A program made the position numbers and the translations under genes. Shown here in pieces: positions 1 through 64,000 of a DNA stretch of 64,000 bases; within the stretch, counting starts at the first letter, position 1; each line of letters starts with the position of its first letter. The notes beneath the pieces were generated by a model. The model saw nothing but the letters and a program-made list of their open reading frames with translations, was not told the DNA's origin and ran no database searches. The stretch is from Bacteroidales bacterium. GTDB taxonomy: Bacteria; Bacteroidota; Bacteroidia; Bacteroidales; UBA932. Location: contig JAFTMS010000011.1 in the NCBI GenBank assembly GCA_017452265.1, forward strand, positions 1-64,000, read 5' to 3'.

Positions 1-1
1 A

Positions 2-844
2 AAGGGCATACAGGTCCTCACAGACATAATGAGACAGTTCGGCAAAGTGACTGTCATTGCACCGAAGAAGCACCAGTCCGGCATGTCCATGGCTGTTTCA
101 TTGGGTTTCAAGCAGATAGCCCATAAATGCTTCGGGGCGGAAAATCCAAATCCATTCCCATACGACAAGGAAAAGGAAGGCTGTCCGGTCGAATGGCATT
201 ATGTGGATGCCACTCCTGCAAGCTGCGTGAAGTTCGGACTGAACACGATGTTTCTTGACAAGCTTCCGGACGTTGTCGTATCCGGAATCAACCACGGCTC
301 AAATGCAGCCACAGCATCCTGCTATTCAGGCACTTTGGGAGCTGCCGAAGAGGCGGCGCTCAACGGAATTCCTGCAATCGGCGTGTCGCTTGACACCCTT
401 CATCCGGACGCAGATTTCAGTGCCGTAAGCAAGTATTTCGGGGAGATTTTCAGCCGTCTGATGAAGAACTGGCCGCAGAAGTACGGCGTATACTATAATG
501 TAAACTTCCCGAATGTTCCTGTGGGGGACATCAAGGGAATACGCGTCGGGAATCAGGGCATGGGACGCTGGATACGTGAATTCAAGCCCTGGGATACACA
601 GCATTATGCGAAATACGGACTGACTCCGGAGATGCTCGGGCAGAATTCGGCTCCGCAGGTGGAGGAAGGTGAGGAACTGTACATGATGGTCGGTGAATTC
701 CTCGACGATCCGCGCAATACGGAAAGTGCGGACCACAGGCTCATGCAGCAGGGATACATCTCCGTCGTGGCGCACAATGTGGACTGCACGGACTACGAAG
801 AACTGGAAAGGCTGAAGGCAGAGGGCCTGGATTCCGACTTTTAA
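2..844 (+). CDS. surE: 5'/3'-nucleotidase SurE, 5' end outside window
   Basis: SurE is a metal-dependent nucleoside monophosphate phosphatase of the cytoplasm. The reading frame is already open at base 2 (KGIQVLTDIMRQFGKV...), which matches the SurE N-terminus after its missing start and DD metal motif, so the ATG at 29 is internal. Visible family marks are VIAPKKHQSG (substrate loop), the metal-binding Asn in SGINHGSN, and YSGTLGAAEEA. About 10-17 N-terminal residues are missing. The lpxB start follows after 11 bp, so the two are probably co-transcribed. The family call is firm. Confidence 0.95.
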   Translation, partial: KGIQVLTDIMRQFGKVTVIAPKKHQSGMSMAVSLGFKQIAHKCFGAENPNPFPYDKEKEGCPVEWHYVDATPASCVKFGLNTMFLDKLPDVVVSGINHGSNAATASCYSGTLGAAEEAALNGIPAIGVSLDTLHPDADFSAVSKYFGEIFSRLMKNWPQKYGVYYNVNFPNVPVGDIKGIRVGNQGMGRWIREFKPWDTQHYAKYGLTPEMLGQNSAPQVEEGEELYMMVGEFLDDPRNTESADHRLMQQGYISVVAHNVDCTDYEELERLKAEGLDSDF

Positions 845-855
845 CCCTAAAGAAT

Positions 856-2133
856 ATGAAATACTACATAATAGCCGGCGAAGCCAGCGGCGACCTCCAC
901 GGCTCCAACCTCATGAAAGGCATTTACGCTGAAGACCCACAGGCGGATGTACGCTTCTGGGGAGGCGATCTGATGTTGGGGGTCTATAACGATTTTCAAA
1001 ACAACCCCTCCCAAGCAAGCTTGGGCCCCTCCCCCTGCGGCCAGGGGGGTAGCACGGTTTTGAAAACCGCCATAGACCCAAACAAACAGGGTGGATTAGT
1101 GCAGCACTACAAGGAGGGCGCCATCATCGGCTTTGTGGAAGTGTTTGTAAAGGCCAGAAAGCTTCTCGGCAACGTCTCCATGTGCAAGAAGGACATCCTC
1201 GCATGGAATCCCGATGTCGTGATCCTCATCGACTATCCCGGATTCAACTTCAAGATAGCAGAATTCGCCCACAAGAAAGGCTTCAAGGTATTCTATTACA
1301 TAGCCCCTAAGGTCTGGGCATCACGCGAAGGCCGCATCAGGAAGCTCAAGGCATATGTCGACAAGCTGTTTATCGTATTCCCATTCGAGATTCCGTATTT
1401 CAAGGCAAAGGAGATTCCGTTCGTATACAAGGGCAATCCTCTGGTCGATGCAGTGGACGGCTCACGCGCAGCTTTGGAAAGCCGTGCAGACTTCCTGAAG
1501 CGTAACAATCTGGAGGACAAGCCGATAATCGCGATGCTTGCAGGCTCACGCAAAGGTGAAATCAGCACCATGATGCCTGTGCTGCTCGAATTCGCATCAC
1601 GCATGACTGCCATCCCTCAGTATTCCGGCTATCAGTTCCTCATCGCAGGAGCTCCGGCACGAAGCATGAGCGACTATTCCGGCTGGATGAAGGAGTACCA
1701 CAAAGGCAACGTGAGGGTACTTTTCGGCGAAACCCAATCGATAATACGTCATGCAGAGGCCGCAGTCGTTAACTCCGGCACCGCCTCACTCGAGACCGTC
1801 CTGTTCAACACCCCGCAGGTCGTCGGCTACATAGGCGCCAGCCGTCTCACCTATCTGATTGCCAAGAAGATAGTCAAAGTGAAATACATCAGCCTCGGAA
1901 ACCTCATCATCGACCGTCTTGCATTCAAGGAATTCATTCAGGACGACTGCAACCCTGCCGCCCTGCTCACCGAAGTTCGTGCCTTGCTCGAAGACAAGGC
2001 ATACCGTACCGCGATGCTCTCCGACTACTCGGAAATCCGCACCGCCCTCGGCAGTTCCGGCGCCTCCGCTGCCGTCGCCCGCGCCATGCTCGAAGAACTT
2101 CGTAAAAATTCGAGTCGGAACCAAAGCAGATAA
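856..2133 (+). CDS. lpxB: Lipid-A-disaccharide synthase LpxB with in-frame insertion
   Basis: LpxB joins UDP-2,3-diacylglucosamine and lipid X to make the lipid A disaccharide at the inner membrane. Family motifs are GEASGDLHGSNLM near the N-terminus, IDYPGFN, YYIAPKVWASREGR, AGSRKGEI and NSGTASLET. The protein has 425 residues. Between GGDLM (residues 36-40) and LVQHYKE, where homologues as I recall them have only a short VGGT-like linker, it has about 38 extra residues encoded by a palindromic DNA segment (976-1089). The frame stays open and both sides are normal, so the enzyme is probably still made. Whether the extra loop affects activity is unknown. Confidence 0.95.
   Translation: MKYYIIAGEASGDLHGSNLMKGIYAEDPQADVRFWGGDLMLGVYNDFQNNPSQASLGPSPCGQGGSTVLKTAIDPNKQGGLVQHYKEGAIIGFVEVFVKARKLLGNVSMCKKDILAWNPDVVILIDYPGFNFKIAEFAHKKGFKVFYYIAPKVWASREGRIRKLKAYVDKLFIVFPFEIPYFKAKEIPFVYKGNPLVDAVDGSRAALESRADFLKRNNLEDKPIIAMLAGSRKGEISTMMPVLLEFASRMTAIPQYSGYQFLIAGAPARSMSDYSGWMKEYHKGNVRVLFGETQSIIRHAEAAVVNSGTASLETVLFNTPQVVGYIGASRLTYLIAKKIVKVKYISLGNLIIDRLAFKEFIQDDCNPAALLTEVRALLEDKAYRTAMLSDYSEIRTALGSSGASAAVARAMLEELRKNSSRNQSR
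976..1089. repeat. Palindromic element inserted in the lpxB reading frame
   Basis: The left arm (about 979-1002, gggtctat...ttttcaaaac) is repeated in reverse complement at about 1056-1079 (gttttgaaaa...atagaccc), roughly 20 of 23 positions pairing. Inside lie two smaller hairpins, ccaagc/gcttgg (1011-1024) and ccccctg/cagggg (1031-1047). The segment is G+C rich, about 114 bp, a multiple of three, and has no stop in the lpxB frame. The structure recalls Rickettsia palindromic elements, which also insert in-frame in proteins; relatedness to them is not implied. Confidence 0.8.
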
Positions 2134-2160
2134 AACATTACAGCACAGAAGATTATGGAT

Positions 2161-2190
2161 ATTAGGGTCGGCAAATAAACCGACCCTAAT
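2161..2190. terminator. Hairpin between convergent lpxB and lipoprotein genes
   Basis: A perfect 11-bp stem, attagggtcgg / ccgaccctaat, with an 8-nt loop, lies 27 bp after the lpxB stop. There is no long T-run, but its position between convergent genes suits a transcription end for either strand. Confidence 0.6.
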
Positions 2191-2214
2191 ACATATAAAT
2201 ATCTATTAATCATC

Positions 2215-2234
2215 CATTTAGGTGCACCTAAATG
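2215..2234. other. 20-bp perfect palindrome
   Basis: CATTTAGGTG followed by its exact reverse complement CACCTAAATG, with no loop. It sits between convergent genes, 65 bp from the lipoprotein stop. A loopless palindrome looks more like a protein-binding site than a terminator, but no regulated start is close. Confidence 0.5.
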
Positions 2235-2298
2235 AATCAAGGAGTCTGCTGTGAAGCTATAAATATGGCTTAATATGTCAGGTCATTTGAAAGGCAAG

Positions 2299-2763
2299 TC
2301 AGTCTACGGATTTTTCGAGTGTAACCTTGACATTATCGGCGGTAAAGAAGCCTGAGTTCCAGGAACCGTCGCCTTTTTCGGCCTGCTGCAGTTCGAAATC
2401 GGCTTCTTGAGGCATATGCAAGCCTCCGTTTTCGCCATCATCGACATCGGTGAACTTGAGGCGCACCTTGTAGGACGGGAAGCCCATGCCGGTATATGAG
2501 AATGTGCCGTCCGCAGCGGTCCAGACGGTATCTGGGGCATTGAAGCTTTCCGGATGTGTGACGGCGATTCCCTTTATCGGTTCGTCAGTGGCTGAATCAG
2601 TGACCTTTCCGCTCACCCGGAAGTCCATGACCGGTGTACCGTATTCAAGCGGAGGACATCCATACATGTATACAGGTTTGAATGGACTGTCGCATCCCAC
2701 GACACCGGAAATGCCCAGAAGCGGAAGAATCCAACGGCATAATTTCAAGAACAGCTGTTTCAT
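2299..2763 (-). CDS. rSAM-associated putative lipoprotein
   Basis: This 154-residue protein has a lipoprotein signal ending in GVVGC (Cys24) and then the stretch YMYGCPPLEYGTP, which I associate with the lipoprotein partner of the rSAM/lipoprotein system (TIGR04134 type). Residues about 48-110 look like a carboxypeptidase-regulatory beta-sandwich (FRVSGKVTDSATDEPIKGIAV, YTGMGFPSYKVRLKF). Its start overlaps the stop of the radical-SAM gene by 4 bp (ATGA), implying coupled translation. It is probably the substrate or partner of that enzyme; the modification is unknown. Cys36 and the nearby Tyr residues are candidate targets, which is inference. Confidence 0.8.
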   Translation of the reverse strand: MKQLFLKLCRWILPLLGISGVVGCDSPFKPVYMYGCPPLEYGTPVMDFRVSGKVTDSATDEPIKGIAVTHPESFNAPDTVWTAADGTFSYTGMGFPSYKVRLKFTDVDDGENGGLHMPQEADFELQQAEKGDGSWNSGFFTADNVKVTLEKSVD

Positions 2764-3830
2764 TTCTCCAAACGTTTAAGATGACACAATATAAGTCCGC
2801 CATTGTCGTCACGCAGGTGCATTCCGTTGCCCTGGCAATAGCGGAAGTATTTACAGTCAGCGCATTCCCCCGTCTTCATCCACGAACGGTCACGATACGG
2901 CTGGTAGCGGTTTTCCCATATGTCGATGAAGTCGTCCTTATAGATGTTTCCCTGCGCAAGGTCGCTTCTGATGCTGGCGCAAGCTGAAACCGACCCGTCT
3001 ATCATCACAGAGCTGACGCTGAGTCCTGCCTGGCATGTAAACAGATGGTCGCGTACTGCTCCCTCATACTCACCGAGAAAGCCCTCACAGCCATAGCTTG
3101 CGGATATCCTGCCTTCCTTGCGTGTGTCCTTGATGAAATCCATCAATCCGCGGAAACGTTCGTTGCTGAGCTGCAGTTCCGGATCGCTGGCGGCACGGCC
3201 TACGGGGAAGACGGTGAACAGACGCCAGCTCTTGAGGCCGAGGGATATAAGGTATTCCTTGAATTCAGGAAGAGTATCGTAATTTCTGTTATTTACACAG
3301 GTGACGACATCAAACTTTATTGACGGCTCTTTGGCAAGAATCCCTATGGCTTCGGAAGCGTTTCTGAAGCTGCCCTGAACCCCGCGCATCCATTCATGTT
3401 CGGGCAGGAAGCCGTCCAGGCTTATGGTCGCGGAATGAAGGCCGGAGCGGAGCAGGCCGTCGATCTTCTTGGGAGTCATCAGAAGGCCGTTGGAGACGAT
3501 GCCCCATGGAAATTCCATGTCGTAGATCGCCCGTCCGCACTGCTCGATGTCCTTTCTCATAAGAGGCTCTCCGCCTGTCACAATGACCATTACCTTATGC
3601 GAATCGTATTTCTCCTTTATACGTCGGAGCACCTTTGCGAAATCCTCGAAAGGCATGTCCGGATGCAGAGCCGACACCTTGCAGTCGCTTCCGCAATGGC
3701 GGCATTTCATGTTGCACCGCAATGTGCACTCCCAGAAGAGCTGCCTCAAAGGATGCTTTTCCTCCTGCTCCTTCAAAAGCTGACGCTGAAGTTCCAGCGC
3801 AATGCGCTGCCTGATGGAAATTCCTGACAT
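2760..3830 (-). CDS. Radical SAM/SPASM enzyme of the rSAM/lipoprotein system
   Basis: The protein has 356 residues. The [4Fe-4S]-SAM motif CxxxCxxC is at residues 39-46 (CNMKCRHC), with extra Cys at 35 and 50. The glycine-rich GGEP follows. The C-terminal third is a SPASM region with many Cys (TCQAG, SACAS, GECADCKYFRYCQGNG, LCHL) able to hold two auxiliary clusters, as in peptide-modifying radical SAM enzymes such as anSME and PqqE. It fits the TIGR04133-type family, which as I recall is found beside a small lipoprotein in Bacteroidales, and that lipoprotein gene overlaps its stop here. A role in modifying the lipoprotein is inference. Confidence 0.85.
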   Translation of the reverse strand: MSGISIRQRIALELQRQLLKEQEEKHPLRQLFWECTLRCNMKCRHCGSDCKVSALHPDMPFEDFAKVLRRIKEKYDSHKVMVIVTGGEPLMRKDIEQCGRAIYDMEFPWGIVSNGLLMTPKKIDGLLRSGLHSATISLDGFLPEHEWMRGVQGSFRNASEAIGILAKEPSIKFDVVTCVNNRNYDTLPEFKEYLISLGLKSWRLFTVFPVGRAASDPELQLSNERFRGLMDFIKDTRKEGRISASYGCEGFLGEYEGAVRDHLFTCQAGLSVSSVMIDGSVSACASIRSDLAQGNIYKDDFIDIWENRYQPYRDRSWMKTGECADCKYFRYCQGNGMHLRDDNGGLILCHLKRLEK

Positions 3831-3903
3831 ATCAAAAACTTTTTACACTCCCATATTGATGCAGATATAACGGAAAATGTTGCAGGATACTTCCGCAGAT
3901 TCA

Positions 3904-3934
3904 TAAAAAAATACCCGGCCATAACGACCGGGCA
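3904..3934 (-). terminator. Rho-independent terminator of the sigma/DUF2807 operon
   Basis: Read on the minus strand, GCCCGG and CCGGGT form a stem around a loop of about 9 nt, followed by seven T. It lies just after the DUF2807 stop. Confidence 0.8.
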
Positions 3935-3940
3935 TCTGTT

Positions 3941-4822
3941 CTATAATGTGCCTTGTATTATGTTGTTGTCGGCCGAGATGTTGCGTATCTTAGGACTGCC
4001 GTAATAAGTCAGTTTGCATGCACGGTCTACATCGAGCTGAAGGTCTTCCGCCACATTGATCTTTGCCTTGCTGGCGCCGCTGAGTTCCACGAGGGCAGAC
4101 TTCACGGCATAATCCTTTGCATTTATGTCACATGCACCGGAGCCTTCGAGTTCGAGCGTGTCGCCCTTTCCTGACATCCTGAGGTTAGCCGCACCGGAAC
4201 ATTCAAGGCTGCAGTTTTCGTAATTTCCTTCCAGTGAGAACTTTGCGGCCCCGCTCAATTCTCCGTCAACAGTCTTTCCATTGCCTGTCAAGGTCACAGA
4301 TGCGGCTCCACTGAGATCAAGATACACTGTCGGAAAATCACCTGTAACATATGCCTTTGCCGCGCCGCTCACATCAAGCGAAAGGCTTCTGCCGTTTACG
4401 GTGAACTGACCGCCGACACGGGCTGCTCCCGACAAGTCAATTTCAAGATTCTTAGCAGTGAAAGCTCCATCAAAGGATATTGAAGACACTCCGGAAAGGT
4501 CTATCTCACTGATATTGTCCATTTTAAGATATACCCTTACCGGCGGATGACTGCTGTTACGGATTTTGCGTGGCAGTTCATCCATCGAAAGATACAGCTT
4601 GGACTCGATGGCAGAATACGTAATCCTCATATAATCCTCATACTCAGCATCATAAACCACTTCTACGCTTTTTGAAGAGCCCTTTGTCACATGAATCTCA
4701 TATGTAAAAGCTGCATCAATTCCAACTATGTCTCCGAATTCATAAGTCTTTGACCTTTCTTCTGCAGAAGCTCCTGCGACAAAAGCAAGCGATAACGCCA
4801 GCAGCATAAACAACCTTTTCAT
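3941..4822 (-). CDS. Secreted DUF2807 (GIN domain) beta-helix protein
   Basis: The protein has 293 residues. A signal peptide ends near AGASA. The rest is a DUF2807 / 'head GIN' domain: a short-repeat beta-solenoid in which a motif like LSGAA recurs about every 20 residues (VSSISFDG, GAARVGG, GAAKAYV, GAASVTL, GAAKFSL, GAANLRM, GACDINA, GASKAKI). I chose the ATG at 4822 because it opens a normal signal peptide; a TTG two codons upstream would add MI. It is the third gene of the sigma/anti-sigma operon, with a 10-bp gap, so it is probably an envelope-exposed product controlled by that sigma factor. Biochemical function unknown. Confidence 0.85.
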   Translation of the reverse strand: MKRLFMLLALSLAFVAGASAEERSKTYEFGDIVGIDAAFTYEIHVTKGSSKSVEVVYDAEYEDYMRITYSAIESKLYLSMDELPRKIRNSSHPPVRVYLKMDNISEIDLSGVSSISFDGAFTAKNLEIDLSGAARVGGQFTVNGRSLSLDVSGAAKAYVTGDFPTVYLDLSGAASVTLTGNGKTVDGELSGAAKFSLEGNYENCSLECSGAANLRMSGKGDTLELEGSGACDINAKDYAVKSALVELSGASKAKINVAEDLQLDVDRACKLTYYGSPKIRNISADNNIIQGTL

Positions 4823-4832
4823 AATCAAATAT

Positions 4833-5300
4833 TTATAGTTTATCTATCTCATCTTCATAATATTGTCTTACCCTATCGAGGGCTTCCGCCTTCCTGCCGT
4901 AATAATCCTTCAGCACATTCATCCGTTCTTCGTCCGGCATTTCATCAGGAAGAAGCGATGCCAGCGGAATGGCCTCGGCTGTGATCGAACGCAACGTATT
5001 TCCGACAGCTTCTGCATCCTGAGGAAAATTAGTCTCCACCAGCACCATGATCTCAATCTCGCTGCGCGCCATCTCCTGCATCAGCTTCTCAAGGCTTCCT
5101 GCATCCTTTCCACGATATATGCCTGATACCGCAAACACGACAGCCACCACTGCAGCCGCAGCCGGGCCGGCCCAAATCCACACGCGACGTCTTTCCGTAC
5201 GCGCAGCCTTCGCCATGAACCTCCCACGGCTTCCTTCCGGCACCGGTTCATCGTCAAATCCGGCCCTGTTCTCAAGTATATATCTTTTCAAATCATCCAT
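4833..5300 (-). CDS. Single-pass membrane protein, putative anti-sigma factor
   Basis: The 155-residue protein has a charged N-terminal cytoplasmic part (residues 1-38), one strong membrane helix at about 40-62 (VWIWAGPAAAAVVAVVFAV) and an acidic helical C-terminal part. The start overlaps the ECF sigma stop by 8 bp. Position, size and topology suggest an anti-sigma factor, but the zinc HxxxCxxC motif of the ZAS class is absent and I do not recognise a named family. The C-terminal domain would lie in the periplasm and could sense a signal; that is inference. Confidence 0.65.
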   Translation of the reverse strand: MDDLKRYILENRAGFDDEPVPEGSRGRFMAKAARTERRRVWIWAGPAAAAVVAVVFAVSGIYRGKDAGSLEKLMQEMARSEIEIMVLVETNFPQDAEAVGNTLRSITAEAIPLASLLPDEMPDEERMNVLKDYYGRKAEALDRVRQYYEDEIDKL

Positions 5301-5802
5301 AAATCCTGCCTTTAATCATTTCCGCAAGCTTCTGCCTGCCTCGCATATATAGTGTTCGGACCGTGCTTTCCTTTGTCCCTGTTATCTGCAAAATCTCCTG
5401 ATAGTCATAACCTTCGAAAAGATGCAGAGTGAGCACAAGCCTGTATTGGTCCGGGAGTGAAGCCATAGCCGTCTTTATCTTTGAGATGCTGTATTCCAAC
5501 TGCTCGTCATAAGCCTCGGAAGACGTTTCATCTGAGACCTCCTGCTCCGCATACCTTTCCAGAAAGTTTTTATAGCGGTGCCTTTCCCTCAGTCTGTCGA
5601 TGGATTTCCTTATACAGACACTCGAAAGCCATTTCGACACGTCCTTTATATCATCCTTACGGCTGATTCCGTGATACTTCAGAAGCGTGTCGTGCATGAC
5701 CTCTTCAGCATCAGACCTGTCCCCCAGAATCCGCAGGCTCATATTGTAGAGCCTGACGGAATGGGCATCATAAATCCTTCCTATGTCTGCATCGAGCTTC
5801 AT
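5293..5802 (-). CDS. ECF RNA polymerase sigma factor
   Basis: A 169-residue sigma-70-family protein of ECF type. Region 2 is at about 10-80 (YDAHSVRLYNMSLRILGDRSDAEEVMHDTLLKY) and region 4 at about 110-165 (LPDQYRLVLTLHLFEGYDYQEI...STVRTLYMRGRQKL, a helix-turn-helix). It lacks region 3, as ECF factors do. It is the first gene of a three-gene operon with a membrane protein and a DUF2807 protein. A GCAACA - 15 nt - CGTC motif upstream suggests autoregulation. Confidence 0.93.
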   Translation of the reverse strand: MKLDADIGRIYDAHSVRLYNMSLRILGDRSDAEEVMHDTLLKYHGISRKDDIKDVSKWLSSVCIRKSIDRLRERHRYKNFLERYAEQEVSDETSSEAYDEQLEYSISKIKTAMASLPDQYRLVLTLHLFEGYDYQEILQITGTKESTVRTLYMRGRQKLAEMIKGRIYG

Positions 5803-5834
5803 CTGTCAAGTTTCAAGTCCGTTTTCACATATAA

Positions 5835-5859
5835 GACGCGTCCCTAAACCGTCTGTTGC
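5835..5859 (-). promoter_or_regulatory. Candidate ECF-type autoregulated promoter
   Basis: On the minus strand GCAACA (5859-5854) is followed after 15 nt by CGTC (5838-5835), about 33 nt before the sigma gene start. The two boxes resemble the -35/-10 pair of ECF promoters in this phylum and differ from the housekeeping TTTG / TAnnTTTG pattern. Confidence 0.5.
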
Positions 5860-5906
5860 AAATTTCGCAAAAAAAGCGTAAAACACAACCCTCTGAATCC
5901 CACCGT

Positions 5907-5954
5907 CTTACAGAAAGTGCGTGCCGCCATTGGGGAGCACGCACCTTGCGTAAG
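5907..5954. repeat. Dispersed hairpin repeat, copy 1
   Basis: Nested inverted repeat: outer CTTAC/GTAAG and inner GTGCGTGC/GCACGCAC around a 12-nt loop cgccattgggga. The same stem and nearly the same loop recur at 35.37 and 48.51 kb. This copy lies 43 bp beyond the yggS stop. Confidence 0.75.
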
Positions 5955-5996
5955 GGATTGATATTGGGGCGATTGGATTTTACGGAATACGGATGA

Positions 5997-6725
5997 TTAC
6001 TGCCGGGCGCCGAAGATCATCGAGCCGATGCGGACCATTGTGGAGCCGTGGGATATGGCGAGGGGATAATCGTCGGACATGCCGATGGAAAGTTCGGTTA
6101 AATCAGGCGCAAGAGACGGGAAGGAACTGCGGCAACGTGCGAATATGTCGGCAAGGGCTGCAAAGTCTGAGTTTATGACGGATTCGTCCTCGGTAAATGT
6201 CGCCATGCCCATGATGCCTTTGAAGCATATGTATTCATATGACGACGCGTCGGCAAGGATTGCAAGAATCTCTTCCGGCGAGAAGCCCTGCTTTGTCTCT
6301 TCTGCGGCCACATGCGGTTCCAGAAGCACAGAAATGACCTTAGCGTTGTGCTCTCCCCAAGCGTTTATCGCCTGCAGAAGACGGAGCGAATCGACAGACT
6401 GGACCAGGGATACGTAAGGCAGGACCATCTTGAGCTTGTTTGTTTGCAGATGGCCGATGAAATGCCATTCGACATCGGACAGCCAGGCTTCGGCATCCTC
6501 CACATCTCCCCCTGCAAGCCTTGTCTCAGCCACACGCGAAGCACGCATTTCTTCCAGCCGCCTCACCTTGGCCATAAGTTCCTGGGGACGGCTCTCCGCA
6601 AAGATACGCTGCCCGGCCCCGTATGCCTCTACGATGGATTCGAAGGGGTGGAATTTAGAAACTGCCACCAACTTTACGGTTGGGGGCAGTTCTGTGTGTA
6701 ATCTTTGTATTGTTTCGCAAATCAT
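5997..6725 (-). CDS. YggS family pyridoxal-phosphate homeostasis protein
   Basis: A 242-residue protein of the YggS/PROSC (PLPBP) family, which binds PLP and balances the cell's B6 and amino-acid pools without known catalysis. The PLP lysine lies in KLVAVSKFHP (Lys24). Further family marks are WHFIGHLQTNK, KGIMGMATF, LSIGMSDDYPLAI and GSTMVRIGSMIFG, the phosphate loop. Its ATG overlaps the yidC stop by 4 bp, so the two are translated from one message. Confidence 0.93.
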   Translation of the reverse strand: MICETIQRLHTELPPTVKLVAVSKFHPFESIVEAYGAGQRIFAESRPQELMAKVRRLEEMRASRVAETRLAGGDVEDAEAWLSDVEWHFIGHLQTNKLKMVLPYVSLVQSVDSLRLLQAINAWGEHNAKVISVLLEPHVAAEETKQGFSPEEILAILADASSYEYICFKGIMGMATFTEDESVINSDFAALADIFARCRSSFPSLAPDLTELSIGMSDDYPLAISHGSTMVRIGSMIFGARQ

Positions 6726-8578
6726 CTGCGGTTCTTTTTCTGCTGTTCCTTCATCATCTGCTCCTGCATCTTCTGAGCCTCCTCAAGCCTCTGCTGCCAC
6801 TTCGACTTCTGCTTAGGCTTTACCGCAGCGGCTGCCATCTGTGCACGTACCTTGTCCTCAGTCACAACAAACTTACGGATATACCATGTAATCAGCATCG
6901 TGATGATGTTTGAAAGAAGATAATAGTAGCTGAGGGCGGCAGAAAGGTTGTTACAGATGAAGAACATCATGATAGGCATAAGCCATACGCTCATGAACTT
7001 CATTCCGGCCATGTTCGGATCGTCCGACATCTGTCCCGAAGTCATCTTCGAATATATGAACATCGTCACAGCCATCAGGAGGGCGAACAGCGAAAGGTGG
7101 TCTCCGAGAAGCGGAATGTTCACGCCGAAATCCCAGATGGAATCATATGCGCTGAGGTCGTCCGCCCAGAGGAACTTCTGCTGACGAAGTTCGATGGATG
7201 CAGGGAAGAAGCGGAACATCGCGAAGAGGATAGGCATCTGCAGAAGCATCGGGAGACATCCGCCCATAGGACTGATTCCGGCCTTCTGATACAGATCCAT
7301 CATGGCCTGCTGCTTCTTCATGGCATCCTTCTCGTTCGGATACTTCTCGTTGAGCTTATCAATCTCCGGCTTGATCACCTGCATCTTTGCTGAAGACTTG
7401 TACGACTTTATTGTCAGCGGAGAAATCAGCAGCTTGATGAGGATGGTCATCAGGAGAATGACGATACCATAATTATGGATGAACTTTCCAAGGAAGTCGA
7501 AGCATGGGATGATGACGAACCTGCTGAACCAGCCCACAAGCCAGCCTCCGAGCGGAATTATCTTCTCATACTTCATGTCATAGGCCTTGAGACCACGGAA
7601 GTCGTTCGGACCGAAATAGAACTCATTGGCTATCACTGCATTGCCAGAAGAAGGCTGAAACTCCGAACGGAGTCTTGCAGAGCAGGCCATAAGGTTGTGC
7701 GACGGATCGTCCTCGGCAAAATACTTTACGGACAGATCTCCGGAAGCGAATTCCGACTTGGATGTCATGATCGCAGAGAAGAACTGCTGCTGGAAGGCGA
7801 ACCACTTGAACTTCGAATCAATCCTCTTCGAGCCGTCACGTCCGCGGCCGATTTCCTCAGGCTTCTTGTCGCCGGAGAAATAGTAGTCCAGCTTCGAATA
7901 CTGCTTCTCGTTCTTGTATCCTTTCTCCAGACGCGGAATCACGACGTTCCAGTCTATGTCGAGCATGGACACCTTGCGAGGTATTATATCCTCCATGCCT
8001 ACGAACGAAAGCTCGTTCTGAACCATGTAGCTGCCCTTTGTGAGAGAGAATTTCTGCTGGATATATCCTCCGTTGGAGAACGGAAGCTGCATAACGATCG
8101 TCGAATCATTGTACTCGGCCAGATTGAACACGAAATCCTTAGTGTTGATGTTTTCGCCGGCATAGACACCGATGCTCATCTGGCTGCCGTTCGGCTTGAT
8201 GAGATACAGGTCTGTGCTGTCATATGCCTTGTAGTCGTTGATCTTCACCGAATAAGGCTGGGCGCCCTGAGTGGTGAACTCCACCTCAAGCACATCATTG
8301 GAAAGCTTGTAATATGAGGCAGCGGCAAGCCTTGCTTCAGTAAGCATGCTGTCCTTATATGCAGGCAATGTCTTGACATTCACGTCAACCGTTCCATCAC
8401 CCTGCTGCGCTCTGTTCAGAGAGTCCATGGCCATCGCGGCCATCTGCTCCACCCTTGCGACGGAATCAAGCTGTGCCTGCTGCTCCGCCTGCTTTTCATA
8501 CTGTTTTGACTGGAACCATGTGAATCCGAACATGATCACACCGATCAGCACCAGTCCGATAATACTGTTTTTATCCAT
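6722..8578 (-). CDS. yidC: Membrane protein insertase YidC
   Basis: A 618-residue Oxa1/YidC insertase with an N-terminal membrane anchor (about 5-22), a large periplasmic domain (about 75-350) and the conserved five-helix insertase core (about 360-580: IVILLMTILIKLLISPLT, MGGCLPMLLQMPILFAMF). It inserts and folds inner-membrane proteins alone or with SecYEG. The C-terminus is a basic, Gln/Lys-rich tail (QQRLEEAQKMQ...KKNRR) likely to touch the ribosome. The gene precedes yggS with a 4-bp overlap. Confidence 0.97.
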   Translation of the reverse strand: MDKNSIIGLVLIGVIMFGFTWFQSKQYEKQAEQQAQLDSVARVEQMAAMAMDSLNRAQQGDGTVDVNVKTLPAYKDSMLTEARLAAASYYKLSNDVLEVEFTTQGAQPYSVKINDYKAYDSTDLYLIKPNGSQMSIGVYAGENINTKDFVFNLAEYNDSTIVMQLPFSNGGYIQQKFSLTKGSYMVQNELSFVGMEDIIPRKVSMLDIDWNVVIPRLEKGYKNEKQYSKLDYYFSGDKKPEEIGRGRDGSKRIDSKFKWFAFQQQFFSAIMTSKSEFASGDLSVKYFAEDDPSHNLMACSARLRSEFQPSSGNAVIANEFYFGPNDFRGLKAYDMKYEKIIPLGGWLVGWFSRFVIIPCFDFLGKFIHNYGIVILLMTILIKLLISPLTIKSYKSSAKMQVIKPEIDKLNEKYPNEKDAMKKQQAMMDLYQKAGISPMGGCLPMLLQMPILFAMFRFFPASIELRQQKFLWADDLSAYDSIWDFGVNIPLLGDHLSLFALLMAVTMFIYSKMTSGQMSDDPNMAGMKFMSVWLMPIMMFFICNNLSAALSYYYLLSNIITMLITWYIRKFVVTEDKVRAQMAAAAVKPKQKSKWQQRLEEAQKMQEQMMKEQQKKNRR

Positions 8579-8640
8579 TAGTAATATTTAGTTACACAAA
8601 CTGACGGTGACCTCTTCCGGCCACCGCCATTATTAAGATC

Positions 8641-10446
8641 TTATTCCTGTACTTCAGATTCGTTGAGTGCCTGAATCTGCTCCGCGAGAGCCTTGAGCTC
8701 GTCCTTAGCCTGAGCTATCCTCTCCTGCATCTGCCTGATGAGCGGCTCAGAGTTCTTCGACATCGAGAAGAAGCCGATGTTGTTCTCATATGTCACGATG
8801 TCCTGCTCGAGAGAATTGTACTTCTGTATCAGGCGGTCCTTCTCTGAAAGCTGCGGTCTTCCGCCACGGCCTCCGCGACGTCCGCCACGGCCCTGGTTAG
8901 GGAACTTTGCGACAGCCTCCTTGTATGCCTGAGCGACATTGTCCTTCTCCTTGAACGGCACGAAACCGATTTCCTGCCACCTCTTCTGGAAGTCCTGAAG
9001 TGCAGCTGCATCAGACTCGTCACCCTTCAGCTCGTATGCCTTGATTTCCTCGATGAGGCGCTGCTTTGCCTTGAGGTTTCCGTAGAAGTCGTTCTCCGGC
9101 TTCGCATTCTTGTCACGCTCTGCAAAGAACTCGTCGCAAGCCGCACGGAACCTCTTCCAAAGCTGCTCGGACTTCTTGCGTGGCACAGCTCCAATCTCCT
9201 TCCACTGCTTCTGGAGATTGATGAACTGGTCTGTCGCCTTCTTCCATTCTGTGCTTGTCTTCAGTTCCTCGGCAGCCTCGCAGAGAGCGATCTTCTTCTC
9301 GAGGTTTGCATTGATGCTGTCCTTATATTCAGTATAAAAGTCGCGCTTGCGGCCGTAGAACTTGTCACAGGCAGCACGGAAACGGTCGTATATCTTCTGA
9401 TTCTCCTTCTTTGAAGCGAAGCCAATCGTCTTCCACTCCTTCTGGATGTCCTCAATTTCCTTAGAGAAAGCGTTCCACTCGTTGGAATTGGCCACTTCCC
9501 TCTCCGCGATTTCCTCCACCTTCTCGCAGAGAACTGTCTTCTTTGCGAGATTCTCGGCCTGCTGCTCCTTCAAGCCCTCGAAGAATCCCTGATACTTCTT
9601 GTTGATGACAGCTGTCGCAGCCTTGAAGCGGTCCCAGATCTGATCCCTGTACTCCTTTGCCACAGGGCCGAACTCCTTCCACTGCTCGTGCAGCTTCTGA
9701 AGCTCCTTGAACGCCTCCACAACACTCGGATTCTCAGCGAGCTTCTCCGCCATTTCGCAGAACTTCTCCTTGGCCTCAAGGTTCTTCTTGAAGTCGAGGT
9801 CGCGAAGCTCACGGTTGATCTTCACCATATCGTAGAACTGCTCCACATAGAGCTGGTATGTCTCGTTTATGTTCCTGTAGCTCTGTGCAGGAACAGGGCC
9901 GATTGCCCTCCAGCGGTTCTGAATCTCACGGAATTCAGGGAATGTCGCATTCACATCCTCCTGCTTTTCCAGAAGGGCCTTGAGATCTGCAATCACTGCT
10001 TCCTTCCTGGCAAGATTCTCCTCGCGCTCCTTCTCCAGCTGCCTGTTGTACTCGGCACGCTCCTTTCTGTATTTATTATAGGATTCCTTGAAGCCTCTCT
10101 CGATTTCCGCAAACGGATTCTCAGATACCGTCTCTTCCGCGACAGGAGCAGACTCTTCCGTATCTTCGGCAGCTTCCTCCGCCTCCGGAGCAGCCGTCTC
10201 CGCTACGAGTCCGGCCTCTGCCTTCTCCTTCTGAAGCCTCTTGTAGAATGCGGACTTGATGGCCTCGGCTTCCTTTGACTTCTTCATTCTGTCCTCGTCC
10301 TGTGCAAGCTCTTCAAAAAGCTTCACAAGCTCTGCAAGGTTCTTTTCAGCGTAATTGACAGCAGGCTCTGCATTCACTTCAGCGATGCTCTCAACGCCCT
10401 CAGCTACATCTGATGCCAAAACATCAGGGATAATCTCTTCACTCAT
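8641..10446 (-). CDS. DUF349 repeat protein with RGG-type segment
   Basis: A 601-residue, highly charged, mostly helical cytoplasmic protein. After an acidic N-terminus it has five DUF349 repeats (about 165-510), each with a W-x-x-[IF]-G core (WRAIGPVP, WKEFGPV, WKTIGFA, WKEIGAVP, WQEIGFVP). Then comes a short GRGGRRGGRGGR segment at about 518-530 and a C-terminal coiled coil. DUF349 proteins are common in Bacteroidota and have no established function. The RGG-like run suggests nucleic-acid contact, which is inference. The stop lies 62 bp before yidC. Confidence 0.85.
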   Translation of the reverse strand: MSEEIIPDVLASDVAEGVESIAEVNAEPAVNYAEKNLAELVKLFEELAQDEDRMKKSKEAEAIKSAFYKRLQKEKAEAGLVAETAAPEAEEAAEDTEESAPVAEETVSENPFAEIERGFKESYNKYRKERAEYNRQLEKEREENLARKEAVIADLKALLEKQEDVNATFPEFREIQNRWRAIGPVPAQSYRNINETYQLYVEQFYDMVKINRELRDLDFKKNLEAKEKFCEMAEKLAENPSVVEAFKELQKLHEQWKEFGPVAKEYRDQIWDRFKAATAVINKKYQGFFEGLKEQQAENLAKKTVLCEKVEEIAEREVANSNEWNAFSKEIEDIQKEWKTIGFASKKENQKIYDRFRAACDKFYGRKRDFYTEYKDSINANLEKKIALCEAAEELKTSTEWKKATDQFINLQKQWKEIGAVPRKKSEQLWKRFRAACDEFFAERDKNAKPENDFYGNLKAKQRLIEEIKAYELKGDESDAAALQDFQKRWQEIGFVPFKEKDNVAQAYKEAVAKFPNQGRGGRRGGRGGRPQLSEKDRLIQKYNSLEQDIVTYENNIGFFSMSKNSEPLIRQMQERIAQAKDELKALAEQIQALNESEVQE

Positions 10447-10482
10447 AATAATGGAGTTATTGGTTTATAATTTATACAAGTC

Positions 10483-10491
10483 GCAAATATA
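10483..10491 (-). promoter_or_regulatory. -7 box for the DUF349 gene
   Basis: TATATTTGC on the minus strand fits TAnnTTTG and lies 37 bp upstream of the DUF349 start. No clear -33 TTTG is present. Confidence 0.55.
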
Positions 10492-10535
10492 CCATTTTTT
10501 TAGTAAAACACATAGTAAAACTCAAGTCAAAATGC

Positions 10536-10544
10536 TATTTTTGC
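10536..10544 (+). promoter_or_regulatory. -7 box for trmD
   Basis: TATTTTTGC fits TAnnTTTG and lies 31 bp before the trmD ATG at 10576. It places transcription start near 10550, ahead of the ATG but close to the upstream TTG at 10561. Confidence 0.55.
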
Positions 10545-10575
10545 AGACGGAAAAATCTTTTTGAAACATTTCATC

Positions 10576-11253
10576 ATGAGAATAGACATACTTACAGTCG
10601 TTCCCGAGCTGCTCGAAAGCCCCTTGAGCCATTCCATCGTGGGACGTGCTATAAAGAAGGGCCTGGTGGAGATACATGTCCATAACCTTCGCAAATACGG
10701 CAAAGGCCCACGCCTGCAGGTGGACGACTACAGCTACGGCGGAGATGCCGGAATGGTTCTGATGCTGGAGCCTGTGTACAACATGATAGAGGAGCTCAGG
10801 GCGGAAAGGGAATACGACGAGATCATATACATGTCGCCCGACGGAGAAATCCTGAACCAGAACATCGCGAACGAACTTTCGCTGAAGGAAAACATAATCC
10901 TGCTGTGCGGGCATTACAAAGGCATCGACCACCGCATCAGGGAACATCTCATCACACGTGAGATTTCGTGCGGAGACTATGTCCTCAGCGGCGGCGAGCT
11001 TCCGGCTGCGATTCTGGCAGATTCCATCATCAGGCTTATACCGGGAGCACTTACGGACGAGACATCGGCCTTGAGCGACTGCTTCCAGGACGGACTTCTG
11101 TCGGCTCCGATATACACCAGACCTGCGGAATTCAACGGTTGGAAGGTGCCGGACGTACTTCTGAGCGGCAATCCGAAGCTCATAAGGGAATGGCAGGACG
11201 AGCAGGCCATAGAAAGGACGAAAAAGCTCCGTCCGAATCTTTTGAAGGAATAA
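10576..11253 (+). CDS. trmD: tRNA (guanine-N1)-methyltransferase TrmD
   Basis: TrmD methylates G37 of tRNAs with SAM, preventing +1 frameshifts. The 225-residue protein starts [11 protein letters not shown], as the family does; a TTG five codons upstream would add MKHFI. The knotted SAM site is visible as [13 protein letters not shown] and [16 protein letters not shown]. The end, [23 protein letters not shown], is the tRNA-binding linker. It is transcribed alone, with its own promoter. Confidence 0.97.
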
Positions 11254-11266
11254 AAGTTCAAAAATA

Positions 11267-11298
11267 TTTGCAAATTACGATTTAATACCTAAATTTGC
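11267..11298 (+). promoter_or_regulatory. Full-consensus promoter of a short transcript
   Basis: TTTG at 11267-11270, a 19-nt spacer, then TAAATTTGC at 11290-11298. This is an exact match to the Bacteroidetes housekeeping promoter and starts 14 bp after the trmD stop. Confidence 0.8.
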
Positions 11299-11303
11299 AT
11301 TCG

Positions 11304-11421
11304 ACATAACGATTTAATGTCAATCAGACGTTTCTAACCACTAATAATTAATCATCCCAAAAGGGAAATACACTACACTACTAACTAACCGAAAAAAGCC
11401 CGCAGTGATGCGGGCTTTTTT
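11304..11421 (+). ncRNA. Candidate small RNA (about 118 nt) with own promoter and terminator
   Basis: A consensus promoter (11267-11298) and a strong terminator (11397-11421) delimit a transcript that contains no gene of normal size. The only reading frame is a six-codon ORF at 11317-11337 (MSIRRF). The rest is A-rich with a small cccaaaaggg hairpin at 11356-11365. It could be a regulatory RNA or a leader peptide whose downstream gene is gone. No known RNA family was recognised. The exact 5' end is inferred from the -7 box. Confidence 0.6.
11397..11421 (+). terminator. Rho-independent terminator of the small RNA
   Basis: Perfect 8-bp stem AGCCCGCA / TGCGGGCT closed by a GTGA loop and followed by six T. 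Confidence 0.9.
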
Positions 11422-11448
11422 GCACTTTCGCAATAGCAAAAGTGCAAA

Positions 11449-11513
11449 GGTCTAACCCCCAGGCACAAGTGCCAGCCCCCTATAGGGGGCATGCAGCCTT
11501 TCTACGAAAGACC
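11449..11513. repeat. Cluster of small palindromes bounded by GGTCTA...AGACC
   Basis: Between GGTCTA and AGACC lie ggcac-aa-gtgcc (11462-11473) and the perfect gccccctatagggggc. Just outside are gcacttt/aaagtgc (about 11422-11445) and an accgg/ccggt pair. The outer GGTCTA/AGACC ends and the C-rich then G-rich core resemble the element inside lpxB, but the match is short. Confidence 0.5.
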
Positions 11514-11561
11514 GGCGACCTGCCCGGTCGCATATGCATGGCTATTTCACAAGAATTTATG

Positions 11562-11570
11562 TAACTTTGC
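11562..11570 (+). promoter_or_regulatory. -7 box for the gene at 11589
   Basis: TAACTTTGC matches TAnnTTTG and lies 18 bp before the ATG, giving a short leader. No clear -33 box. Confidence 0.55.
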
Positions 11571-11588
11571 ACAACGAAATTTACGTTT

Positions 11589-12170
11589 ATGGAAGAAAAC
11601 ATACAATATTACGACACTTATGAGACGAATCTCCAGCGCGAAATGCTGAAGATGTGCACGAGCCTCGGAATGCTTGGAGGCGAACTGCTCAGCTCCGAGG
11701 ACATAGACCTGAAATGGAAGGAATGGGCACCGGAATACATTGCGGAAGCGCTTCCGGAGGTGAACACATATCCGGAATTTGCAATCGCATGCGCCGGCTA
11801 TGCAGGCATGGCAGTGGCACAGTGGTGGGATGAGGACTGGGGACGCCATCACGGAGCGGCATATGAAAGCCTGCACGGAAAGCGCGGCTTCGACGACATG
11901 GACGAACATATCGTACAGAACATCCTCGGGCTCGCTCTGGATTCGACTCAAGCGAAGCAGATAATGAACATCCTGCTCTGCTGCGCCCAGAAGGCCGTCA
12001 CATTCATTCAGCATGAGCACATCGAATCGCAGACCGTGAAGGCATTCCACATCTTCGCCAGAACCGTCCGCGTGATGTTCAAGACAGGAGCGGCGCTTCA
12101 GCTGCACAGGCTGGGCTACAAGTTCCACAAGGTGGATCTGAGCCGCGCCGGCATGAAGCCTCTTTCATAG
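11589..12170 (+). CDS. Unrecognised conserved-looking protein
   Basis: A 193-residue soluble protein that I do not recognise. It has no signal peptide or membrane segment. The N-terminal half is acidic; the middle is rich in Ala/Gly/Trp (ACAGYAGMAVAQWWDEDWGRHHG), with paired Trp and His residues that could bind metal or cofactor. The C-terminal half is helical (HIVQNILGLALDSTQAKQIMN...). The ATG has its own promoter 18 bp upstream. A strong terminator follows the stop, so it is probably monocistronic. Confidence 0.75.
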   Translation: MEENIQYYDTYETNLQREMLKMCTSLGMLGGELLSSEDIDLKWKEWAPEYIAEALPEVNTYPEFAIACAGYAGMAVAQWWDEDWGRHHGAAYESLHGKRGFDDMDEHIVQNILGLALDSTQAKQIMNILLCCAQKAVTFIQHEHIESQTVKAFHIFARTVRVMFKTGAALQLHRLGYKFHKVDLSRAGMKPLS

Positions 12171-12188
12171 AACCGGCTCAGGACAGGA

Positions 12189-12230
12189 AAAATCCCGGAA
12201 CTGACATTTGAAGTACTGTTCCGGGATTTT
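12189..12230. terminator. Bidirectional terminator
   Basis: AAAATCCCGGAAC / GTTCCGGGATTTT, a 13-bp perfect stem with a 16-nt loop. T-runs exit on both strands between two convergent genes. Confidence 0.9.
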
Positions 12231-12854
12231 CTATTTCTGTATAAGGCCGTTGATTATCATGCCCTTGATGTCTTCACGCCGATGATCCAGATAGTCCTTT
12301 CTGGAAATCGAATCGCATTCGCCGCTGGCAAACCCTTTCGGAGCTATGATGAAGGCTGAAAGAATCAGTGAAAATATGTTCAGCAGCAGGTCGATAGCCT
12401 TCACGCTTCTTATCGTTCCCCTTGCCGCTTCCTCATCCACCATGACCTCGAACCTTTTGAACGCGCTGCTTCTGCTTTCGCTGCGCAGGTATCTGTTGCG
12501 GAACATGTCCCATCTTTCCGGATTCATGACAAGCTCGTTAACAATGAACGGAGCAAGCCTTTCGTCCAGTTCCAGCACTCCGAAATAAAAGTCTATGATG
12601 TTGCGGAGCCTCTCAAGAAAGTCCACAGACTCGTCCAGAGGTGGATCGAGATACTCCACCACCTGTTCCATCTTCGGTGCAAAGACATCCCAGAAGAGTT
12701 TCTCCTTGGTTCTGAAATAATAATGTATCAGAGCCTGATTGCACCCTACAACCTTGGCTATCTCCGTAGTAGAGGTGCCGCTGAACCCCTTTTCGAGAAA
12801 AAGGCGTTCAGCGACCCACAATATGCGTTTTTCGATGTTCTGATTTCTATCCAT
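12231..12854 (-). CDS. TetR/AcrR family transcriptional regulator
   Basis: 207 residues. The N-terminal TetR helix-turn-helix (about 8-55) is clear: ILWVAERLFLEKGFSGTSTTEIA...NQALIHYYFRTKEKLF. The rest is a helical ligand-binding domain. It lies 31 bp downstream of the YeiH-type exporter gene on the same strand and has its own -7 box. It may regulate the exporter or itself; ligand unknown. Confidence 0.9.
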   Translation of the reverse strand: MDRNQNIEKRILWVAERLFLEKGFSGTSTTEIAKVVGCNQALIHYYFRTKEKLFWDVFAPKMEQVVEYLDPPLDESVDFLERLRNIIDFYFGVLELDERLAPFIVNELVMNPERWDMFRNRYLRSESRSSAFKRFEVMVDEEAARGTIRSVKAIDLLLNIFSLILSAFIIAPKGFASGECDSISRKDYLDHRREDIKGMIINGLIQK

Positions 12855-12872
12855 ATATACTTGAATCAGGTC

Positions 12873-12881
12873 GCAAATTTA
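12873..12881 (-). promoter_or_regulatory. -7 box of the TetR gene
   Basis: TAAATTTGC on the minus strand with a TTG 20 nt upstream of it. The promoter overlaps the end of the yeiH-like gene, about 19 nt before the regulator start. Confidence 0.55.
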
Positions 12882-12885
12882 GCAA

Positions 12886-14154
12886 TTACATCCCTGCAAT
12901 CCAAGGCTTGATTACACCGAAAATTATGTAAGCGACGATAAGCGTTGCAAAGATGTTGAATGTCTGGGCTGTGAGGAACACCTTGAGCGGAGTCCTGTTC
13001 TCCTTTGCGAAGAGTTCCTTGAAGCGTGTCTCAAGGCCGATGCAGACGAATGCGATGCTGAAGAGTGTGCTCTGGAAGCCCTTTGTCACCTTTCCTACCG
13101 CCTTTGCAGTCTCAGGCTCGAAGCAGAAGCTGAATACGAGAGATGCGAGTACAAAACCTACGACGAACTTAGGGAAACGGTCCCAGATCACGCCGAGGGT
13201 AGGCTTTTCCTCATTGTTCTTGCCCTGGTATGTCCACATGAGGGAGATGATGAACGCTGCAACTCCGAGAAGGACGTTCTGAGAAGACTTCACGATTACG
13301 GCAGTCTGAGCTGCGAGGTCGCCTGTCTCAGGAGTGTCTGCAAGCGTACCGGCAGCAGCCACGGCGCCTGTCGTGTCGATTGTTCCTCCAAGCCATGCTC
13401 CTGTCACTTCAGGGCCGAGATGCATGAGGTTTGCAAGCCACGGAAGGAGATACATCATAGGGATGGCGATGATGAGCACGAGGGAAACCACATATGAAAG
13501 CTTCTTGCTGTCGCCCTTGATGACACCGCAGGTCGCGATTGCAGCGGACACGCCGCAGATTGACACAGCACTTGCGAGCATAGTGCCCATCTCCGGATCC
13601 ACCTTCATCTTCTTGCCCACCCAGAATGCGAAATACCACACGCAGAATACGATGATTACAGACTGTGCAAGGCCGTAAGCTCCTGACTTCATGACATTTC
13701 CGAAGAGGATTGTAGAGCCGAGGCATATGATTCCGATCTTGATGTAGAACTCACTGTTTATTGCAGCCTTGAGCCACTGAGGCACACGGAAGCAGTTGCT
13801 TATGATAAGACCGAGAATCACTGCAAAGAACACAGACTCGAAGCCGAACTTCTTGATTACAGGGATATTGGCGAGAAGCTGTGCGCAGAGCGTGAGACCG
13901 AAGATCACGGCGAGAGAAGGGAGCACCCAGACCAGTTCGCCGGCCTTCTTGCCCATGAAGAGCGAGGTCACTATCGTAAGCAGATATACGAAGACAAACA
14001 TGTAAAGAGCTGAAAGCCAGTCTGCTCCAGACGAGAGAGTCTTCGGCATCTTTGGCATTGACTCAGGAAAGATGGCTGCGAGAGCCAGAATGATTGCACC
14101 GGCGAAGACTATGATCCAGTCCTCTGTTGCAAATTGTTTAAGCCATTTCTTCAT
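12886..14154 (-). CDS. YeiH family putative sulfate exporter
   Basis: A 422-residue inner-membrane protein with about 10-11 helices, of the UPF0324/YeiH family. Family marks are GLIISNCFRVP, IGIICLGSTILFG, ASAVSICGVSAAIATCGVIKG and the glycine-rich GGTIDTTGAVAAAG. The sulfate role is a family label; the transported substrate is not established. Its leader carries repeats (14172-14225) that might serve control. Confidence 0.88.
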   Translation of the reverse strand: MKKWLKQFATEDWIIVFAGAIILALAAIFPESMPKMPKTLSSGADWLSALYMFVFVYLLTIVTSLFMGKKAGELVWVLPSLAVIFGLTLCAQLLANIPVIKKFGFESVFFAVILGLIISNCFRVPQWLKAAINSEFYIKIGIICLGSTILFGNVMKSGAYGLAQSVIIVFCVWYFAFWVGKKMKVDPEMGTMLASAVSICGVSAAIATCGVIKGDSKKLSYVVSLVLIIAIPMMYLLPWLANLMHLGPEVTGAWLGGTIDTTGAVAAAGTLADTPETGDLAAQTAVIVKSSQNVLLGVAAFIISLMWTYQGKNNEEKPTLGVIWDRFPKFVVGFVLASLVFSFCFEPETAKAVGKVTKGFQSTLFSIAFVCIGLETRFKELFAKENRTPLKVFLTAQTFNIFATLIVAYIIFGVIKPWIAGM

Positions 14155-14171
14155 AACTGTTTAGTTTTTTA

Positions 14172-14225
14172 GTACACTTGATTTGTACACTTGGCATACG
14201 TGCATCATCAGAGCGGCCCGTATGC
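14172..14225. promoter_or_regulatory. Direct and inverted repeats in the YeiH leader
   Basis: Two direct copies of GTACACTTG (14172-14180 and 14185-14193, 13 bp apart) and an inverted pair GCATACG/CGTATGC (14194-14200 and 14219-14225) lie 18-71 bp upstream of the exporter start. They could be operator sites or a leader structure. Confidence 0.4.
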
Positions 14226-14276
14226 AAGTTCTTTTAATAGGTTATTAAATACCTTGCAAAATAAAGAATTACCAAT

Positions 14277-14315
14277 GAAAAAAACAAACCATTGACAAAA
14301 TTATTCTGTCAATGG
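14277..14315 (-). terminator. Rho-independent terminator of trpS
   Basis: Minus strand: CCATTGACA / TGTCAATGG, a 9-bp stem with a 9-nt loop, followed by TTTGTTTTTTT. It lies 30 bp past the trpS stop. Confidence 0.85.
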
Positions 14316-14344
14316 CCAATAAATCCGACTGATATGTCAATTAT

Positions 14345-15454
14345 TTACTTCTGATATTTCCTGGTATGCTCGGCTATAAGCTCCGCATCGTCGAAATAAT
14401 CGATCTTCATTGCCTTGCGGACATCTGCAAGAGTCTTCGCAGCCTCAGCACGTGCGACTTCCGACCCCTTGCGCAGAATCTCATACACCTGAGGGATGTT
14501 CCGCTCATATTCGGCACGTCTTTCACGTATCGGCTGCAGGATGTCCTCCATTATATTATAAAGGAACTTCTTGCATGTGCCGTCACCGAGGCCGCCCCTG
14601 CGGTAATGGTCCTTCAGAGCGTCGATGTTCTCATATTCAGGAAGGAACTTCACGAAATGTTCAGGTTCGCAGAAGGCATCGAGGTATGTGAACACGACAT
14701 TGCCCTCCACATGGCCGGGATCCGAAATCTGGAGATGCTCAGGATCCGTGTACATGCTGTTCACCTTCTTCTTTATTTCCTTGGACGTGTCCGAAAGATA
14801 GATGCAGTTGCCGAGGGACTTGCTCATCTTTGCCTTGCCGTCGGTGCCAGGAAGCCTGCTGCAGACCGAATTAGATGGAAGAAGAGCCTCCGGAGTGACG
14901 AGGTCTCCGCCGTAAACGGTGTTGAACTTGTGCACGATTTCCCTTGTCTGCTCGATCATAGGGAGCTGGTCATCGCCTACAGGAACTGTCGTGGCACGGA
15001 AAGCAGTGATGTCCGATGCCTGGCTTATAGGATATGTGAAGAATCCGACCGGAATACCTTTCTTATTCTGGTTTTCCTCATCATCCGAAAAGCCTCTGAG
15101 CTGGATCTCCTGCTTCACTGTCGGGTTTCGCTGAAGACGCTGCACGGTCACGAGGTTCATATAATAGAATGCAAGTTCACAAAGCTCCGGCACCTGCGAC
15201 TGTATGAATATAGTCACCTTTTCAGGATCAAGGCCTGCAGAGAGATAGTCCAAAGCCACTTCTATGATGTTCTGGCGCACCTTTTCAGGATTGTCGGCAT
15301 TGTCTGTAAGAGCCTGCGCATCGGCAATCATTATGAATATCTTCTCGAATTCGCCGGAATTCTGCAGCTCCACCCTTCTGCGGAGCGATCCTACATAGTG
15401 TCCGAGATGGAGCTTTCCGGTCGGACGGTCGCCAGTAAGTATAATCTTTCCCAT
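14345..15454 (-). CDS. trpS: Tryptophan--tRNA ligase
   Basis: A class I aminoacyl-tRNA synthetase that charges tRNA-Trp. The 369-residue protein has the HIGH-type motif in [18 protein letters not shown] (residues 7-24), the pocket sequence [16 protein letters not shown] and the KMSKS motif in [11 protein letters not shown]. It is nearer the longer TrpS class seen in several anaerobes than the compact 330-residue form. A -7 box overlaps the end of the upstream GH84 gene, so trpS is probably transcribed independently. Confidence 0.97.
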
Positions 15455-15474
15455 ATATCGTCATTTTAATACGC

Positions 15475-17988
15475 CTACAAAGATATAAAAATGGTTTCAA
15501 ATAATTCCACATCTCCGAGCACATCCACCTTCACAGCCCCCTCCTTTATCTCCATTTCAAAATAAGGCCCCCGGAGGATGGCCTCGGCTATGAGCGAGCC
15601 GTCGGCAGCAAGCTGGCGGAATACAGCCGGCTTTTCAGCCCGCACATCATGCATCAGAAGGCAGCAGCTCTTCGTTCCTGCAGGAAGGTCATAAGACTGT
15701 CCGCCCTTGCAGTTCACGCTTGTGAAGGGATTGCCGTCCTTGTCGAAAAAGCTTTCCGGCAGAGGATTCACTTCGAACGAACGGATCACCGTCCAGCTCG
15801 TCTTTTCGGATGCAAGCTTCCTCATGCGGACATAACGTGCCTCCACAGGTTCGCCCTTCCAATGTATTTCATACTGACGTACAAGATTATCAGTCAATGG
15901 CTTCCACGTCTTTCCGTCGGCAGAGCACTCCACAACGGCATGGTCGAAACAGTCATTGTCATCAACAGAATTCTTTCCCTGAAGAATCTTCACTTCGCTC
16001 ACAGGCCGCACGCTTCCGAGGTCTACGCCGATCCAGTGGCCTTCCTTCTGAGCGTCTCCGGAATTGAAGAATGTCGTCTCGTCACGGTCGAACATCAGCT
16101 TATACTGCGTCGTCGAGAGAGTCGGATACGTGCCTATGGCCTTTGGTACATTCGGAACTTTGCCGGACATATCCCTGTACAGGGCCACGGCAAGCTCGTC
16201 CATCATGTTTTCATAGAACGGCTGGAGCTTCAGGGTGCCGGACTTGTGCGCGTTGTATGCTGCCTTCTCTTCGTCCGACATCAGATTGTCCACATATGCC
16301 TGCCAGAACCCGGCATAATCCCCTGCCTGATAAAGCCTTATGCACTCGAGTGTCCTGCGTCCGCGCTCTCCGAGCTTCCCGAATTCCGTCAGCCACGGCT
16401 TCAGTTCGCTGAGCAGCAGCTTGTTGCTGCAGTATTTCATTGCCTCCGGCACAACCTCGATCCTGCGGAATTCCGCCATCAGGGCATCATACTTTTCGTC
16501 TGTACAGCCATCGAGAGTGAACGTCTCGGTTTCCCATGATTCCGACCTTCTGTAACCTGTTTCCGTGTCGCATGAATGTATTGCAAATGTCCTGTAGGCA
16601 TCCTTCACCTCCGGGGCAAGTTCCTCTATTCCGCGCTCCCAATTGTCTATAGGATTATATGCCTTGACGTTCCATGTGTAGTCCGCTACTCCGTAAAGTG
16701 CCAGCTTGGAAGCCTCACCGTGCTCCATCGGATTGCTCACCAGACCGCAGAGGTCTTCGCTTGTCACTTCTCCGCTAAGGCCGTACACAGGGCCCTGCAT
16801 GAGGATATGACGGGCATAATCCGTCACAGGATAGTTCCACCAGTAGAATCCGGGGCGCTTGATACGCGAATTAACCCACTCCATCGTCTCCTTGGTCAGG
16901 TCGCTGCACACGACATCACCTGTCCAGAATATGTCCACGGATTTGTCCATCGTATCGCCGAAGATGCTCAGAGAGCCCTGCGGAGTCGGATTCGCCCAAA
17001 GCTTTGAATAATCCGTCGGACAGAAAATGAGCGGCTTCACGCCTTTCTTCTTCTTTATGAAGTCCTTGTTGAGACGGTTTATCAGCTCCACCTGCTTGTG
17101 AGGATTGGTTCCTTCTCCGGATATGTCATCGAAGAAGAGGGCGAAAGAGCGGACGCCGAGCGAATGCATGAGTATGAACTTGCCCAGAAGCAGCTTGTAG
17201 TCCTTCTCGTTCCACTGAATGTCCTTGCCCGGATGTATTGCCCAGACGAAATCCATCCTGTTCTTCTTGCATGCAGCCACAAGTTCCCGGATCTGACGGG
17301 CCTGCTGCTCAGGATAAGGAAAGCGCCATGACGGAGTGCTGTGATACGGATCATCCTTAGGACCATATATGTAGCAGTTCATCTTGTTCCTGCCGTAAAA
17401 ATCTATCAGAGAAATCCTTACCTCATGTGACCACGGTTCGCCATAGAAGCCTTCCACCACTCCCCTATAGCCGAGGTCCGGCCAGTCGCTGATAATGAGC
17501 TGCGGCAGCTTTCCTCCCTCAGAAATCGGGCTTTCCACAATCTGACGCAAGGTCTGAATGCCGTAGAATGCAGCCTGCTCGTCCTTTGCATATATCGAGA
17601 TTCCGTTTGAAGCGATTTCAAGCACATACGCCCCTGCCGCATCTCTGACACCGTTCCTCATCGCCTTCTTTCCATAGTCTATGGTCAGCGTCACTGCTCC
17701 GGAACCAGTTCCGATGAAGTCCAGATCCGCAGCGAATTTTCCCTTTATATCATTCAGAATCACGCCCTTTGATATATCAAGCGAAGCCCCGCTCTTGAGA
17801 GTGAGTTTCTGAGGTGTCGGATTGATTATGAGTCCTCCATGGTCCACCTTTTCGCCAGGCACAGGCAGAATATACTGCGACTCAGAACGTTGCGAAGAAA
17901 GATCAAATTCCTCATCCTGAGCCATTGCCAGCGACACGGCGGACAATCCCGCCGCAATAGTAATTAATGTCTTCGTGAAATTAATCAT
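15475..17988 (-). CDS. Secreted GH84 beta-N-acetylglucosaminidase
   Basis: An 837-residue exo-beta-N-acetylglucosaminidase of family GH84, close to BtGH84 of Bacteroides thetaiotaomicron, which removes terminal GlcNAc from glycans or O-GlcNAc proteins. Signal peptide at 1-23 (ending AMAQ). GH20b-like N-terminal domain to about 170. Catalytic barrel from GYRGVVEGFYGEPWSHE, with the substrate-assisted Asp pair at residues 287-288 (FALFFDDISGEGTNP) and WWNYPVTDYARH. The helical domain runs to about 600, then an F5/8 type C-like beta-sandwich (about 640-760, WIGVDLGSVRPVSEVKI). It is about 100 residues longer than BtGH84. Probably periplasmic or outer-membrane. Confidence 0.95.
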   Translation of the reverse strand: MINFTKTLITIAAGLSAVSLAMAQDEEFDLSSQRSESQYILPVPGEKVDHGGLIINPTPQKLTLKSGASLDISKGVILNDIKGKFAADLDFIGTGSGAVTLTIDYGKKAMRNGVRDAAGAYVLEIASNGISIYAKDEQAAFYGIQTLRQIVESPISEGGKLPQLIISDWPDLGYRGVVEGFYGEPWSHEVRISLIDFYGRNKMNCYIYGPKDDPYHSTPSWRFPYPEQQARQIRELVAACKKNRMDFVWAIHPGKDIQWNEKDYKLLLGKFILMHSLGVRSFALFFDDISGEGTNPHKQVELINRLNKDFIKKKKGVKPLIFCPTDYSKLWANPTPQGSLSIFGDTMDKSVDIFWTGDVVCSDLTKETMEWVNSRIKRPGFYWWNYPVTDYARHILMQGPVYGLSGEVTSEDLCGLVSNPMEHGEASKLALYGVADYTWNVKAYNPIDNWERGIEELAPEVKDAYRTFAIHSCDTETGYRRSESWETETFTLDGCTDEKYDALMAEFRRIEVVPEAMKYCSNKLLLSELKPWLTEFGKLGERGRRTLECIRLYQAGDYAGFWQAYVDNLMSDEEKAAYNAHKSGTLKLQPFYENMMDELAVALYRDMSGKVPNVPKAIGTYPTLSTTQYKLMFDRDETTFFNSGDAQKEGHWIGVDLGSVRPVSEVKILQGKNSVDDNDCFDHAVVECSADGKTWKPLTDNLVRQYEIHWKGEPVEARYVRMRKLASEKTSWTVIRSFEVNPLPESFFDKDGNPFTSVNCKGGQSYDLPAGTKSCCLLMHDVRAEKPAVFRQLAADGSLIAEAILRGPYFEMEIKEGAVKVDVLGDVELFETIFISL
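15478..15485 (-). promoter_or_regulatory. -7 box of trpS
   Basis: TATCTTTG on the minus strand, 24 bp before the trpS ATG and inside the last codons of the GH84 gene. Confidence 0.45.
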
Positions 17989-18146
17989 GTCAAGTCTTTA
18001 TTGTTTTTTCAAAGACCACAAAGATAATCAGAACTTACGTAAAACAGACACAAACAACGTAAAATCTGACATACAGCACTCGCTTCCGTTTATAATTTTA
18101 CGTTGAGCCACAGTAACCGGATGCAGATGATACGGAATAAAAAAAA

Positions 18147-18243
18147 GGGAAAGCTTGATACATCGCACCGCTACGACCTCCTACCCTTGCTGCGGTCAAG
18201 CCCTGGGGGAATTCGGAGGGAGCTGGTCGTGTATGACTTTCCC
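18147..18243 (-). ncRNA. ffs: Signal recognition particle RNA (small bacterial type)
   Basis: On the minus strand the core CCCCCAGG...GCAGCAAGGGTA of SRP helix 8 is present. The RNA folds into one long hairpin: the ends GGGAAAG/CTTTCCC pair, as do ACGACC/GGTCGT and CCTCC/GGAGG. About 97 nt. Eight T follow the 3' end (18146-18139). A full promoter precedes it. The apical loop is CTTGACC instead of the usual C-GGAA-G. SRP RNA with Ffh delivers membrane proteins to FtsY/SecYEG. Confidence 0.85.
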
Positions 18244-18247
18244 GGAT

Positions 18248-18280
18248 GCAAAGGTAGGCATTTTTTTCAGTCCGGCAAAA
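18248..18280 (-). promoter_or_regulatory. Promoter of the SRP RNA gene
   Basis: On the minus strand TTTTG (18280-18276), a 19-nt spacer, then TACCTTTGC (18256-18248), an exact Bacteroidetes promoter. It places the 5' end near 18243, where the terminal stem begins. Confidence 0.85.
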
Positions 18281-18374
18281 AAAAAGACGGTTATATGGTA
18301 TTTTTCGGCAGATATTGCGTCTTTATATGAAAAAAAAAATTACCTTTACCGCGTAACAACTTAACAATCAAGAC

Positions 18375-21278
18375 ATGAAACGTTTACTCGCCCTATTCTG
18401 TCTGCTGACAACGGCAGCCTTATCCATGAGCGCACAGATCGCTATCTCTTACGACATGGTACAGCGCAACATGAACATCAACGTGAAGCTTACCCTCAAG
18501 GACTCAAAGACCTCCGAACCGATAAGCTGGGCATCCGTCTATCTGATTCCGCAGGGAGACACGACCATCACGCATTTCGCCCTCTCCGACGAGAAAGGAG
18601 ATGTGGAACTGGATGAGGTTCCGACAGGAAAATATGAGCTGAATGCGGAAATCATCGGCTACAAGCCGCACAAGAAGGTATATACCTTCAAGAACTGGAG
18701 GGAGGATCTCGGCATAATCAAGATGGAGCAGGACGCGGAGTACCTCGACGCCGCAAGCGTATCGGCAGTCGGCAACCCGATCACAGTAAAGCAGGATACG
18801 ATCGAATTCAACGCCTCGTCATTCAAGGTGGGCGAAAATGCGATGCTGGAGGATCTTCTGAAGAAGATGCCGGGAATGGAAGTGTCCGAGGACGGCACGG
18901 TCACGGTGAACGGCGAGACGGTGGACAAGATCACCGTCGGCGGCAAGACCTTCTTCTTCAATGAGCCCGGTGCGGCGTTGAAGAATCTGCCGGCAAAGCT
19001 CGTGGACAAGGTGAAGGTCATCGACAAGGACAGCGAGGAAGCGGAGTTCAGCGGAATCGCCACCAAGGAGGACAAGGAGAAGGTGATGGACATAGAGCTT
19101 AAGGAGGAATACACGAAAGGCTGGTTCGGAAACGCGAAGCTCGGCGGAGGCTCGACCCTGCCTGGAAAGGACGCGGATGAACTCACGGACGACCTCAAGG
19201 CCCTGTACAACGGCAACGCGATGGCGACCGGATACACAGAAAAGGACCAGTTCGTGTTCATCGGGAACGCCTACAACGCCACAGAACCCGGGGCGGAAGT
19301 CATATATTACTATAGCGGCTTCGAAGACGACCAGGACGCCTTCACCAGCATTGGCGGTCTAATCTCAAGCGCACAGGCAGGCATAAACTACAACACGGAA
19401 CGCATACCGGAGAGCGAGACATCGGCTTCTGTCACATACAAGCATACGGAAAAGGATGCGAAGACACGTTCCTCCCGGACTTCATTCCAGGCAGAAGGCC
19501 CGGACCTTCAGACGGACGGCACATACGACGGAAAGGGAGCGGACAATACCGTGAGCATTTCGCTCCAGCTCGAAGACAAGGAGAAGAAGGACAGGAAGTT
19601 CAGTTATTATCTCGTGCCTCAGGCATCATTCAGTTCCAACCATGTGACGACAACCCGCTTATCAAGCACATACGGCCCTGAGGGAAAGCTTAACAGTTCG
19701 TCATCTTCAGCGGCAATCTCGTCAGAGAAGTTCAGCACATCCGGCTACGGAGGCTTCGGATACAAGGACTTCGGCAAGAAACGCAGAAGCATATCGCTGT
19801 TCGCCCGCTACGGCTACAGCAGCACGGATGCCGGCAAGAAGGAGATTTCGGAAGTGGTCTCTGCAGGGAGCGCAGTGGTGAAGGACCTGTTCTACGACAC
19901 AGACAACCGCAGCACAAACGCCTCCGGAACCATATCTTACGTCGAGCCGTTCGGTGAAAGATGGGCGGTGCAGACACGCTTCAGCGGGACATATTCCGGA
20001 ACAGACAACAGGAAGGACGCATACAACACGGACGGAAGCGAAAACGCATACTACTCGTCGCTTTCTGACAGCAGATATCTCGAAGGTCAGGGAAGGCTGC
20101 TCCTGCAGTGGGACAACGACACCACAAGCGTGCAGGCAGGAGTGCAGGTGAACACGACGCAGAACGTCATCAAGGCAAAGTCCCTCGGAGCGGAGACGCA
20201 GACCGGAAAGGGCGAATGGCTCACGAACTGGTCTCCTTTCGTCAATTACTCCTTCGAGAAGGAAGGACACGACCTATGGGCGGGATATCATGGTCGTTCG
20301 TCACAGGTCTCGGGAAGCAGAATCACCCCTACGATAGACATCTCCAACCCTGTTCAGATACAGGCAGGCAACATCTACCTCAAGCCGAGCTTCTCACATG
20401 ACATAAACCTGTCGTACAGGATGAACAACCGCGAGACTTTCTCGTTTCTCAGCCTGTACATATATGGAGGGATAACGACAAGAAGCGTCGTCGATGCAAG
20501 CTGGTTCGATCCGGATGGTATCCGCTATGCAGTGCCCGTCAACTCCCTCAAGCCTCAGAGCTACGGCTCCCTTTATGCCTCTTTCAACCAGCCTTTGGGC
20601 AAGGAGCGCCGTTTCACCCTCGCACTGAACGGCAGCGCGACATATACGTCAAGCACCGGATATCAGGCGGTATCAAGCCTCAAAGGTCTTGACATACAAC
20701 ATTTTGACTATAACGACTTCATGAAGGAGTTCTGGGGTGACGCGTCAGGCGACAGGTTCTACAGCGGAGAGAGCGGTTTTGGAGAAAGCCGTACGAACAC
20801 CTTCAGCTGGTGGGCACAGACATCTCTGAAATTCAGCGTCGAGAAGCTTGATGCCACCGTCAGAGCATATTTCAGCAACAACCGTTCACGCTATTCGCTC
20901 GACCCGACCGCAGACATGAACACATGGAGGAACAATTTCAGCTGCAACCTGCTGTACACTCCGGGAAAGGAATGGGAAGTGAAGAGCGACCTCTCATACA
21001 TATATTACCGGGGATATACGGCAGGATACGGCCGTCCGGAATGGAAATGGGACATGAGCGTGAGCAAGAGCATAAAGTCGGTGACACTCTCCCTCAAGGC
21101 CGCCGACATACTGAACCAGACCAGGAACCTCCGCCGTACGACGTCATCGGAGTATTCGGAAGACATCTACAGCAACGTAATGGGCAGGTTCTTCCTCTTC
21201 AGCGTGTCGTTCAGCTTCGGAAAGATGAACTCGAAGAAGAACAGCAATGTCGAAAACGCGATGTGGAACATGATGTAG
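18375..21278 (+). CDS. TonB-dependent receptor-like outer-membrane beta-barrel protein
   Basis: 967 residues. Signal peptide ends near SMSAQ (20). Residues about 35-115 form a carboxypeptidase-regulatory-like domain (VKLTLKDSKTSEPISWASVYL). A plug-like domain follows (about 120-245, NPITVKQDTIEFNASSF...LEDLLKKMPGMEV). The remainder is a long outer-membrane barrel of the OMP_b-brl_3 type, ending FSVSFSFGKMNS plus a short Asn-rich tail. No SusD-like partner is adjacent, so a polysaccharide locus is not indicated. Substrate unknown. Confidence 0.9.
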   Translation: MKRLLALFCLLTTAALSMSAQIAISYDMVQRNMNINVKLTLKDSKTSEPISWASVYLIPQGDTTITHFALSDEKGDVELDEVPTGKYELNAEIIGYKPHKKVYTFKNWREDLGIIKMEQDAEYLDAASVSAVGNPITVKQDTIEFNASSFKVGENAMLEDLLKKMPGMEVSEDGTVTVNGETVDKITVGGKTFFFNEPGAALKNLPAKLVDKVKVIDKDSEEAEFSGIATKEDKEKVMDIELKEEYTKGWFGNAKLGGGSTLPGKDADELTDDLKALYNGNAMATGYTEKDQFVFIGNAYNATEPGAEVIYYYSGFEDDQDAFTSIGGLISSAQAGINYNTERIPESETSASVTYKHTEKDAKTRSSRTSFQAEGPDLQTDGTYDGKGADNTVSISLQLEDKEKKDRKFSYYLVPQASFSSNHVTTTRLSSTYGPEGKLNSSSSSAAISSEKFSTSGYGGFGYKDFGKKRRSISLFARYGYSSTDAGKKEISEVVSAGSAVVKDLFYDTDNRSTNASGTISYVEPFGERWAVQTRFSGTYSGTDNRKDAYNTDGSENAYYSSLSDSRYLEGQGRLLLQWDNDTTSVQAGVQVNTTQNVIKAKSLGAETQTGKGEWLTNWSPFVNYSFEKEGHDLWAGYHGRSSQVSGSRITPTIDISNPVQIQAGNIYLKPSFSHDINLSYRMNNRETFSFLSLYIYGGITTRSVVDASWFDPDGIRYAVPVNSLKPQSYGSLYASFNQPLGKERRFTLALNGSATYTSSTGYQAVSSLKGLDIQHFDYNDFMKEFWGDASGDRFYSGESGFGESRTNTFSWWAQTSLKFSVEKLDATVRAYFSNNRSRYSLDPTADMNTWRNNFSCNLLYTPGKEWEVKSDLSYIYYRGYTAGYGRPEWKWDMSVSKSIKSVTLSLKAADILNQTRNLRRTTSSEYSEDIYSNVMGRFFLFSVSFSFGKMNSKKNSNVENAMWNMM

Positions 21279-21290
21279 TCCACGAACCGG

Positions 21291-21322
21291 TTTGATTTGA
21301 TACGGATTTTGTTTAGCTTTGC
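21291..21322 (+). promoter_or_regulatory. Full-consensus promoter for the gene at 21349
   Basis: TTTG (21291-21294), 19-nt spacer, TAGCTTTGC (21314-21322). Transcription start near 21328 excludes the upstream ATG at 21319 and supports the ATG at 21349. Confidence 0.8.
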
Positions 21323-21348
21323 AGGCTGAAACAAGAAACGAAGAGAGT

Positions 21349-22026
21349 ATGAAAAGAAGCGTATCGACAATCATCTTGATGCTGTGCATCGCATTCGCGT
21401 CAGCAGCTCAGGACAGACTCTATTTCATCGACCAGACTATGGTTTCGGCCTATGTCGAGGAAGTGTCGGAAGATCAGATAATCTACCGCACAGGCGCCCC
21501 TCAACACGGGCAGCGGTATTCGGTATCGGTTTATGACGTGTACAAGATAGTCTATCAGGACGGACATGTGCAGATGCTCGGTTACGGACAGTACGAGGAG
21601 CTCATCACCCAGATGGGAGGAATCCCCAACATGATGCGTTTCGATTCCGGCAGGCTCTACATCGGCTTCCGAAGCGGCATAGGAGCGCAGCATGCGGACT
21701 ATCTGGCATTCAATCTCTACGGAGACAGATACACCAAGGCAAGGAAGCAGAGGAATACCGGCAACATCCTGTGCTATATCGGAGGCATCCTTCTGGTGGA
21801 AGGAGCTCTTTCCGCCGTCGCTGACGCTCCTGTCGGATTCACAATCGGTGGCCTCGTGCTTGGAGCCGGCGGTCTCGGAGCGGGAATACCTCTCCTCTGC
21901 AAAGGAAACAAAGGCCTGAACGCCATTGCGGACGACTACAACGAACGCGTGATGGGAAGTTCACATAAAGCCAGCCTCACACTCGGCCCATGCAGGAATG
22001 GGGTAGGACTTGCACTTAACTTCTGA
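21349..22026 (+). CDS. Unrecognised envelope protein with two membrane segments
   Basis: 225 residues. Signal peptide ends near ASAAQ. Then a beta-rich part (YFIDQTMVSAYVEEVSEDQIIYRTG, YDVYKIVYQDG) and two Gly/Ala-rich membrane segments at about 135-180 (NILCYIGGILLVEGALSAV and GFTIGGLVLGAGGLGAGIPLL). I do not recognise a named family. Its own consensus promoter lies directly upstream. A CotH lipoprotein gene starts 13 bp after its stop, probably in the same transcript. Confidence 0.75.
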   Translation: MKRSVSTIILMLCIAFASAAQDRLYFIDQTMVSAYVEEVSEDQIIYRTGAPQHGQRYSVSVYDVYKIVYQDGHVQMLGYGQYEELITQMGGIPNMMRFDSGRLYIGFRSGIGAQHADYLAFNLYGDRYTKARKQRNTGNILCYIGGILLVEGALSAVADAPVGFTIGGLVLGAGGLGAGIPLLCKGNKGLNAIADDYNERVMGSSHKASLTLGPCRNGVGLALNF

Positions 22027-22039
22027 TATTCCGACATAT

Positions 22040-23530
22040 ATGAAATATTTTTTACTGACAGCATCATGTATCCTGGCATTGTCCGTGACAGCATGTGACG
22101 AACCTGCATATGAGACAGGAAGCAATGGAGTGCAGGAGCAGCCGGAGCAAGTAGGCACAGAGGACAAGACGGACAAGGAACCGCAGACAGGCATTGTCCC
22201 CTTCACCACCGCAGACGTCTCAGACGAAGGAGCGGCATACATATGGGACGACAGCGTGATTCCGGAAATCAGGATTGACGTCACCGAAGACGAATGGAAC
22301 AGTTTCCTCAAGCGCTACGACGAATACAGCAGCAACGCGGACTATTTCCATTGCGACATCACCTATACAAAAGGAGGTGAAGTCACTACCATCGAGGATG
22401 CTGGATTCAGGATGCGTGGAAACACATCACGCCGCAGGCCTGAAGGCAGCGGAGGACAGGAGCATGTCACCGACGGCGCGGACTGGCATCATTGTCATTT
22501 CGGGATACATTTCCGCAAGTTCCACAAGGACGACGCACACACGCTCAAGGGCATCAGGAAGCTGAACCTCAAATGGTTCAAGGACGATCCTTGTTATGTG
22601 CGCGAACTCTACTGCTATGACCTTTTCCGCAGATACGGCATCTGGACTGCTGTCTTTGATTCATACTGCCGCCTTTCCATCCATGTGGAAGGTGATTCCA
22701 GACCGGCGTATTTCGGTGTATATGAAATGATTGAAGCCATAGACGAGGAATATGTAGAAAGGCGCGAAGCACAGTTCGAGAATGACAAAGGCTTCCTTTG
22801 GAAATGCTGTTACGGAACAGGAGGGCCGGCGGATCTCGACGGAACTGACGGTTCATGGGACGTGGACACAAACAACGGCGTGAACTACACTTACGAGTTC
22901 AAGGGTGACGAAGAGGATTACGCTGCCGCGAAGGCCCAGTTCGAGGACTTCTTGCTCAAGCTCACCGGCAAGGGAGAGGAAAGCTTCTACAGCTGGATCA
23001 ATGAGGTGTGCGATGTCAGGTTCCTCTTGAAGACATATGCCGTAAACGTTGCCGTCGGCATGTGGGACGACCATTGGAACAACGGAAACAACTTCTACAT
23101 ATACTTCAACTCCACGGACAAGTACGACTATAAGTTCTACTTCATACCGTACGACTACGACAACACCCTCGGCACAAGCCTCAACTGCGGAGTGCAGAGC
23201 GATTCGGGACGTCACGACCCGTACAACTGGGGTAACACCGGCCTGCTCATGAAGCGGCTGATGAAGTTTGAAGAATTCAGGAACATGTACCGCGATGCGC
23301 TCAAGGAACTTGTCGATCCGGCAAACGGGCTCTTCGACATTGAGTCCAGTGTCTCACGCATAGAGGCCTGGCAGTCGGCCATAAGCCCTTATGTGAGCAA
23401 CGATACAGGAGAAGACATGAGAATATACGACCAGCCGGCAAGCTGGGGAAACCACAGCGAATACCGTCTCATGGACAAAGGCGCCGACAATTTCTTCCGC
23501 GTGAAGAGCGATGTCATCAATGCTCTTTAA
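22040..23530 (+). CDS. CotH kinase family lipoprotein
   Basis: 496 residues. The ATG at 22040 gives a lipoprotein signal ending SVTAC (Cys19); the longer frame from 22010 overlaps the previous gene and hides this signal. The CotH kinase-like domain covers about 75-420: IRIDVTEDEWNSFL, GFRMRGNTSRRR, KLNLKWFKDDPCYVRELYCYDLFR, YFGVYEMIEAIDEEY, and the metal-binding FYFIPYDYDNTLGTS. CotH proteins are atypical protein kinases known from spore coats; those of Bacteroidota are secreted and their substrates unknown. Confidence 0.9.
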   Translation: MKYFLLTASCILALSVTACDEPAYETGSNGVQEQPEQVGTEDKTDKEPQTGIVPFTTADVSDEGAAYIWDDSVIPEIRIDVTEDEWNSFLKRYDEYSSNADYFHCDITYTKGGEVTTIEDAGFRMRGNTSRRRPEGSGGQEHVTDGADWHHCHFGIHFRKFHKDDAHTLKGIRKLNLKWFKDDPCYVRELYCYDLFRRYGIWTAVFDSYCRLSIHVEGDSRPAYFGVYEMIEAIDEEYVERREAQFENDKGFLWKCCYGTGGPADLDGTDGSWDVDTNNGVNYTYEFKGDEEDYAAAKAQFEDFLLKLTGKGEESFYSWINEVCDVRFLLKTYAVNVAVGMWDDHWNNGNNFYIYFNSTDKYDYKFYFIPYDYDNTLGTSLNCGVQSDSGRHDPYNWGNTGLLMKRLMKFEEFRNMYRDALKELVDPANGLFDIESSVSRIEAWQSAISPYVSNDTGEDMRIYDQPASWGNHSEYRLMDKGADNFFRVKSDVINAL

Positions 23531-23538
23531 GAGCGGGA

Positions 23539-24840
23539 TTATTCTTCAGTATAGAACCTTATCATGCGGGCGATGGCTCTCCGGCAGACCGGACAGAAAC
23601 CATCGGCCGCATTTGTCTTCATACGGCAGTCCGGGTACGGTCGGTATACGCCTTTCGACTGATAACCTGCACCTTCATACACCCCGATGAACGATTCCGG
23701 ACTTTCCATGCTCTCCCAGACGTTTTCTTCGACAGGCTGAGTAGGGATAGAAACGACCTTAGGCAGCATGTCGTTCCATTTCGATTCGAAATCATAAAGA
23801 GTCGTGATGTTCTGCTCCCAAGGCTCGCAGTCCGGATAATAATACTCGACGAACTGATCGTCATAATAATATTCATCCGCAAGGCCTGCAAAGCTGTGGC
23901 CGAATTCATGGACGACGACAGGACGGAAAGCGCTGTGATGAGCGGTCGTAAGTGTATATGAATTAAATATGCCGCCACCGCCGTATGTTTCTGTATTCGC
24001 GAGTATCACGATATGCTCGTAAGAAATTCCGGAGAGCTGGTCATGCATCTGCCTCAGACGAAGTGTCGTAAGATAGCGGTCCATATAGAACGTATTGAAA
24101 TGTGAGCCCAAGGCGGTACGTTTCCACTCCCCATCTCCAGGAACGCTCACACCGCTGTCCTCGGACTCAAGCGCCACGGCAACGAAATTGAACCTGTCCT
24201 TGTACTGTGCAAAAGGTTCATGAGCAAGAATGGCATCCATCGCTGCCAGAGCATCCTCATAGAAGAGGCCGGCCTCATCTGAAGAATAACCTTCCGCAAC
24301 TATGGCCACATCGATACAGTCGGACATGGAACCGTTTCTGAGCAGGTATCTATGAGGTGCAGGCTGTTTATCTTGCTTTCTTATCAATATGTCCGAAGGA
24401 TCTACGGAATGGCTGAACGATGCAGACACTCCGCCCCTGAAGTCATACAGTTCCACATCGATGACAGCCGGAGACGAAGGCATCGGAAACAGGAACACAT
24501 TCTCGAAGGATCTGCGCACGCGTGTCGCCTCCTCCGTCGTCTGCCATTCCTGGAAAAGCGTCGAGAAGGACTGACGGTAAAGCACCTTTCCTGAAGCCGC
24601 ATCCTTCATGCAGACCTGTCCGTTTCCTCTTACTGCCACCTCGTCCATATTCACATGACGTCCTGCCCATCCTTCAGAGCACGACATCTCGTCAAGAGCG
24701 ATCTCCTGCGTCCTGTCCGTTCCGGAAAATATATAGTCCACCCTCAATGTCCGTTCCTGAGCATCCGCCGCTGCACATCCAAGCACAACAGCAAGCAAAA
24801 CAATCAAATATCTCTGCATATTCATGGCTTTATGATTCAT
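23539..24840 (-). CDS. Secreted M64 family metallopeptidase
   Basis: 433 residues, signal peptide ending AADAQ. An N-terminal beta domain (about 30-160) precedes a peptidase M64 (IgA-peptidase-like) domain with the zinc motif HEFGH at residues 311-315 and the downstream ADEYYYDD. Substrate unknown; some M64 enzymes cleave IgA. The ATG at 24840 overlaps the stop of the upstream FAD gene by 4 bp (ATGA); in-frame ATGs at 24825 and 24819 are alternatives. Confidence 0.9.
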   Translation of the reverse strand: MNHKAMNMQRYLIVLLAVVLGCAAADAQERTLRVDYIFSGTDRTQEIALDEMSCSEGWAGRHVNMDEVAVRGNGQVCMKDAASGKVLYRQSFSTLFQEWQTTEEATRVRRSFENVFLFPMPSSPAVIDVELYDFRGGVSASFSHSVDPSDILIRKQDKQPAPHRYLLRNGSMSDCIDVAIVAEGYSSDEAGLFYEDALAAMDAILAHEPFAQYKDRFNFVAVALESEDSGVSVPGDGEWKRTALGSHFNTFYMDRYLTTLRLRQMHDQLSGISYEHIVILANTETYGGGGIFNSYTLTTAHHSAFRPVVVHEFGHSFAGLADEYYYDDQFVEYYYPDCEPWEQNITTLYDFESKWNDMLPKVVSIPTQPVEENVWESMESPESFIGVYEGAGYQSKGVYRPYPDCRMKTNAADGFCPVCRRAIARMIRFYTEE

Positions 24841-26372
24841 ATTCTGGCTGCACAGTTGATTCCGTCGAGGGCGGAGGAGACGATGCCTCCGGCGTAACCG
24901 GCGCCTTCACCGCATGGGTACAGGCCTGCGACCTGAGTGTGTTCAAGCGTTTCCGGATCGCGTGGTATGCGGACCGGAGATGATGTGCGGGATTCCACTC
25001 CGAGCAGAAGAGCGTCATTGGTGTAATATCCGTGCATCTTCTTGTTACCGATTTCCGGGAAGGCATACTTCAGACGGAGCGAGACATGTTCCGGAAGCAG
25101 TTCGTGCAGCGGAGCATTCGCAGCGCCCGGATGGTAAGAAGTCTGCGGAAGGCCGTTTGAAGGCACTCTGCGGCAGAAGTCCATCATGCGCTGGGCCGGA
25201 GCCTTGAGCGAGCCGGTATAATCATACATCGACTTCTCCACATCCTTCTGGAACTGCAGCAGGGCAAGCGGGCCATGCTTCGCGTATTCCGGGAAATCCT
25301 CCGGTTCGATCTGCACGACAACGCCGGAATTTGCCCATTTCGAATTACGTTTCGAATTGGACATGCCGTTCAGAACAAGCTCGCCTTCGGCAGTCGCCGC
25401 CGGCACAAGTATTCCGCCCGGACACATGCAGAACGAGAACACTCCCCTGCCTTCGATCTGTGTCACGAACGAATACTCAGCCGTCGGCATGAAAGGCTGG
25501 TATTTTCCATGATACTGGATTCTGTTTATGAGGGACTGAGGATGCTCCACACGCACTCCGAGGGCAAATCCCTTGGCCTGTATCTCCCATCCCTTGCGGT
25601 CGAACATCTCATAGATGTCGCGTGCGGAATGACCTGTTGCAAGGATGACCTTGCGCGAAGTATATATATCACCGGACATCACAGCAACGTCAAAAGAACC
25701 GTCACACTTCTTCACAATATCCGTGACACGCGAATCGAAATGGTACTCTCCGCCATGCTCCACCACACAGTTCCTGATGTTTTCCACCACAGCCGGAAGC
25801 CTGTCGCTGCCGATGTGAGGATGGGCATCTATCAGGATGGACGAATCTGCTCCGAAACGTACAAGCTGATGCAGGACCTCACGGATATCTCCCCTCTTTG
25901 AGGAACGTGTAAACAGTTTTCCGTCTGAGAAAGTGCCTGCGCCCCCCTCTCCGAAGCAGTAGTTCGAATCCGGATTCACGACGCCTTCCCTCGAAAGCGC
26001 CGCCATATCGTATTTCCTCTTGTGAACGTCCTTACCGCGTTCAAGTATTACAGGCTTATATCCTCGCATAAGCAGCCTCAAAGCGGCAAACATGCCCGCA
26101 GGCCCGGCACCTATAATGATTACCGGCTCCGCTGATGAGACGTCCTTATATTCCGGAAGCACATATTCCTCCATCACCTCATCCGGCTTGTACACCTCAA
26201 CGCGGTATCTGTAAAGGATGTCGTTACGGGCATCGATGGAACGACGTGTGATGCGGTATTTCACCTGCGCCTTGTTCTTGGGCGAAAGTCCGAGCGCCCT
26301 GACTGCGGCGTTCTGCACTTCGTCGGCAGAAAGTTCCAGCCCCAGTTTCGTGGTTATTTCTATTTCCTTCAT
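24837..26372 (-). CDS. FAD-dependent oxidoreductase
   Basis: 511 residues. A short N-terminal domain (1-85) is followed by an FAD-binding Rossmann motif IIIGAGPAGMFAALRLL and ERGKDVHKRK, then NYCFGEGGAGTFSDGKL, ATGHSARDIYEM, CPGGILVPAA and the C-terminal GLYPCGEGAGYAGGIVSSALDG. This is the large uncharacterised dehydrogenase-like family with a conserved C-terminal FAD domain. Reaction unknown. Lies between tsaD (8 bp upstream) and the M64 gene (4-bp overlap). Confidence 0.88.
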   Translation of the reverse strand: MKEIEITTKLGLELSADEVQNAAVRALGLSPKNKAQVKYRITRRSIDARNDILYRYRVEVYKPDEVMEEYVLPEYKDVSSAEPVIIIGAGPAGMFAALRLLMRGYKPVILERGKDVHKRKYDMAALSREGVVNPDSNYCFGEGGAGTFSDGKLFTRSSKRGDIREVLHQLVRFGADSSILIDAHPHIGSDRLPAVVENIRNCVVEHGGEYHFDSRVTDIVKKCDGSFDVAVMSGDIYTSRKVILATGHSARDIYEMFDRKGWEIQAKGFALGVRVEHPQSLINRIQYHGKYQPFMPTAEYSFVTQIEGRGVFSFCMCPGGILVPAATAEGELVLNGMSNSKRNSKWANSGVVVQIEPEDFPEYAKHGPLALLQFQKDVEKSMYDYTGSLKAPAQRMMDFCRRVPSNGLPQTSYHPGAANAPLHELLPEHVSLRLKYAFPEIGNKKMHGYYTNDALLLGVESRTSSPVRIPRDPETLEHTQVAGLYPCGEGAGYAGGIVSSALDGINCAARI

Positions 26373-26380
26373 AATTATTT

Positions 26381-27403
26381 CTAAAATTCCGCAAGACGGC
26401 TGACAGGTGCTACATCAAGACCGGCACGCTCTCCGTTACGGTAATGGAACCAGCCGGCAATGGCAATCATCGCGGCATTGTCAGTCGTGAACTTGAATTC
26501 CGGAAGGAACGTCGTCCAGCCACGCTTGCGGCCTTCCTCGACAATTCTTGCACGCAGTCCGCTGTTGGCAGAAACACCTCCGCCTATGGTCATCTGTCTG
26601 ATTCCGGTCTGCTTCGCCGCCTTTATGAGCTTGTCCATCAGTATGTCTATCAATGCCTTCTGGAAGCTCGCGCATATATCCTCCTTGTTCTTCTCCATGA
26701 ATTCAGGATCGAGGGCCATCTGGTCTCTTACAAAATACAGCAGCGACGTCTTTATGCCGCTGAAGCTGTAGTCCAGACCTGGCACATGAGGCTTTGAGAA
26801 CCTGAAGCGCTCCGGATCTCCCTGCTTTGCAAGCCTGTCCACTATCGGGCCTCCGGGATAACCGAGCCCCATCATCTTCGAACACTTGTCGAAGGCCTCT
26901 CCCACTGCATCATCAATCGTCTGACCGAGAATCTCGTACTCAAGCGGACTGTTCACACGGACGATCTGCGAATTGCCTCCGGAAACCAGCAGGCAAAGGT
27001 ACGGGAACTCCGGACAGCGGTTCTCCGCATCGTACTGTTTTATGAAATTCGCAAGGATATGTCCCTGCAGATGGTTCACCTCCACGAGCGGCTTTCCGAG
27101 CGACATCGCCAGTCCCTTGGCGAAGGAGGTGCCCACGAGCAGCGAGCCGAGCAGTCCCGGCCCTCTCGTAAAAGCGATGGCCGTGATGTCCTCAGGGCTG
27201 ATTCCGGCACGCACAATCGCCTCACTCACAACCGGTACGATATTCACCTGATGCGCTCTGGATGCCAGTTCCGGAATCACTCCGCCGTATGCCTTGTGCA
27301 CATCCTGACTTGCAAGGACATTCGAAAGCAGGAAGCCGTCCTTGATGACAGCCGCCGAAGTGTCGTCGCATGAAGATTCAATTCCTAATATTATATCTGC
27401 CAT
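26381..27403 (-). CDS. tsaD: tRNA threonylcarbamoyladenosine transferase TsaD
   Basis: TsaD (Gcp/Kae1) transfers threonylcarbamoyl to A37 of ANN-decoding tRNAs with TsaB and TsaE. About 340 residues. Marks are ILGIESSCDDTSAAVI at the start, the metal-binding NHLQGHILAN (HxxxH), CLLVSGGNSQIV and GGGVSANSGLR. I chose the ATG at 27403 (MADIILGIESS) by family spacing; an ATG at 27412 would add MPD. A -7 box on the minus strand upstream (27442-27434) starts transcription between tsaD and tamB. Confidence 0.95.
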   Translation of the reverse strand: MADIILGIESSCDDTSAAVIKDGFLLSNVLASQDVHKAYGGVIPELASRAHQVNIVPVVSEAIVRAGISPEDITAIAFTRGPGLLGSLLVGTSFAKGLAMSLGKPLVEVNHLQGHILANFIKQYDAENRCPEFPYLCLLVSGGNSQIVRVNSPLEYEILGQTIDDAVGEAFDKCSKMMGLGYPGGPIVDRLAKQGDPERFRFSKPHVPGLDYSFSGIKTSLLYFVRDQMALDPEFMEKNKEDICASFQKALIDILMDKLIKAAKQTGIRQMTIGGGVSANSGLRARIVEEGRKRGWTTFLPEFKFTTDNAAMIAIAGWFHYRNGERAGLDVAPVSRLAEF

Positions 27404-27433
27404 ATCGGGCATGTTTTATGTTCATTATCGCCT

Positions 27434-27474
27434 GCAAAAATACGGTTTTTATCCGAATTATTTATTATTTTTGC
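27434..27474. promoter_or_regulatory. Divergent -7 boxes of tsaD and tamB
   Basis: TATTTTTGC occurs on the minus strand at 27442-27434 (toward tsaD) and on the plus strand at 27466-27474 (toward tamB). Neither has a good -33 box at normal distance. Confidence 0.5.
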
Positions 27475-30400
27475 GGGTTGTATTTTTAACGGGACGAATT
27501 ATCAGAAAGGCTCTCAAAATAATATGGCTGACCATCGTTGCTATCACAGCCATCGTAATCGGAGGAATGCTCATAGTGCAGCTTCCTCAGGTTCAGACGT
27601 TTGCAGTGAAGAAGGCCGTAGAAGCCGTCTCCGACAAGCTGGATGGAGACATAGAGTTCGAGAAGATACATTTCAAGCCGTTCACGACCCTCGTCGTCAA
27701 GAACATCGCCATCATCGACAGGGAACCGGCAGCAGATGCCGCCGACCCTGACAGCCCACCGGTAGACACCCTCTTCAAAGCCAGATACATCATCGCCCGG
27801 TTCACCCTCGAAGGTCTCAGAAACGCCGGCGGCCTGCACCTCGGCAAGGCATACATCGAGGATGCGCAGATGAACCTTGTACTCGAAGACAAGCCGGACA
27901 TGGGAGACGGCGACACGACGACGGACAATCTCTCCAGGATCTTCCGTCTCAAGAAGTCAGAAAAGTCCAAGGACAGCGACCGGGAGCTCTTCCACATAAG
28001 GAAGGTCGAAATCCACAATTTCGGCTTCTCGATGAAGAATCATATGTCCGACAAGACCCCATATTACGGAGGCATCAACTGGAACGACCTGGACATAAAG
28101 GACATACACCTGAACGCCAAGGAACTCCAGTTCAAGGGAGGCATTATGTCCGGAACTGCGGACAAGCTATCGTTCAAGGAGAAGAGCGGCTACAGGGTGC
28201 AGGCAATGTCGGGCAGCGCACGTGTAGGAAGAGGAAAGACCATCATCGGGGAACTCAGGATAAGAGACCCGTGGTCAAACATATATCTTCCTGAATTCAT
28301 GATGAGCTACAGCTGCGTGGACGATTTCTCAGACTTCATCTCCAAAGTGAAGATAGACGCAGAGATAGACCCGAGCAGGCTGGATTTCAAGACATTGACA
28401 TATTTTGCCCCACAGCTTGAAGGCAACGGGCTGACAGCACGCCTTCACGGAAAGGTCTCCGGATACGTGGACGATTTCTCGATAGAAGACCTTTGGGTGA
28501 GTTCCGAGGCCGGAGGCTTCGAGGGCACTGCAAGCGGCAGGATGAAGGGCATACCGGAAATCATGGACACGAGGATAGACGCGTCCCTGAAGGATTTCAC
28601 GCTGACGACCGAAGGCCTCGGCACATTCCTGTCGGAGTGGACGGAAGAGGACGTGGACCTGAAGAAATACATACCGCAGGTGCAGTTCGGAGTGCAGGCA
28701 CATGCGCACGGCCCGCTCAACAATCTCAACGTCAGGGCGGACATAAAGACGGCGGAGCACGGGGCGGCGGATCTCGCTGTGAAGGTCGACGAAATCCTGA
28801 CGGCATCACGCCCGATAACGGTCAGCGGAGTCGTGAACACCGCAGACCTCGACATCGGCAGCTTCATCGGCACAGACCTTATCCGTCAGGTCACGATGCA
28901 TTCGGCACTCAGTGCAAAGCTGCCGACAAAAGACACCCCGGTGAACGTCAGGATAGACACACTGAACGTATCCCGTGCAAACATCCTCGACTACGACTAC
29001 AGCCGTCTTAAAGGCAGCGGAACGATTACGGACAGCAAGTTCGACGGTTTCGTGACATGCACCGACCCCAACCTGAATTTCCAGTTCAAGGGCCAGTTCG
29101 CCCTTTCGCAGAAGACAAACGACGCGAAATATATCTTCGAAGCAGCGCTCGGGTATGCAAATCTGAACGCCCTCAATCTTGACAGGCGCGGAAGGTCTGT
29201 CGTCTCGATAAAAAGAGTCAAGGCCGACTTCAACAGAAAGGCGACCGGAGACATATTCGGAACCGTGAATCTGGCCGACCTGCAGCTTCAGAACGCCAAG
29301 GACAGGAACAACATAGGCAATATAAGCATAGCATCGCACAACAATGACGACGGGTACAAGATGACGTTCACATCGTCGTTTGCAGAGGCCTCGTACAAGG
29401 GTACGGCATCGATCATCGACTTTGCAAAGGACATACAGGGAGTGACGCTCAGAAAGGAACTTCCGGCAATCTTCACCGACTCGACATACGTATGGTCGGG
29501 CAACAGATACAGCATAGAGATGAAGTGCCACAACTCCCAGGACCTGATGAACTTCCTCGCTCCGGGACTTTATATCGAGGAGGGCACATATTTCAAGGCT
29601 GACATCGACAGGAACGGGCTCTTCAATGCGGATTTCGATTCCAGAAGGCTTGCTTACGGCACGCAGTACCTGAAGGGGCTTTCCGGCTCTCTCAGCAATC
29701 AGGACAATCATCTTGCGGGAAGCATAAGAAGCGATGAGATGCAGGTGGCCACCCTTGTCATGTCCGACAACAGCATAACGGTGGATGCCGACGACAACCA
29801 TGTCGAGCTGCAGCTGGGATACGACAACCACAGCAGGCTCGACAACAGGGGCGTCTTCATTCTGGACGGAGACCTTGAAAGGGATGCGTCCGGACTCGGG
29901 CTGGACATGGCCATAAAGCCTTCGTCGGTCTTCATCAACTCGAAGCAATGGGAGATCAGGCCTTCCGAAATCAGCATAAAAGGCGGAGAGATTTCTGTGG
30001 ATTCATTTGCACTTGAATCAGGAGACGAAGCCGTAAGGGTGTACGGAGGGTATTCAAGGACACAGAAGGACACGCTCACGCTCGCTCTTGAGCGCTTCGA
30101 CGTTTCCATCCTGAACTCCGTCCTCACCGGTGACTTCGGCATTGGCGGAGCAGCGACGGGATACGTGAACGTGACCTCTCCCGGAAGCAGAACCGGCATA
30201 CTGGTGGACATGGTATGCGACTCGACATATCTGGCCGGAGAGCCGCTCGGAACGATACTCATCGGAAGTGAATGGAACGAAAAAAGCCAGATGTTCGACA
30301 TAAACGCACGCAACGACCTGAACGGCAGAAGCGGACTGGCCCTCACTGCAGGATACAGGCCGAAAGGCAGGAATCTGAATGCGACAGCCATTCTGGACGG

Positions 30401-32129
30401 CCTGGACATAAGTTATGCACAGCCATTCCTTTCCGACGTGTTCAGCGTCATGGACGGACAGATTTCAGGAAAGATAACGGCAGACGGGCCGCTTTCAGAG
30501 CTGTCGATAGGCAGCGACGGGGCAAGGCTCGACGATGCCATGCTGAGAGTGGCCTTCACGAATGTGCCATACATGGCAGACGGAACGCTCCACCTCGACG
30601 ACACCGGCGTATACTTCGACGATATCAGCGTCCGCGACAGATACAACGGCACAGGAAAGGTGTCCGGAGGCATCAAATACGACCATTTCCGCAACTTCCG
30701 TTTCAACACCGTGCTGACGGTGGACCAGATCGAAGCCGTCAACCTTTCCGAGGCAGACTCGGAGGATTTCTACGGCAACATTTTCGCTACGGGAAAGGTC
30801 ACGATCAAAGGCCCGCTCAACTCCATCCAGATGGATGTCGATGCAGTGACGGCGAAACGGGGAGAGCTTCATATACCTATGAATGCGTCTTCATCTGCAG
30901 GAACAAACAATCTGCTGAAGTTCAAGGAGCCGGAGGTGACAGTGGAAGTGGATCCTTACGACGCCTTCGTGAGGAAGAAGGAGAGGAACAGGGAGACGGG
31001 AAGCGAATTCAGGGTGAACATGAAGGTGAACGCCCAGCCTGACGTGGAAGCGTTCGTGGAGATTGACAAGGCGAGCGGGAATGTGCTCAGCGGCAAGGGA
31101 AGCGGTCTGCTGAACCTGACCGTGAGCGATGACGTGTTCGACGTGAGCGGCGACTACACCCTCAACAGCGGAAACTACAAGTTCGTCGCCGGCGGTCTGA
31201 TAGGAAGGGACTTCACCATACAGGACGGAAGCTCCATCAAGTTCAACGGCGACATCATGGACAGCGACCTCGACATCGAAGCCATTTACAGGACAAAAGC
31301 GGCCATCGGTACGCTCATCTCGGACACGACTTCCGTTTCCACAAGACGTGCTGTAGAGTGCAAGATCATGATTTCCGGAAGGCTAAGCGCGCCTCAGCTC
31401 AGCTTCGACATCGACGTGCCGGATCTTGATCCGACGACACAGTCACGCGTTGAAAGCGCGCTTAGCACTGATGACAAGATACAGAAGCAGTTCCTATCGC
31501 TGATTCTTTCCAACAGTTTCCTTCCTGACGAGCAGTCTGGCATAGTGAACAACTCGACGCTTCTGTACTCGAACGTGATGGAGATGATGAGCAACCAGCT
31601 GAACAACATATTCCAGAAGCTTGGCATCCCTATAGACATGGGTCTCAACTACCAGCCGAGCGAGAAGGGCAACGACCTGTTCGACGTGGCCGTCTCGACT
31701 CAGCTGTTCAACAACAGGGTGGTCGTGAACGGCAGTGTGGGCAACAAGCAGTACAGCAGTTCCGGAACTCAGAGCGACGTCGTGGGCGATCTTGACATAG
31801 AGATAAAGCTGAACCGCTCCGGTTCGTTCCGTCTGAACCTTTTCTCGCATTCGGCGGACTCATACACGAACTACCTTGACAATTCGCAGCGAAGCGGAGG
31901 CGGCTTCACCTATCAGGCGGAATTCAACCATCTCGGACAGTTCTTCAAGAACATGTTTTCGAAGAAGAAGCGTCAGGAGGCACGTCAGAGAGAGGAAGAC
32001 GAGATGCTCAATGCAGAAAGGGTAACGCTTCAGGTCACTGCTCCGGAGCCTGATTCCGGATCGGATGACGGCAAGGCGGACAGGAAGAAGGTCAAACAGA
32101 AAAAGGACAGGAAATATGACAGGAAATAA
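27471..32129 (+). CDS. tamB: TamB family translocation/assembly protein
   Basis: A very large (about 1550 residues) inner-membrane-anchored, periplasm-spanning protein of the TamB/AsmA-like group, involved in outer-membrane assembly or lipid transport. One N-terminal membrane helix (IIWLTIVAITAIVIGGMLIV) is followed by long beta-rich repeats and the C-terminal DUF490/TamB domain (about the last 400 residues: NLTVSDDVFDVSGDYTLNSG, NLYSNVMEMMSNQLNNIF-like helix, VVVNGSVGNKQYSSSG). A basic tail follows. The start is unsure: the open frame runs back to 27342 through tsaD antisense, the first usable codon near the helix is TTG at 27471, and a -7 box overlaps it. Confidence 0.88.
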   Translation: MRVVFLTGRIIRKALKIIWLTIVAITAIVIGGMLIVQLPQVQTFAVKKAVEAVSDKLDGDIEFEKIHFKPFTTLVVKNIAIIDREPAADAADPDSPPVDTLFKARYIIARFTLEGLRNAGGLHLGKAYIEDAQMNLVLEDKPDMGDGDTTTDNLSRIFRLKKSEKSKDSDRELFHIRKVEIHNFGFSMKNHMSDKTPYYGGINWNDLDIKDIHLNAKELQFKGGIMSGTADKLSFKEKSGYRVQAMSGSARVGRGKTIIGELRIRDPWSNIYLPEFMMSYSCVDDFSDFISKVKIDAEIDPSRLDFKTLTYFAPQLEGNGLTARLHGKVSGYVDDFSIEDLWVSSEAGGFEGTASGRMKGIPEIMDTRIDASLKDFTLTTEGLGTFLSEWTEEDVDLKKYIPQVQFGVQAHAHGPLNNLNVRADIKTAEHGAADLAVKVDEILTASRPITVSGVVNTADLDIGSFIGTDLIRQVTMHSALSAKLPTKDTPVNVRIDTLNVSRANILDYDYSRLKGSGTITDSKFDGFVTCTDPNLNFQFKGQFALSQKTNDAKYIFEAALGYANLNALNLDRRGRSVVSIKRVKADFNRKATGDIFGTVNLADLQLQNAKDRNNIGNISIASHNNDDGYKMTFTSSFAEASYKGTASIIDFAKDIQGVTLRKELPAIFTDSTYVWSGNRYSIEMKCHNSQDLMNFLAPGLYIEEGTYFKADIDRNGLFNADFDSRRLAYGTQYLKGLSGSLSNQDNHLAGSIRSDEMQVATLVMSDNSITVDADDNHVELQLGYDNHSRLDNRGVFILDGDLERDASGLGLDMAIKPSSVFINSKQWEIRPSEISIKGGEISVDSFALESGDEAVRVYGGYSRTQKDTLTLALERFDVSILNSVLTGDFGIGGAATGYVNVTSPGSRTGILVDMVCDSTYLAGEPLGTILIGSEWNEKSQMFDINARNDLNGRSGLALTAGYRPKGRNLNATAILDGLDISYAQPFLSDVFSVMDGQISGKITADGPLSELSIGSDGARLDDAMLRVAFTNVPYMADGTLHLDDTGVYFDDISVRDRYNGTGKVSGGIKYDHFRNFRFNTVLTVDQIEAVNLSEADSEDFYGNIFATGKVTIKGPLNSIQMDVDAVTAKRGELHIPMNASSSAGTNNLLKFKEPEVTVEVDPYDAFVRKKERNRETGSEFRVNMKVNAQPDVEAFVEIDKASGNVLSGKGSGLLNLTVSDDVFDVSGDYTLNSGNYKFVAGGLIGRDFTIQDGSSIKFNGDIMDSDLDIEAIYRTKAAIGTLISDTTSVSTRRAVECKIMISGRLSAPQLSFDIDVPDLDPTTQSRVESALSTDDKIQKQFLSLILSNSFLPDEQSGIVNNSTLLYSNVMEMMSNQLNNIFQKLGIPIDMGLNYQPSEKGNDLFDVAVSTQLFNNRVVVNGSVGNKQYSSSGTQSDVVGDLDIEIKLNRSGSFRLNLFSHSADSYTNYLDNSQRSGGGFTYQAEFNHLGQFFKNMFSKKKRQEARQREEDEMLNAERVTLQVTAPEPDSGSDDGKADRKKVKQKKDRKYDRK

Positions 32130-32829
32130 AGGCAGACTGTACCTGGTCCCCTCACCTCTTGGGGACAATGACCCGTCGGAGGTCATTCCGGCTCCGGTCC
32201 TGAAATCGCTTGAAGGTTTCAGGACTTTTGTCGTGGAGGAAGTGCGCACGGCGAGGCGTTATCTCTCACGTGCCGGACTCAAGGGAAGGATAGATACGCT
32301 GGAATTCTTTGAGCTCAACGAACATACGGATGCGGCGACCGTGGAGGGCTATCTGCGGCTTTTCGATGACGGGAATGACGTGGCACTCATTTCTGAGGCC
32401 GGACTGCCGGCCGTGGCGGATCCGGGGGCACAGCTCGTGGCTCTGGCCCACAGGAACAGCATCGAGGTGGTGCCTTGCGTGGGCCCTTCGTCGCTCATGC
32501 TGGCTCTGATGGCTTCGGGGCTGAACGGGCAGTCATTCGCCTTCTGCGGATATATTCCGGCGAAGACGGATGAACGCAGAAGCAGGCTCAGGACGCTGGA
32601 GAAGGTGTCGGGGCAGCTCAGGCAGACGCAGATACTCATCGAGACTCCGTACAGGAATGACGCGCTGTTCACGGATATCCTTTCGGTGTGCAACCCTTCC
32701 ACAAGGGTGTGCATTGCAGTGAACATCACCATGCCGGATGCATGTATAAGGACAAAGACCGTGGCGCAATGGAAGAAGGAAGGACTGACAATAGGCAAAA
32801 GGCCCTGCGTTTTCTTGATCTTAGCATGA
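32116..32829 (+). CDS. RsmI-like SAM-dependent methyltransferase
   Basis: 237 residues, tetrapyrrole-methylase fold. The family of RsmI (16S rRNA C1402 2'-O-methyltransferase) is suggested by GRLYLVPSPLGD, the SAM-site stretch ALISEAGLPAVADPGAQLV and CVGPSSLMLALMASGLNGQSF-FCGYIP. Bacteroidota often carry this shorter paralogue besides true RsmI, so the exact target is unsure. The ATG at 32116 overlaps the tamB end by 14 bp; the stop overlaps the folB ATG (ATGA). Confidence 0.85.
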   Translation: MTGNKGRLYLVPSPLGDNDPSEVIPAPVLKSLEGFRTFVVEEVRTARRYLSRAGLKGRIDTLEFFELNEHTDAATVEGYLRLFDDGNDVALISEAGLPAVADPGAQLVALAHRNSIEVVPCVGPSSLMLALMASGLNGQSFAFCGYIPAKTDERRSRLRTLEKVSGQLRQTQILIETPYRNDALFTDILSVCNPSTRVCIAVNITMPDACIRTKTVAQWKKEGLTIGKRPCVFLILA

Positions 32830-33188
32830 AAAATATAGGTATTCTTGAGTTGGAAGGAATGGAGTTTCGGGCATTTCATGGATGTCTGGAAAGGGAGAAG
32901 GCCGCCGGGAATCTGTTCACGGTGGATTTACGCGGGGAGGTGGACATGGCTGCGGCAGCGGAGAGCGACCGTCTGGAGGATACGCTGAACTATGCGCTCA
33001 TATATGATGTCGTGGCCGCAGAGATGGCACGTCCGTCCGACCTTCTGGAGCATGTGGCGGGCAGGATCGTGAAGGCTCTGGAAGATAAGTTTCCGCAGCT
33101 GGTGTCCTTTTCTGTGAGGGTGTCGAAAAGAAGACCGCCGGTGGATGGTGTCGTGCAGTGGTCACGTATAACCTTATATTCCGAATAA
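32826..33188 (+). CDS. folB: Dihydroneopterin aldolase
   Basis: 120 residues. FolB converts 7,8-dihydroneopterin to 6-hydroxymethyl-dihydropterin in folate synthesis. Marks are LEGMEFRAFHGCLEREK (substrate-binding region), DTLNYALIYDVV and LLEHVAGRIV, with the catalytic Lys in VRVSKRRPPVDG. ATG at 32826 overlaps the preceding stop by 4 bp; a longer frame upstream is an overlap artefact. Confidence 0.93.
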   Translation: MKNIGILELEGMEFRAFHGCLEREKAAGNLFTVDLRGEVDMAAAAESDRLEDTLNYALIYDVVAAEMARPSDLLEHVAGRIVKALEDKFPQLVSFSVRVSKRRPPVDGVVQWSRITLYSE

Positions 33189-33191
33189 GAT

Positions 33192-34442
33192 ATGGTCAGG
33201 ATAGCATTTATTACTTTAGGGTGCAAGCTGAATTATGCCGAGACCTCGACATATGAAAGAGCCCTGGTGAAGGAAGGTTTCGAGGCTGTGCCCTGGAGCA
33301 AGGGAGCAGACGTATTCCTTGTGAACACATGCTCAGTGACGGAGCACTCGGACAAGAAGAGCCGCAACATCATCAGGAAGCTGCACAGGCAGAATCCCGA
33401 TGCAAAGATTTTTGTGACAGGATGTTACGCCCAGTTGAAAAGGGCTGAAATCGAGGCGATAGAGGGTGTGGAACGTGTTTTCGGGGCAACAGAGAAGGGG
33501 CAGATCGTTCCGACGGTTCTGGATGCCGTGCGAGGCGCATCCTGCTGCGGACACGACATGGGTACATTCTTCCCTGCTTTTTCGAGCGGTGAGCGCACGA
33601 GGTCTTTCCTGAAGGTGCAGGACGGATGTGATTACAAATGCGCGTACTGCACGGTGCCGTATGCCCGGGGTGAAAGCCGGAACATTCCGATTGCGGAAAT
33701 CATCCCTCAGGCTGAAGCCATTGCCGCAGAAGGCATAAAGGAAATCGTGCTTACGGGAGTGAATACAGGCGATTTCGGCAAGACGACAGGAGAGAGCTTC
33801 TTCGACCTCATCAAAAGGCTGAATGATGTGGAAGGCATCGAAAGATACAGGATTTCGTCCATAGAGCCGAATCTGCTCACCGAGGAAATGATAGACTGGA
33901 TCACATCCGGCACGAAGTTCCTGCCGCACTACCATATACCTTTGCAGTCGGGATGCGACACCGTTCTGAAGCAGATGGGCAGGCGCTACGACACAGCTGC
34001 ATTTGCGCATAAGATACAGTATATCCGGCAGAAGAGCGAAAAGCCGGGAGGGCCAAAGGTATTCTTTGGCATTGACGTGATAGTGGGATTTCCTGGCGAG
34101 ACCGATGAACTTTTCGAGGAAACATATGCCTTCCTTCGCGATGTGGTGAGACCGGCATTCATCCACATATTCCCATATTCCAAGCGTGCAGGCACACCGG
34201 CGGCAGAAAGAAAGGATCAGGTGCAGGATTTGGTCAAGACGGAACGGGTTCAGAGGCTTGAGGCGCTGTGTGCGCAGCTGAATGCGGAATTCATGAAGGC
34301 TAACGAGGGAGTGCATGAGAAGGTGCTGTTTGAAAGCACGAACAGAAAGGGACAGATGGAAGGCTATACAGGCAATTACATAAGGATTGCAAGGCCGTAC
34401 GATCCCGAACTGATAGGCAGAATCATAGATGTCATAATATGA
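33192..34442 (+). CDS. mtaB: tRNA t6A37 methylthiotransferase MtaB
   Basis: MtaB converts t6A37 of tRNA to ms2t6A. 416 residues. The UPF0004 domain carries Cys11, Cys47 and Cys78 for the auxiliary cluster; the radical SAM motif is in DGCDYKCAYCTVPYARG; a TRAM-like tail ends the protein. It starts 3 bp after folB, and its stop overlaps the next ATG by 4 bp. The t6A substrate is made by TsaD, encoded 6 kb away in the divergent operon. Confidence 0.95.
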   Translation: MVRIAFITLGCKLNYAETSTYERALVKEGFEAVPWSKGADVFLVNTCSVTEHSDKKSRNIIRKLHRQNPDAKIFVTGCYAQLKRAEIEAIEGVERVFGATEKGQIVPTVLDAVRGASCCGHDMGTFFPAFSSGERTRSFLKVQDGCDYKCAYCTVPYARGESRNIPIAEIIPQAEAIAAEGIKEIVLTGVNTGDFGKTTGESFFDLIKRLNDVEGIERYRISSIEPNLLTEEMIDWITSGTKFLPHYHIPLQSGCDTVLKQMGRRYDTAAFAHKIQYIRQKSEKPGGPKVFFGIDVIVGFPGETDELFEETYAFLRDVVRPAFIHIFPYSKRAGTPAAERKDQVQDLVKTERVQRLEALCAQLNAEFMKANEGVHEKVLFESTNRKGQMEGYTGNYIRIARPYDPELIGRIIDVII

Positions 34443-35290
34443 AAAAGGCGAAGCTGACGTTTTTGGGGACAGGAACTTCTCAGGGAGTTCCGATGATCGG
34501 ATGCGGTTGCGACGTTTGCCGCAGTGCGAATCCGCGTGACAAGAGGCTCAGGGCAAGCGCTCTGGTGGAATATTGCGGCATGACCATTCTGGTGGATGCC
34601 GGTCCGGACTTCCGTCAGCAGATGCTCCGCGAAGGCGTTTCGCACCTCGATGCCATACTCCTTACCCACAACCACAAGGACCACACCGGAGGTCTGGACG
34701 ACATCCGTGCGTTCAACTACCTCGAAAGACGGGCTTCGGAAATCTACTGCGAACCTTATGTGGAAGAGTCACTGCGTAGGGAATATTCATATGCCTTTGC
34801 GGAGAAGAAGTATCCCGGCGCTCCCGAATGGCATGTACACAACATCAGCTCCGATCCGTTCACACTTCGCAGCGGCGGCCCCACAGAAGTCCTGGAATGG
34901 GAATCAGGCAAAGGCTACATGCACTATACCGCCAATCTTGCGGAAGAGGTGAAGAGCGCTGAAATCATCCCGATACGCGGCATGCACTACACCCTGCCCG
35001 TCCTCGGCTACCGCTTCGGCAACATCGCCTACTGCACAGACATGAATTACATTCCCGAAGAGGAATTCGACAAGCTCCACGGCCTCGACCATTTCATCAT
35101 CAACTGCGTCAAGCACGGAAAGCACATCTCGCATTACTCACTCGAAGAAGCCATCGCCGTTGCCAGGCGCGTCGGCGCAAGACACTCCTGGCTCACCCAC
35201 CTCTCCCACCAGCTCCCCCGTTACGAAATCCTCGCTTCCGAACTCCCCGAAGGCATCCTCCCCGCCTACGACGGCCTGGTCCTGGAATAA
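34439..35290 (+). CDS. MBL-fold metallohydrolase (PhnP-like)
   Basis: 283 residues. Metallo-beta-lactamase-fold phosphodiesterase: FLGTGTSQGVPMIGCGCDVC at the N-terminus (typical of PhnP-like proteins), VDAGPDFRQQ, the metal motif THNHKDH, RGMHYTLPVLGYR, AYCTDM and WLTHLSHQ. Between DPFTLRS and IIPIRGMHY there are roughly 25 more residues than I expect for the family. Substrate unknown. Last gene of the tamB operon; ATGA overlap with mtaB. Confidence 0.88.
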   Translation: MKKAKLTFLGTGTSQGVPMIGCGCDVCRSANPRDKRLRASALVEYCGMTILVDAGPDFRQQMLREGVSHLDAILLTHNHKDHTGGLDDIRAFNYLERRASEIYCEPYVEESLRREYSYAFAEKKYPGAPEWHVHNISSDPFTLRSGGPTEVLEWESGKGYMHYTANLAEEVKSAEIIPIRGMHYTLPVLGYRFGNIAYCTDMNYIPEEEFDKLHGLDHFIINCVKHGKHISHYSLEEAIAVARRVGARHSWLTHLSHQLPRYEILASELPEGILPAYDGLVLE

Positions 35291-35365
35291 CCGCAGCGCC
35301 AAATTACCGAAAAATGGAACCGCGCTTCTGAGCGTAAAATATAACACGCTGATTTTCATCGCATT

Positions 35366-35406
35366 GCCGAAAGTGCGTGCCGGCACGGGGGAGCACGCAG
35401 TTTGCT
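35366..35406. repeat. Dispersed hairpin repeat, copy 2
   Basis: AAGTGCGTGC / GCACGCAgTT around a 12-nt loop cggcacggggga. It lies between the convergent MBL and DUF1232 genes. This copy has a few stem mismatches compared with copy 3. Confidence 0.7.
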
Positions 35407-35435
35407 TAATTAGCTGAGCGGCAAATGGTTATGTT

Positions 35436-35840
35436 TTACGATTGGATGTCGGTTTCGTATTGCTCGACTTTGGAGTGGTCGACTTCGCCGAACCAGGTGT
35501 CAAGCTTCCGGACGGCTTTGCTCTTTACCTGCGGAGTGACATTAGTCCAGATGGCCTTGAGGCAGGCTACAAGGGCTGCGATGTCATCCGTGTAGCCTAA
35601 TGCAGGAAGGAGGTCGGGCATGAGGTCAAACGGAAGGATGAAATAGCCTAATGTACCGACTATCAGCATCTTGTGCTTGTTCGGAGTATTCTCGTCCATA
35701 AGGACATAGTAAAGCAGAAGGGCATAATAGATGCCTTTCATGCCTGCCTTTCTGAATGTCCTGCCGATCTTCTTCAGAAGTCCGCTTTCAGAATAATGCT
35801 TCTGATAACGCTCGATGTCTGTGGGTGTCTTTGTCTTCAT
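35436..35840 (-). CDS. DUF1232 (YkvA family) membrane protein
   Basis: 134 residues. The DUF1232 core is visible as YYALLLYYVLMDENTPNKHKMLIVGTLGYFILPFDLMPDLLPALGYTDDIAALVACL, here quoted only by its ends: YYALLLYY... and ...DLMPDLLPALGYTDD. One or two short membrane segments. Function unknown. The start at 35840 (MKTKTPTD) is supported by a full promoter whose predicted start lies only a few bases upstream, which excludes the ATG at 35879. Confidence 0.85.
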   Translation of the reverse strand: MKTKTPTDIERYQKHYSESGLLKKIGRTFRKAGMKGIYYALLLYYVLMDENTPNKHKMLIVGTLGYFILPFDLMPDLLPALGYTDDIAALVACLKAIWTNVTPQVKSKAVRKLDTWFGEVDHSKVEQYETDIQS

Positions 35841-35849
35841 AACCGACTC

Positions 35850-35880
35850 CAAAATTACACATATTTTTCCTTTTGCCAAA
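35850..35880 (-). promoter_or_regulatory. Full-consensus promoter of the DUF1232 gene
   Basis: On the minus strand TTTG (35880-35877), exactly 19 nt, then TAATTTTG (35857-35850). Transcription should start near 35844, about 4 nt before the ATG, giving a nearly leaderless message. Confidence 0.75.
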
Positions 35881-35962
35881 CAAATGTCCGGATGAGTACA
35901 TCAATATGCCTGCATACGCAACCTATAATATATGACGGTGCAGAAATTACGGATATTTTGTA

Positions 35963-35971
35963 TATCTTTGC
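35963..35971 (+). promoter_or_regulatory. -7 box of the LuxR-type gene
   Basis: TATCTTTGC fits TAnnTTTG and lies 24 bp before the ATG at 35996. Confidence 0.5.
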
Positions 35972-35995
35972 GGCCTTATGAACCTGACTTGAGCG

Positions 35996-36607
35996 ATGAA
36001 CCCTTGTTTTGCCATAATAGATGCCAATACGCTGAGCCGGACGTCTCTGCGGAATCTTCTTTGGGATGTTTATAACCATGTGGAGATTTTCGCGTACGGT
36101 TCCATGGAGGAATTCATACATGATTCCAACAGGCATTTCGTGCATTTCTTTGTGAGTTCGGAGATATTTTTCAGCCATGTGGACGAATTCGATACACTTA
36201 AGGAGCAGACGAGCATACTGTCTGTGGGCAGGAAAAGCAGATTCGAGGCGGCCGGATTCCATGTGCTGGACATTTCGCTTTCGGAAAAGGAAATTGCAGG
36301 AAAGCTTCTGCAGATACAGATCGGAAGACAGCTGATGCAGGCCAAGACAGGAGGAAACAATACGGGAGAAGGGGCACAGAAGGCGGAAAAAAGGCTGACG
36401 GAAGAGTTGTCGGTCAGGGAAAAGGATGTGCTGGAGCTTATGGTGAAGGGATTCATAAACAAGGAAATAGCAGACCGGCTGGGCATATCGACGACCACCG
36501 TGATATTCCACCGCAACAACATCTGCGACAAATTAGGCACACGGTCAATCGGCCGGCTGACGATATATGCAGTCCTCGCCGGCATCATTGACATAAACGA
36601 AATATAG
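35996..36607 (+). CDS. LuxR-type regulator with degenerate receiver-like domain
   Basis: 203 residues. The C-terminal helix-turn-helix (about 138-200) is of NarL/LuxR type: LSVREKDVLELMVKGFINKEIA..STTTVIFHRNNICDKLG. The N-terminal half has the length of a receiver domain (FAIIDANTLSRTSLRNLL), but where the phosphoacceptor Asp is expected it reads HFVHFFVSSEIF, with no Asp. It is therefore probably not controlled by phosphorylation. An outer-membrane barrel gene follows after 28 bp. Confidence 0.85.
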   Translation: MNPCFAIIDANTLSRTSLRNLLWDVYNHVEIFAYGSMEEFIHDSNRHFVHFFVSSEIFFSHVDEFDTLKEQTSILSVGRKSRFEAAGFHVLDISLSEKEIAGKLLQIQIGRQLMQAKTGGNNTGEGAQKAEKRLTEELSVREKDVLELMVKGFINKEIADRLGISTTTVIFHRNNICDKLGTRSIGRLTIYAVLAGIIDINEI

Positions 36608-36635
36608 TATTTGCGAAACTTGAGTAGGATAAATT

Positions 36636-37253
36636 ATGACAAACAGATTTTTGGCCGTCATCGGACTGGCACTGATGACATTGACACTTTCAGCGCAGAC
36701 ACAGACACAGAAGAAGAAGTTCATTGACGGATACGACGGAGGAATGATGGTGCACTCAGGCTTCCTCAGCGGCACCATAAACCCTGTGGGATACAAAGCC
36801 AAAGGCCTTCCTATGGGCATCGGAGGCGCCATCCGCTTCCATATCACCGAGCATTTCAGATTCGGAACGGAAGGATATGTATCCACCCTCAACCAGTCCA
36901 ACGATACCGTGGAGGACGGAAGCTACATAAAATACGGCTGGGGAGGCCTCATGGGTGACTTCTATTGGGAGAAGGGCAGGTTCATGCCCTATGTCGGACT
37001 CACCGTCGGGGGCGGCTCGCAGACAAGCTACCTCATGTACGAGGGCGACAAGCACGACTGGCTGCCGGAAATCAGCACGATATACAACAAGACCGGCTTT
37101 CTGGCCGTCGATCCATATGTGGGATGCGACTACATAGTGTCAAAAGCCTTCCACCTTACATTGAAGATGGACTGCCTGTGTGCATTCAGCAAAGGGGAAA
37201 TGGTCATGCCGACAGGCCCGAGACTGTATCTCGGCTTCATATTCTTCCACTGA
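36636..37253 (+). CDS. Small outer-membrane beta-barrel protein
   Basis: 205 residues. Signal peptide ends near LTLSAQ. The rest alternates polar and non-polar residues with Gly and aromatics, ending in PRLYLGFIFFH, as in 8-stranded outer-membrane barrels (SGTINPVGYKAKGLPMGIGG, FMPYVGLTVGGGSQTSYL). No catalytic motif. It is next to the LuxR-type gene and may be its target; that is inference. Confidence 0.8.
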   Translation: MTNRFLAVIGLALMTLTLSAQTQTQKKKFIDGYDGGMMVHSGFLSGTINPVGYKAKGLPMGIGGAIRFHITEHFRFGTEGYVSTLNQSNDTVEDGSYIKYGWGGLMGDFYWEKGRFMPYVGLTVGGGSQTSYLMYEGDKHDWLPEISTIYNKTGFLAVDPYVGCDYIVSKAFHLTLKMDCLCAFSKGEMVMPTGPRLYLGFIFFH

Positions 37254-37260
37254 CAGCAGG

Positions 37261-38058
37261 TCACAGCGTGAACATCTGCGAAGGATACTGACGCGGAAGA
37301 CACCTCAGAGCGACAGAACCCTTAGAGACTCCGAGGCCTTCGAGCGCTTCCGCAGAACATCTGTACGCGAGGTCATGAGTGTTGTTGTTCTCGCTCAGAT
37401 GGCACAGGAATATGTTCTTCAGTCCGGGATGCCAGAAACGTCTGATTGCACCTGCGCACTCGTCATTAGAAAGATGTCCGCATCCCTGCACGATACGCAT
37501 CTTCAGGTCGTACGTATACGGGCCGGACATAAGCATATCCATATCGTAGTTCGACTCCACGACCACCGTATCCGCCTGACGCGCAAACTCCACAGCCTCA
37601 TCCGTCATACGTCCGATATCCGTCATTATCACGAACTTATGTCCGCAGACTTCAATCGCATAACCGACCGTCTGTGTGGCATCATGCGGCACGACGAAAT
37701 ATCTCACCTTCATCCCTGCCACATCGTTCCACTCCCCTTCCGCAAGCACCCTGCGGCATGGGCCTATGGTCGAAGCAGTGAACGTATGTCTTGCCAATGC
37801 CTTGTGAATCGCTTCCGCAGTATAAACCGGCTTCGAAAGTCTTTTGCAGAACGAACCGAGATGTCTGATGTGGTCCAGATGGTCATGCGTCACCAGCACC
37901 GCCGAAAACGAATCAGTATCGAGCGAATTCTCCTGCAGCACCTTCTTCAGACGCCTCAGGCTCACTCCGGCATCGATAAGGATGCCGCCGTCTTCGGTAC
38001 CGAGATAATAGCAGTTGCCGCAGCTTCCGCTTGAAAGGCTCATGAATCTGACCATCAC
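37261..38058 (-). CDS. MBL-fold metallohydrolase, WalJ/YycJ type
   Basis: 265 residues. FMSLSSGSCGNCYYLG at the N-terminus and THDHLDHIRHLG identify the YycJ/WalJ branch of metallo-beta-lactamase proteins, reported as 5'-3' exonuclease-like in repair in Bacillus. Further metal residues: VVPHDA, MTDIG, LCHLSENNN. The start overlaps the stop of the HAD gene by 4 bp. Ends 7 bp from the convergent barrel gene. Confidence 0.9.
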   Translation of the reverse strand: MMVRFMSLSSGSCGNCYYLGTEDGGILIDAGVSLRRLKKVLQENSLDTDSFSAVLVTHDHLDHIRHLGSFCKRLSKPVYTAEAIHKALARHTFTASTIGPCRRVLAEGEWNDVAGMKVRYFVVPHDATQTVGYAIEVCGHKFVIMTDIGRMTDEAVEFARQADTVVVESNYDMDMLMSGPYTYDLKMRIVQGCGHLSNDECAGAIRRFWHPGLKNIFLCHLSENNNTHDLAYRCSAEALEGLGVSKGSVALRCLPRQYPSQMFTL

Positions 38059-38693
38059 CTCTGTCCCTCCTTACCGTCAAGCACCCCATATATGAGAGCC
38101 GCAAGGTCCGAACCCGGCTCATAATACACAGCCGGAAGTCCTGCAGCAAGCGCACCGCCCACATTCCTCTGCGAATCATCGATGAACAGCAGTTCTTCCG
38201 CCGGTCTTCCGATATCCGACATCACCGCCTTGTAAAAGGCCTCGGAAGGTTTCAGGGCCTTCATTTCGAACGAGTAATACGACTTCAGGAAGATCTCTTC
38301 AAGAGGAATTCCTGCCTGACGGAAAATCTCGCGAGCGCGAGGCAGGCATATAGGATTGTTGTTGCTCAGAAGATAGAGGTCATATGTTTCGGAAAGCTTC
38401 TTCAGCAGCTCTGCCTTATATGGCGCTATATCCACGAGAATGTGCCACATAGCCTTGTCCACATCCTCTGCCGAAGCATCGGGACGCGACTCGGAAAGCA
38501 CGATACGGCGGAAATCGTCTGCACTCAGAAGACCTTCCTCCAGGTCCCCGTATATGCCCTTCTGATGGCACGCATCAATGATGTTGTCTATATTCATGTA
38601 CCCGGGCCCTTCCTTGAAGGCCCTCTTGCAGCCCTCGATGTCCAGATCCACGAGGACACCGCCCATATCGAATATTATTGCCTTACTTTTCAT
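38055..38693 (-). CDS. HAD family phosphatase
   Basis: 212 residues. HAD hydrolase of the YihX-like type: motif I FDMGGVLVDLD (catalytic Asp8 region), motif II LLSNNN, motif III ALKPSEAFY and motif IV LFIDDSQRN. Substrate unknown; family members act on small sugar phosphates. The ATG at 38693 gives the usual MKSKAIIFDMGG start and overlaps the TPR gene end by 11 bp; the longer frame upstream is an artefact. Confidence 0.9.
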   Translation of the reverse strand: MKSKAIIFDMGGVLVDLDIEGCKRAFKEGPGYMNIDNIIDACHQKGIYGDLEEGLLSADDFRRIVLSESRPDASAEDVDKAMWHILVDIAPYKAELLKKLSETYDLYLLSNNNPICLPRAREIFRQAGIPLEEIFLKSYYSFEMKALKPSEAFYKAVMSDIGRPAEELLFIDDSQRNVGGALAAGLPAVYYEPGSDLAALIYGVLDGKEGQR

Positions 38694-40719
38694 CTTCACA
38701 ATACTTTTTGATGACGCCGTACGCGTCCTGAACACCCAGTTCTCCCGCACGCGACAGGTCTATGCATCCCTTCTCCTTGTCCTTCAGATATATCAGCACC
38801 AGTCCACGGTTGAAATATGCATCGCCCATGTACGGATACAGTTCGATTGCCTTCGTATAGTTCTCTATCGAAGCGATATGCTCGGACGAAAGGCAATGCA
38901 GATTTCCGAGATTGAAATACAGATACGGCAGGTCCGGCACAAGCTCAGCAGCAGCTTCCATGTCTTCTATGGCATCCGAATAATCATACTGACGTGTCAC
39001 CTGATCCTTCACACGGGCCCTCGTCGCCCCGGAATCATCCATCGAAAGCACCTGTACATTGTTCTCAATCGAAGAAATGAAGTCTATCATCTCCGCCCGG
39101 AGCACGCCCCTGTTCATCCTGTAGAACGCTTCATAAAGCCTGCGTACATCCTCGCGTTCCCCAGCCTCCGAAGCTGCGTTGTCATAATGGTTCAACGCAG
39201 AATTGAACTGCTTGCCGCTGTATTCATACAAAGCCTTCAGGAAGCGGTTCTCCGCTGAAGATGAAGCCCCCCCCGAACCGGAATATGCCGCAGCCTCCAC
39301 CTTGGCCAAAGCCTTGGCATCAAGGGCGTCATCGGCATTGCGTACATCCACGCCGACAGGAAGCTCATTCCTGAAGCGGCTTATGAGAGCGTTTTCATAT
39401 CCTCTCGTAAGCGCATAGTTAGTGTCATCCTTCTTTCCGGTGAGTACAAACTTATACAGTGGCCTGAGCCTTATGTCTATGTCGCGATGCTGAAGGAGCT
39501 CGTCGTTGAAGTCCTTCTTGGCAAATTCAGCATCCAAAGAGAGCAGGGCGCTGTATTTCTTCGTCGTATCGGCAAACGAACCGGCATCCGTCACGTTCTT
39601 TTCGCGATATTCCTGTACCTTCTTCTGAGCCGTGTCGTAGTCCTTCTTCGAAGCCTTGAAGTCCCCGAGAAGATTCTTCACATAGGCCCTGTTCATATAT
39701 GCCTTCGCAAAGTCCGGATAAAGCTCGATCGCCCTGTCATAATCCTCCAGGGCATTCCTGTACTGCCCCAGCTCTATGAAGATGGAGGCACGGTTGAAAT
39801 ACGCCAGCACGTTTTCCGGATTGATGTTCAGCACCCTGTCCATATCGTCGAGGGCATCCTCGAACGCACCTAACTGAGCGCTTATGAGGCCTCTGTTATA
39901 CAATGTCAGGGCATTGCCCGGCTCGTCCTTGAGCACACGGTTCAGATCGTCCATCGCAGAATGATAATCCTGCTGCTCGTAATGCATGATGGCCCTGTTG
40001 AAATACGCAAAAGTATTGGTCGTGTCCAGCTCTATGGCCTGATCCATATCCGCTATGGCCAGGTCGTGCTTCTTCTGCGAGGCATACAGGCGTCCCCTGC
40101 GGACATATCCCTCCGGATCGAAGCGGTCCAGCTTTATGGCCTTGTTGTAATCGTTCAGGGCCTTCAGCGTGTCGCCGAGGAAAAGATAGCTCGCTCCCCT
40201 GTTGAGATATGCAGACGGATCCTTAGGCTGCTTCCTTATATATCTGTCGAAATCGTCCACGGCCTTTCCGAACTGCTGCGACAGGAAATACGTCACACCA
40301 CGGCTGAAGTACAGTCCTTCATATCCCGGACGAAGGTCTATAGCCTTCTGGAGATCCGCCAGTGCCTCTTCGTAATTGCCGAAACGGCTCTGCGTGATGC
40401 CACGATAATGATATCCTGAAGTGAAGACCGGATTCAGCCTGACTGAACGGTCGAAATCGCGCTTTGCTCCGCGAAGGTCTCCGAGATTGTATTTCGCAAT
40501 GCCTCTGAAGAAGAATGTCCAGTGGTCGGTCGTGTCCAGCCGCGCCAGGACGTTGAAGTTCTCTATGGCGAGGGCATACTTTCCGTCAGCGAGGGCACCG
40601 CGCCCACGCATCAGGAAAACGTCCTTGTCGTACTGCGCACAAAGTTCCTGCACACCTGCCGCGAACAGCAGGACGATCACCGTCAGAGACTTCAAGACCT
40701 TATGCACTTGTAGACGCAT
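38683..40719 (-). CDS. Secreted tetratricopeptide-repeat protein
   Basis: 678 residues. Signal peptide ends near ELCAQ. It is composed of about 10 consecutive TPRs (residues about 30-390; pattern Y-x-x-A-x-x-D-x-x-x-A-I-x-L, e.g. NALEDYDRAIELYPDFAKAY) and three more near the C-terminus. A linker of about 200 residues in between has no repeats. TPRs hold protein partners. Upstream of HAD and walJ in one operon. The ATG at 40719 was chosen because it starts the signal peptide. Confidence 0.88.
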   Translation of the reverse strand: MRLQVHKVLKSLTVIVLLFAAGVQELCAQYDKDVFLMRGRGALADGKYALAIENFNVLARLDTTDHWTFFFRGIAKYNLGDLRGAKRDFDRSVRLNPVFTSGYHYRGITQSRFGNYEEALADLQKAIDLRPGYEGLYFSRGVTYFLSQQFGKAVDDFDRYIRKQPKDPSAYLNRGASYLFLGDTLKALNDYNKAIKLDRFDPEGYVRRGRLYASQKKHDLAIADMDQAIELDTTNTFAYFNRAIMHYEQQDYHSAMDDLNRVLKDEPGNALTLYNRGLISAQLGAFEDALDDMDRVLNINPENVLAYFNRASIFIELGQYRNALEDYDRAIELYPDFAKAYMNRAYVKNLLGDFKASKKDYDTAQKKVQEYREKNVTDAGSFADTTKKYSALLSLDAEFAKKDFNDELLQHRDIDIRLRPLYKFVLTGKKDDTNYALTRGYENALISRFRNELPVGVDVRNADDALDAKALAKVEAAAYSGSGGASSSAENRFLKALYEYSGKQFNSALNHYDNAASEAGEREDVRRLYEAFYRMNRGVLRAEMIDFISSIENNVQVLSMDDSGATRARVKDQVTRQYDYSDAIEDMEAAAELVPDLPYLYFNLGNLHCLSSEHIASIENYTKAIELYPYMGDAYFNRGLVLIYLKDKEKGCIDLSRAGELGVQDAYGVIKKYCEDEK

Positions 40720-40755
40720 ATGTAAAATATTTTTCCAGTTGTTGCTATTTTTTTC

Positions 40756-40807
40756 TAATTTTGGCGGCCGATTATTATCAGCGCTCAAAAGCCAAGCTAC
40801 AAATATA
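40756..40807. promoter_or_regulatory. Divergent promoters of the TPR and M28-like genes
   Basis: TAATTTTG at 40756-40763 (plus strand, toward the M28-like gene) and TATATTTG at 40807-40800 (minus strand, toward the TPR gene). The transcripts would overlap by about 20 nt. Confidence 0.4.
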
Positions 40808-40817
40808 GACATTAAAA

Positions 40818-41855
40818 ATGCTCCTTCGGACAAAAAAAGCCAAAAATTCTGTCAAAACAGCCGTTATCTGCATGACGGCAGCCTTATTGTGCATCCATGC
40901 AGGTGCGCAGAACGCTTCATGGGCCAAGGAGGAAGCCGCAGCGGTCGGACAGGTCACCCCGCAGGAGCTGGAAATGGAACTGACGTTCCTTACGGACACG
41001 CTCTGCCACGGAAGAGGCACCGGAACCAAAGGCAATACGGAAGCGGCATTCTGGATTGCGAGACAGTTCAATGAAGCGGGCCTCCTCATGCTTGACAAGA
41101 CATACGCAAAGAAGGTGTACATAAGGCAGGACGTCATCGGGCGCAATATCGTAGGGATGATTCCTGGTGCCGTCAGTGTCCCTCGCGACAGATACATAAT
41201 CGTAGGGGCGCACTACGACCACCTCGGCGAAATTTCAGGCAAGACGTATCCCGGAGCCGATTCCAATGCCTCCGGAACGGTCGCGCTGATCAGCCTCATA
41301 GAGATGTTCTCCACCATGAAGACCCTCGGGAAAGTCTACGACAGCAACATAATCTTCGTCGCCTTCGATGCAAAGGAATGGAGCCTTTCCGGTTCGCAGG
41401 AATTCTGGAACATGCTGGACTACGGAAGGCTGCGCGATCCTCTGACCGGGGCGGCCATAACTCCGGACAAGATCTCGCTCATGGTGAACATAGACCAGAT
41501 CGGAAGCACGCTCTCACCCATACACAAAGGCCGGGAAGACTATATGATAATGCTCGGCACACAGTCCCTCAAACGCAGCCAGAGGAACTTTCTCGCCGAA
41601 TGCAACAGGTCCTCGGGCCTGAACATGGACATAGGGCTGGACTATTACGGCAGCCGCAACTTCACGGACGTGTTCTACCGTCTTTCAGACCAGAGGGTAT
41701 TTGTAGACAACGACATCCCGGCCGTGCTGTTCACTTCCGGCATCACGATGAACAACAACAAGACCTGGGACAACGTGGAGAGTCTGGACATGGACGTGCT
41801 GCACAAACGCATAAGACTGATCTTCTGCTGGCTCCAGAAGATGCTGCAATCTTAA
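40818..41855 (+). CDS. M28-like protein with substituted active-site residues
   Basis: 345 residues, signal peptide ending HAGAQ. The M28 aminopeptidase fold is clear: GAHYDHLG (His132), PGADSNASG (Asp148), NIDQIG (Asp226). But the usual catalytic Glu-Glu pair (motif DGEExGLxGS) reads DAKEWSLSGS, so the catalytic Glu is Lys186 and only Glu187 remains. The last zinc His, in the family's SGLHPDYH-like segment, is replaced by SGITMNNN. One zinc ligand and the general base are thus lost, suggesting a non-catalytic relative. It starts the export / envelope operon. Confidence 0.85.
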   Translation: MLLRTKKAKNSVKTAVICMTAALLCIHAGAQNASWAKEEAAAVGQVTPQELEMELTFLTDTLCHGRGTGTKGNTEAAFWIARQFNEAGLLMLDKTYAKKVYIRQDVIGRNIVGMIPGAVSVPRDRYIIVGAHYDHLGEISGKTYPGADSNASGTVALISLIEMFSTMKTLGKVYDSNIIFVAFDAKEWSLSGSQEFWNMLDYGRLRDPLTGAAITPDKISLMVNIDQIGSTLSPIHKGREDYMIMLGTQSLKRSQRNFLAECNRSSGLNMDIGLDYYGSRNFTDVFYRLSDQRVFVDNDIPAVLFTSGITMNNNKTWDNVESLDMDVLHKRIRLIFCWLQKMLQS

Positions 41856-41867
41856 AAAAGGATAAAC

Positions 41868-43697
41868 ATGAAGGAATTCTGGAAAGTTTTGAAGCGCTTC
41901 GCTGCGCCATATAAGAGATATCTGGCAGGTTCGGTCGTCCTGAACCTGCTTTCGGCTGTATTCAACATATTCTCATTCGCCTTGCTCATCCCTATCCTGA
42001 ACATCCTGTTCAAGATGGACACGACGGTATATGAATTCATGCCGTGGAGCGGAATGCCGACCAAGGAGCAGCTGATGAACAATCTCTATTACGGCGTCAG
42101 CCAGCTCATCGAGCGCTGGGGAGGCTCCACCACCCTGCTCATCCTCGGATGCGTGTTCGGTGTGATGGTCCTGCTCAAGACTTCATGCTACTTCGCCTCA
42201 TCGGCAGTGATGATTCCGCTCAGGACAGGCATCGTGCGGGACATCAGGACAATGGTCTACAACAAGCTCCTGAGCCTCCCTATGGGCTTTTTCAACAAAG
42301 AGAAGAAAGGTGACATCATCGCCCGCATGAGCGGAGACGTGAACGAAATCGAGAACTCCATCGTCAGTTCGCTGGACATGCTCATAAAGAACCCGATCCT
42401 TATAATATGCTACTTCGCCGCCCTCATCTACCTCAGCTGGGAGCTTACCCTCTTCACTCTGCTGGTGGTTCCGTTCATGGCATGGGGAATGGGAGTAATA
42501 GGCAAGAAACTCAAGAGAAACTCACTTGTCGCACAGGGGAAATGGAGCGAAACAATGGCCCAGCTTGACGAGACACTCGGCGGCCTGCGTGTGATCAAGG
42601 CCTTCATCGCGGAAGACAAGATGAAGGAGAGGTTCACCCAGACGGCGAACGAATACAGGAAAGCTTCGGCAAAGGTAGCCATCAGACAGGCGTCGGCCCA
42701 CCCTGTCAGCGAGCTTCTCGGCTCCATGATGATCATGATAGTCCTCTGGTTCGGCGGCACGCTTATCCTCAGCAACAACGCCCCGATAGACGCGTCTTCG
42801 TTCATATATTACATGACCATCCTCTACAGCGTCCTTGCCCCTTTAAAGGAATTCTCCAGGGCCAGCTACAACATCCCTAAGGGACTCGCTTCGATGGAAA
42901 GGGTGGACAAGATCATGAACGCCGTGAACGACATCAGGGAAATCGACGCTCCGAAGCCGCTTGACGGATTCAAGGACAGCATCGAGATCAAAGGAGTTTC
43001 ATTCAGCTACGAGCCGGGGAAGGAAGTGCTTCACGACATCTCGCTCTCCATTCCGAAGGGCAAGACCATAGCCCTCGTGGGCCAGTCCGGTTCGGGAAAA
43101 TCCACTCTGGTGGATCTCATTCCGCGTTATTACGACGCATGCGAAGGCTCGATATCTCTTGACGGAACGGACATCAGGGAGCTTCGCGTGAAGGATCTGC
43201 GCAGCCTCATCGGAAATGTAAACCAGGAGGCCATACTCTTCAACGACACGATTTTCAACAACATAGCATTCGGTGTGGAAGGAGCCACCATGGAACAGGT
43301 CGTGGCGGCGGCTAAAATCGCGAACGCACACGACTTCATCATGGAGAAGGAGGAAGGCTACCAGACCAACATCGGAGACCGCGGAGGCAAGCTTTCCGGC
43401 GGACAGAGGCAGCGCATCAGCATAGCACGAGCCATCCTCAAGAACCCTCCGATCCTCATCCTCGACGAGGCCACATCGGCCCTCGACACCGAATCGGAGA
43501 AGCTTGTGCAGGAAGCCCTCGACAGACTAACATCGACAAGGACGACCATAGCCATAGCGCACCGTCTCTCCACGATAAAGAATGCGGACGAGATCTGTGT
43601 GCTCCACGAAGGCAGGATCGTCGAGCGGGGAAGGCATGAGGAACTTCTCGCCCTTGACGGTTACTATAAGAAGCTCAACGACATGCAGGCGCTCTGA
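41868..43697 (+). CDS. MsbA-like ABC exporter (fused permease and ATPase)
   Basis: 609 residues. Six membrane helices (about 20-320) and an ATPase domain: Walker A GQSGSGKST (about 405-413), signature LSGGQRQR (about 509), Walker B ILILDEATSALD (about 529) and switch His in IAIAHRLST. Type IV half-transporter active as a homodimer; Bacteroidales MsbA-like proteins probably flip lipid A or other lipids, but the substrate cannot be read here. Starts 12 bp after the M28-like gene. Confidence 0.93.
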   Translation: MKEFWKVLKRFAAPYKRYLAGSVVLNLLSAVFNIFSFALLIPILNILFKMDTTVYEFMPWSGMPTKEQLMNNLYYGVSQLIERWGGSTTLLILGCVFGVMVLLKTSCYFASSAVMIPLRTGIVRDIRTMVYNKLLSLPMGFFNKEKKGDIIARMSGDVNEIENSIVSSLDMLIKNPILIICYFAALIYLSWELTLFTLLVVPFMAWGMGVIGKKLKRNSLVAQGKWSETMAQLDETLGGLRVIKAFIAEDKMKERFTQTANEYRKASAKVAIRQASAHPVSELLGSMMIMIVLWFGGTLILSNNAPIDASSFIYYMTILYSVLAPLKEFSRASYNIPKGLASMERVDKIMNAVNDIREIDAPKPLDGFKDSIEIKGVSFSYEPGKEVLHDISLSIPKGKTIALVGQSGSGKSTLVDLIPRYYDACEGSISLDGTDIRELRVKDLRSLIGNVNQEAILFNDTIFNNIAFGVEGATMEQVVAAAKIANAHDFIMEKEEGYQTNIGDRGGKLSGGQRQRISIARAILKNPPILILDEATSALDTESEKLVQEALDRLTSTRTTIAIAHRLSTIKNADEICVLHEGRIVERGRHEELLALDGYYKKLNDMQAL

Positions 43698-43698
43698 T

Positions 43699-44088
43699 AT
43701 GGGAAGTAAACGTGTCTACATAGCCCTGTTCATCATATACATCGTTGCCGTGGCCGCCCTCTGCTTCATGAAGACGGACGGACTTCCGCAGGTGGATCGC
43801 ACCTTCTTCGGACTGCCGATGGACAAGGTCGCGCATTTCGTCATGTTCATGCCGTTCACCATCCTCGCCACCCTCGCCTTCGTGCATGAGGAGACACATC
43901 CTGTGCATGCCTTCGCCGTGCTTGCGCTGATTCTCGCCGTGGGAGCCGGCGTCGCCTACGGGACGGAACAGATCCAGTCAATGACGGACTACAGGTCCTG
44001 CGACATCACCGATTTCTATGCGGACATTGTCGGAATGGGCACGGGAGCGGTCCTTGCCGCAGCATATATACTTATACGCAAAAGATGA
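43699..44088 (+). CDS. VanZ family membrane protein
   Basis: 129 residues with four predicted membrane helices. VanZ-like features: DKVAHFVMFMPFTILATL and the acidic ITDFYADIVGMGTGAVLAA. VanZ proteins are small integral membrane proteins, some linked to teicoplanin resistance; function here unknown. Start codon ATG 1 bp after the ABC gene stop; its stop overlaps the next ATG by 4 bp. Confidence 0.88.
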   Translation: MGSKRVYIALFIIYIVAVAALCFMKTDGLPQVDRTFFGLPMDKVAHFVMFMPFTILATLAFVHEETHPVHAFAVLALILAVGAGVAYGTEQIQSMTDYRSCDITDFYADIVGMGTGAVLAAAYILIRKR

Positions 44089-47000
44089 AAAGAATCATAC
44101 TCATATTGGTCATCGCAATAGCTGCCGGAGTGTCTGCGTCCGGACAGAGTGCCATTGTAAAGGACTTCACACCGGTCTGTGACTCGCTGAGCAGGCTGAT
44201 ACAGGAAAGAACAAGCGTGCATGCGGTACTGAAGCTGAAGGCAGTGATGAAGCGCGGAAACACGCTGGATTTCTATTTCACGGAATCGCTCGGAGACTGT
44301 CCGTGGCATGGGGACAACCCTCAATGGTTCAGAAGTTCTCTGAAGAGGCTCTTTCCTTCTAAATACGGCAGCTACAGGCTCGGGGAGGTCTACAGCAAGA
44401 GGATTTCGCTTGAGAAGTTCGTCACCCCTGAGCTCGGCTTCAGCGGCCATCCTTCCGATTCGAGACATTCGGTGAAAAACCCTTCACGAAGGAACATCGT
44501 GGAGGCACTTGACGGTATGAAGTTCGACAAAGGACTGGACGGCAGGCAGATAGCCTTGTGGCAGAGTCATGGAAGATACTACGCTCAGGCGCGCGAACGC
44601 TGGGAGTGGCAGAGGCCGTGCCTGTTCCAGACCGTCGAGGACATGTTCACGCAGAGCTTCGTACTCCCCTACCTTGTCCCGATGCTTGAGAATGCCGGAG
44701 CATACGTGATGCTGCCGCGTGAAAGGGACGTGCAGCGCAACGAAGTCATTGCGGACAACGATGCTTCATGCGGGGCACGAGGCACGGCAGAATATGCTGA
44801 AAAAGGCAAATGGAAGGACGCAGGAGCAGGATTTGCAGACCCAAAGGCTGTTTATGCCAGTCTTGAGAATCCTTTTGAAATGGGTACGGCACGCCAGACG
44901 GGATGCCTGGCCCAAGGGAAGAAAGGTGCAGAGGCAACGGTGCTTTGGAAGCCGGTCATTCCTGAAAGAGGCTTCTACGCTGTGTACATATCATACCGGA
45001 CACTTCCTAAAAGTACGGCAGCCGCTCATTACACCGTACATCATCTCGGCGGTGAGACCAGCTTCATCGTGAACCAGAAGATGGGCGGAGGCACATGGAT
45101 ATATCTCGGCACATTCGAGTTTGCAGAAGGTTCGGACGGCTTTGTGAGCCTTACAAACCGTACTCCGGAAGGCTACGACCACGAGAACGGAAGCGTCGTC
45201 AGCGCCGATGCCGTGAGGTTCGGCGGCGGAATGGGAAACATAGCACGCAGCGGTTCAGACGAGGTGGAACCGACGGTTTCAGGAATGCCTCGCTCTGCCG
45301 AAGCCGCAAGATACTGGCTCCAGTGGGCAGGCGTCGATCCCAAGATATACAGCCAGAACGAAGAGGAGAATGACTACAGAGACGACTTCATGTCCCGTGG
45401 CGACTGGGTGGACTGGATAAGCGGCGGCTCTGCAATGAATCCGAACAGGAAAGGTGGTGGCAAGGGCATACCTGTAGACCTTTCTTTCGGTTTCCACAGC
45501 GATGCAGGAGTGACTCCGAATGATTCGATTGTGGGTACATTAGCCATTTATACGCTCGCCTCCGAGGGAAAGCAGACGCTTCCGACCGGAGAAAGCAGGA
45601 TGACTTCAAGGGAATATGCCGACATGGTGCAGAGCCAGATTGTCAACGACCTGAGGGCGGACTATGATTCGCTCTGGTCACGCAGGCACACATGGGACAG
45701 AAGCTACAGGGAATCACGTACTCCATCGGCCCCAGCGATGCTTCTGGAGCTGCTATCGCACCAGAATTTCGCCGACATGAAATACGGTCTGGACCCTGCT
45801 TTCAGATTTACGGTGAGCCGTGCCGTATATAAAGGCATGCTGAAATACCTCAGCAACAGATATGGATGCCCATATGCCGTACAGCCGCTTCCGGTCGAAT
45901 CCATGGCAGTTGATTTCGGAAAGAGCGGCAAGGCTGTCGTCAGCTGGAAAGGCGTTTCCGATCCCGTTGAGCCGACTGCAGAACCGTCCGGATATATCCT
46001 TTACACACGTACCGACGACGGCGGATTCGACAACGGCACGGTCGTGAAGCCGGTCAGGAAGTCCGGACGCCTCAGCACCGAGGTCAGCATCAGGCCAGGC
46101 CATATATACAGCTACCGCATTGTGGCCTTCAATGAAGGAGGAAAGAGTTTTCCGTCCGAGACGGTCAGCATCGGTATGCCGGCCTCCGGAGTCTCCTCAA
46201 AGAAAGTATTGATAGTCAATAATTTCGACAGGACAAGCGGACCTGCATTCTTCGATTCACCGATGTTCGCAGGTTTCGACACAAGGCTCGACCGCGGTGT
46301 GCCGGACGGACGTGACATAGCGTATATCGGAGACATGTACCAGTTCAGAAGGGACATGGAATATGTCAGCAACGACAGCCCCGGATTCGGTGCGTCATAT
46401 ACGGACTATGCCGGCAGTATTGTAGCTGGAAACACATTCGACTATCCATATGTGCACGGAAAGGCCGTCATCAATGCAGGACTTCCTTTCAGTTCATGCA
46501 GCAACGAAGCCTTCTGCTGCGACACGACGCTTTGCGCATCGGCATGGGCCGTAGACCTCGTCTGCGGAAAACAGGTCACAACGGTGACAGGCAGCGGAAA
46601 GAGACAGCGATATGCCGTATTCCCAACTGAGATGCAGGATGCTCTACGAGCGTTCACTTCGCGCGGCGGACATGTACTTGCAAGCGGTGCACACATAGCT
46701 ACAGACGTGTACGATCAGGTGTATCCTATACAGATAGACAGCACATTACGCGTAGAGACCCAAAAGTTCACGGAAAAGGTGTTAGGCTTCAAGCTCGCCA
46801 CAAATTATGCCAGCAGGACAGCCGCAATATGCCCGGCAGTCGGTAGCCCTGTAGGGTTCAGCGGAAGCATGTCGTTCCATAACGAACCGAACTCTGGATG
46901 CTATTGTGTGGAGGCTCCGGACGGGCTTATCCCTGTTTCACAGAAGGGATATGTAGTGCTGAGGTATGCCGATTCAGGAATATCAGCCGGCATTTCGTTC

Positions 47001-47111
47001 GAAGGAAACGGGTACAGGACAGTATGTCTCGGCTTTCCTATCGAGACACTTCACGAGCAAAAGGATATCGACCATATAATAAGGACAACTTTAGAATTTT
47101 TCAGCAAATGA
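44085..47111 (+). CDS. Large secreted amidase-like / golvesin-C-type protein
   Basis: 1008 residues, signal peptide ending SASGQ. The middle has features of an N-acetylmuramoyl-L-alanine amidase (Amidase_3) fold: IALWQSHGRYY, LPYLVPMLENAGAYVMLPRERD and FGFHSDAGV (zinc His). Inserted is a golvesin C-terminal-like beta-sandwich (about 290-380: YAVYISYRTLP, HHLGGETSFIVNQKMGGGTW). A fibronectin III-like part lies at about 605-700 (GYILYTRTDDGGF), then a glutamine-amidotransferase-like C-terminal region. Such proteins were often annotated as xanthan lyase. Likely cell-wall active. Confidence 0.8.
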   Translation: MKRIILILVIAIAAGVSASGQSAIVKDFTPVCDSLSRLIQERTSVHAVLKLKAVMKRGNTLDFYFTESLGDCPWHGDNPQWFRSSLKRLFPSKYGSYRLGEVYSKRISLEKFVTPELGFSGHPSDSRHSVKNPSRRNIVEALDGMKFDKGLDGRQIALWQSHGRYYAQARERWEWQRPCLFQTVEDMFTQSFVLPYLVPMLENAGAYVMLPRERDVQRNEVIADNDASCGARGTAEYAEKGKWKDAGAGFADPKAVYASLENPFEMGTARQTGCLAQGKKGAEATVLWKPVIPERGFYAVYISYRTLPKSTAAAHYTVHHLGGETSFIVNQKMGGGTWIYLGTFEFAEGSDGFVSLTNRTPEGYDHENGSVVSADAVRFGGGMGNIARSGSDEVEPTVSGMPRSAEAARYWLQWAGVDPKIYSQNEEENDYRDDFMSRGDWVDWISGGSAMNPNRKGGGKGIPVDLSFGFHSDAGVTPNDSIVGTLAIYTLASEGKQTLPTGESRMTSREYADMVQSQIVNDLRADYDSLWSRRHTWDRSYRESRTPSAPAMLLELLSHQNFADMKYGLDPAFRFTVSRAVYKGMLKYLSNRYGCPYAVQPLPVESMAVDFGKSGKAVVSWKGVSDPVEPTAEPSGYILYTRTDDGGFDNGTVVKPVRKSGRLSTEVSIRPGHIYSYRIVAFNEGGKSFPSETVSIGMPASGVSSKKVLIVNNFDRTSGPAFFDSPMFAGFDTRLDRGVPDGRDIAYIGDMYQFRRDMEYVSNDSPGFGASYTDYAGSIVAGNTFDYPYVHGKAVINAGLPFSSCSNEAFCCDTTLCASAWAVDLVCGKQVTTVTGSGKRQRYAVFPTEMQDALRAFTSRGGHVLASGAHIATDVYDQVYPIQIDSTLRVETQKFTEKVLGFKLATNYASRTAAICPAVGSPVGFSGSMSFHNEPNSGCYCVEAPDGLIPVSQKGYVVLRYADSGISAGISFEGNGYRTVCLGFPIETLHEQKDIDHIIRTTLEFFSK

Positions 47112-48436
47112 CCGCACGTGAAGCAGAAATCATCGAACTGATCAGGAAGGAAGTCAAGCCTGCACTCGGCTGCACGGAACCTATCGCAGTGGCGCTGGCA
47201 GTGGCCAAGGCCATGGAAATCATTGAGGAAAGATGCACTCATGAAGAGCAGGGCTGGAGGATGGAAGCCGACTACGACATAAAAGTAGAAGTGAGCGGAA
47301 ACATCCTCAAGAACGGCATGGGAGTGGGCATACCCGGCACCGGAATGGTCGGTCTGCACATCGCGGCCGCACTCGGAGCTGTATGCGGCAAGTCCTCATA
47401 CGGGCTGGAAGTGCTTCACGATCTTGATGAGGCTTCCATAGCACGTGCGAAGGAACTGGTCGGTCAAAAAGCTGTGACAGTCGGACTTGCAGACACATCC
47501 CACAAATTGTACGTGAAAGCCTCTGTTTCAGCAGGTGACGAACATTGCGCAAGCGCCGTGATCGAGGACAATCATGACAACATCGTTGAAACGTGCTTTG
47601 ACGAGACCGTGCTTACATCATATCACGGCAACGAGACATCGGAAGGAACAGCAGATCAGAAGACCACTCTGGACTATAATCTGACGGTAAGGGAGATCTT
47701 CGACTTTGCTTCGACGGTCGCTTTTGAAGACATACGGTTCATTCTGGAATCCAGAACCCTGAATCTTGCTCTCGCTCAGGAAGGTCTGAAGGGCAGCTAC
47801 GGCCTTCGCGTAGGCCACAGCATCGCTCAGGAAGCGAACCGCGAAGTATTCGGCAAGGACTTCCTCTGCTATGCCATGTCACTGACAGCGGCGGCTTCCG
47901 ATGCGAGGATGGCCGGATGTACGCTTGCTGCGATGAGCAATTCGGGAAGCGGGAATCAGGGAATCACCGTCACAATGCCTGTTATAGCATATTCGCTCCG
48001 TTACGGAACTTCAGACGAGCAGCTCGCCCGTGCGCTTTTGCTGAGTCATCTCGTAGCGATTCACATCAAGGGATATCTCGGCAAACTGTCCGCTCTCTGC
48101 GGTTGCGTGATCGCTTCGACAGGCTCGTCATGCGGTCTTGTATATCTGCGTGGAGGTAATTACGAACAGGTCTGCGCCGCCATAAAGAACATGATCGGCA
48201 ACATCACCGGCATGGTGTGCGACGGAGCGAAAGTAGGATGTGCAATGAAGGTCGCCTCAAGCGTATCGTCATCCCTGCAGTCCGCAGTGCTCGCCCGTGA
48301 AGGCATATGCATATCGGCAAACGACGGAATCATCGAAAACGATATAGAAAAGACTATCCGAAACCTCGGTCGCATCGGCTCTGTAGGCATGCAGAACACC
48401 GACAACATGATTCTGGACATCATGGTCTGCAAATAA
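47108..48436 (+). CDS. L-cysteine desulfidase (CyuA) / L-serine dehydratase-like Fe-S protein
   Basis: 442 residues, UPF0597 family related to the alpha part of iron-sulfur L-serine dehydratases; members such as CyuA/YhaM break L-cysteine to pyruvate, ammonia and sulfide. Marks: VKPALGCTEPIAVALA, GNILKNGMGVGIPG, AMSNSGSGNQGI, and cluster Cys in LSALCGCVIAS and GMVCDGAKVGCAMK. The ATG at 47108 overlaps the previous stop (ATGA) and fits the family start MTAREAEIIEL; a longer frame upstream is an artefact. Confidence 0.9.
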   Translation: MTAREAEIIELIRKEVKPALGCTEPIAVALAVAKAMEIIEERCTHEEQGWRMEADYDIKVEVSGNILKNGMGVGIPGTGMVGLHIAAALGAVCGKSSYGLEVLHDLDEASIARAKELVGQKAVTVGLADTSHKLYVKASVSAGDEHCASAVIEDNHDNIVETCFDETVLTSYHGNETSEGTADQKTTLDYNLTVREIFDFASTVAFEDIRFILESRTLNLALAQEGLKGSYGLRVGHSIAQEANREVFGKDFLCYAMSLTAAASDARMAGCTLAAMSNSGSGNQGITVTMPVIAYSLRYGTSDEQLARALLLSHLVAIHIKGYLGKLSALCGCVIASTGSSCGLVYLRGGNYEQVCAAIKNMIGNITGMVCDGAKVGCAMKVASSVSSSLQSAVLAREGICISANDGIIENDIEKTIRNLGRIGSVGMQNTDNMILDIMVCK

Positions 48437-48505
48437 GTGCGCTCCTCTGGATGACGTTCCATATCGCGCTGACGCCGTATTCCATATCGCACTATCAATC
48501 AGAGC

Positions 48506-48553
48506 ATTACACGAAGTGCGTGCTCCCCTTTGGCGGCACGCACTTCGCGTAAT
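48506..48553. repeat. Dispersed hairpin repeat, copy 3
   Basis: CGAAGTGCGTGC / GCACGCACTTCG, a perfect 12-bp stem with loop tcccctttggcg, flanked by ATTAC/GTAAT. It is copy 1 in reverse orientation and lies between the convergent CyuA-like and uvrB genes. Confidence 0.8.
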
Positions 48554-48611
48554 ATGTTAATACTCTTCACTTTACATTTCACATTCTTGCGAGGCCGTGA
48601 ACCGCGGCAAG

Positions 48612-50855
48612 CTATACCTTCCAGACTTTGAGGTACTGCTGAAGCGCCCACATCTCGTCGCGGTATTTTGCCGCAGCAAGGAAGTCCAGGTCGGCAGCCG
48701 CCTTCTGCATGTTACGCTTCGCCTGCTCGACGGCCTTCTCAACCTGTTCACGTGACATCGAACGGATTACAGGATCCTGAAGAACCGCCGCCAGATCCGC
48801 CTGCAGATAGCCGTCCACATACGCTGAATTTGTCTCACGCTTCGAATCATGGCCGAGTCCGACGCTCACGCTGCCCTTTCCAAGATCCGACGGATCAGGT
48901 ATATATGTAGGCGCATCGTATGAATTGGCCGCACTGACCTTTCCCGTGACGCTGTTCGCCAGCCTCGGATTACGCTGCTTCCCTTCCCCACCAAGATCGC
49001 TCTGCACACCGGCCCATGCCTGTCGGCCGTATGTGCTTCCTCCAGCAGATTCCGCCCCGGCTTCCTCCAGCAGGACGTTCTTCTTCACGGCCACCTGCGT
49101 CGGCGTGATGTTATGCAACTTATTGTATTCCATCTGCTTGGTACGCCTCCGGTCGGTCTCGTATATGGTCTGCTGCATCGAATCCGTAATCGTGTCGGCA
49201 TACATTATCACAAGTCCGTTCACGTTTCTTGCCGCACGTCCTGCCGTCTGCGTCAGAGCCCTTCCGCTTCGCAGGAAACCCTCCTTGTCAGCATCGAGTA
49301 TGGCCACAAGTGACACCGTCGGTATATCGAGGCCCTCACGGAGCAGATTCACGCCCACAAGAACGTCGAAAAGCCCGTTCTTGAAGTCCTCTATGATCTC
49401 CACACGCTCCATCGTATCCACGTCCGAATGTATGTAACGGCACCTCACGCCCATCTTCGTGAAATATTTCTCCAGTTCCTCCGCCATACGCTTGGTCAAT
49501 GTAGTAACAAGCACGCGCTCGTCAACTTCCGCACGCACACGTATTTCCTCCAGAAGGTCGTCCACCTGGTTCTTCGTCGGACGCACCTGTATAGGCGGAT
49601 CAAGAAGTCCCGTCGGCCTCACAACCTGCTCCACCACAAGACCTTCCGACTTCTGAAGTTCATAGTCTGCAGGCGTCGCGCTCACGAATACCTTCTGACC
49701 GGTCACGGCCTCGAATTCCTCGAACTTCAAAGGCCTGTTGTCCGCAGCGGCCGGGAGCCGGAAGCCATATTCCACCAGCACAGACTTACGGGAATGGTCG
49801 CCGCCGTACATAGCCCTGATCTGCGGCAATGTCACGTGGCTTTCGTCTATGAACGTGATGAAATCCTTAGGGAAATAATCTATGAGGCAGAACGGACGCA
49901 TCCCCTCGGAACGGCCGTCGAAATAGCGTGAATAGTTCTCAATACCGGGACAATATCCCATCTCCTTTATGAATTCCAGATCGTATTCCACCCTCTGCTT
50001 CAAGCGTTTTGCCTCCAGATGCTTGCCCACCTCATTGAAATATTCGCACTGTGCCGTCATGTCATCCTGAATCTGGCTTATGGCCTTTATGCTCCGCTCC
50101 TTAGTGGTCACGAAATTACCTGCAGGGTATATGGATATTTCCTCCAGCGTATCTATGAACGCTCCCGTCACCGGATCGATAATCGATATCCTGTCCACCT
50201 CGTCTCCGAAGAACTCTATACGCACGGCATTCTCTCCGTATCCGATGCAGACATCGACCGTGTCTCCCCTCACCCTGAACGTACCGCGCTTGAAATCTAC
50301 CTCCGTACGGCTGTAGAGCGCATCCACAAGCTGGTACAGAAGCCTCGTCATGCTCCTTTGCTCACCAACCTTCACGTGCACCGTCTGAGCATGGAAATCC
50401 GCTGGATTGCCGATACCATAAAGGCATGATACACTTGATATTACGATTACATCACGACGGCCCGAAAGAAGCGATGAAGCCGCACTCAAGCGCAGCTTCT
50501 CTATTTCGTCGTTTATGCTCAGGTCCTTTTCGATATATGTGTCCGTCACGGGAATGTATGCCTCCGGCTGATAATAGTCGTAATATGACACGAAGTACTC
50601 GACCGCGTTGTTCGGAAAGAAGGACTTGAACTCTCCGTAGAGCTGGGCGGCGAGCGTCTTGTTGTGGCTCAGGATCAGCGCCGGACGCTGGAGTTTCTCG
50701 ATGACGTTGGCCATCGTGAACGTCTTTCCCGAACCGGTCACACCGAGCAGAGTGACGGCGTCCACACCGCCGTTCAGAGCATCACAGATGCCCTTTATGG
50801 CTGCAGGCTGGTCGCCCGATGGCTTGTATTCCGAGTCTATCTTGAATTTAGGCAT
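48612..50855 (-). CDS. uvrB: Excinuclease ABC subunit UvrB
   Basis: UvrB is the damage-verifying helicase-like subunit of nucleotide excision repair. 747 residues from the ATG at 50855 ([17 protein letters not shown]). Walker [13 protein letters not shown], the beta-hairpin [41 protein letters not shown] and a C-terminal UVR domain ([24 protein letters not shown]) are present. A linker of about 70 Gly/Ser-rich residues ([18 protein letters not shown]...) lies before the UVR domain, making it longer than the usual 670-residue form. Confidence 0.97.
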
Positions 50856-50877
50856 ACCTCTTTTCACTTATTACGCA

Positions 50878-50928
50878 CAAATATAGCGAATGTTCGCTTA
50901 TCTCTTTCCGAAAATTTACTATCTTTGC
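50878..50928. promoter_or_regulatory. Divergent promoters of uvrB and the NifU-like gene, with a palindrome
   Basis: TATATTTG on the minus strand (50885-50878) faces uvrB; TATCTTTGC on the plus strand (50920-50928) faces the NifU-like gene. Directly upstream of the uvrB box is GCGAA-tg-TTCGC (50886-50897), placed where a repressor could block both. Confidence 0.5.
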
Positions 50929-51036
50929 GTGATTTTAGGCTTTATGTCCTTTCAGGTGTGACACCTCTGTCATTCCGGATGGGCACAGTAAGTCGAGGAA
51001 TCTATGAAACACGTTTTATAAAACAATAGTACTATT

Positions 51037-51738
51037 ATGGTTTATTCACACGAAGTGCAGCAGATGTGCTGCGTAAAGAAGGGACCTAACCACGGTCCGG
51101 CTCCAATTCCTGAAGAAGGAAAGTGGGTAAAATCAAAGCAGATTACTGATATCTCAGGCCTTACTCACGGTATCGGCTGGTGTGCACCTCAGCAGGGTGC
51201 CTGCAAGCTTACCCTCAATGTGAAGGAAGGCATCATCCAGGAGGCTCTCGTGGAGACTATCGGTTGCTCAGGTATGACTCACTCAGCTGCTATGGCATCT
51301 GAGATCCTCCCTGGCAAGACTCTCCTTGAGGCTCTCAACACGGACCTCGTATGCGACGCCATCAACACAGCAATGCGCGAGCTCTTCCTCCAGATCGTTT
51401 ACGGACGTACTCAGTCAGCTTTCTCTGAGGGCGGTCTTATGATCGGTGCTGGTCTTGAGGACCTCGGAAAGGGTCTCCGTTCACAGGTAGGTACACTCTA
51501 CGGTACTCTCGCAAAGGGTCCTCGCTACCTCGAAATGGCTGAGGGATATATCAAGACTCTCGCCCTGGACAAGAACGACGAGATCTGCGGATACCAGTTC
51601 GTACACCTCGGACGCTTTATGGACCTCATCAAGAAGGGTGTCGATGCAAACGAGGCTCTCAAGCAGGTAACAGGAACTTATGGCCGTTTCTCTGAGGAGG
51701 CCGGTGCAGTTAAATACATTGACCCACGTCACGAATAA
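51037..51738 (+). CDS. NifU-like iron-sulfur scaffold protein
   Basis: 233 residues. The stretch VETIGCSGMTHSAAMASEILPGKTLLEAL resembles, by its parts IGCSG and SEILPGKTLLEA, the NifU/IscU scaffold family; other Cys are at CCVKKG, GWCAPQQGAC. The second half (from about 110) is not from IscU. It is paired with the GGGtGRT gene 15 bp downstream, an association I know from Bacteroidales. Codon choice differs from neighbours (ggt, cgt, gct, cgc-rich) and suggests high expression. Leader of about 100 nt with a small AGGTG/CACCT hairpin at 50954-50966. Confidence 0.75.
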   Translation: MVYSHEVQQMCCVKKGPNHGPAPIPEEGKWVKSKQITDISGLTHGIGWCAPQQGACKLTLNVKEGIIQEALVETIGCSGMTHSAAMASEILPGKTLLEALNTDLVCDAINTAMRELFLQIVYGRTQSAFSEGGLMIGAGLEDLGKGLRSQVGTLYGTLAKGPRYLEMAEGYIKTLALDKNDEICGYQFVHLGRFMDLIKKGVDANEALKQVTGTYGRFSEEAGAVKYIDPRHE

Positions 51739-51753
51739 TAAGGAGGAAAGACT

Positions 51754-52764
51754 ATGATTAGAGAAGTAAAATTCGAAAGCCAGGATCGTCGTATCAACCA
51801 GATCCTCGCAGTTCTCAACGAGAACGGTATCGCTTCTATCGAGGAGGCAAACGCAATCTGCGATCAGTATGGTCTCGATCCTTATATGACTTGTGAGGAG
51901 ACTCAGCCAATCTGCTTCGAGAACGCAAAGTGGGCTTATGTAGTAGGTTGTGCGATCGCACTCAAGAAAGGTTGCAAGAACGCAGCTGAGGCAGCTGAGG
52001 CAATCGGCCTCGGTCTTCAGGCATTCTGTATCCCTGGTTCAGTTGCTGACGACCGTAAGGTAGGTCTCGGACACGGTAACCTCGCAGCAATGCTCCTCCG
52101 TGAAGAGACAAAGTGCTTCGCATTCCTCGCAGGACACGAGTCATTCGCAGCAGCAGAAGGTGCAATCAAGATCGCAGCAAAGGCTGACAAGGTACGTAAG
52201 GAGCCTCTCCGCGTGATCCTTAACGGTCTCGGCAAGGACGCAGCTCAGATCATCGCACGTATCAACGGTTTCACATATGTACAGACTGAGTTCGACTATT
52301 TCACCGGCGAACTCAAGGAAGTACGCCGTATCGCTTACAGCGACGGTCCACGTGCAAAGGTCAACTGCTACGGTGCAGACGACGTCCGCGAGGGTGTAGC
52401 AATTATGTGGCACGAGGGTGTTGACGTATCCATCACAGGTAACTCAACCAACCCAACCCGTTTCCAGCACCCTACAGCAGGTACATACAAGAAGGAGCGC
52501 GTGCTCGCAGGCAAGCCATACTTCTCAGTAGCATCAGGCGGTGGTACAGGCCGTACCCTTCACCCAGACAATATGGCTGCCGGTCCAGCTTCATACGGTA
52601 TGACCGACACAATGGGTCGTATGCACTCTGACGCACAGTTCGCAGGTTCTTCATCAGTTCCAGCACACGTCGAGATGATGGGATTCCTCGGCATCGGTAA
52701 CAACCCTATGGTAGGTTGCACCGTTGCTTGTGCGGTGGACGTTGCTACTGCGCTGAATAAGTAA
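51754..52764 (+). CDS. GGGtGRT protein
   Basis: 336 residues, named for its motif ASGGGTGRTLHPDN (about 268-282). The family has no known biochemical function; it occurs in anaerobes next to a NifU-like scaffold, as here, and has conserved Cys (MTCEETQPICFENAK, GCTVACAVD). A ggagg site precedes the ATG. Codon use is like the NifU-like gene and unlike the backbone, suggesting strong expression. The last 164 bp are duplicated at 63623-63786 because an integrative element has entered here; the protein is intact. Confidence 0.92.
   Translation: MIREVKFESQDRRINQILAVLNENGIASIEEANAICDQYGLDPYMTCEETQPICFENAKWAYVVGCAIALKKGCKNAAEAAEAIGLGLQAFCIPGSVADDRKVGLGHGNLAAMLLREETKCFAFLAGHESFAAAEGAIKIAAKADKVRKEPLRVILNGLGKDAAQIIARINGFTYVQTEFDYFTGELKEVRRIAYSDGPRAKVNCYGADDVREGVAIMWHEGVDVSITGNSTNPTRFQHPTAGTYKKERVLAGKPYFSVASGGGTGRTLHPDNMAAGPASYGMTDTMGRMHSDAQFAGSSSVPAHVEMMGFLGIGNNPMVGCTVACAVDVATALNK
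52601..52764 (+). repeat. Left copy of the 164-bp direct repeat (attL side)
   Basis: From tgaccgacac to the stop codon of the GGGtGRT gene this segment matches 63623-63786 with six differences, all at third codon positions and all synonymous (aca/act, cca/ccg, gtc/gtt, gag/gaa, gtg/gtt, gac/gat). Identity ends exactly at the stop codon. The longest identical block is about 60 bp (atgatgggattc... onward) and the last 24 bp are also identical; crossover probably occurred in one of them. Confidence 0.9.
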
Positions 52765-52788
52765 TCTATTGATACTTAATAGCTTTTG

Positions 52789-52818
52789 GAGACATCCTTT
52801 CGAGGGTGTCTCTTTTTT
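52789..52818 (+). terminator. Terminator after the GGGtGRT gene, supplied by the element
   Basis: gagacatcc / gggtgtctc hairpin followed by six T, 25 bp past the stop. The host's own terminator now lies at 63886-63911. Confidence 0.8.
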
Positions 52819-52890
52819 GTGCTTATATCCAGCCTGTTGTCTTTGTCACTTGTGCTTTGCTCATTTCAGTTCAGCCACATCTATATTTTC

Positions 52891-53104
52891 TTTGTGACGG
52901 TATAAATAGATTATCCCTTGTTTTAACTGTATAATAGCCCTGTTCAGGCTTAGTTTGTGACGGTTTTGTGACGGACTTTTGACACCGTCACAGAAGTAAA
53001 ATCCTGCTTTAAACCATGTCTAACACCTCCTTTGATCATTTGTTATTGGCAAAAGTAATCATTCCGTGACTGCTCCGCAACTTTATCAGCCACACCGTCA
53101 CAAA
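52891..53104. repeat. Left cluster of integrase arm-site-like repeats
   Basis: TTTGTGACGG occurs at 52891-52900, 52954-52963 and 52965-52974; its inverse CCGTCACA(AA) at 52985-52992 and 53095-53104; a partial CCGTGAC at about 53064-53070. Repeats of this kind next to one element end, with similar ones at the other end, fit arm-type binding sites of the integrase. The stretch 52765-53286 otherwise has no convincing gene. Confidence 0.65.
53049..53080 (-). promoter_or_regulatory. Leftward promoter inside the left end of the element
   Basis: Minus strand: GTTG, 20-nt spacer, TACTTTTGC (53057-53049). Downstream lies AGGAGGT and an ATG, but the frame stops after two codons (ATG GTT TAA). Confidence 0.45.
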
Positions 53105-53286
53105 GTAATTCCACGATTCGACTTACCATATATTCTGGGATATTGTATGTTGCCAAACACTCAATATCACATAGTTAAAGATATGTGGAACGGCTTATCC
53201 CACCTTCGTAACCTTTGGTTTGGCACTTCCTATATAGCTGAGTATAATAGCCATATAATTAAGTATCACTCAAAAATTTTTGAATT

Positions 53287-53475
53287 ATGGATAGCAGGAA
53301 ATTAAAGAAAAGAAAAAGGCAGGCAGACAAGACAAAGAGGATTTTCGAGGAATTGAACAGACCTGTGACCTACATCCTCGATGATGTAAAGGAAACTGTG
53401 ATCACTGAAAACACCTACAGGGCAATTCCTTATAAAGTCCTGAAAACCTATTTTCTCCCTAAGGGATTGTTCTAA
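53287..53475 (+). CDS. Small basic protein of unknown function
   Basis: 62 residues, Lys/Arg-rich N-terminus (KLKKRKRQADKTKR), no membrane segment. I do not recognise it. A terminator directly follows, supporting a real transcription unit. It is the only rightward gene of the element. Its size and charge would suit a DNA-binding accessory (excisionase-like) protein, which is speculation. Confidence 0.5.
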   Translation: MDSRKLKKRKRQADKTKRIFEELNRPVTYILDDVKETVITENTYRAIPYKVLKTYFLPKGLF

Positions 53476-53482
53476 AACGAAG

Positions 53483-53521
53483 AAAGCGGTATTTGACCCA
53501 CAAAGTCATTTACCGCTTTTC
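53483..53521. terminator. Bidirectional terminator
   Basis: AAAGCGGTA / TACCGCTTT stem (53483-53491 and 53511-53519) with A-run and T-run on either side, between the small gene and the convergent lipoprotein gene. Confidence 0.75.
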
Positions 53522-53543
53522 TTGTTATGAATATTATCAGACC

Positions 53544-54347
53544 TTAGTTCCAAACTATAGTATATTTTTCTTCGAACCCAAACTCATTACCATCATCGCT
53601 ACACATGTTGCATTCCGTTATATATCCTTCGCCGTCAAATTTGTAGTTACATATTCCATTTATTGTTTCAGAAACATTGCGATCATTTTCATCGAACCAA
53701 TAATATGTTTTCGAAAAATGGGTTGGTAGTATATCGGTTCTTCCACCAATAAGTTCAGGATGTGCGACGCACAAAGGATTTTCGTAGAATCCAGATGAAA
53801 GGACATATGGGATAATCGGATTAAAGCCATTGGTTTTGATAGTTGGCATATCACTATCGTAAATAAAACGAAATGACTCGGTAAGATAGCCTTGAGTTCC
53901 TCCGTCATAAACTCCTCTCGAGTAAAATTCTCCACTACTAATCCAACTGAATCTGTAAGCATATTTGGATGTTGTCAGATCTGTAATCTCTACTAGTCGT
54001 CCATCGTTGTATCTGACATCATAATAACTGTTGTAATTGCGAATAAGCCCATCATTTAATGAGGCCACTCCATATGGTGATATAATTGCATCGTTGTTCC
54101 AAACATAGTCGTGTTCTTGCGTATATTCTCCATTATTATGTATAACCTTCAGCAATTTTCCAGCATTGTCATATTTGAAGTCCCATAGTGAATAGCCAAA
54201 GTCTGAACTATTTATTTCTAATCTTGTAATCTTCTTCTCACCTGTTACTAATTCGTATTGAGGCTCTACTTCTTTGCTACATGCTGAGAAGTTTACACAG
54301 AATAGAATAGTTCCTATGGCTATTCCAATAAATTTTAGAGTTTTCAT
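53544..54347 (-). CDS. DUF4595-like lipoprotein, paralogue 2
   Basis: 267 residues from the ATG at 54347 (MKTLKFIGIAIG); lipoprotein signal ends VNFSACSKE (Cys about 23). The body has repeated YD-like short beta hairpins (WDFKYDNAGKLLKVI, YKFDGEGYITECN) of the DUF4595 type. It shares with its neighbour the segment IPY...NPLCVAHPELIGGRTDILPTHF. Cargo of the element; surface or periplasmic; function unknown. It is 18 bp downstream of the paralogue. Confidence 0.75.
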   Translation of the reverse strand: MKTLKFIGIAIGTILFCVNFSACSKEVEPQYELVTGEKKITRLEINSSDFGYSLWDFKYDNAGKLLKVIHNNGEYTQEHDYVWNNDAIISPYGVASLNDGLIRNYNSYYDVRYNDGRLVEITDLTTSKYAYRFSWISSGEFYSRGVYDGGTQGYLTESFRFIYDSDMPTIKTNGFNPIIPYVLSSGFYENPLCVAHPELIGGRTDILPTHFSKTYYWFDENDRNVSETINGICNYKFDGEGYITECNMCSDDGNEFGFEEKYTIVWN

Positions 54348-54365
54348 TATAGTCATATCTAAAGG

Positions 54366-55049
54366 TTATTCCCAAGTCAAAATCATTGGGTTTGACTGAT
54401 TTAAATAAATTTTAGTGATATAGCCCTCTTTGTCAAATTCATATGTCAAGAGGATGCCACCTATCATTGTAGGCAATTGTTTGGTTCTTACTCCCAAAAG
54501 CTCAGGATGTGCCATAGATAAGTTATCATATTGAAAAATAAGATATGGGATAAGAGGACAATAACCTTTCTTTAAAGGTTCTCCATAGGTAAATGATAGA
54601 TTAGAGCCTACATAGCTTGAGATTGTTTTAATTTTGTCGCCATCCCAAGTAATTGTGGTTGTATCATATTTAGTAAGTCTATTAGAATCGTTGTAAGTGA
54701 ACGTTTCGTCACCACTATTGCTCTTTACTCTTCCATTTTCCAAAGCAACTGCATATTCGTCATCAATCATGATAACATTGTCACTCCAAGTATAATGATT
54801 CGTCCAAGCATATTCCCCAAAATCAAACGAGCATGTTGATTCAGTCAGTCTTCCCTTGTCATCATATTTGAATGTAAAGACTTCCAGATCTTTCCCACTT
54901 TCGTCATCCTTCGCAACCAACTTAACAAGTTTCTTCTCGTTGGAAAAATCTTCGTTACCATCCGGATTGTCATCCTTACTGCATGAAGTAAAGCCTACGC
55001 CCATAAGAACAGCCATCATTGCCATTCCAAACATTCTTAATGTTTTCAT
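54366..55049 (-). CDS. DUF4595-like lipoprotein, paralogue 1
   Basis: 227 residues, lipoprotein signal ending VGFTSCSKDD (Cys about 23). The body consists of YD-like hairpins (FTFKYDDKGRLTES, FTYNDSNRLTKYD, TYEFDKEGYITKIY). Shared with the downstream gene: CPLIPYLIFQYDNLSMAHPELLGVRTKQLPT, cited here by its ends CPLIPYL and ELLGVRTKQLPT. Tandem duplication followed by divergence is likely. Function unknown. Confidence 0.78.
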   Translation of the reverse strand: MKTLRMFGMAMMAVLMGVGFTSCSKDDNPDGNEDFSNEKKLVKLVAKDDESGKDLEVFTFKYDDKGRLTESTCSFDFGEYAWTNHYTWSDNVIMIDDEYAVALENGRVKSNSGDETFTYNDSNRLTKYDTTTITWDGDKIKTISSYVGSNLSFTYGEPLKKGYCPLIPYLIFQYDNLSMAHPELLGVRTKQLPTMIGGILLTYEFDKEGYITKIYLNQSNPMILTWE

Positions 55050-55415
55050 TCTCTTGAATTTTGTTGTGCCCTCACAATTCCCAGATGAAAGCGGGTATAA
55101 ATAAAGGTGTGGGAACTTATTGTCTTATCCTACACTCGGGTCTTCGCATTACCTCTGGAATGGATAAAGACAATAGCCCACACCAAAAGATATGTGAAAA
55201 GCCAAGATAGGCTGTACATATCAAATGATGTGATGCCACTGCCTATTATCTTCATTCCATTTTCAAAGTTGCGAAGTTTGAGTGTAGAAGATAATTTCAA
55301 TAACACCTTTTTGTCAAAATGTCCTTCTTTGCCATTGCTGGCTCGGAATTGCGACAAAGTTAACAAAAAGATGTGATATTGTATAGATTCCCAATTCCAA
55401 TTTTCTGAAATGGCA

Positions 55416-55468
55416 GGTAGATTTTCAAGGTCTCCCTGTATAAGAGAAAGATTTCCTAAAAATCTACC
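55416..55468. repeat. Inverted repeat after the short recombinase gene
   Basis: GGTAGATTTT (55416-55425) and AAAATCTACC (55459-55468), a perfect 10-bp pair with a 33-nt loop, 10 bp past the stop of the recombinase gene. It may end its transcript. The rest of 55050-55478 shows no convincing gene. Confidence 0.5.
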
Positions 55469-55478
55469 ATGCCTAAAA

Positions 55479-56066
55479 TCAGAATGTCAGACAGTCATAA
55501 GTCTCCAAAATTTCCTCCTGTCTCAGACCCAAGTATCGTTTAGTAATGCTTACGCTGGAATGATTGAACAATTCCATAAGTTTAACTAAGGCGAGTTCTG
55601 CATTATCAGAGGATTCAAACACTTTTCTGCCAAAGGTCTTTCTTAACGAATGGGTGGAGAAGTGCTTTATCTTCAAATTGTAATGGTCTTTCAGTTCTTT
55701 AAGGACAAGGTTTATCCATTGCACAGAATAAGGTTTACCTTTGGTGGATAGGAAACAAGGTTCGTCCATATTCTCAATATGTAATGCTTTGTGACAGTCC
55801 TTGATATGTTTCTGAAACCCCTTGTTTATCTTCACTTCTCTGCGTTTCCCTGTTTTCATCTCTATCAGCACAAACTTGGCTTCATCGTTCATAAGCATAT
55901 TCCAAGTAAGGCGTAACAGGTCAGATATGCTTAAACCAAAGAAAATTCCACACCCAATAAGCAGACTTATTCTGTAGTTCTTATCCCTGTAGAGTTTCCT
56001 CACCAATGTTGTAGCACTATCCCATTGTAGATAATCGCTAGTTGTGTAGCTGTTCTTCAAACTCAT
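55479..56066 (-). CDS. Short tyrosine recombinase, catalytic domain only
   Basis: 195 residues, lacking arm-binding and core-binding domains. Catalytic parts: KTGKRREVKI (Lys), HSLRKTF (HxxR), FNHSSVSITKRYLG (His and Tyr nucleophile). At the Arg I position, normally GLRISDLL in this subfamily as I recall it, it reads GLSISDLL. IntDOT-type integrases can work without Arg I in that place, so inactivity is not certain. Such short recombinases are frequent in Bacteroidetes elements. Confidence 0.82.
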   Translation of the reverse strand: MSLKNSYTTSDYLQWDSATTLVRKLYRDKNYRISLLIGCGIFFGLSISDLLRLTWNMLMNDEAKFVLIEMKTGKRREVKINKGFQKHIKDCHKALHIENMDEPCFLSTKGKPYSVQWINLVLKELKDHYNLKIKHFSTHSLRKTFGRKVFESSDNAELALVKLMELFNHSSVSITKRYLGLRQEEILETYDCLTF

Positions 56067-56176
56067 TTCAATAATATTTGATTTTTAATGTAAGTGAAAG
56101 TAAAATTAACTCCCATTATTTAAGTGATTGATAATCAATGAGCGTTAATTTCACTATTAGGTAAAAGTGTAAGTTA

Positions 56177-56629
56177 TTAGATTTGCCCATCATCAGCGAA
56201 ACTATAGCAGTTCTCCCTTGTATAGATGATATGGTCTAACACTTGGATGTCTAAGAGTTTTGCGGCTTTGGTAATCTGATTTGTAGTCTTTATGTCTGAC
56301 AGACTTGGCGTGACATTTCCGCTTGGATGATTATGTGCGAGAATCATTGCCACAGCATTAGTAAGTAATGCACCTTGCAGGATTGTACGGACATCGCAAC
56401 AGGTACTAGCCAGCCCTCCCTCTGATATGATTCTGCATCCAAGAACGTGATTGTTCTGATTCAGATATAGGACTCTGAAAGTCTCTGTATAGTCAAGTGT
56501 GTCATCATCGTGGATTTTCAGCATTACCTTGTATGCATCCTTTGCATCACGAATCTTTGTCCGCTTGTCGTATGGAACAGTGTTTCTATAAGACAGTTGC
56601 ACCTCTGCTATGTTGAAATTTGTATTCAT
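56177..56629 (-). CDS. JAB-domain RadC-like protein
   Basis: 150 residues. The JAB metallopeptidase-like motif is intact: LAHNHPSGNVTPSLSD (HxH...S...D zinc set). Unlike chromosomal RadC it lacks the N-terminal helix-hairpin-helix. RadC-like proteins of this length are typical of Bacteroidetes mobile elements; function unproven, not a DNA repair enzyme as once thought. Confidence 0.88.
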   Translation of the reverse strand: MNTNFNIAEVQLSYRNTVPYDKRTKIRDAKDAYKVMLKIHDDDTLDYTETFRVLYLNQNNHVLGCRIISEGGLASTCCDVRTILQGALLTNAVAMILAHNHPSGNVTPSLSDIKTTNQITKAAKLLDIQVLDHIIYTRENCYSFADDGQI

Positions 56630-56650
56630 TTCCTTTATAGTTAATTAGTT

Positions 56651-56681
56651 AAAAAGAGGACACCCGATAATGGATGTCCTC
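56651..56681 (-). terminator. Rho-independent terminator
   Basis: Minus strand GAGGACA / TGTCCTC stem followed by five T, just after the small membrane-protein gene. Confidence 0.8.
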
Positions 56682-56689
56682 TCTAAGTG

Positions 56690-56818
56690 TTAATGAATAT
56701 TTATAAAAATTATGTACGCAATGAGCAATAGTAAAAATAATGGTGGGCATATGAAACATAAACCCACCAAAACGATTATTACTATAAGCCAGATAATGAT
56801 AGGAAACAGACTTCTCAT
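56690..56818 (-). CDS. 42-residue small membrane protein
   Basis: Frame ATG at 56818 to TAA at 56690: begins MRSLFPIIIWLIVIIVLVGL and is almost wholly Ile/Leu/Val, i.e. one or two membrane helices. It starts 2 bp after the DUF3871 stop and a terminator follows 9 bp after its stop, so it fits the transcript exactly. An overlapping 67-codon frame at 56649-56852 is less likely, since it overlaps DUF3871 and runs into the terminator. Confidence 0.6.
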   Translation of the reverse strand: MRSLFPIIIWLIVIIVLVGLCFICPPLFLLLLIAYIIFINIH

Positions 56819-56820
56819 AG

Positions 56821-57834
56821 CTAATCAATAAACCATTTGTATTCCTCATCACCGTGTAAAGCCAAGTTTATTCCTTGTGCCATTTCAGTAGCGTTCAGAG
56901 AACGGTCTAGGAAAGAATCTATATAACTGCTCTTGTTAGCTCCTGTCAACAGATTGTAAAATTTCCACATGTTGAGTTCTCCACCTATACCACAGAAATT
57001 TTCATCATGGATATAGGATTTTGCAACAGAGTTTATTTGGGTATCTGTCAGCAACATTCTTGGGATTCGTTTCTGCATGACTGTTGGCAAGCATTGATAA
57101 AGTCTCATTCTGCCTAAAATCTGACAGAACTGATGTTCGCTCATTGTTGTGTTTCCTAGAGTCTGCAACAGGTGGATTTGTTTCGCTGGATTGAAATTGT
57201 TGAATAGTTCCATAGCTCCGTTATATAGTTCAGCGGCATTGGTAACTCTCAAATCATCTTTGTAGCCATCTGTAAATATGCACATATTACAGCATACTTG
57301 ATTCTTAAACCCTATAGCCAATTTGAAAAGTTCTGGACTTTTCTTTGAATAGAGATTCATCTGGTTATAGGCTCTAACTCCAACTATAGAAAGGTTTAGT
57401 TTATTCCCTTCTATTGTTTCATAGATAGATGGCACATCTATACTGAAAGCACATCTTTCATAATAGATAGTCTTTTCACTCTCTAGGAGTTCATTTGCTT
57501 TCTTGTGAATCGCTTCCGGTGTTCTGCCCTTGATAACATGAGAAACACGGATTTTCGGAGCGTCCACAATTTCACCGCTAAAGTAATCTTTTACGGCAGC
57601 CATGATGATGTTAATAAACTGTGCATGGTTAATTGTCAGTTCATTGTCTTTAGCGAAAACAGGTGTTATACACTCATTAGATAAATGGTAAATATCCACT
57701 TCCTGCGTATTCGCTTCTATAAAGTGTAAATTACTGCTAGCTCTGGAAAGATTGTCAACAATTTCCGCTTCCTTTGCAACTTGATTGAAATTGCGTTCTC
57801 TTACCTGTGTAGGCATTAAAATTAAATTACTCAT
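56821..57834 (-). CDS. DUF3871 family protein
   Basis: 337 residues from the ATG at 57834 (MSNLILMPTQVRERNF). It matches what I know as DUF3871, a family confined to Bacteroidetes mobile elements and of unknown function. Marks: HVIKGRTPEAIHKKANELL, FSIDVPSIYETIEGNKLNL, CNMCIFTDGYKDDLRV, GELNMWKFYNLLTGANKSSYID. No signal or membrane segment. Followed at 2 bp by the small membrane-protein gene. Confidence 0.78.
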   Translation of the reverse strand: MSNLILMPTQVRERNFNQVAKEAEIVDNLSRASSNLHFIEANTQEVDIYHLSNECITPVFAKDNELTINHAQFINIIMAAVKDYFSGEIVDAPKIRVSHVIKGRTPEAIHKKANELLESEKTIYYERCAFSIDVPSIYETIEGNKLNLSIVGVRAYNQMNLYSKKSPELFKLAIGFKNQVCCNMCIFTDGYKDDLRVTNAAELYNGAMELFNNFNPAKQIHLLQTLGNTTMSEHQFCQILGRMRLYQCLPTVMQKRIPRMLLTDTQINSVAKSYIHDENFCGIGGELNMWKFYNLLTGANKSSYIDSFLDRSLNATEMAQGINLALHGDEEYKWFID

Positions 57835-58311
57835 ATTGATAAGTGTTAAAAGGTTAATAGATAATCTTCTTTTTATATCAATACTGAGGAGGGGAATAAA
57901 GGGGTTATCTGCCACAGTTCGGGTCTCTATATATGATTAGGGGGCGAGATTCTTATGGGAGGGGTTTATATATACTTCTGAGGGGGACTTTTCTGATTTT
58001 TAGCTGAACTGTATATATCTAATAAGGAGACAGTGAACATCTTTAGAACATAATAGCTAATGATGTGTGATTTTTAGTTGCTACTATATATCCTGAAATT
58101 CAGACAGATTTTGCACATATCCTGATTCGCGGATTTTTGGGCAATATGCTCCTGCACCCATTAAAAATTAAGAGCCATAAGTAATTGCTTACCTACGGCT
58201 CTGTAACCATTAACTATGTATGTAATGATGCGATTTTGAATATAATGAGGGTGTTGGCGACATTTTTTACTAGGGACTATAAAATAATTTCTTGACAAAA
58301 ATTGTCGTAGC
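57835..58311. other. Gene-poor region upstream of DUF3871
   Basis: An AT-rich stretch with runs of G (aaagggg, ggggg) and no convincing gene or promoter. It contains the terminator of the helicase-like gene: AGAGCC / GGCTCT hairpin at 58171-58202 with a T-rich tail on the minus strand. Confidence 0.5.
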
Positions 58312-60108
58312 TTATAGGATTCTTGATCGAATGAGATAATATCCTCTCTTTTTATTATGCTCCTGCTTCACAGCCTCAAAGAAATCAGTGATAGTATGAG
58401 ATGTTACAGCCTTTTTAGGCTTCAAGCCCACTAAGCCAAAAATTCGCAGAAGTTCTGATTTGATAAAGCTAGCAGAGTACCATTGTCCTGCATAGAAAGA
58501 ATTTGCAATCAGTTTCTGTACCTCATCTCCTCTTGCTCTCTCATTGAAGTCCGCCAAGATCATAGCTTCCTTGATTCTTTTAGTGCTGTATTTCAACTTC
58601 TCAATTTCTGATTTACCGATTTTGAGGTAAGCATCCACAATGAATTTGTCAGCTTCCTCCAAACCTTGTAGCAACTGATAATCCATTTCGGTTTGACAAG
58701 GACAGAGCAGTTCCAACTGATTTACTATTGCTTTCCTTTTCTCTTTTATAAGTTTGGTATTGCAAACAATCAATCGCTGTTCATCGCCCAAGACATAGGA
58801 TTCATCCTCAGCGGTAACATTAAACATTCCGCAGTTAGCATATCGTTCTACTAGGTAGCCGTCATTATTGTAGAAGCCCTTTACGAAATCAAAGTTAATC
58901 TTAAAGTCAATTTTGTAGAAGCTAGTTCTTCCTTGTTCATCAAGCATATCCTTATATGGTGAACATTCCAAAAGGGTCTTGTATGCATCTCTAGCAGAGT
59001 TTGTAGTTGCATATGCATAAAAGGATTTGATCTGTTCATAGTTAAACCTTAAACATTCCATTGTTCCTTTCAGCTCATCCTTACTACGTATATTGAAGCG
59101 TGGATTGGTGTTAGTTACGAGACATATATTTCCTACCCCGTTTCTGAATCTGCCTACACACTGCACAGCATCCGTATATGGATCGAATATAGTGTAGTCT
59201 GCAATATAACAGTCTGCAAAGAGAAACACATTAGGTTTGAAATTTAGCTCAATATCTACAGCATTGTAAAAACGGGAGGTAAACCAATTGTACTGCATCA
59301 TCTTGCTTTCATCCCACACATCTGTTACGTTGTTGAACTTTGCTCTTTTCAATTTCTCTACACTCTTTTCAGAACAGAAAACAGCGGACTTGTCCAGAAT
59401 ATCAAGACGTATCATTAGCTCATATATCATATCTGTAGAGTTGCAGAATATGAAGCACTTGTCTTGCTCTTGCAGTACCTTTTTAACTGTAGGCAACACA
59501 TTATTTGTTGTGATGATATGCAGGTTCTGCACGTAACTGAAAGTCGGTACAATTTCAAGAATGTTAAAGTCCTTAAATCGAGGGTCAGTGAACTCCAATG
59601 GCGTAGCAGAAACCAATGCTTTATTCTCACATTCAAAGAACAGATCCATAGGAAGACTGATATGTTCTCTAAATCCTGAATCTTTAATGATCTTGTGACA
59701 TTCATCGAACAGCAGGAAGCAGTCGAAGCGTATATCCATATCCATGTCCTCAAAGGCGTTACGAACCTTGCAGAAACTTTCTGGAGTAGTAAGGATTTTG
59801 ATGCGCTTGCCTTGCTTTTGGCTACGGATCATATATCTTAATATGTCCTCTGCATAGATGTTGTCATGTACTCCGAACAGGTTATCATCCCTGTGCTTTG
59901 GGTCGTTGCACTTGCCTATGATCACAGGCTTGTTCGGCTCTATGATTACAGAGTTACGATTCGCCTTGATTTCACCATATGTAGCTCCAAGCCCTGTAAG
60001 CTTCTTATATAATATGGTGTTGGTAGGGATTACTTTATGTGGGAGCACATCCGTAAGGTATTGCCGCCTGCCACCTACCAATCCAATTTCAATATGTTTA
60101 GTTATCAT
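58312..60108 (-). CDS. Helicase-like protein with aberrant Walker A
   Basis: 598 residues with superfamily-2 helicase order: motif II LLFDECHK (DECH), motif III ALVSATPLEF and motif VI AVQCVGRFRNG. Motif I should be GxGKT, but the corresponding N-terminal segment reads LTGLGATYGEI with no Lys. Motifs at about 35, 130, 165 and 310. It may bind rather than hydrolyse nucleotides, or use another Lys. The C-terminal half (about 380-598) is unrecognised. Possibly the element's replication or maintenance protein. Confidence 0.72.
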   Translation of the reverse strand: MITKHIEIGLVGGRRQYLTDVLPHKVIPTNTILYKKLTGLGATYGEIKANRNSVIIEPNKPVIIGKCNDPKHRDDNLFGVHDNIYAEDILRYMIRSQKQGKRIKILTTPESFCKVRNAFEDMDMDIRFDCFLLFDECHKIIKDSGFREHISLPMDLFFECENKALVSATPLEFTDPRFKDFNILEIVPTFSYVQNLHIITTNNVLPTVKKVLQEQDKCFIFCNSTDMIYELMIRLDILDKSAVFCSEKSVEKLKRAKFNNVTDVWDESKMMQYNWFTSRFYNAVDIELNFKPNVFLFADCYIADYTIFDPYTDAVQCVGRFRNGVGNICLVTNTNPRFNIRSKDELKGTMECLRFNYEQIKSFYAYATTNSARDAYKTLLECSPYKDMLDEQGRTSFYKIDFKINFDFVKGFYNNDGYLVERYANCGMFNVTAEDESYVLGDEQRLIVCNTKLIKEKRKAIVNQLELLCPCQTEMDYQLLQGLEEADKFIVDAYLKIGKSEIEKLKYSTKRIKEAMILADFNERARGDEVQKLIANSFYAGQWYSASFIKSELLRIFGLVGLKPKKAVTSHTITDFFEAVKQEHNKKRGYYLIRSRIL

Positions 60109-60166
60109 TTCTTATAAGAATTTAAGGAAGAGAGAGAGGGTTAGCTCCCTCTCCCTTGGTTACTGA

Positions 60167-60844
60167 TTAAATAAACTGTCCAGCTTCACGCAAATAGTTA
60201 ACAATCTGTTCAGTTCTCTTTACTCGAAAAGTTATCTTTCCCTTTTTGCAAGGAAGAAAGGCAGAAACGTAGCCTGGTCTTTCCCTAAAAAGAGGGGTAC
60301 ACTGTAACATCATCCCCTTATCCACAAACAACTTCATAATGTAGAAATCACTAGTAAACTTAGCTACTTCGTAATCCTCTGGTGCAGGATCGAAGTCGGT
60401 TACTTCACCCTTTGTCAAGTAGCGAACTATGCCGTTAAAAGATTCATTCTTCAGATAGTACTTAAAACCAGCCACTCCTCTGGTCTCAATCCATGCATAG
60501 TGGAAATTTTCCTTGTCAAGTCGGAATTCAACATTAATATTGCCGTTCCTGTTCATGATTGACAACAGGGTTTCAAAAGCACCTGTATTATCATATGCCT
60601 GCTTCACGTTAGGCTTGTCACAATCAAGTGTGAAGTCAAAGCTGCCTGCGGGTTCTGCACCCATGTTCTCATTGAGGGATAATTCCTCAGAATATTCATA
60701 AACATTTTCGCCACCATGAGTCGGGCGTGCGTAAATATCATCGAGTTCCTTCTCGATATCTATTTCTGGGACAGCTACTATTTCAGCAGTCTTGCTATTC
60801 CTGTTTGCGTTTCGGGTCGCCACCACTACATTCTTCTTTTCCAT
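60167..60844 (-). CDS. Unrecognised element protein (225 residues)
   Basis: From the ATG at 60844 (MEKKNVVVATRNANRNSK). Acidic N-terminal part, then a mixed alpha/beta body (HYAWIETRGVAGFKYYL, FLPCKKGKITFRVKRTEQI). No recognised motif, membrane segment or signal. It lies 58 bp upstream of the helicase-like gene and probably shares its transcript, started from the promoter at 61058-61089. Confidence 0.7.
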   Translation of the reverse strand: MEKKNVVVATRNANRNSKTAEIVAVPEIDIEKELDDIYARPTHGGENVYEYSEELSLNENMGAEPAGSFDFTLDCDKPNVKQAYDNTGAFETLLSIMNRNGNINVEFRLDKENFHYAWIETRGVAGFKYYLKNESFNGIVRYLTKGEVTDFDPAPEDYEVAKFTSDFYIMKLFVDKGMMLQCTPLFRERPGYVSAFLPCKKGKITFRVKRTEQIVNYLREAGQFI

Positions 60845-61057
60845 AATTAAATAAATTAATGAATTTATACTTTTGTTATTATCAATCTTCAACGGGCGCC
60901 CATGTTGTTGATTGTTGTGTCAAAGTTCAAAGAGAGGTTTACTCGGTTCTCTGTAGCGATCTTGATTCTACCTTACTATTCTTCGGAGTGAACTTCCTTG
61001 TGTTGTTATTGGAATGAATCGCTACCGTTTCTCTTTCTACTCTCATTGTTTGACATT

Positions 61058-61089
61058 GCAAAGGTACGGCTAATTTTTGTTTTTGCAAT
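61058..61089 (-). promoter_or_regulatory. Promoter of the helicase-like operon
   Basis: Minus strand ATTG (61089-61086), 19 nt, TACCTTTGC (61066-61058). It gives a leader of about 200 nt, containing a GGGCGCCC palindrome at about 60894-60901. Confidence 0.7.
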
Positions 61090-61119
61090 ACCTAAAGCAT
61101 TGACTATCAATATATTAAC

Positions 61120-61192
61120 GCGTACTAAAAACCAGCAAGTTTACAGTACGCAAAAAAAATACGTACCAAAAAGTTTTACCTTTTCAGTACGC
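61120..61192. repeat. Iteron-like GTACGC repeats
   Basis: CAGTACGC at 61144-61151 and 61185-61192 (41 bp apart), the inverse GCGTACT at 61120-61126 and a related TACGTACC at about 61160-61167, each next to an A-run. They lie just upstream of the helicase-operon promoter. Operator sites or replication iterons are both possible. Confidence 0.5.
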
Positions 61193-61217
61193 ATTTCAGT
61201 ATATCGTGACTTAATTA

Positions 61218-62192
61218 TTACAGCATGTAGTGACCGCCCATAAGCATTGGAAATTCCTCGTTCTTATACCTTCTCAACAGGTTGGATAGCATCCTGTTCT
61301 TGTTACAGTCTTCATCGTATTCCACATAGTACCTCTCGGTATCGTAACCTACCACATATATCAACCTAGATATAAACAGCAATTTGTCCTTTGACACATT
61401 ATATATTGAGTTCTTAGGTTTGGTCGCTTTCCTGTCTTTCAAGAAGTGGAGGAATATCTCAGCAAACTTCAATTTCTTATATGAAACGTCAAGGTGTGAC
61501 TTCTCTTCAAAGTTGAAAGGCTTCGTATCACTAACTATATAGCCACCTATCTTGTTCAGATTCTCTACGATTTCTTCTCTTGATGATTCACTTCTAACTA
61601 TATCATTATAGGAGTTAATGTAGTGCTGTACTGCTGACTGTATTATCTTTATCGTCTCCTCCCTTTCTACCTCATAGCTCTTTCTGTTATCCTTCTTCAA
61701 AGTAATACTTGTAGCTTCTGACAACTTTGCTATAAATCCGTTGACATCATCCAATGTACTTTTACCAAATGAAGGGGAATTATTCGCAAGATCCTCTATA
61801 TAATCATGCACAAATAGAAGCAGATACCAGAACTTACTTACGTCAAGTCCAAATGCTCCAATGGTATCTTGGAGTTCCCTACTACTTAGGTACAGTTCCT
61901 TGTATGAATCATTCACAGGTTTATCATCTGCATGGTATTTCAGATAATCTTCCAATGATTCATTAGAGATATAAAACTCTTTGTATCGTTCGTATCTTTC
62001 TTCCAGAGATAGATTCCTTTGGTGGTATCGCTCGCAGAAAACAGCAGGTGCTTGTGAGTCAGGCAAGCTACCGCCAATATTAGGTAAGAAATGATTGGCT
62101 ACTTCCCAGACATAATCCAGAAGTTCTATACCTTCATATTCGTAATATTCCTCTATGTTGAGCCGTATATCTGGTAGTTCTTGTATCTCCAT
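61218..62192 (-). CDS. Unrecognised element protein (324 residues)
   Basis: An acidic, helical cytoplasmic protein with no motif I recognise (LSLEERYERYKEFYISNESL, FWYLLLFVHDYIEDLANN, LKFAEIFLHFLKD). It has its own -7 box (TACCTTTG at 62216-62209). Its stop lies next to the GTACGC repeats, between integrase and helicase-like operon, a place often used by regulators of element transfer; that is inference. Confidence 0.7.
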   Translation of the reverse strand: MEIQELPDIRLNIEEYYEYEGIELLDYVWEVANHFLPNIGGSLPDSQAPAVFCERYHQRNLSLEERYERYKEFYISNESLEDYLKYHADDKPVNDSYKELYLSSRELQDTIGAFGLDVSKFWYLLLFVHDYIEDLANNSPSFGKSTLDDVNGFIAKLSEATSITLKKDNRKSYEVEREETIKIIQSAVQHYINSYNDIVRSESSREEIVENLNKIGGYIVSDTKPFNFEEKSHLDVSYKKLKFAEIFLHFLKDRKATKPKNSIYNVSKDKLLFISRLIYVVGYDTERYYVEYDEDCNKNRMLSNLLRRYKNEEFPMLMGGHYML

Positions 62193-62208
62193 TTCCTCAA
62201 ATTTTGCT

Positions 62209-62254
62209 CAAAGGTAAAAAGAAAATCCCACTCATATTAGCTATAAGTGAGATT
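62209..62254 (-). terminator. Integrase terminator and promoter of the 324-residue gene
   Basis: Minus strand AATCTCACTTATA / TATGAGTGGGATT (13 bp, two G-U pairs; 62254-62224) then a T-rich tail ends the integrase transcript. TACCTTTG at 62216-62209 follows, the -7 box of the next gene. Confidence 0.65.
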
Positions 62255-62277
62255 GTTTTCATGCAATATATGATTGC

Positions 62278-63489
62278 TTATTCAGCCGTATAGGTATTCA
62301 TCAGTTTATCCATTTCTTCACCGATGCAAGTATCTACCAGCTTTGCATAATGTTCGGTCATTCTCACATTGGAGTGACCAAGCATTTTTGACACCACGAT
62401 CAATGACACATTATTTGCTAAAGTTACCGTACTTGCGAATGTGTGCCTAGCGGTGTGGTAAGTTATTCGCTTATCTATATTGCACAGGATCGCTATATCT
62501 TTCAGAAATAAGTTGATGTCTTTAGGAGAGAAGATAGGCATTAAGGTCTCATTACCAGCATACTTATCTAACAGCATTTTGGCACTAGGCAATAATGGTA
62601 TGCGAGACAGAACCCCTGTTTTTACTCTATGCTTCTTTATCCACATTCTACCTTGTTTGTCGCGTTCCAGATGTTCTGGCTTCAAGGTCTTCACGTCTAT
62701 GTAAGATAATCCTGTATAACAAGCGAACAAAAACATATCTCGTGTCTGCTCTAGTCTTGGTAATGGAGAATTAAAGTTTATGATCTTACGCAATTCTTCT
62801 TCTGTAAGGAAATCTGGAGAAACAGTCTGCCTTTCCAATCTGTAGGTCGCGAATGGATTGAATGACATCTTATTATTAGCTACCGCACGATTAACTACCT
62901 TCTTCAATAGAGCAAGATATTTAACTGCACCATTATGAGATAAATGGTGCTCTGTAAGAAGCCATATACGGAACTCCTCTATGAAATCACGATTCAGTTC
63001 ACGCAAGAACACATCATCACGGTTATAGGTATCATTGATGAATTTCTCCAGCAGATTCAGACCATGTTTTGAGTTGGCATATGTACCTTTAGAGACTCCC
63101 ATGCCTATCTGCTTAAATTGCAGTTCATTGTGCTTTCTGTATATTCCAAGAATAGTTTCTTCTTTAATCAATTCCACTTTATTCAACAGGGCATCACGAA
63201 GAAGTGTTGCTGTAACCGCAAATCCATGCTTTACTAACTTTAATTCCTCATCGTAAATACGGACACGCATATTCTTTAGATATTCATTCAAGGACACAGC
63301 TTCTGGATTCACTCCACGAACACACTGCTTATCCTTGTTCCATGATTCTAAAGCGACCAACTTACCTGTGGAGAAAACTACTCGTTCATCGCCTAATGTG
63401 ATCAATACTTCAATAGGTGCTTTACCTGTTTTGTTCACCTTGCTTGCTCTCACTATAAAAGAGAGATTATAAATACTCTTGTTAATCAT
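62278..63489 (-). CDS. int: Tyrosine site-specific integrase (IntDOT-like)
   Basis: 403 residues with the full Bacteroidetes integrase plan: arm-binding N-terminal domain (about 1-95, FSTGKLVALESWNKDKQCVRG), SAM-like core-binding domain (about 110-215, KYLALLKKVVNRAVANNKM) and catalytic domain. Catalytic residues: Lys in KTGVLSRIPL, HTARHTFA (HxxR), LGHSNVRMTEHYAK (His and Tyr). At Arg I it has TGLSYIDV, the Ser-containing form typical of IntDOT relatives. It starts 134 bp from the right repeat and is the enzyme expected to move the element. Confidence 0.93.
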   Translation of the reverse strand: MINKSIYNLSFIVRASKVNKTGKAPIEVLITLGDERVVFSTGKLVALESWNKDKQCVRGVNPEAVSLNEYLKNMRVRIYDEELKLVKHGFAVTATLLRDALLNKVELIKEETILGIYRKHNELQFKQIGMGVSKGTYANSKHGLNLLEKFINDTYNRDDVFLRELNRDFIEEFRIWLLTEHHLSHNGAVKYLALLKKVVNRAVANNKMSFNPFATYRLERQTVSPDFLTEEELRKIINFNSPLPRLEQTRDMFLFACYTGLSYIDVKTLKPEHLERDKQGRMWIKKHRVKTGVLSRIPLLPSAKMLLDKYAGNETLMPIFSPKDINLFLKDIAILCNIDKRITYHTARHTFASTVTLANNVSLIVVSKMLGHSNVRMTEHYAKLVDTCIGEEMDKLMNTYTAE

Positions 63490-63498
63490 ATCATTTTA

Positions 63499-63518
63499 CT
63501 GTGACGTCTCTGTGACGG
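63499..63518 (+). repeat. Right arm-site-like repeats
   Basis: CTGTGACG at about 63499-63506 and TGTGACGG at 63511-63518, same motif as the left cluster, directly upstream of the integrase start. The stretch 63519-63622 has nothing else visible. Confidence 0.55.
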
Positions 63519-63622
63519 ACTGTCATTTCTAAGACTTTAATTAAATAATCTCAAGAGCATAATCTGTTTATATTCAAATTATTAGCAAATCAGATATTTT
63601 GATGACTGAAGCCTTTAGCATT

Positions 63623-63786
63623 TGACCGACACTATGGGTCGTATGCACTCTGACGCACAGTTCGCAGGTTCTTCATCAGTTCCGGCACACGTTGAAATGA
63701 TGGGATTCCTCGGCATCGGTAACAACCCTATGGTAGGTTGCACCGTTGCTTGTGCGGTTGATGTTGCTACTGCGCTGAATAAGTAA
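63623..63786 (+). pseudogene. Displaced 3' fragment of the GGGtGRT gene (attR side)
   Basis: A 164-bp copy of the end of the GGGtGRT gene, including its stop codon, with six synonymous differences. It lacks the rest of the gene. It is the other boundary of the element and leads into host sequence. Confidence 0.9.
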
Positions 63787-63790
63787 GAGA

Positions 63791-63865
63791 TTGCCGGTCA
63801 AGCCGGCAATGACGAGAACGTCATGCGACAATAATGGAAACGTCATGCCCGACCTGATCGGGCAT
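63791..63865. repeat. REP-like pair of hairpins
   Basis: TTGCCGG-tcaag-CCGGCAA (63791-63809) and ATGCCCGA-cctga-TCGGGCAT (63845-63865), both perfect, separated by two copies of aacgtcatg. Typical of repeated intergenic palindromes; no other copy in this window. Confidence 0.65.
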
Positions 63866-63885
63866 CTCATTACCAAATAATTACA

Positions 63886-63911
63886 AGAGATACTCCGATT
63901 GGGGTATCTCT
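63886..63911 (+). terminator. Original host terminator of the GGGtGRT gene
   Basis: AGAGATACTCC / GGGGTATCTCT, an 11-nt stem with one mismatch, loop gatt, then a T-rich tail. After it an inverted pair TTTTATGGA / TCCATAAAA lies at 63951-63959 and 63985-63993; nothing else is seen to the window end. Confidence 0.75.
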
Positions 63912-64000
63912 CTATTTATATTCCTTCATCTTATCCACGTTTTGGGTCTATTTTATGGATGAGATATCATTTCCCTGCCATCCGTCCATAAAAACGCCCA

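Follow-up and report, generated by a model that had tools for sequence, protein, structure and literature searches.

The window analysed here is a 64,000-nucleotide stretch of a Bacteroidales genome, in which an intact GGGtGRT gene is followed by a second copy of its own 3' end (Table 1). The two copies form a 164-bp direct repeat (158/164 identical), and the six differences, at 52611, 52662, 52671, 52674, 52737 and 52740, are all silent and all at codon position 3, as the first-pass annotation had reported. Its further observation that identity ends at the stop codon also holds; the next three bases differ, and four matching bases further on look like chance. The right copy represents only residues 283-336 of the protein and lacks a gene body in front of it. 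A direct-repeat search of 51-64 kb (seed 12) reported no other family of at least 25 nt. The NifU-like gene upstream is a host gene that lies outside the element described below. The genome contains more than two copies of the gene end, with a third, internally deleted copy just past the window on the same contig (C6:65077-65230) and a further orphan end on contig C41.

Table 1. Features of the GGGtGRT locus and the adjoining element (positions in the window).
Feature	Position	Strand	Evidence or remark
NifU-like protein gene, upstream	51037..51738	+	PF01592 E 4.5e-4, 20.8 bits vs cut-off 22 (weak)
GGGtGRT gene, 336 aa, intact, target	51754..52764	+	PF14057 E 3.6e-190; last ~54 codons in repeat
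Left repeat copy (attL side)	52601..52764	+	158/164 identical to right copy; encodes the protein's end
Intrinsic-terminator-like hairpin behind restored gene, element side	52788..52813	+	1 found vs 0.3 expected in shuffles
Arm-type-like repeat cluster TTGTGACGG	52892..53103		four exact and one with 1 mismatch
Exact TTGTGACGG repeats	52892, 52955, 52966; 53095	+; -	arm-type-like
TTGTGACGG repeat with 1 mismatch	52985	-	arm-type-like
Lipoprotein-like ORF, 270 aa, cargo	53544..54356	-	by eye; no Pfam family
Lipoprotein-like ORF, 227 aa, cargo	54366..55049	-	by eye; weak DUF4595/RHS repeat
Second, short tyrosine recombinase	55479..56066	-	PF00589 E 5e-20, catalytic domain match only
RadC-like JAB-domain protein	56177..56629	-	PF04002 E 1.3e-38
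DUF3871 protein	56821..57915	-	PF12987 E 2.3e-159
598-aa protein	58312..60108	-	DECH-like motif by eye, no family match
241-aa protein	60167..60892	-	no assigned family; homologue in IMG/VR contig G743
324-aa protein adjoining integrase	61218..62192	-	no assigned family
Integrase, 403 aa	62278..63489	-	Arm-DNA-bind_5, SAM_5, Phage_integrase domains
Two arm-type-like repeats between integrase and right copy	63501..63518	+	GTGACG at 63501, CTGTGACGG at 63510
Right, orphan repeat copy (attR side)	63623..63786	+	158/164 identical to left copy
Terminator-like hairpin behind orphan copy	63886..63911	+	2 found on two strands vs 0.2 expected

The unit has a period of 11,022 bp and shows the arrangement of an icd-type element, with the gene-end repeat at both borders, an intact reading frame, and a tyrosine integrase with arm-binding, SAM and catalytic domains beside the right copy. 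Some of its proteins have relatives in comparable loci: the short tyrosine recombinase in G032, G337 and L182, the first lipoprotein-like ORF in a short insert at L050, and the 598-aa protein in IMG/VR contig G743 (45%). A PDB search with the 598-aa protein gave nothing better than E 0.23. Among the nine element proteins, several of which have no family assignment, searches against Pfam, PHROGs and NCBIfam recognised no relaxase or transfer gene, the scan found none of the type IV secretion genes of an ICE within the 11 kb, and no PHROG structural or packaging match that would point to a PICI-like phage satellite was obtained. A tRNA target was rejected, as 50-64 kb contains no tRNA. Exact TTGTGACGG occurs only once more in the window, at 47967 and outside the element, and CCGTCACA is found six times in the 950 bp of the two element ends and not at all in the interior. 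In each of four elements for which both ends are available, a different word is enriched at the ends (CCGTCACAA, AAAGTGGCA, CGGCTGCAA and TGCACACA); a single arm motif common to all elements was sought and not found.

These features very probably represent an integrated mobile element of a Bacteroidales integrase family whose attB is the 3' end of the GGGtGRT gene. In this reading, attP would contain the final ~54 codons with their stop codon as well as a terminator, and the integrase would recombine it with attB within the gene. The gene after integration would then take its front from the host and its end from the element, and the host's old gene end would become the orphan copy at the opposite border. 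This origin would explain why the ends differ almost only at silent sites, since both would have been coding sequence before the insertion.

Related integrases tie the enzyme to this site. The GGGtGRT end adjoins all nine non-query clade members found by integrase searches (G337, G032, G475, G502, G661, G724, L182, G842 and G992) and none of the 28 next-best integrases outside the clade, within flanks of ~1.5 kb per side or less at contig ends. The tree was built in one version with seven clade rows and in another with 18 site rows; the 18 rows fall on one side of a branch with SH-aLRT 100, opposite the 28 outside integrases, and the rows of G736 and B. fluxus are not independent because their integrases are identical. 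This association bears on an alternative in which RecA-dependent homologous recombination through the 160 bp of shared gene end inserts the units and the integrase is a passenger. Such recombination could account for the units in G500 and the second unit of the window, which lie between gene ends but lack an integrase, and for ends of differing length, but neither the clade-gene tie nor the clustering of left edges (18 of 21, described below) would be expected from it, and we regard it as quite improbable. A mere segmental duplication of this end, or an assembly artefact, might be suspected in a MAG of 45 contigs and 84.5% completeness; however, the same arrangement with an integrase recurs in the single-contig genome G337, in an isolate contig of Bacteroides fluxus and in metagenome contigs, and we therefore reject this explanation as scarcely credible. 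The B. fluxus isolate is YIT 12057 (NZ_GL882614.1), and its element spans 24 kb. The first-pass proposal that an integrase uses the gene's 3' end and restores the protein is supported by the clade tie, and is backed by an element-free site in a congener, repeated insertions elsewhere, and phage contigs with an attP-like gene end.

Other gut Bacteroidales carry related elements at this gene end, which the first-pass annotation had suggested looking for; insertions in tandem and cassettes lacking an integrase also occur. In 12 pooled copy pairs, 76 of 84 differences are at third positions (p 1e-27 vs one third); the count leaves aside the genome's own L/C41 pair and G740, which nearly repeat other rows, and contig ends of P. 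barnesiae were set aside as possible assembly overlap. A relative with the site but without the element was identified in the congener G484, which is not the same strain. From 104 bp behind its gene end, the G484 flank matches the flank behind the orphans of G572 (98%) and G661 (95%) over 216 bp; the G484 contig stops 395 bp past the gene. Compared with each other over 3 kb, the flanks of G572 and G661 show 96.4% identity. In both L042 and S. copri L092, the genome has one gene end and the locus contains no element protein. Neither an excised circle nor a same-strain empty site of the window element was seen. Within single MAGs, orphan and gene allele show six silent differences in G484 and seven in G572; an orphan copy can therefore depart from the host's own gene end, a result not expected from one simple insertion.

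We favour a crossover close to the repeat's left edge, ~165 to 143 bp upstream of where the last codon ends. In 18 of the 21 copies measured, this edge falls between -161 and -176; G992, G842 and the right copy of G088 are not in this set. Change points in 3'-end similarity between genes fall at -165 and -147 (L042/L043 and L047/L153) and at -144 (L001/L043), with others further left at -225 (L007/L043) and -240 (L006/L043). In L182 and L050, sequence resembling the gene reappears, after a break, to the left of the measured edge, and the internally deleted copies found in G500 and the window genome likewise extend beyond it. Shorter copies exist (L049, 106 bp; L100, 111 bp; L045, 72 bp; G992, ~90 bp; right copy of G088, ~136 bp), and these would suit a more central core. 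The same element could thus exchange strands in the central block GGTAACAACCCNATGGTAGG, ~66 to 42 bp before the end, the part to its left being extra homology that is refreshed by recombination with host genes. The block is common to the compared copies, is retained in the internally deleted copies of the window genome and G500, and is present in itself or in a near form in the shortest copies (L045 and G992), where the left edge is absent. However, 47 of 49 differences left of the block are at third positions, although that part would be untranslated if on the element, and the change points at -165, -147 and -144 speak against central exchange, though those at -225 and -240 do not share this position. 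We consider a central exchange possible but rather unlikely. An attempt to find the host-derived side by polarising the left and right copies against close hosts failed: in both halves, the gene copies of the window and G032 were as close to hosts as the orphan copies, or slightly closer, and G661 behaved oppositely in the left half.

Integration in a protein-coding gene has known precedents. Phage 21 and e14 integrate in icd of E. coli, and the differences between gene ends in that system are silent. Like icd elements, the window element combines a tyrosine integrase, an internal site in a protein-coding gene and a putative replacement end in attP; it differs in gene, phylum and integrase, and in that non-phage elements, cassettes and apparently a crAss-like phage share one target. 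PMC10111431 describes an attP carrying the replacement gene end for icd-type targets and, for internal-site integrases, repeats far longer than the core, with an identity block of up to ~250 bp. ICEs and IMEs of streptococci use the 3' ends of rpsI, rplL, guaA, lysS and rpmG, and a gammaproteobacterial IME uses yicC, according to PMC4701971 and PMC5704250; as in the window, a protein gene's 3' end is used and the product is unchanged or nearly so. The window element differs from ICEs and IMEs in having no recognised relaxase or transfer gene, and its ~160 bp compare with ICE recombining sequences of 2-60 bp in PMC4701971. Among Bacteroidetes IMEs, NBU1, NBU2 and MTnPi4 likewise have tyrosine integrases but target tRNA genes (PMC5704250). 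With these precedents, neither the repaired protein-coding target nor the length of the repeat is as unusual as the first-pass annotation held. What appears novel, as far as the literature was searched, is the use of this gene as a target, the clade of integrases, and the crAss-like contigs with both the gene end and a clade integrase; searches for GGGtGRT brought up no paper indicated as treating an attachment site.

The phage contigs extend the range of this site. In the IMG/VR contigs G740, G741 and G992, the gene end and a clade integrase lie between phage gene modules, with phage genes on both sides. Compared with Steigviridae cr116_1 (TerL 52%, head protein 68%), their flanks are largely colinear, and the integrase and GGGtGRT end stand where cr116_1 has a tRNA cluster. 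G740 and G741 are assignable to the Crassvirales by crAss TerL, head and cargo proteins (phrog_6681, crAss_CARG1) and crAss gene order, and their gene end looks attP-like. The integrases of G992 and G741 share 80% identity, and the best match of the phage contigs' gene end among the genes compared is Segatella copri. On balance, these contigs tip slightly towards a crAss-like lineage near Steigviridae capable of site-specific lysogeny, by means of the integrase and an attP made up of the last ~55 GGGtGRT codons with their stop and a terminator. Its target would be Segatella copri or a species near it, and integrative elements of other Bacteroidales would have the module in common with it. A TerL search for an integrated crAss-like prophage in 249 genomes of the S. 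copri genus, run without a positive control, gave no match at E<=1e-60. The phage integrase had one match in the same genomes, G842, located beside the GGGtGRT gene, and the piece of this element that was read has no crAss matches other than the integrase. Steigviridae and related families are regarded as lytic in PMC11054128 and PMC8375218, integrases are noted in a subset of crAss-like phages in PMC9980608, and PMC12454387 reports 12 crAss-like phages among pig gut prophages. The word integrase is absent from the main text of PMC7886860, and searches on crAss lysogeny brought up no paper that names the GGGtGRT gene. The contigs offer a direct test of lysogeny in an order with families taken as lytic.

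Bacteroides thetaiotaomicron also has the GGGtGRT gene, in the BT0173-74 pair according to PMC10434189. The gene is present in many gut Bacteroidales and provides one precise chromosomal address, which is used by integrative elements, by toxin-antitoxin-like and defence-like cassettes and apparently by crAss-like phage. The GGGtGRT end is accordingly a candidate attB for Bacteroidales genome engineering and a hotspot to mine for cargo. Mobile DNA may also swap the last ~54 codons of a host protein between species, for which the evidence is suggestive only. We compared 45 genes without indels relative to a 336-codon reference (990 pairs) for exchange and change points. General horizontal exchange of the gene end was rejected, as divergence-binned pair averages show the 3' end no more alike than the rest. 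At p<1e-3 the last window gives eight pairs and the five windows between the ends give 0-1, but the first 54 codons give 12, so the signal at the gene end is suggestive at most. Three of the 990 pairs exceed the Bonferroni level. Each joins L043 to another gene (L042, L001 or L007), so they are not independent; L047/L153 lies near this level.

The 164-base direct repeat that the first-pass annotation had placed at the ends of the 11.0-kb element was recovered, with 158 of 164 bases equal between the left copy, which ends the intact GGGtGRT gene, and the right copy, an orphan gene end without a gene body in front. As claimed, all six differences lie at third codon positions and change no amino acid, and the match breaks off at the TAA stop codon. 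No other family of direct repeats of 25 nt or longer was reported within 51-64 kb. In B. thetaiotaomicron the iron stimulon includes a pair of GGGtGRT and NifU genes, BT0173-74 (PMC10434189). The gene itself seems patchy in the window's genus, its end being found at E<=1e-6 in only 100 of 300 genomes drawn, to which gaps in MAGs contribute. At codons 1-54, 12 of 990 gene pairs had raised similarity at p<1e-3, more than in inner windows.

Leftward from the right copy, the element encodes the integrase, 324-, 241- and 598-aa proteins, a DUF3871 protein, a RadC-like protein, a short tyrosine recombinase and two lipoprotein-like ORFs. None of these nine proteins matched relaxase, conjugation or phage structural families, and the element is not classed as an IME or ICE, since it has no recognised relaxase or secretion gene. 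The motif CCGTCACA occurs six times in the 950 bp of the two element ends and is absent from the interior, and the window has five exact TTGTGACGG sites, four of them grouped; both motifs may represent integrase arm sites.

Features of the element, its target and related loci
Feature	Position	Remarks
GGGtGRT gene		target; PF14057 (Pfam match)
NifU-like gene		upstream of target; PF01592, slightly below cut-off
Left (gene) copy	52601-52764	
Hairpin	52788-52813	terminator-like; behind restored gene, on element DNA
TTGTGACGG group	52892-53103	four exact sites
Second tyrosine recombinase		short; left of RadC-like protein
324-, 241-, 598-aa proteins		inside element; no family matched
Integrase		adjoins right copy; Arm-DNA-bind_5, SAM_5, Phage_integrase
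Right (orphan) copy	63623-63786	
Hairpin	63886-63911	terminator-like; behind orphan
DUF3990/DUF3791 cassette	L025:13787-15230 (G000:C6:63787-65230)	1.3 kb; second in tandem array, between GGGtGRT ends, without integrase; PADLOC candidate PDC-M13
Third copy	C6:65077-65230	damaged
C41 orphan	L026:1-4571	element-like DNA one side, chromosomal-looking genes other side
G500 look-alike cassette	L243:1069-2537	
G032 defence-like cargo	L027:11875-14685	
Inverted gene-end fragment	L043:11123-11182	downstream of gene
Window-type element remnants	L043:13187-14906	downstream of gene
Phage gene end and integrase (G740/G741)	L263, L264: 10001-11586	
Phage gene end and integrase (G992)	L284: 4612-6093	

Integrase searches were run without regard to the GGGtGRT gene and returned, besides the queries, nine clade members (G337, L182, G032, G475, G502, G661, G724, G842 and G992; G032, G475, G502, G661 and G724 at E<=1e-85), in all nine of which a GGGtGRT end adjoins the integrase. 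The end was found in none of the 28 next-best loci (L154-L181, the best 28 beyond the clade from a longer match list, with integrases 34-44% identical to the window's) within flanks of about 1.5 kb a side, less at contig ends. In a tree, 18 site-bearing rows, several of them first met via the gene end rather than the integrase, are separated from the 28 by a branch with SH-aLRT 100. Two arrangements occur. For the window and L182, the integrase is next to the orphan end and points away from it; the integrases of the other 16 of 18 rows follow the gene or a gene-end copy and point in the direction of the gene end. The orientation of the element relative to its integrase can therefore be either.

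A site lacking the element, as proposed for comparison, is provided by the gene of G484, a congener rather than the window's strain, on a contig that stops 395 bp behind the gene. The first 154 bp of its flank match the flank behind an orphan of the same MAG at 95%, and from 104 bp on it matches flanks behind orphans of G572 (98%) and G661 (95%) over 216 bp. Along 3 kb, identity between the latter two flanks is 96.4%, and in G661 gene, clade integrase and orphan are all present. Further elements bounded by the gene end, a search for which had also been proposed, occur as gene and orphan pairs spaced 18.0 kb in G032, 23.9 kb in Bacteroides fluxus and 12.4 kb in the single-contig genome G337; integrase and DUF3871 are common to all three, and RadC and the short recombinase additionally to G032 and G337.

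At least two separate ends, read from the match positions, occur in 11 of the 100 end-bearing genomes (G000, G032, G473, G484, G500, G569, G572, G647, G661, G668 and G674), those of G674 being two whole gene ends. The window's own contig is ordered as gene, 11-kb element, orphan, cassette and damaged third copy. Contig C41 of the same genome carries a further orphan, and a Pfam match marks the gene behind it as deoxyribosyltransferase-like; since this gene also stands behind the L042 gene and the G032 orphan, the window's array may have its far (right) end on C41. Its element-like DNA holds, by eye, a HEPN/MNT-like pair. In G500 a cassette that by eye looks similar to the DUF3990/DUF3791 one is the only unit behind the gene, and a related copy there is damaged. 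The G032 cargo comprises a PLD-domain protein with weak DrmC matches and an AbiGi match (PADLOC). The L043 gene has a 3' end unusually near that of the window's genus.

Pooled over 12 pairs (a gene and an orphan, or in the phage case a phage end and the S. copri gene), 76 of 84 differences fall at third positions, with 47 of 49 left of -66 (counted in bases before the end of the last codon) and 26 of 32 right of -42; the differences that alter the protein are T/Q (twice), N/S, S/F, F/Y and I/L. Deletions or insertions mark decayed copies in G021, G500, G473, G678 and G569 as well as the window's third copy. Of 21 copies measured, 18 have the left limit of similarity between 161 and 176 bases from the end, at TGACNGAYAC or slightly ahead of it. 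Sequence further left is unrelated; the exceptions, L182 and L050, return to gene-like sequence past a gap. This clustered edge and the silent left half favour strand exchange near the left edge, by which all to its right would be replaced, as in the icd arrangement. A less favoured alternative is a crossover in the central block (about 66 to 42 bp before the gene end), for which shorter copies of 72, 106 and 111 bp, about 90 bp in G992 and about 136 bp in G088 leave room; comparison with close hosts gave no decision between the two. The left edge accords with the points at which gene-end similarity changes for L042/L043 (-165), L047/L153 (-147) and L001/L043 (-144). Two other gene pairs involving L043 have change points at -225 and -240.

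On the features tested the window element belongs to the icd-type integrase elements that restore their target gene, and it works as they do. The principle is known: section 19 of PMC10111431 describes blocks of identity as long as ~250 bp and an attP that bears a replacement sequence. As far as literature and database searches reach, the GGGtGRT target, the integrase clade and its spread are new.

The GGGtGRT end was also found in IMG/VR at 17 loci in 16 records, eight of which have an integrase match (seven at 54-91%); contigs G733 and G736 each carry two clade-like integrases with a gene end between them. Over some 19 kb, contig G741 (39.3 kb) matches G740 (65.8 kb) at about 99% identity, apart from an insert with a transposase in G740, which also has a crAss cargo domain. 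Terminase (52%) and head protein (68%) matches to cr116_1 lie on one side and early and replication genes on the other, in an order largely, not strictly, that of cr116_1, three ORFs matching out of order. Between these modules stand 55 GGGtGRT codons plus stop, a T-tailed hairpin seen by eye and a clade integrase, where cr116_1 has instead a tRNA cluster; a tRNA search of L264 found none. With phage genes on both sides, the segment reads as the attP of a free phage. Its gene end matches Segatella copri L092 best among the loci compared (162 of 171 bases).

PMC11054128 states that lysogeny was thought impossible for Steigviridae and other families, yet describes prophage sequences related to epsilon crAss in Parabacteroides; integrases in some crAss-like phages are noted in PMC9980608. 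A search run without a positive control found no crAss TerL in 249 genomes of S. copri's genus. Lysogeny of the crAss-like phage with a GGGtGRT end is thus put forward as a putative lead. A third contig, G992, has a TerL 91% and an integrase 80% identical to the G740/G741 type and a shorter gene end, and its att-integrase segment lies the other way round with respect to the flanks.
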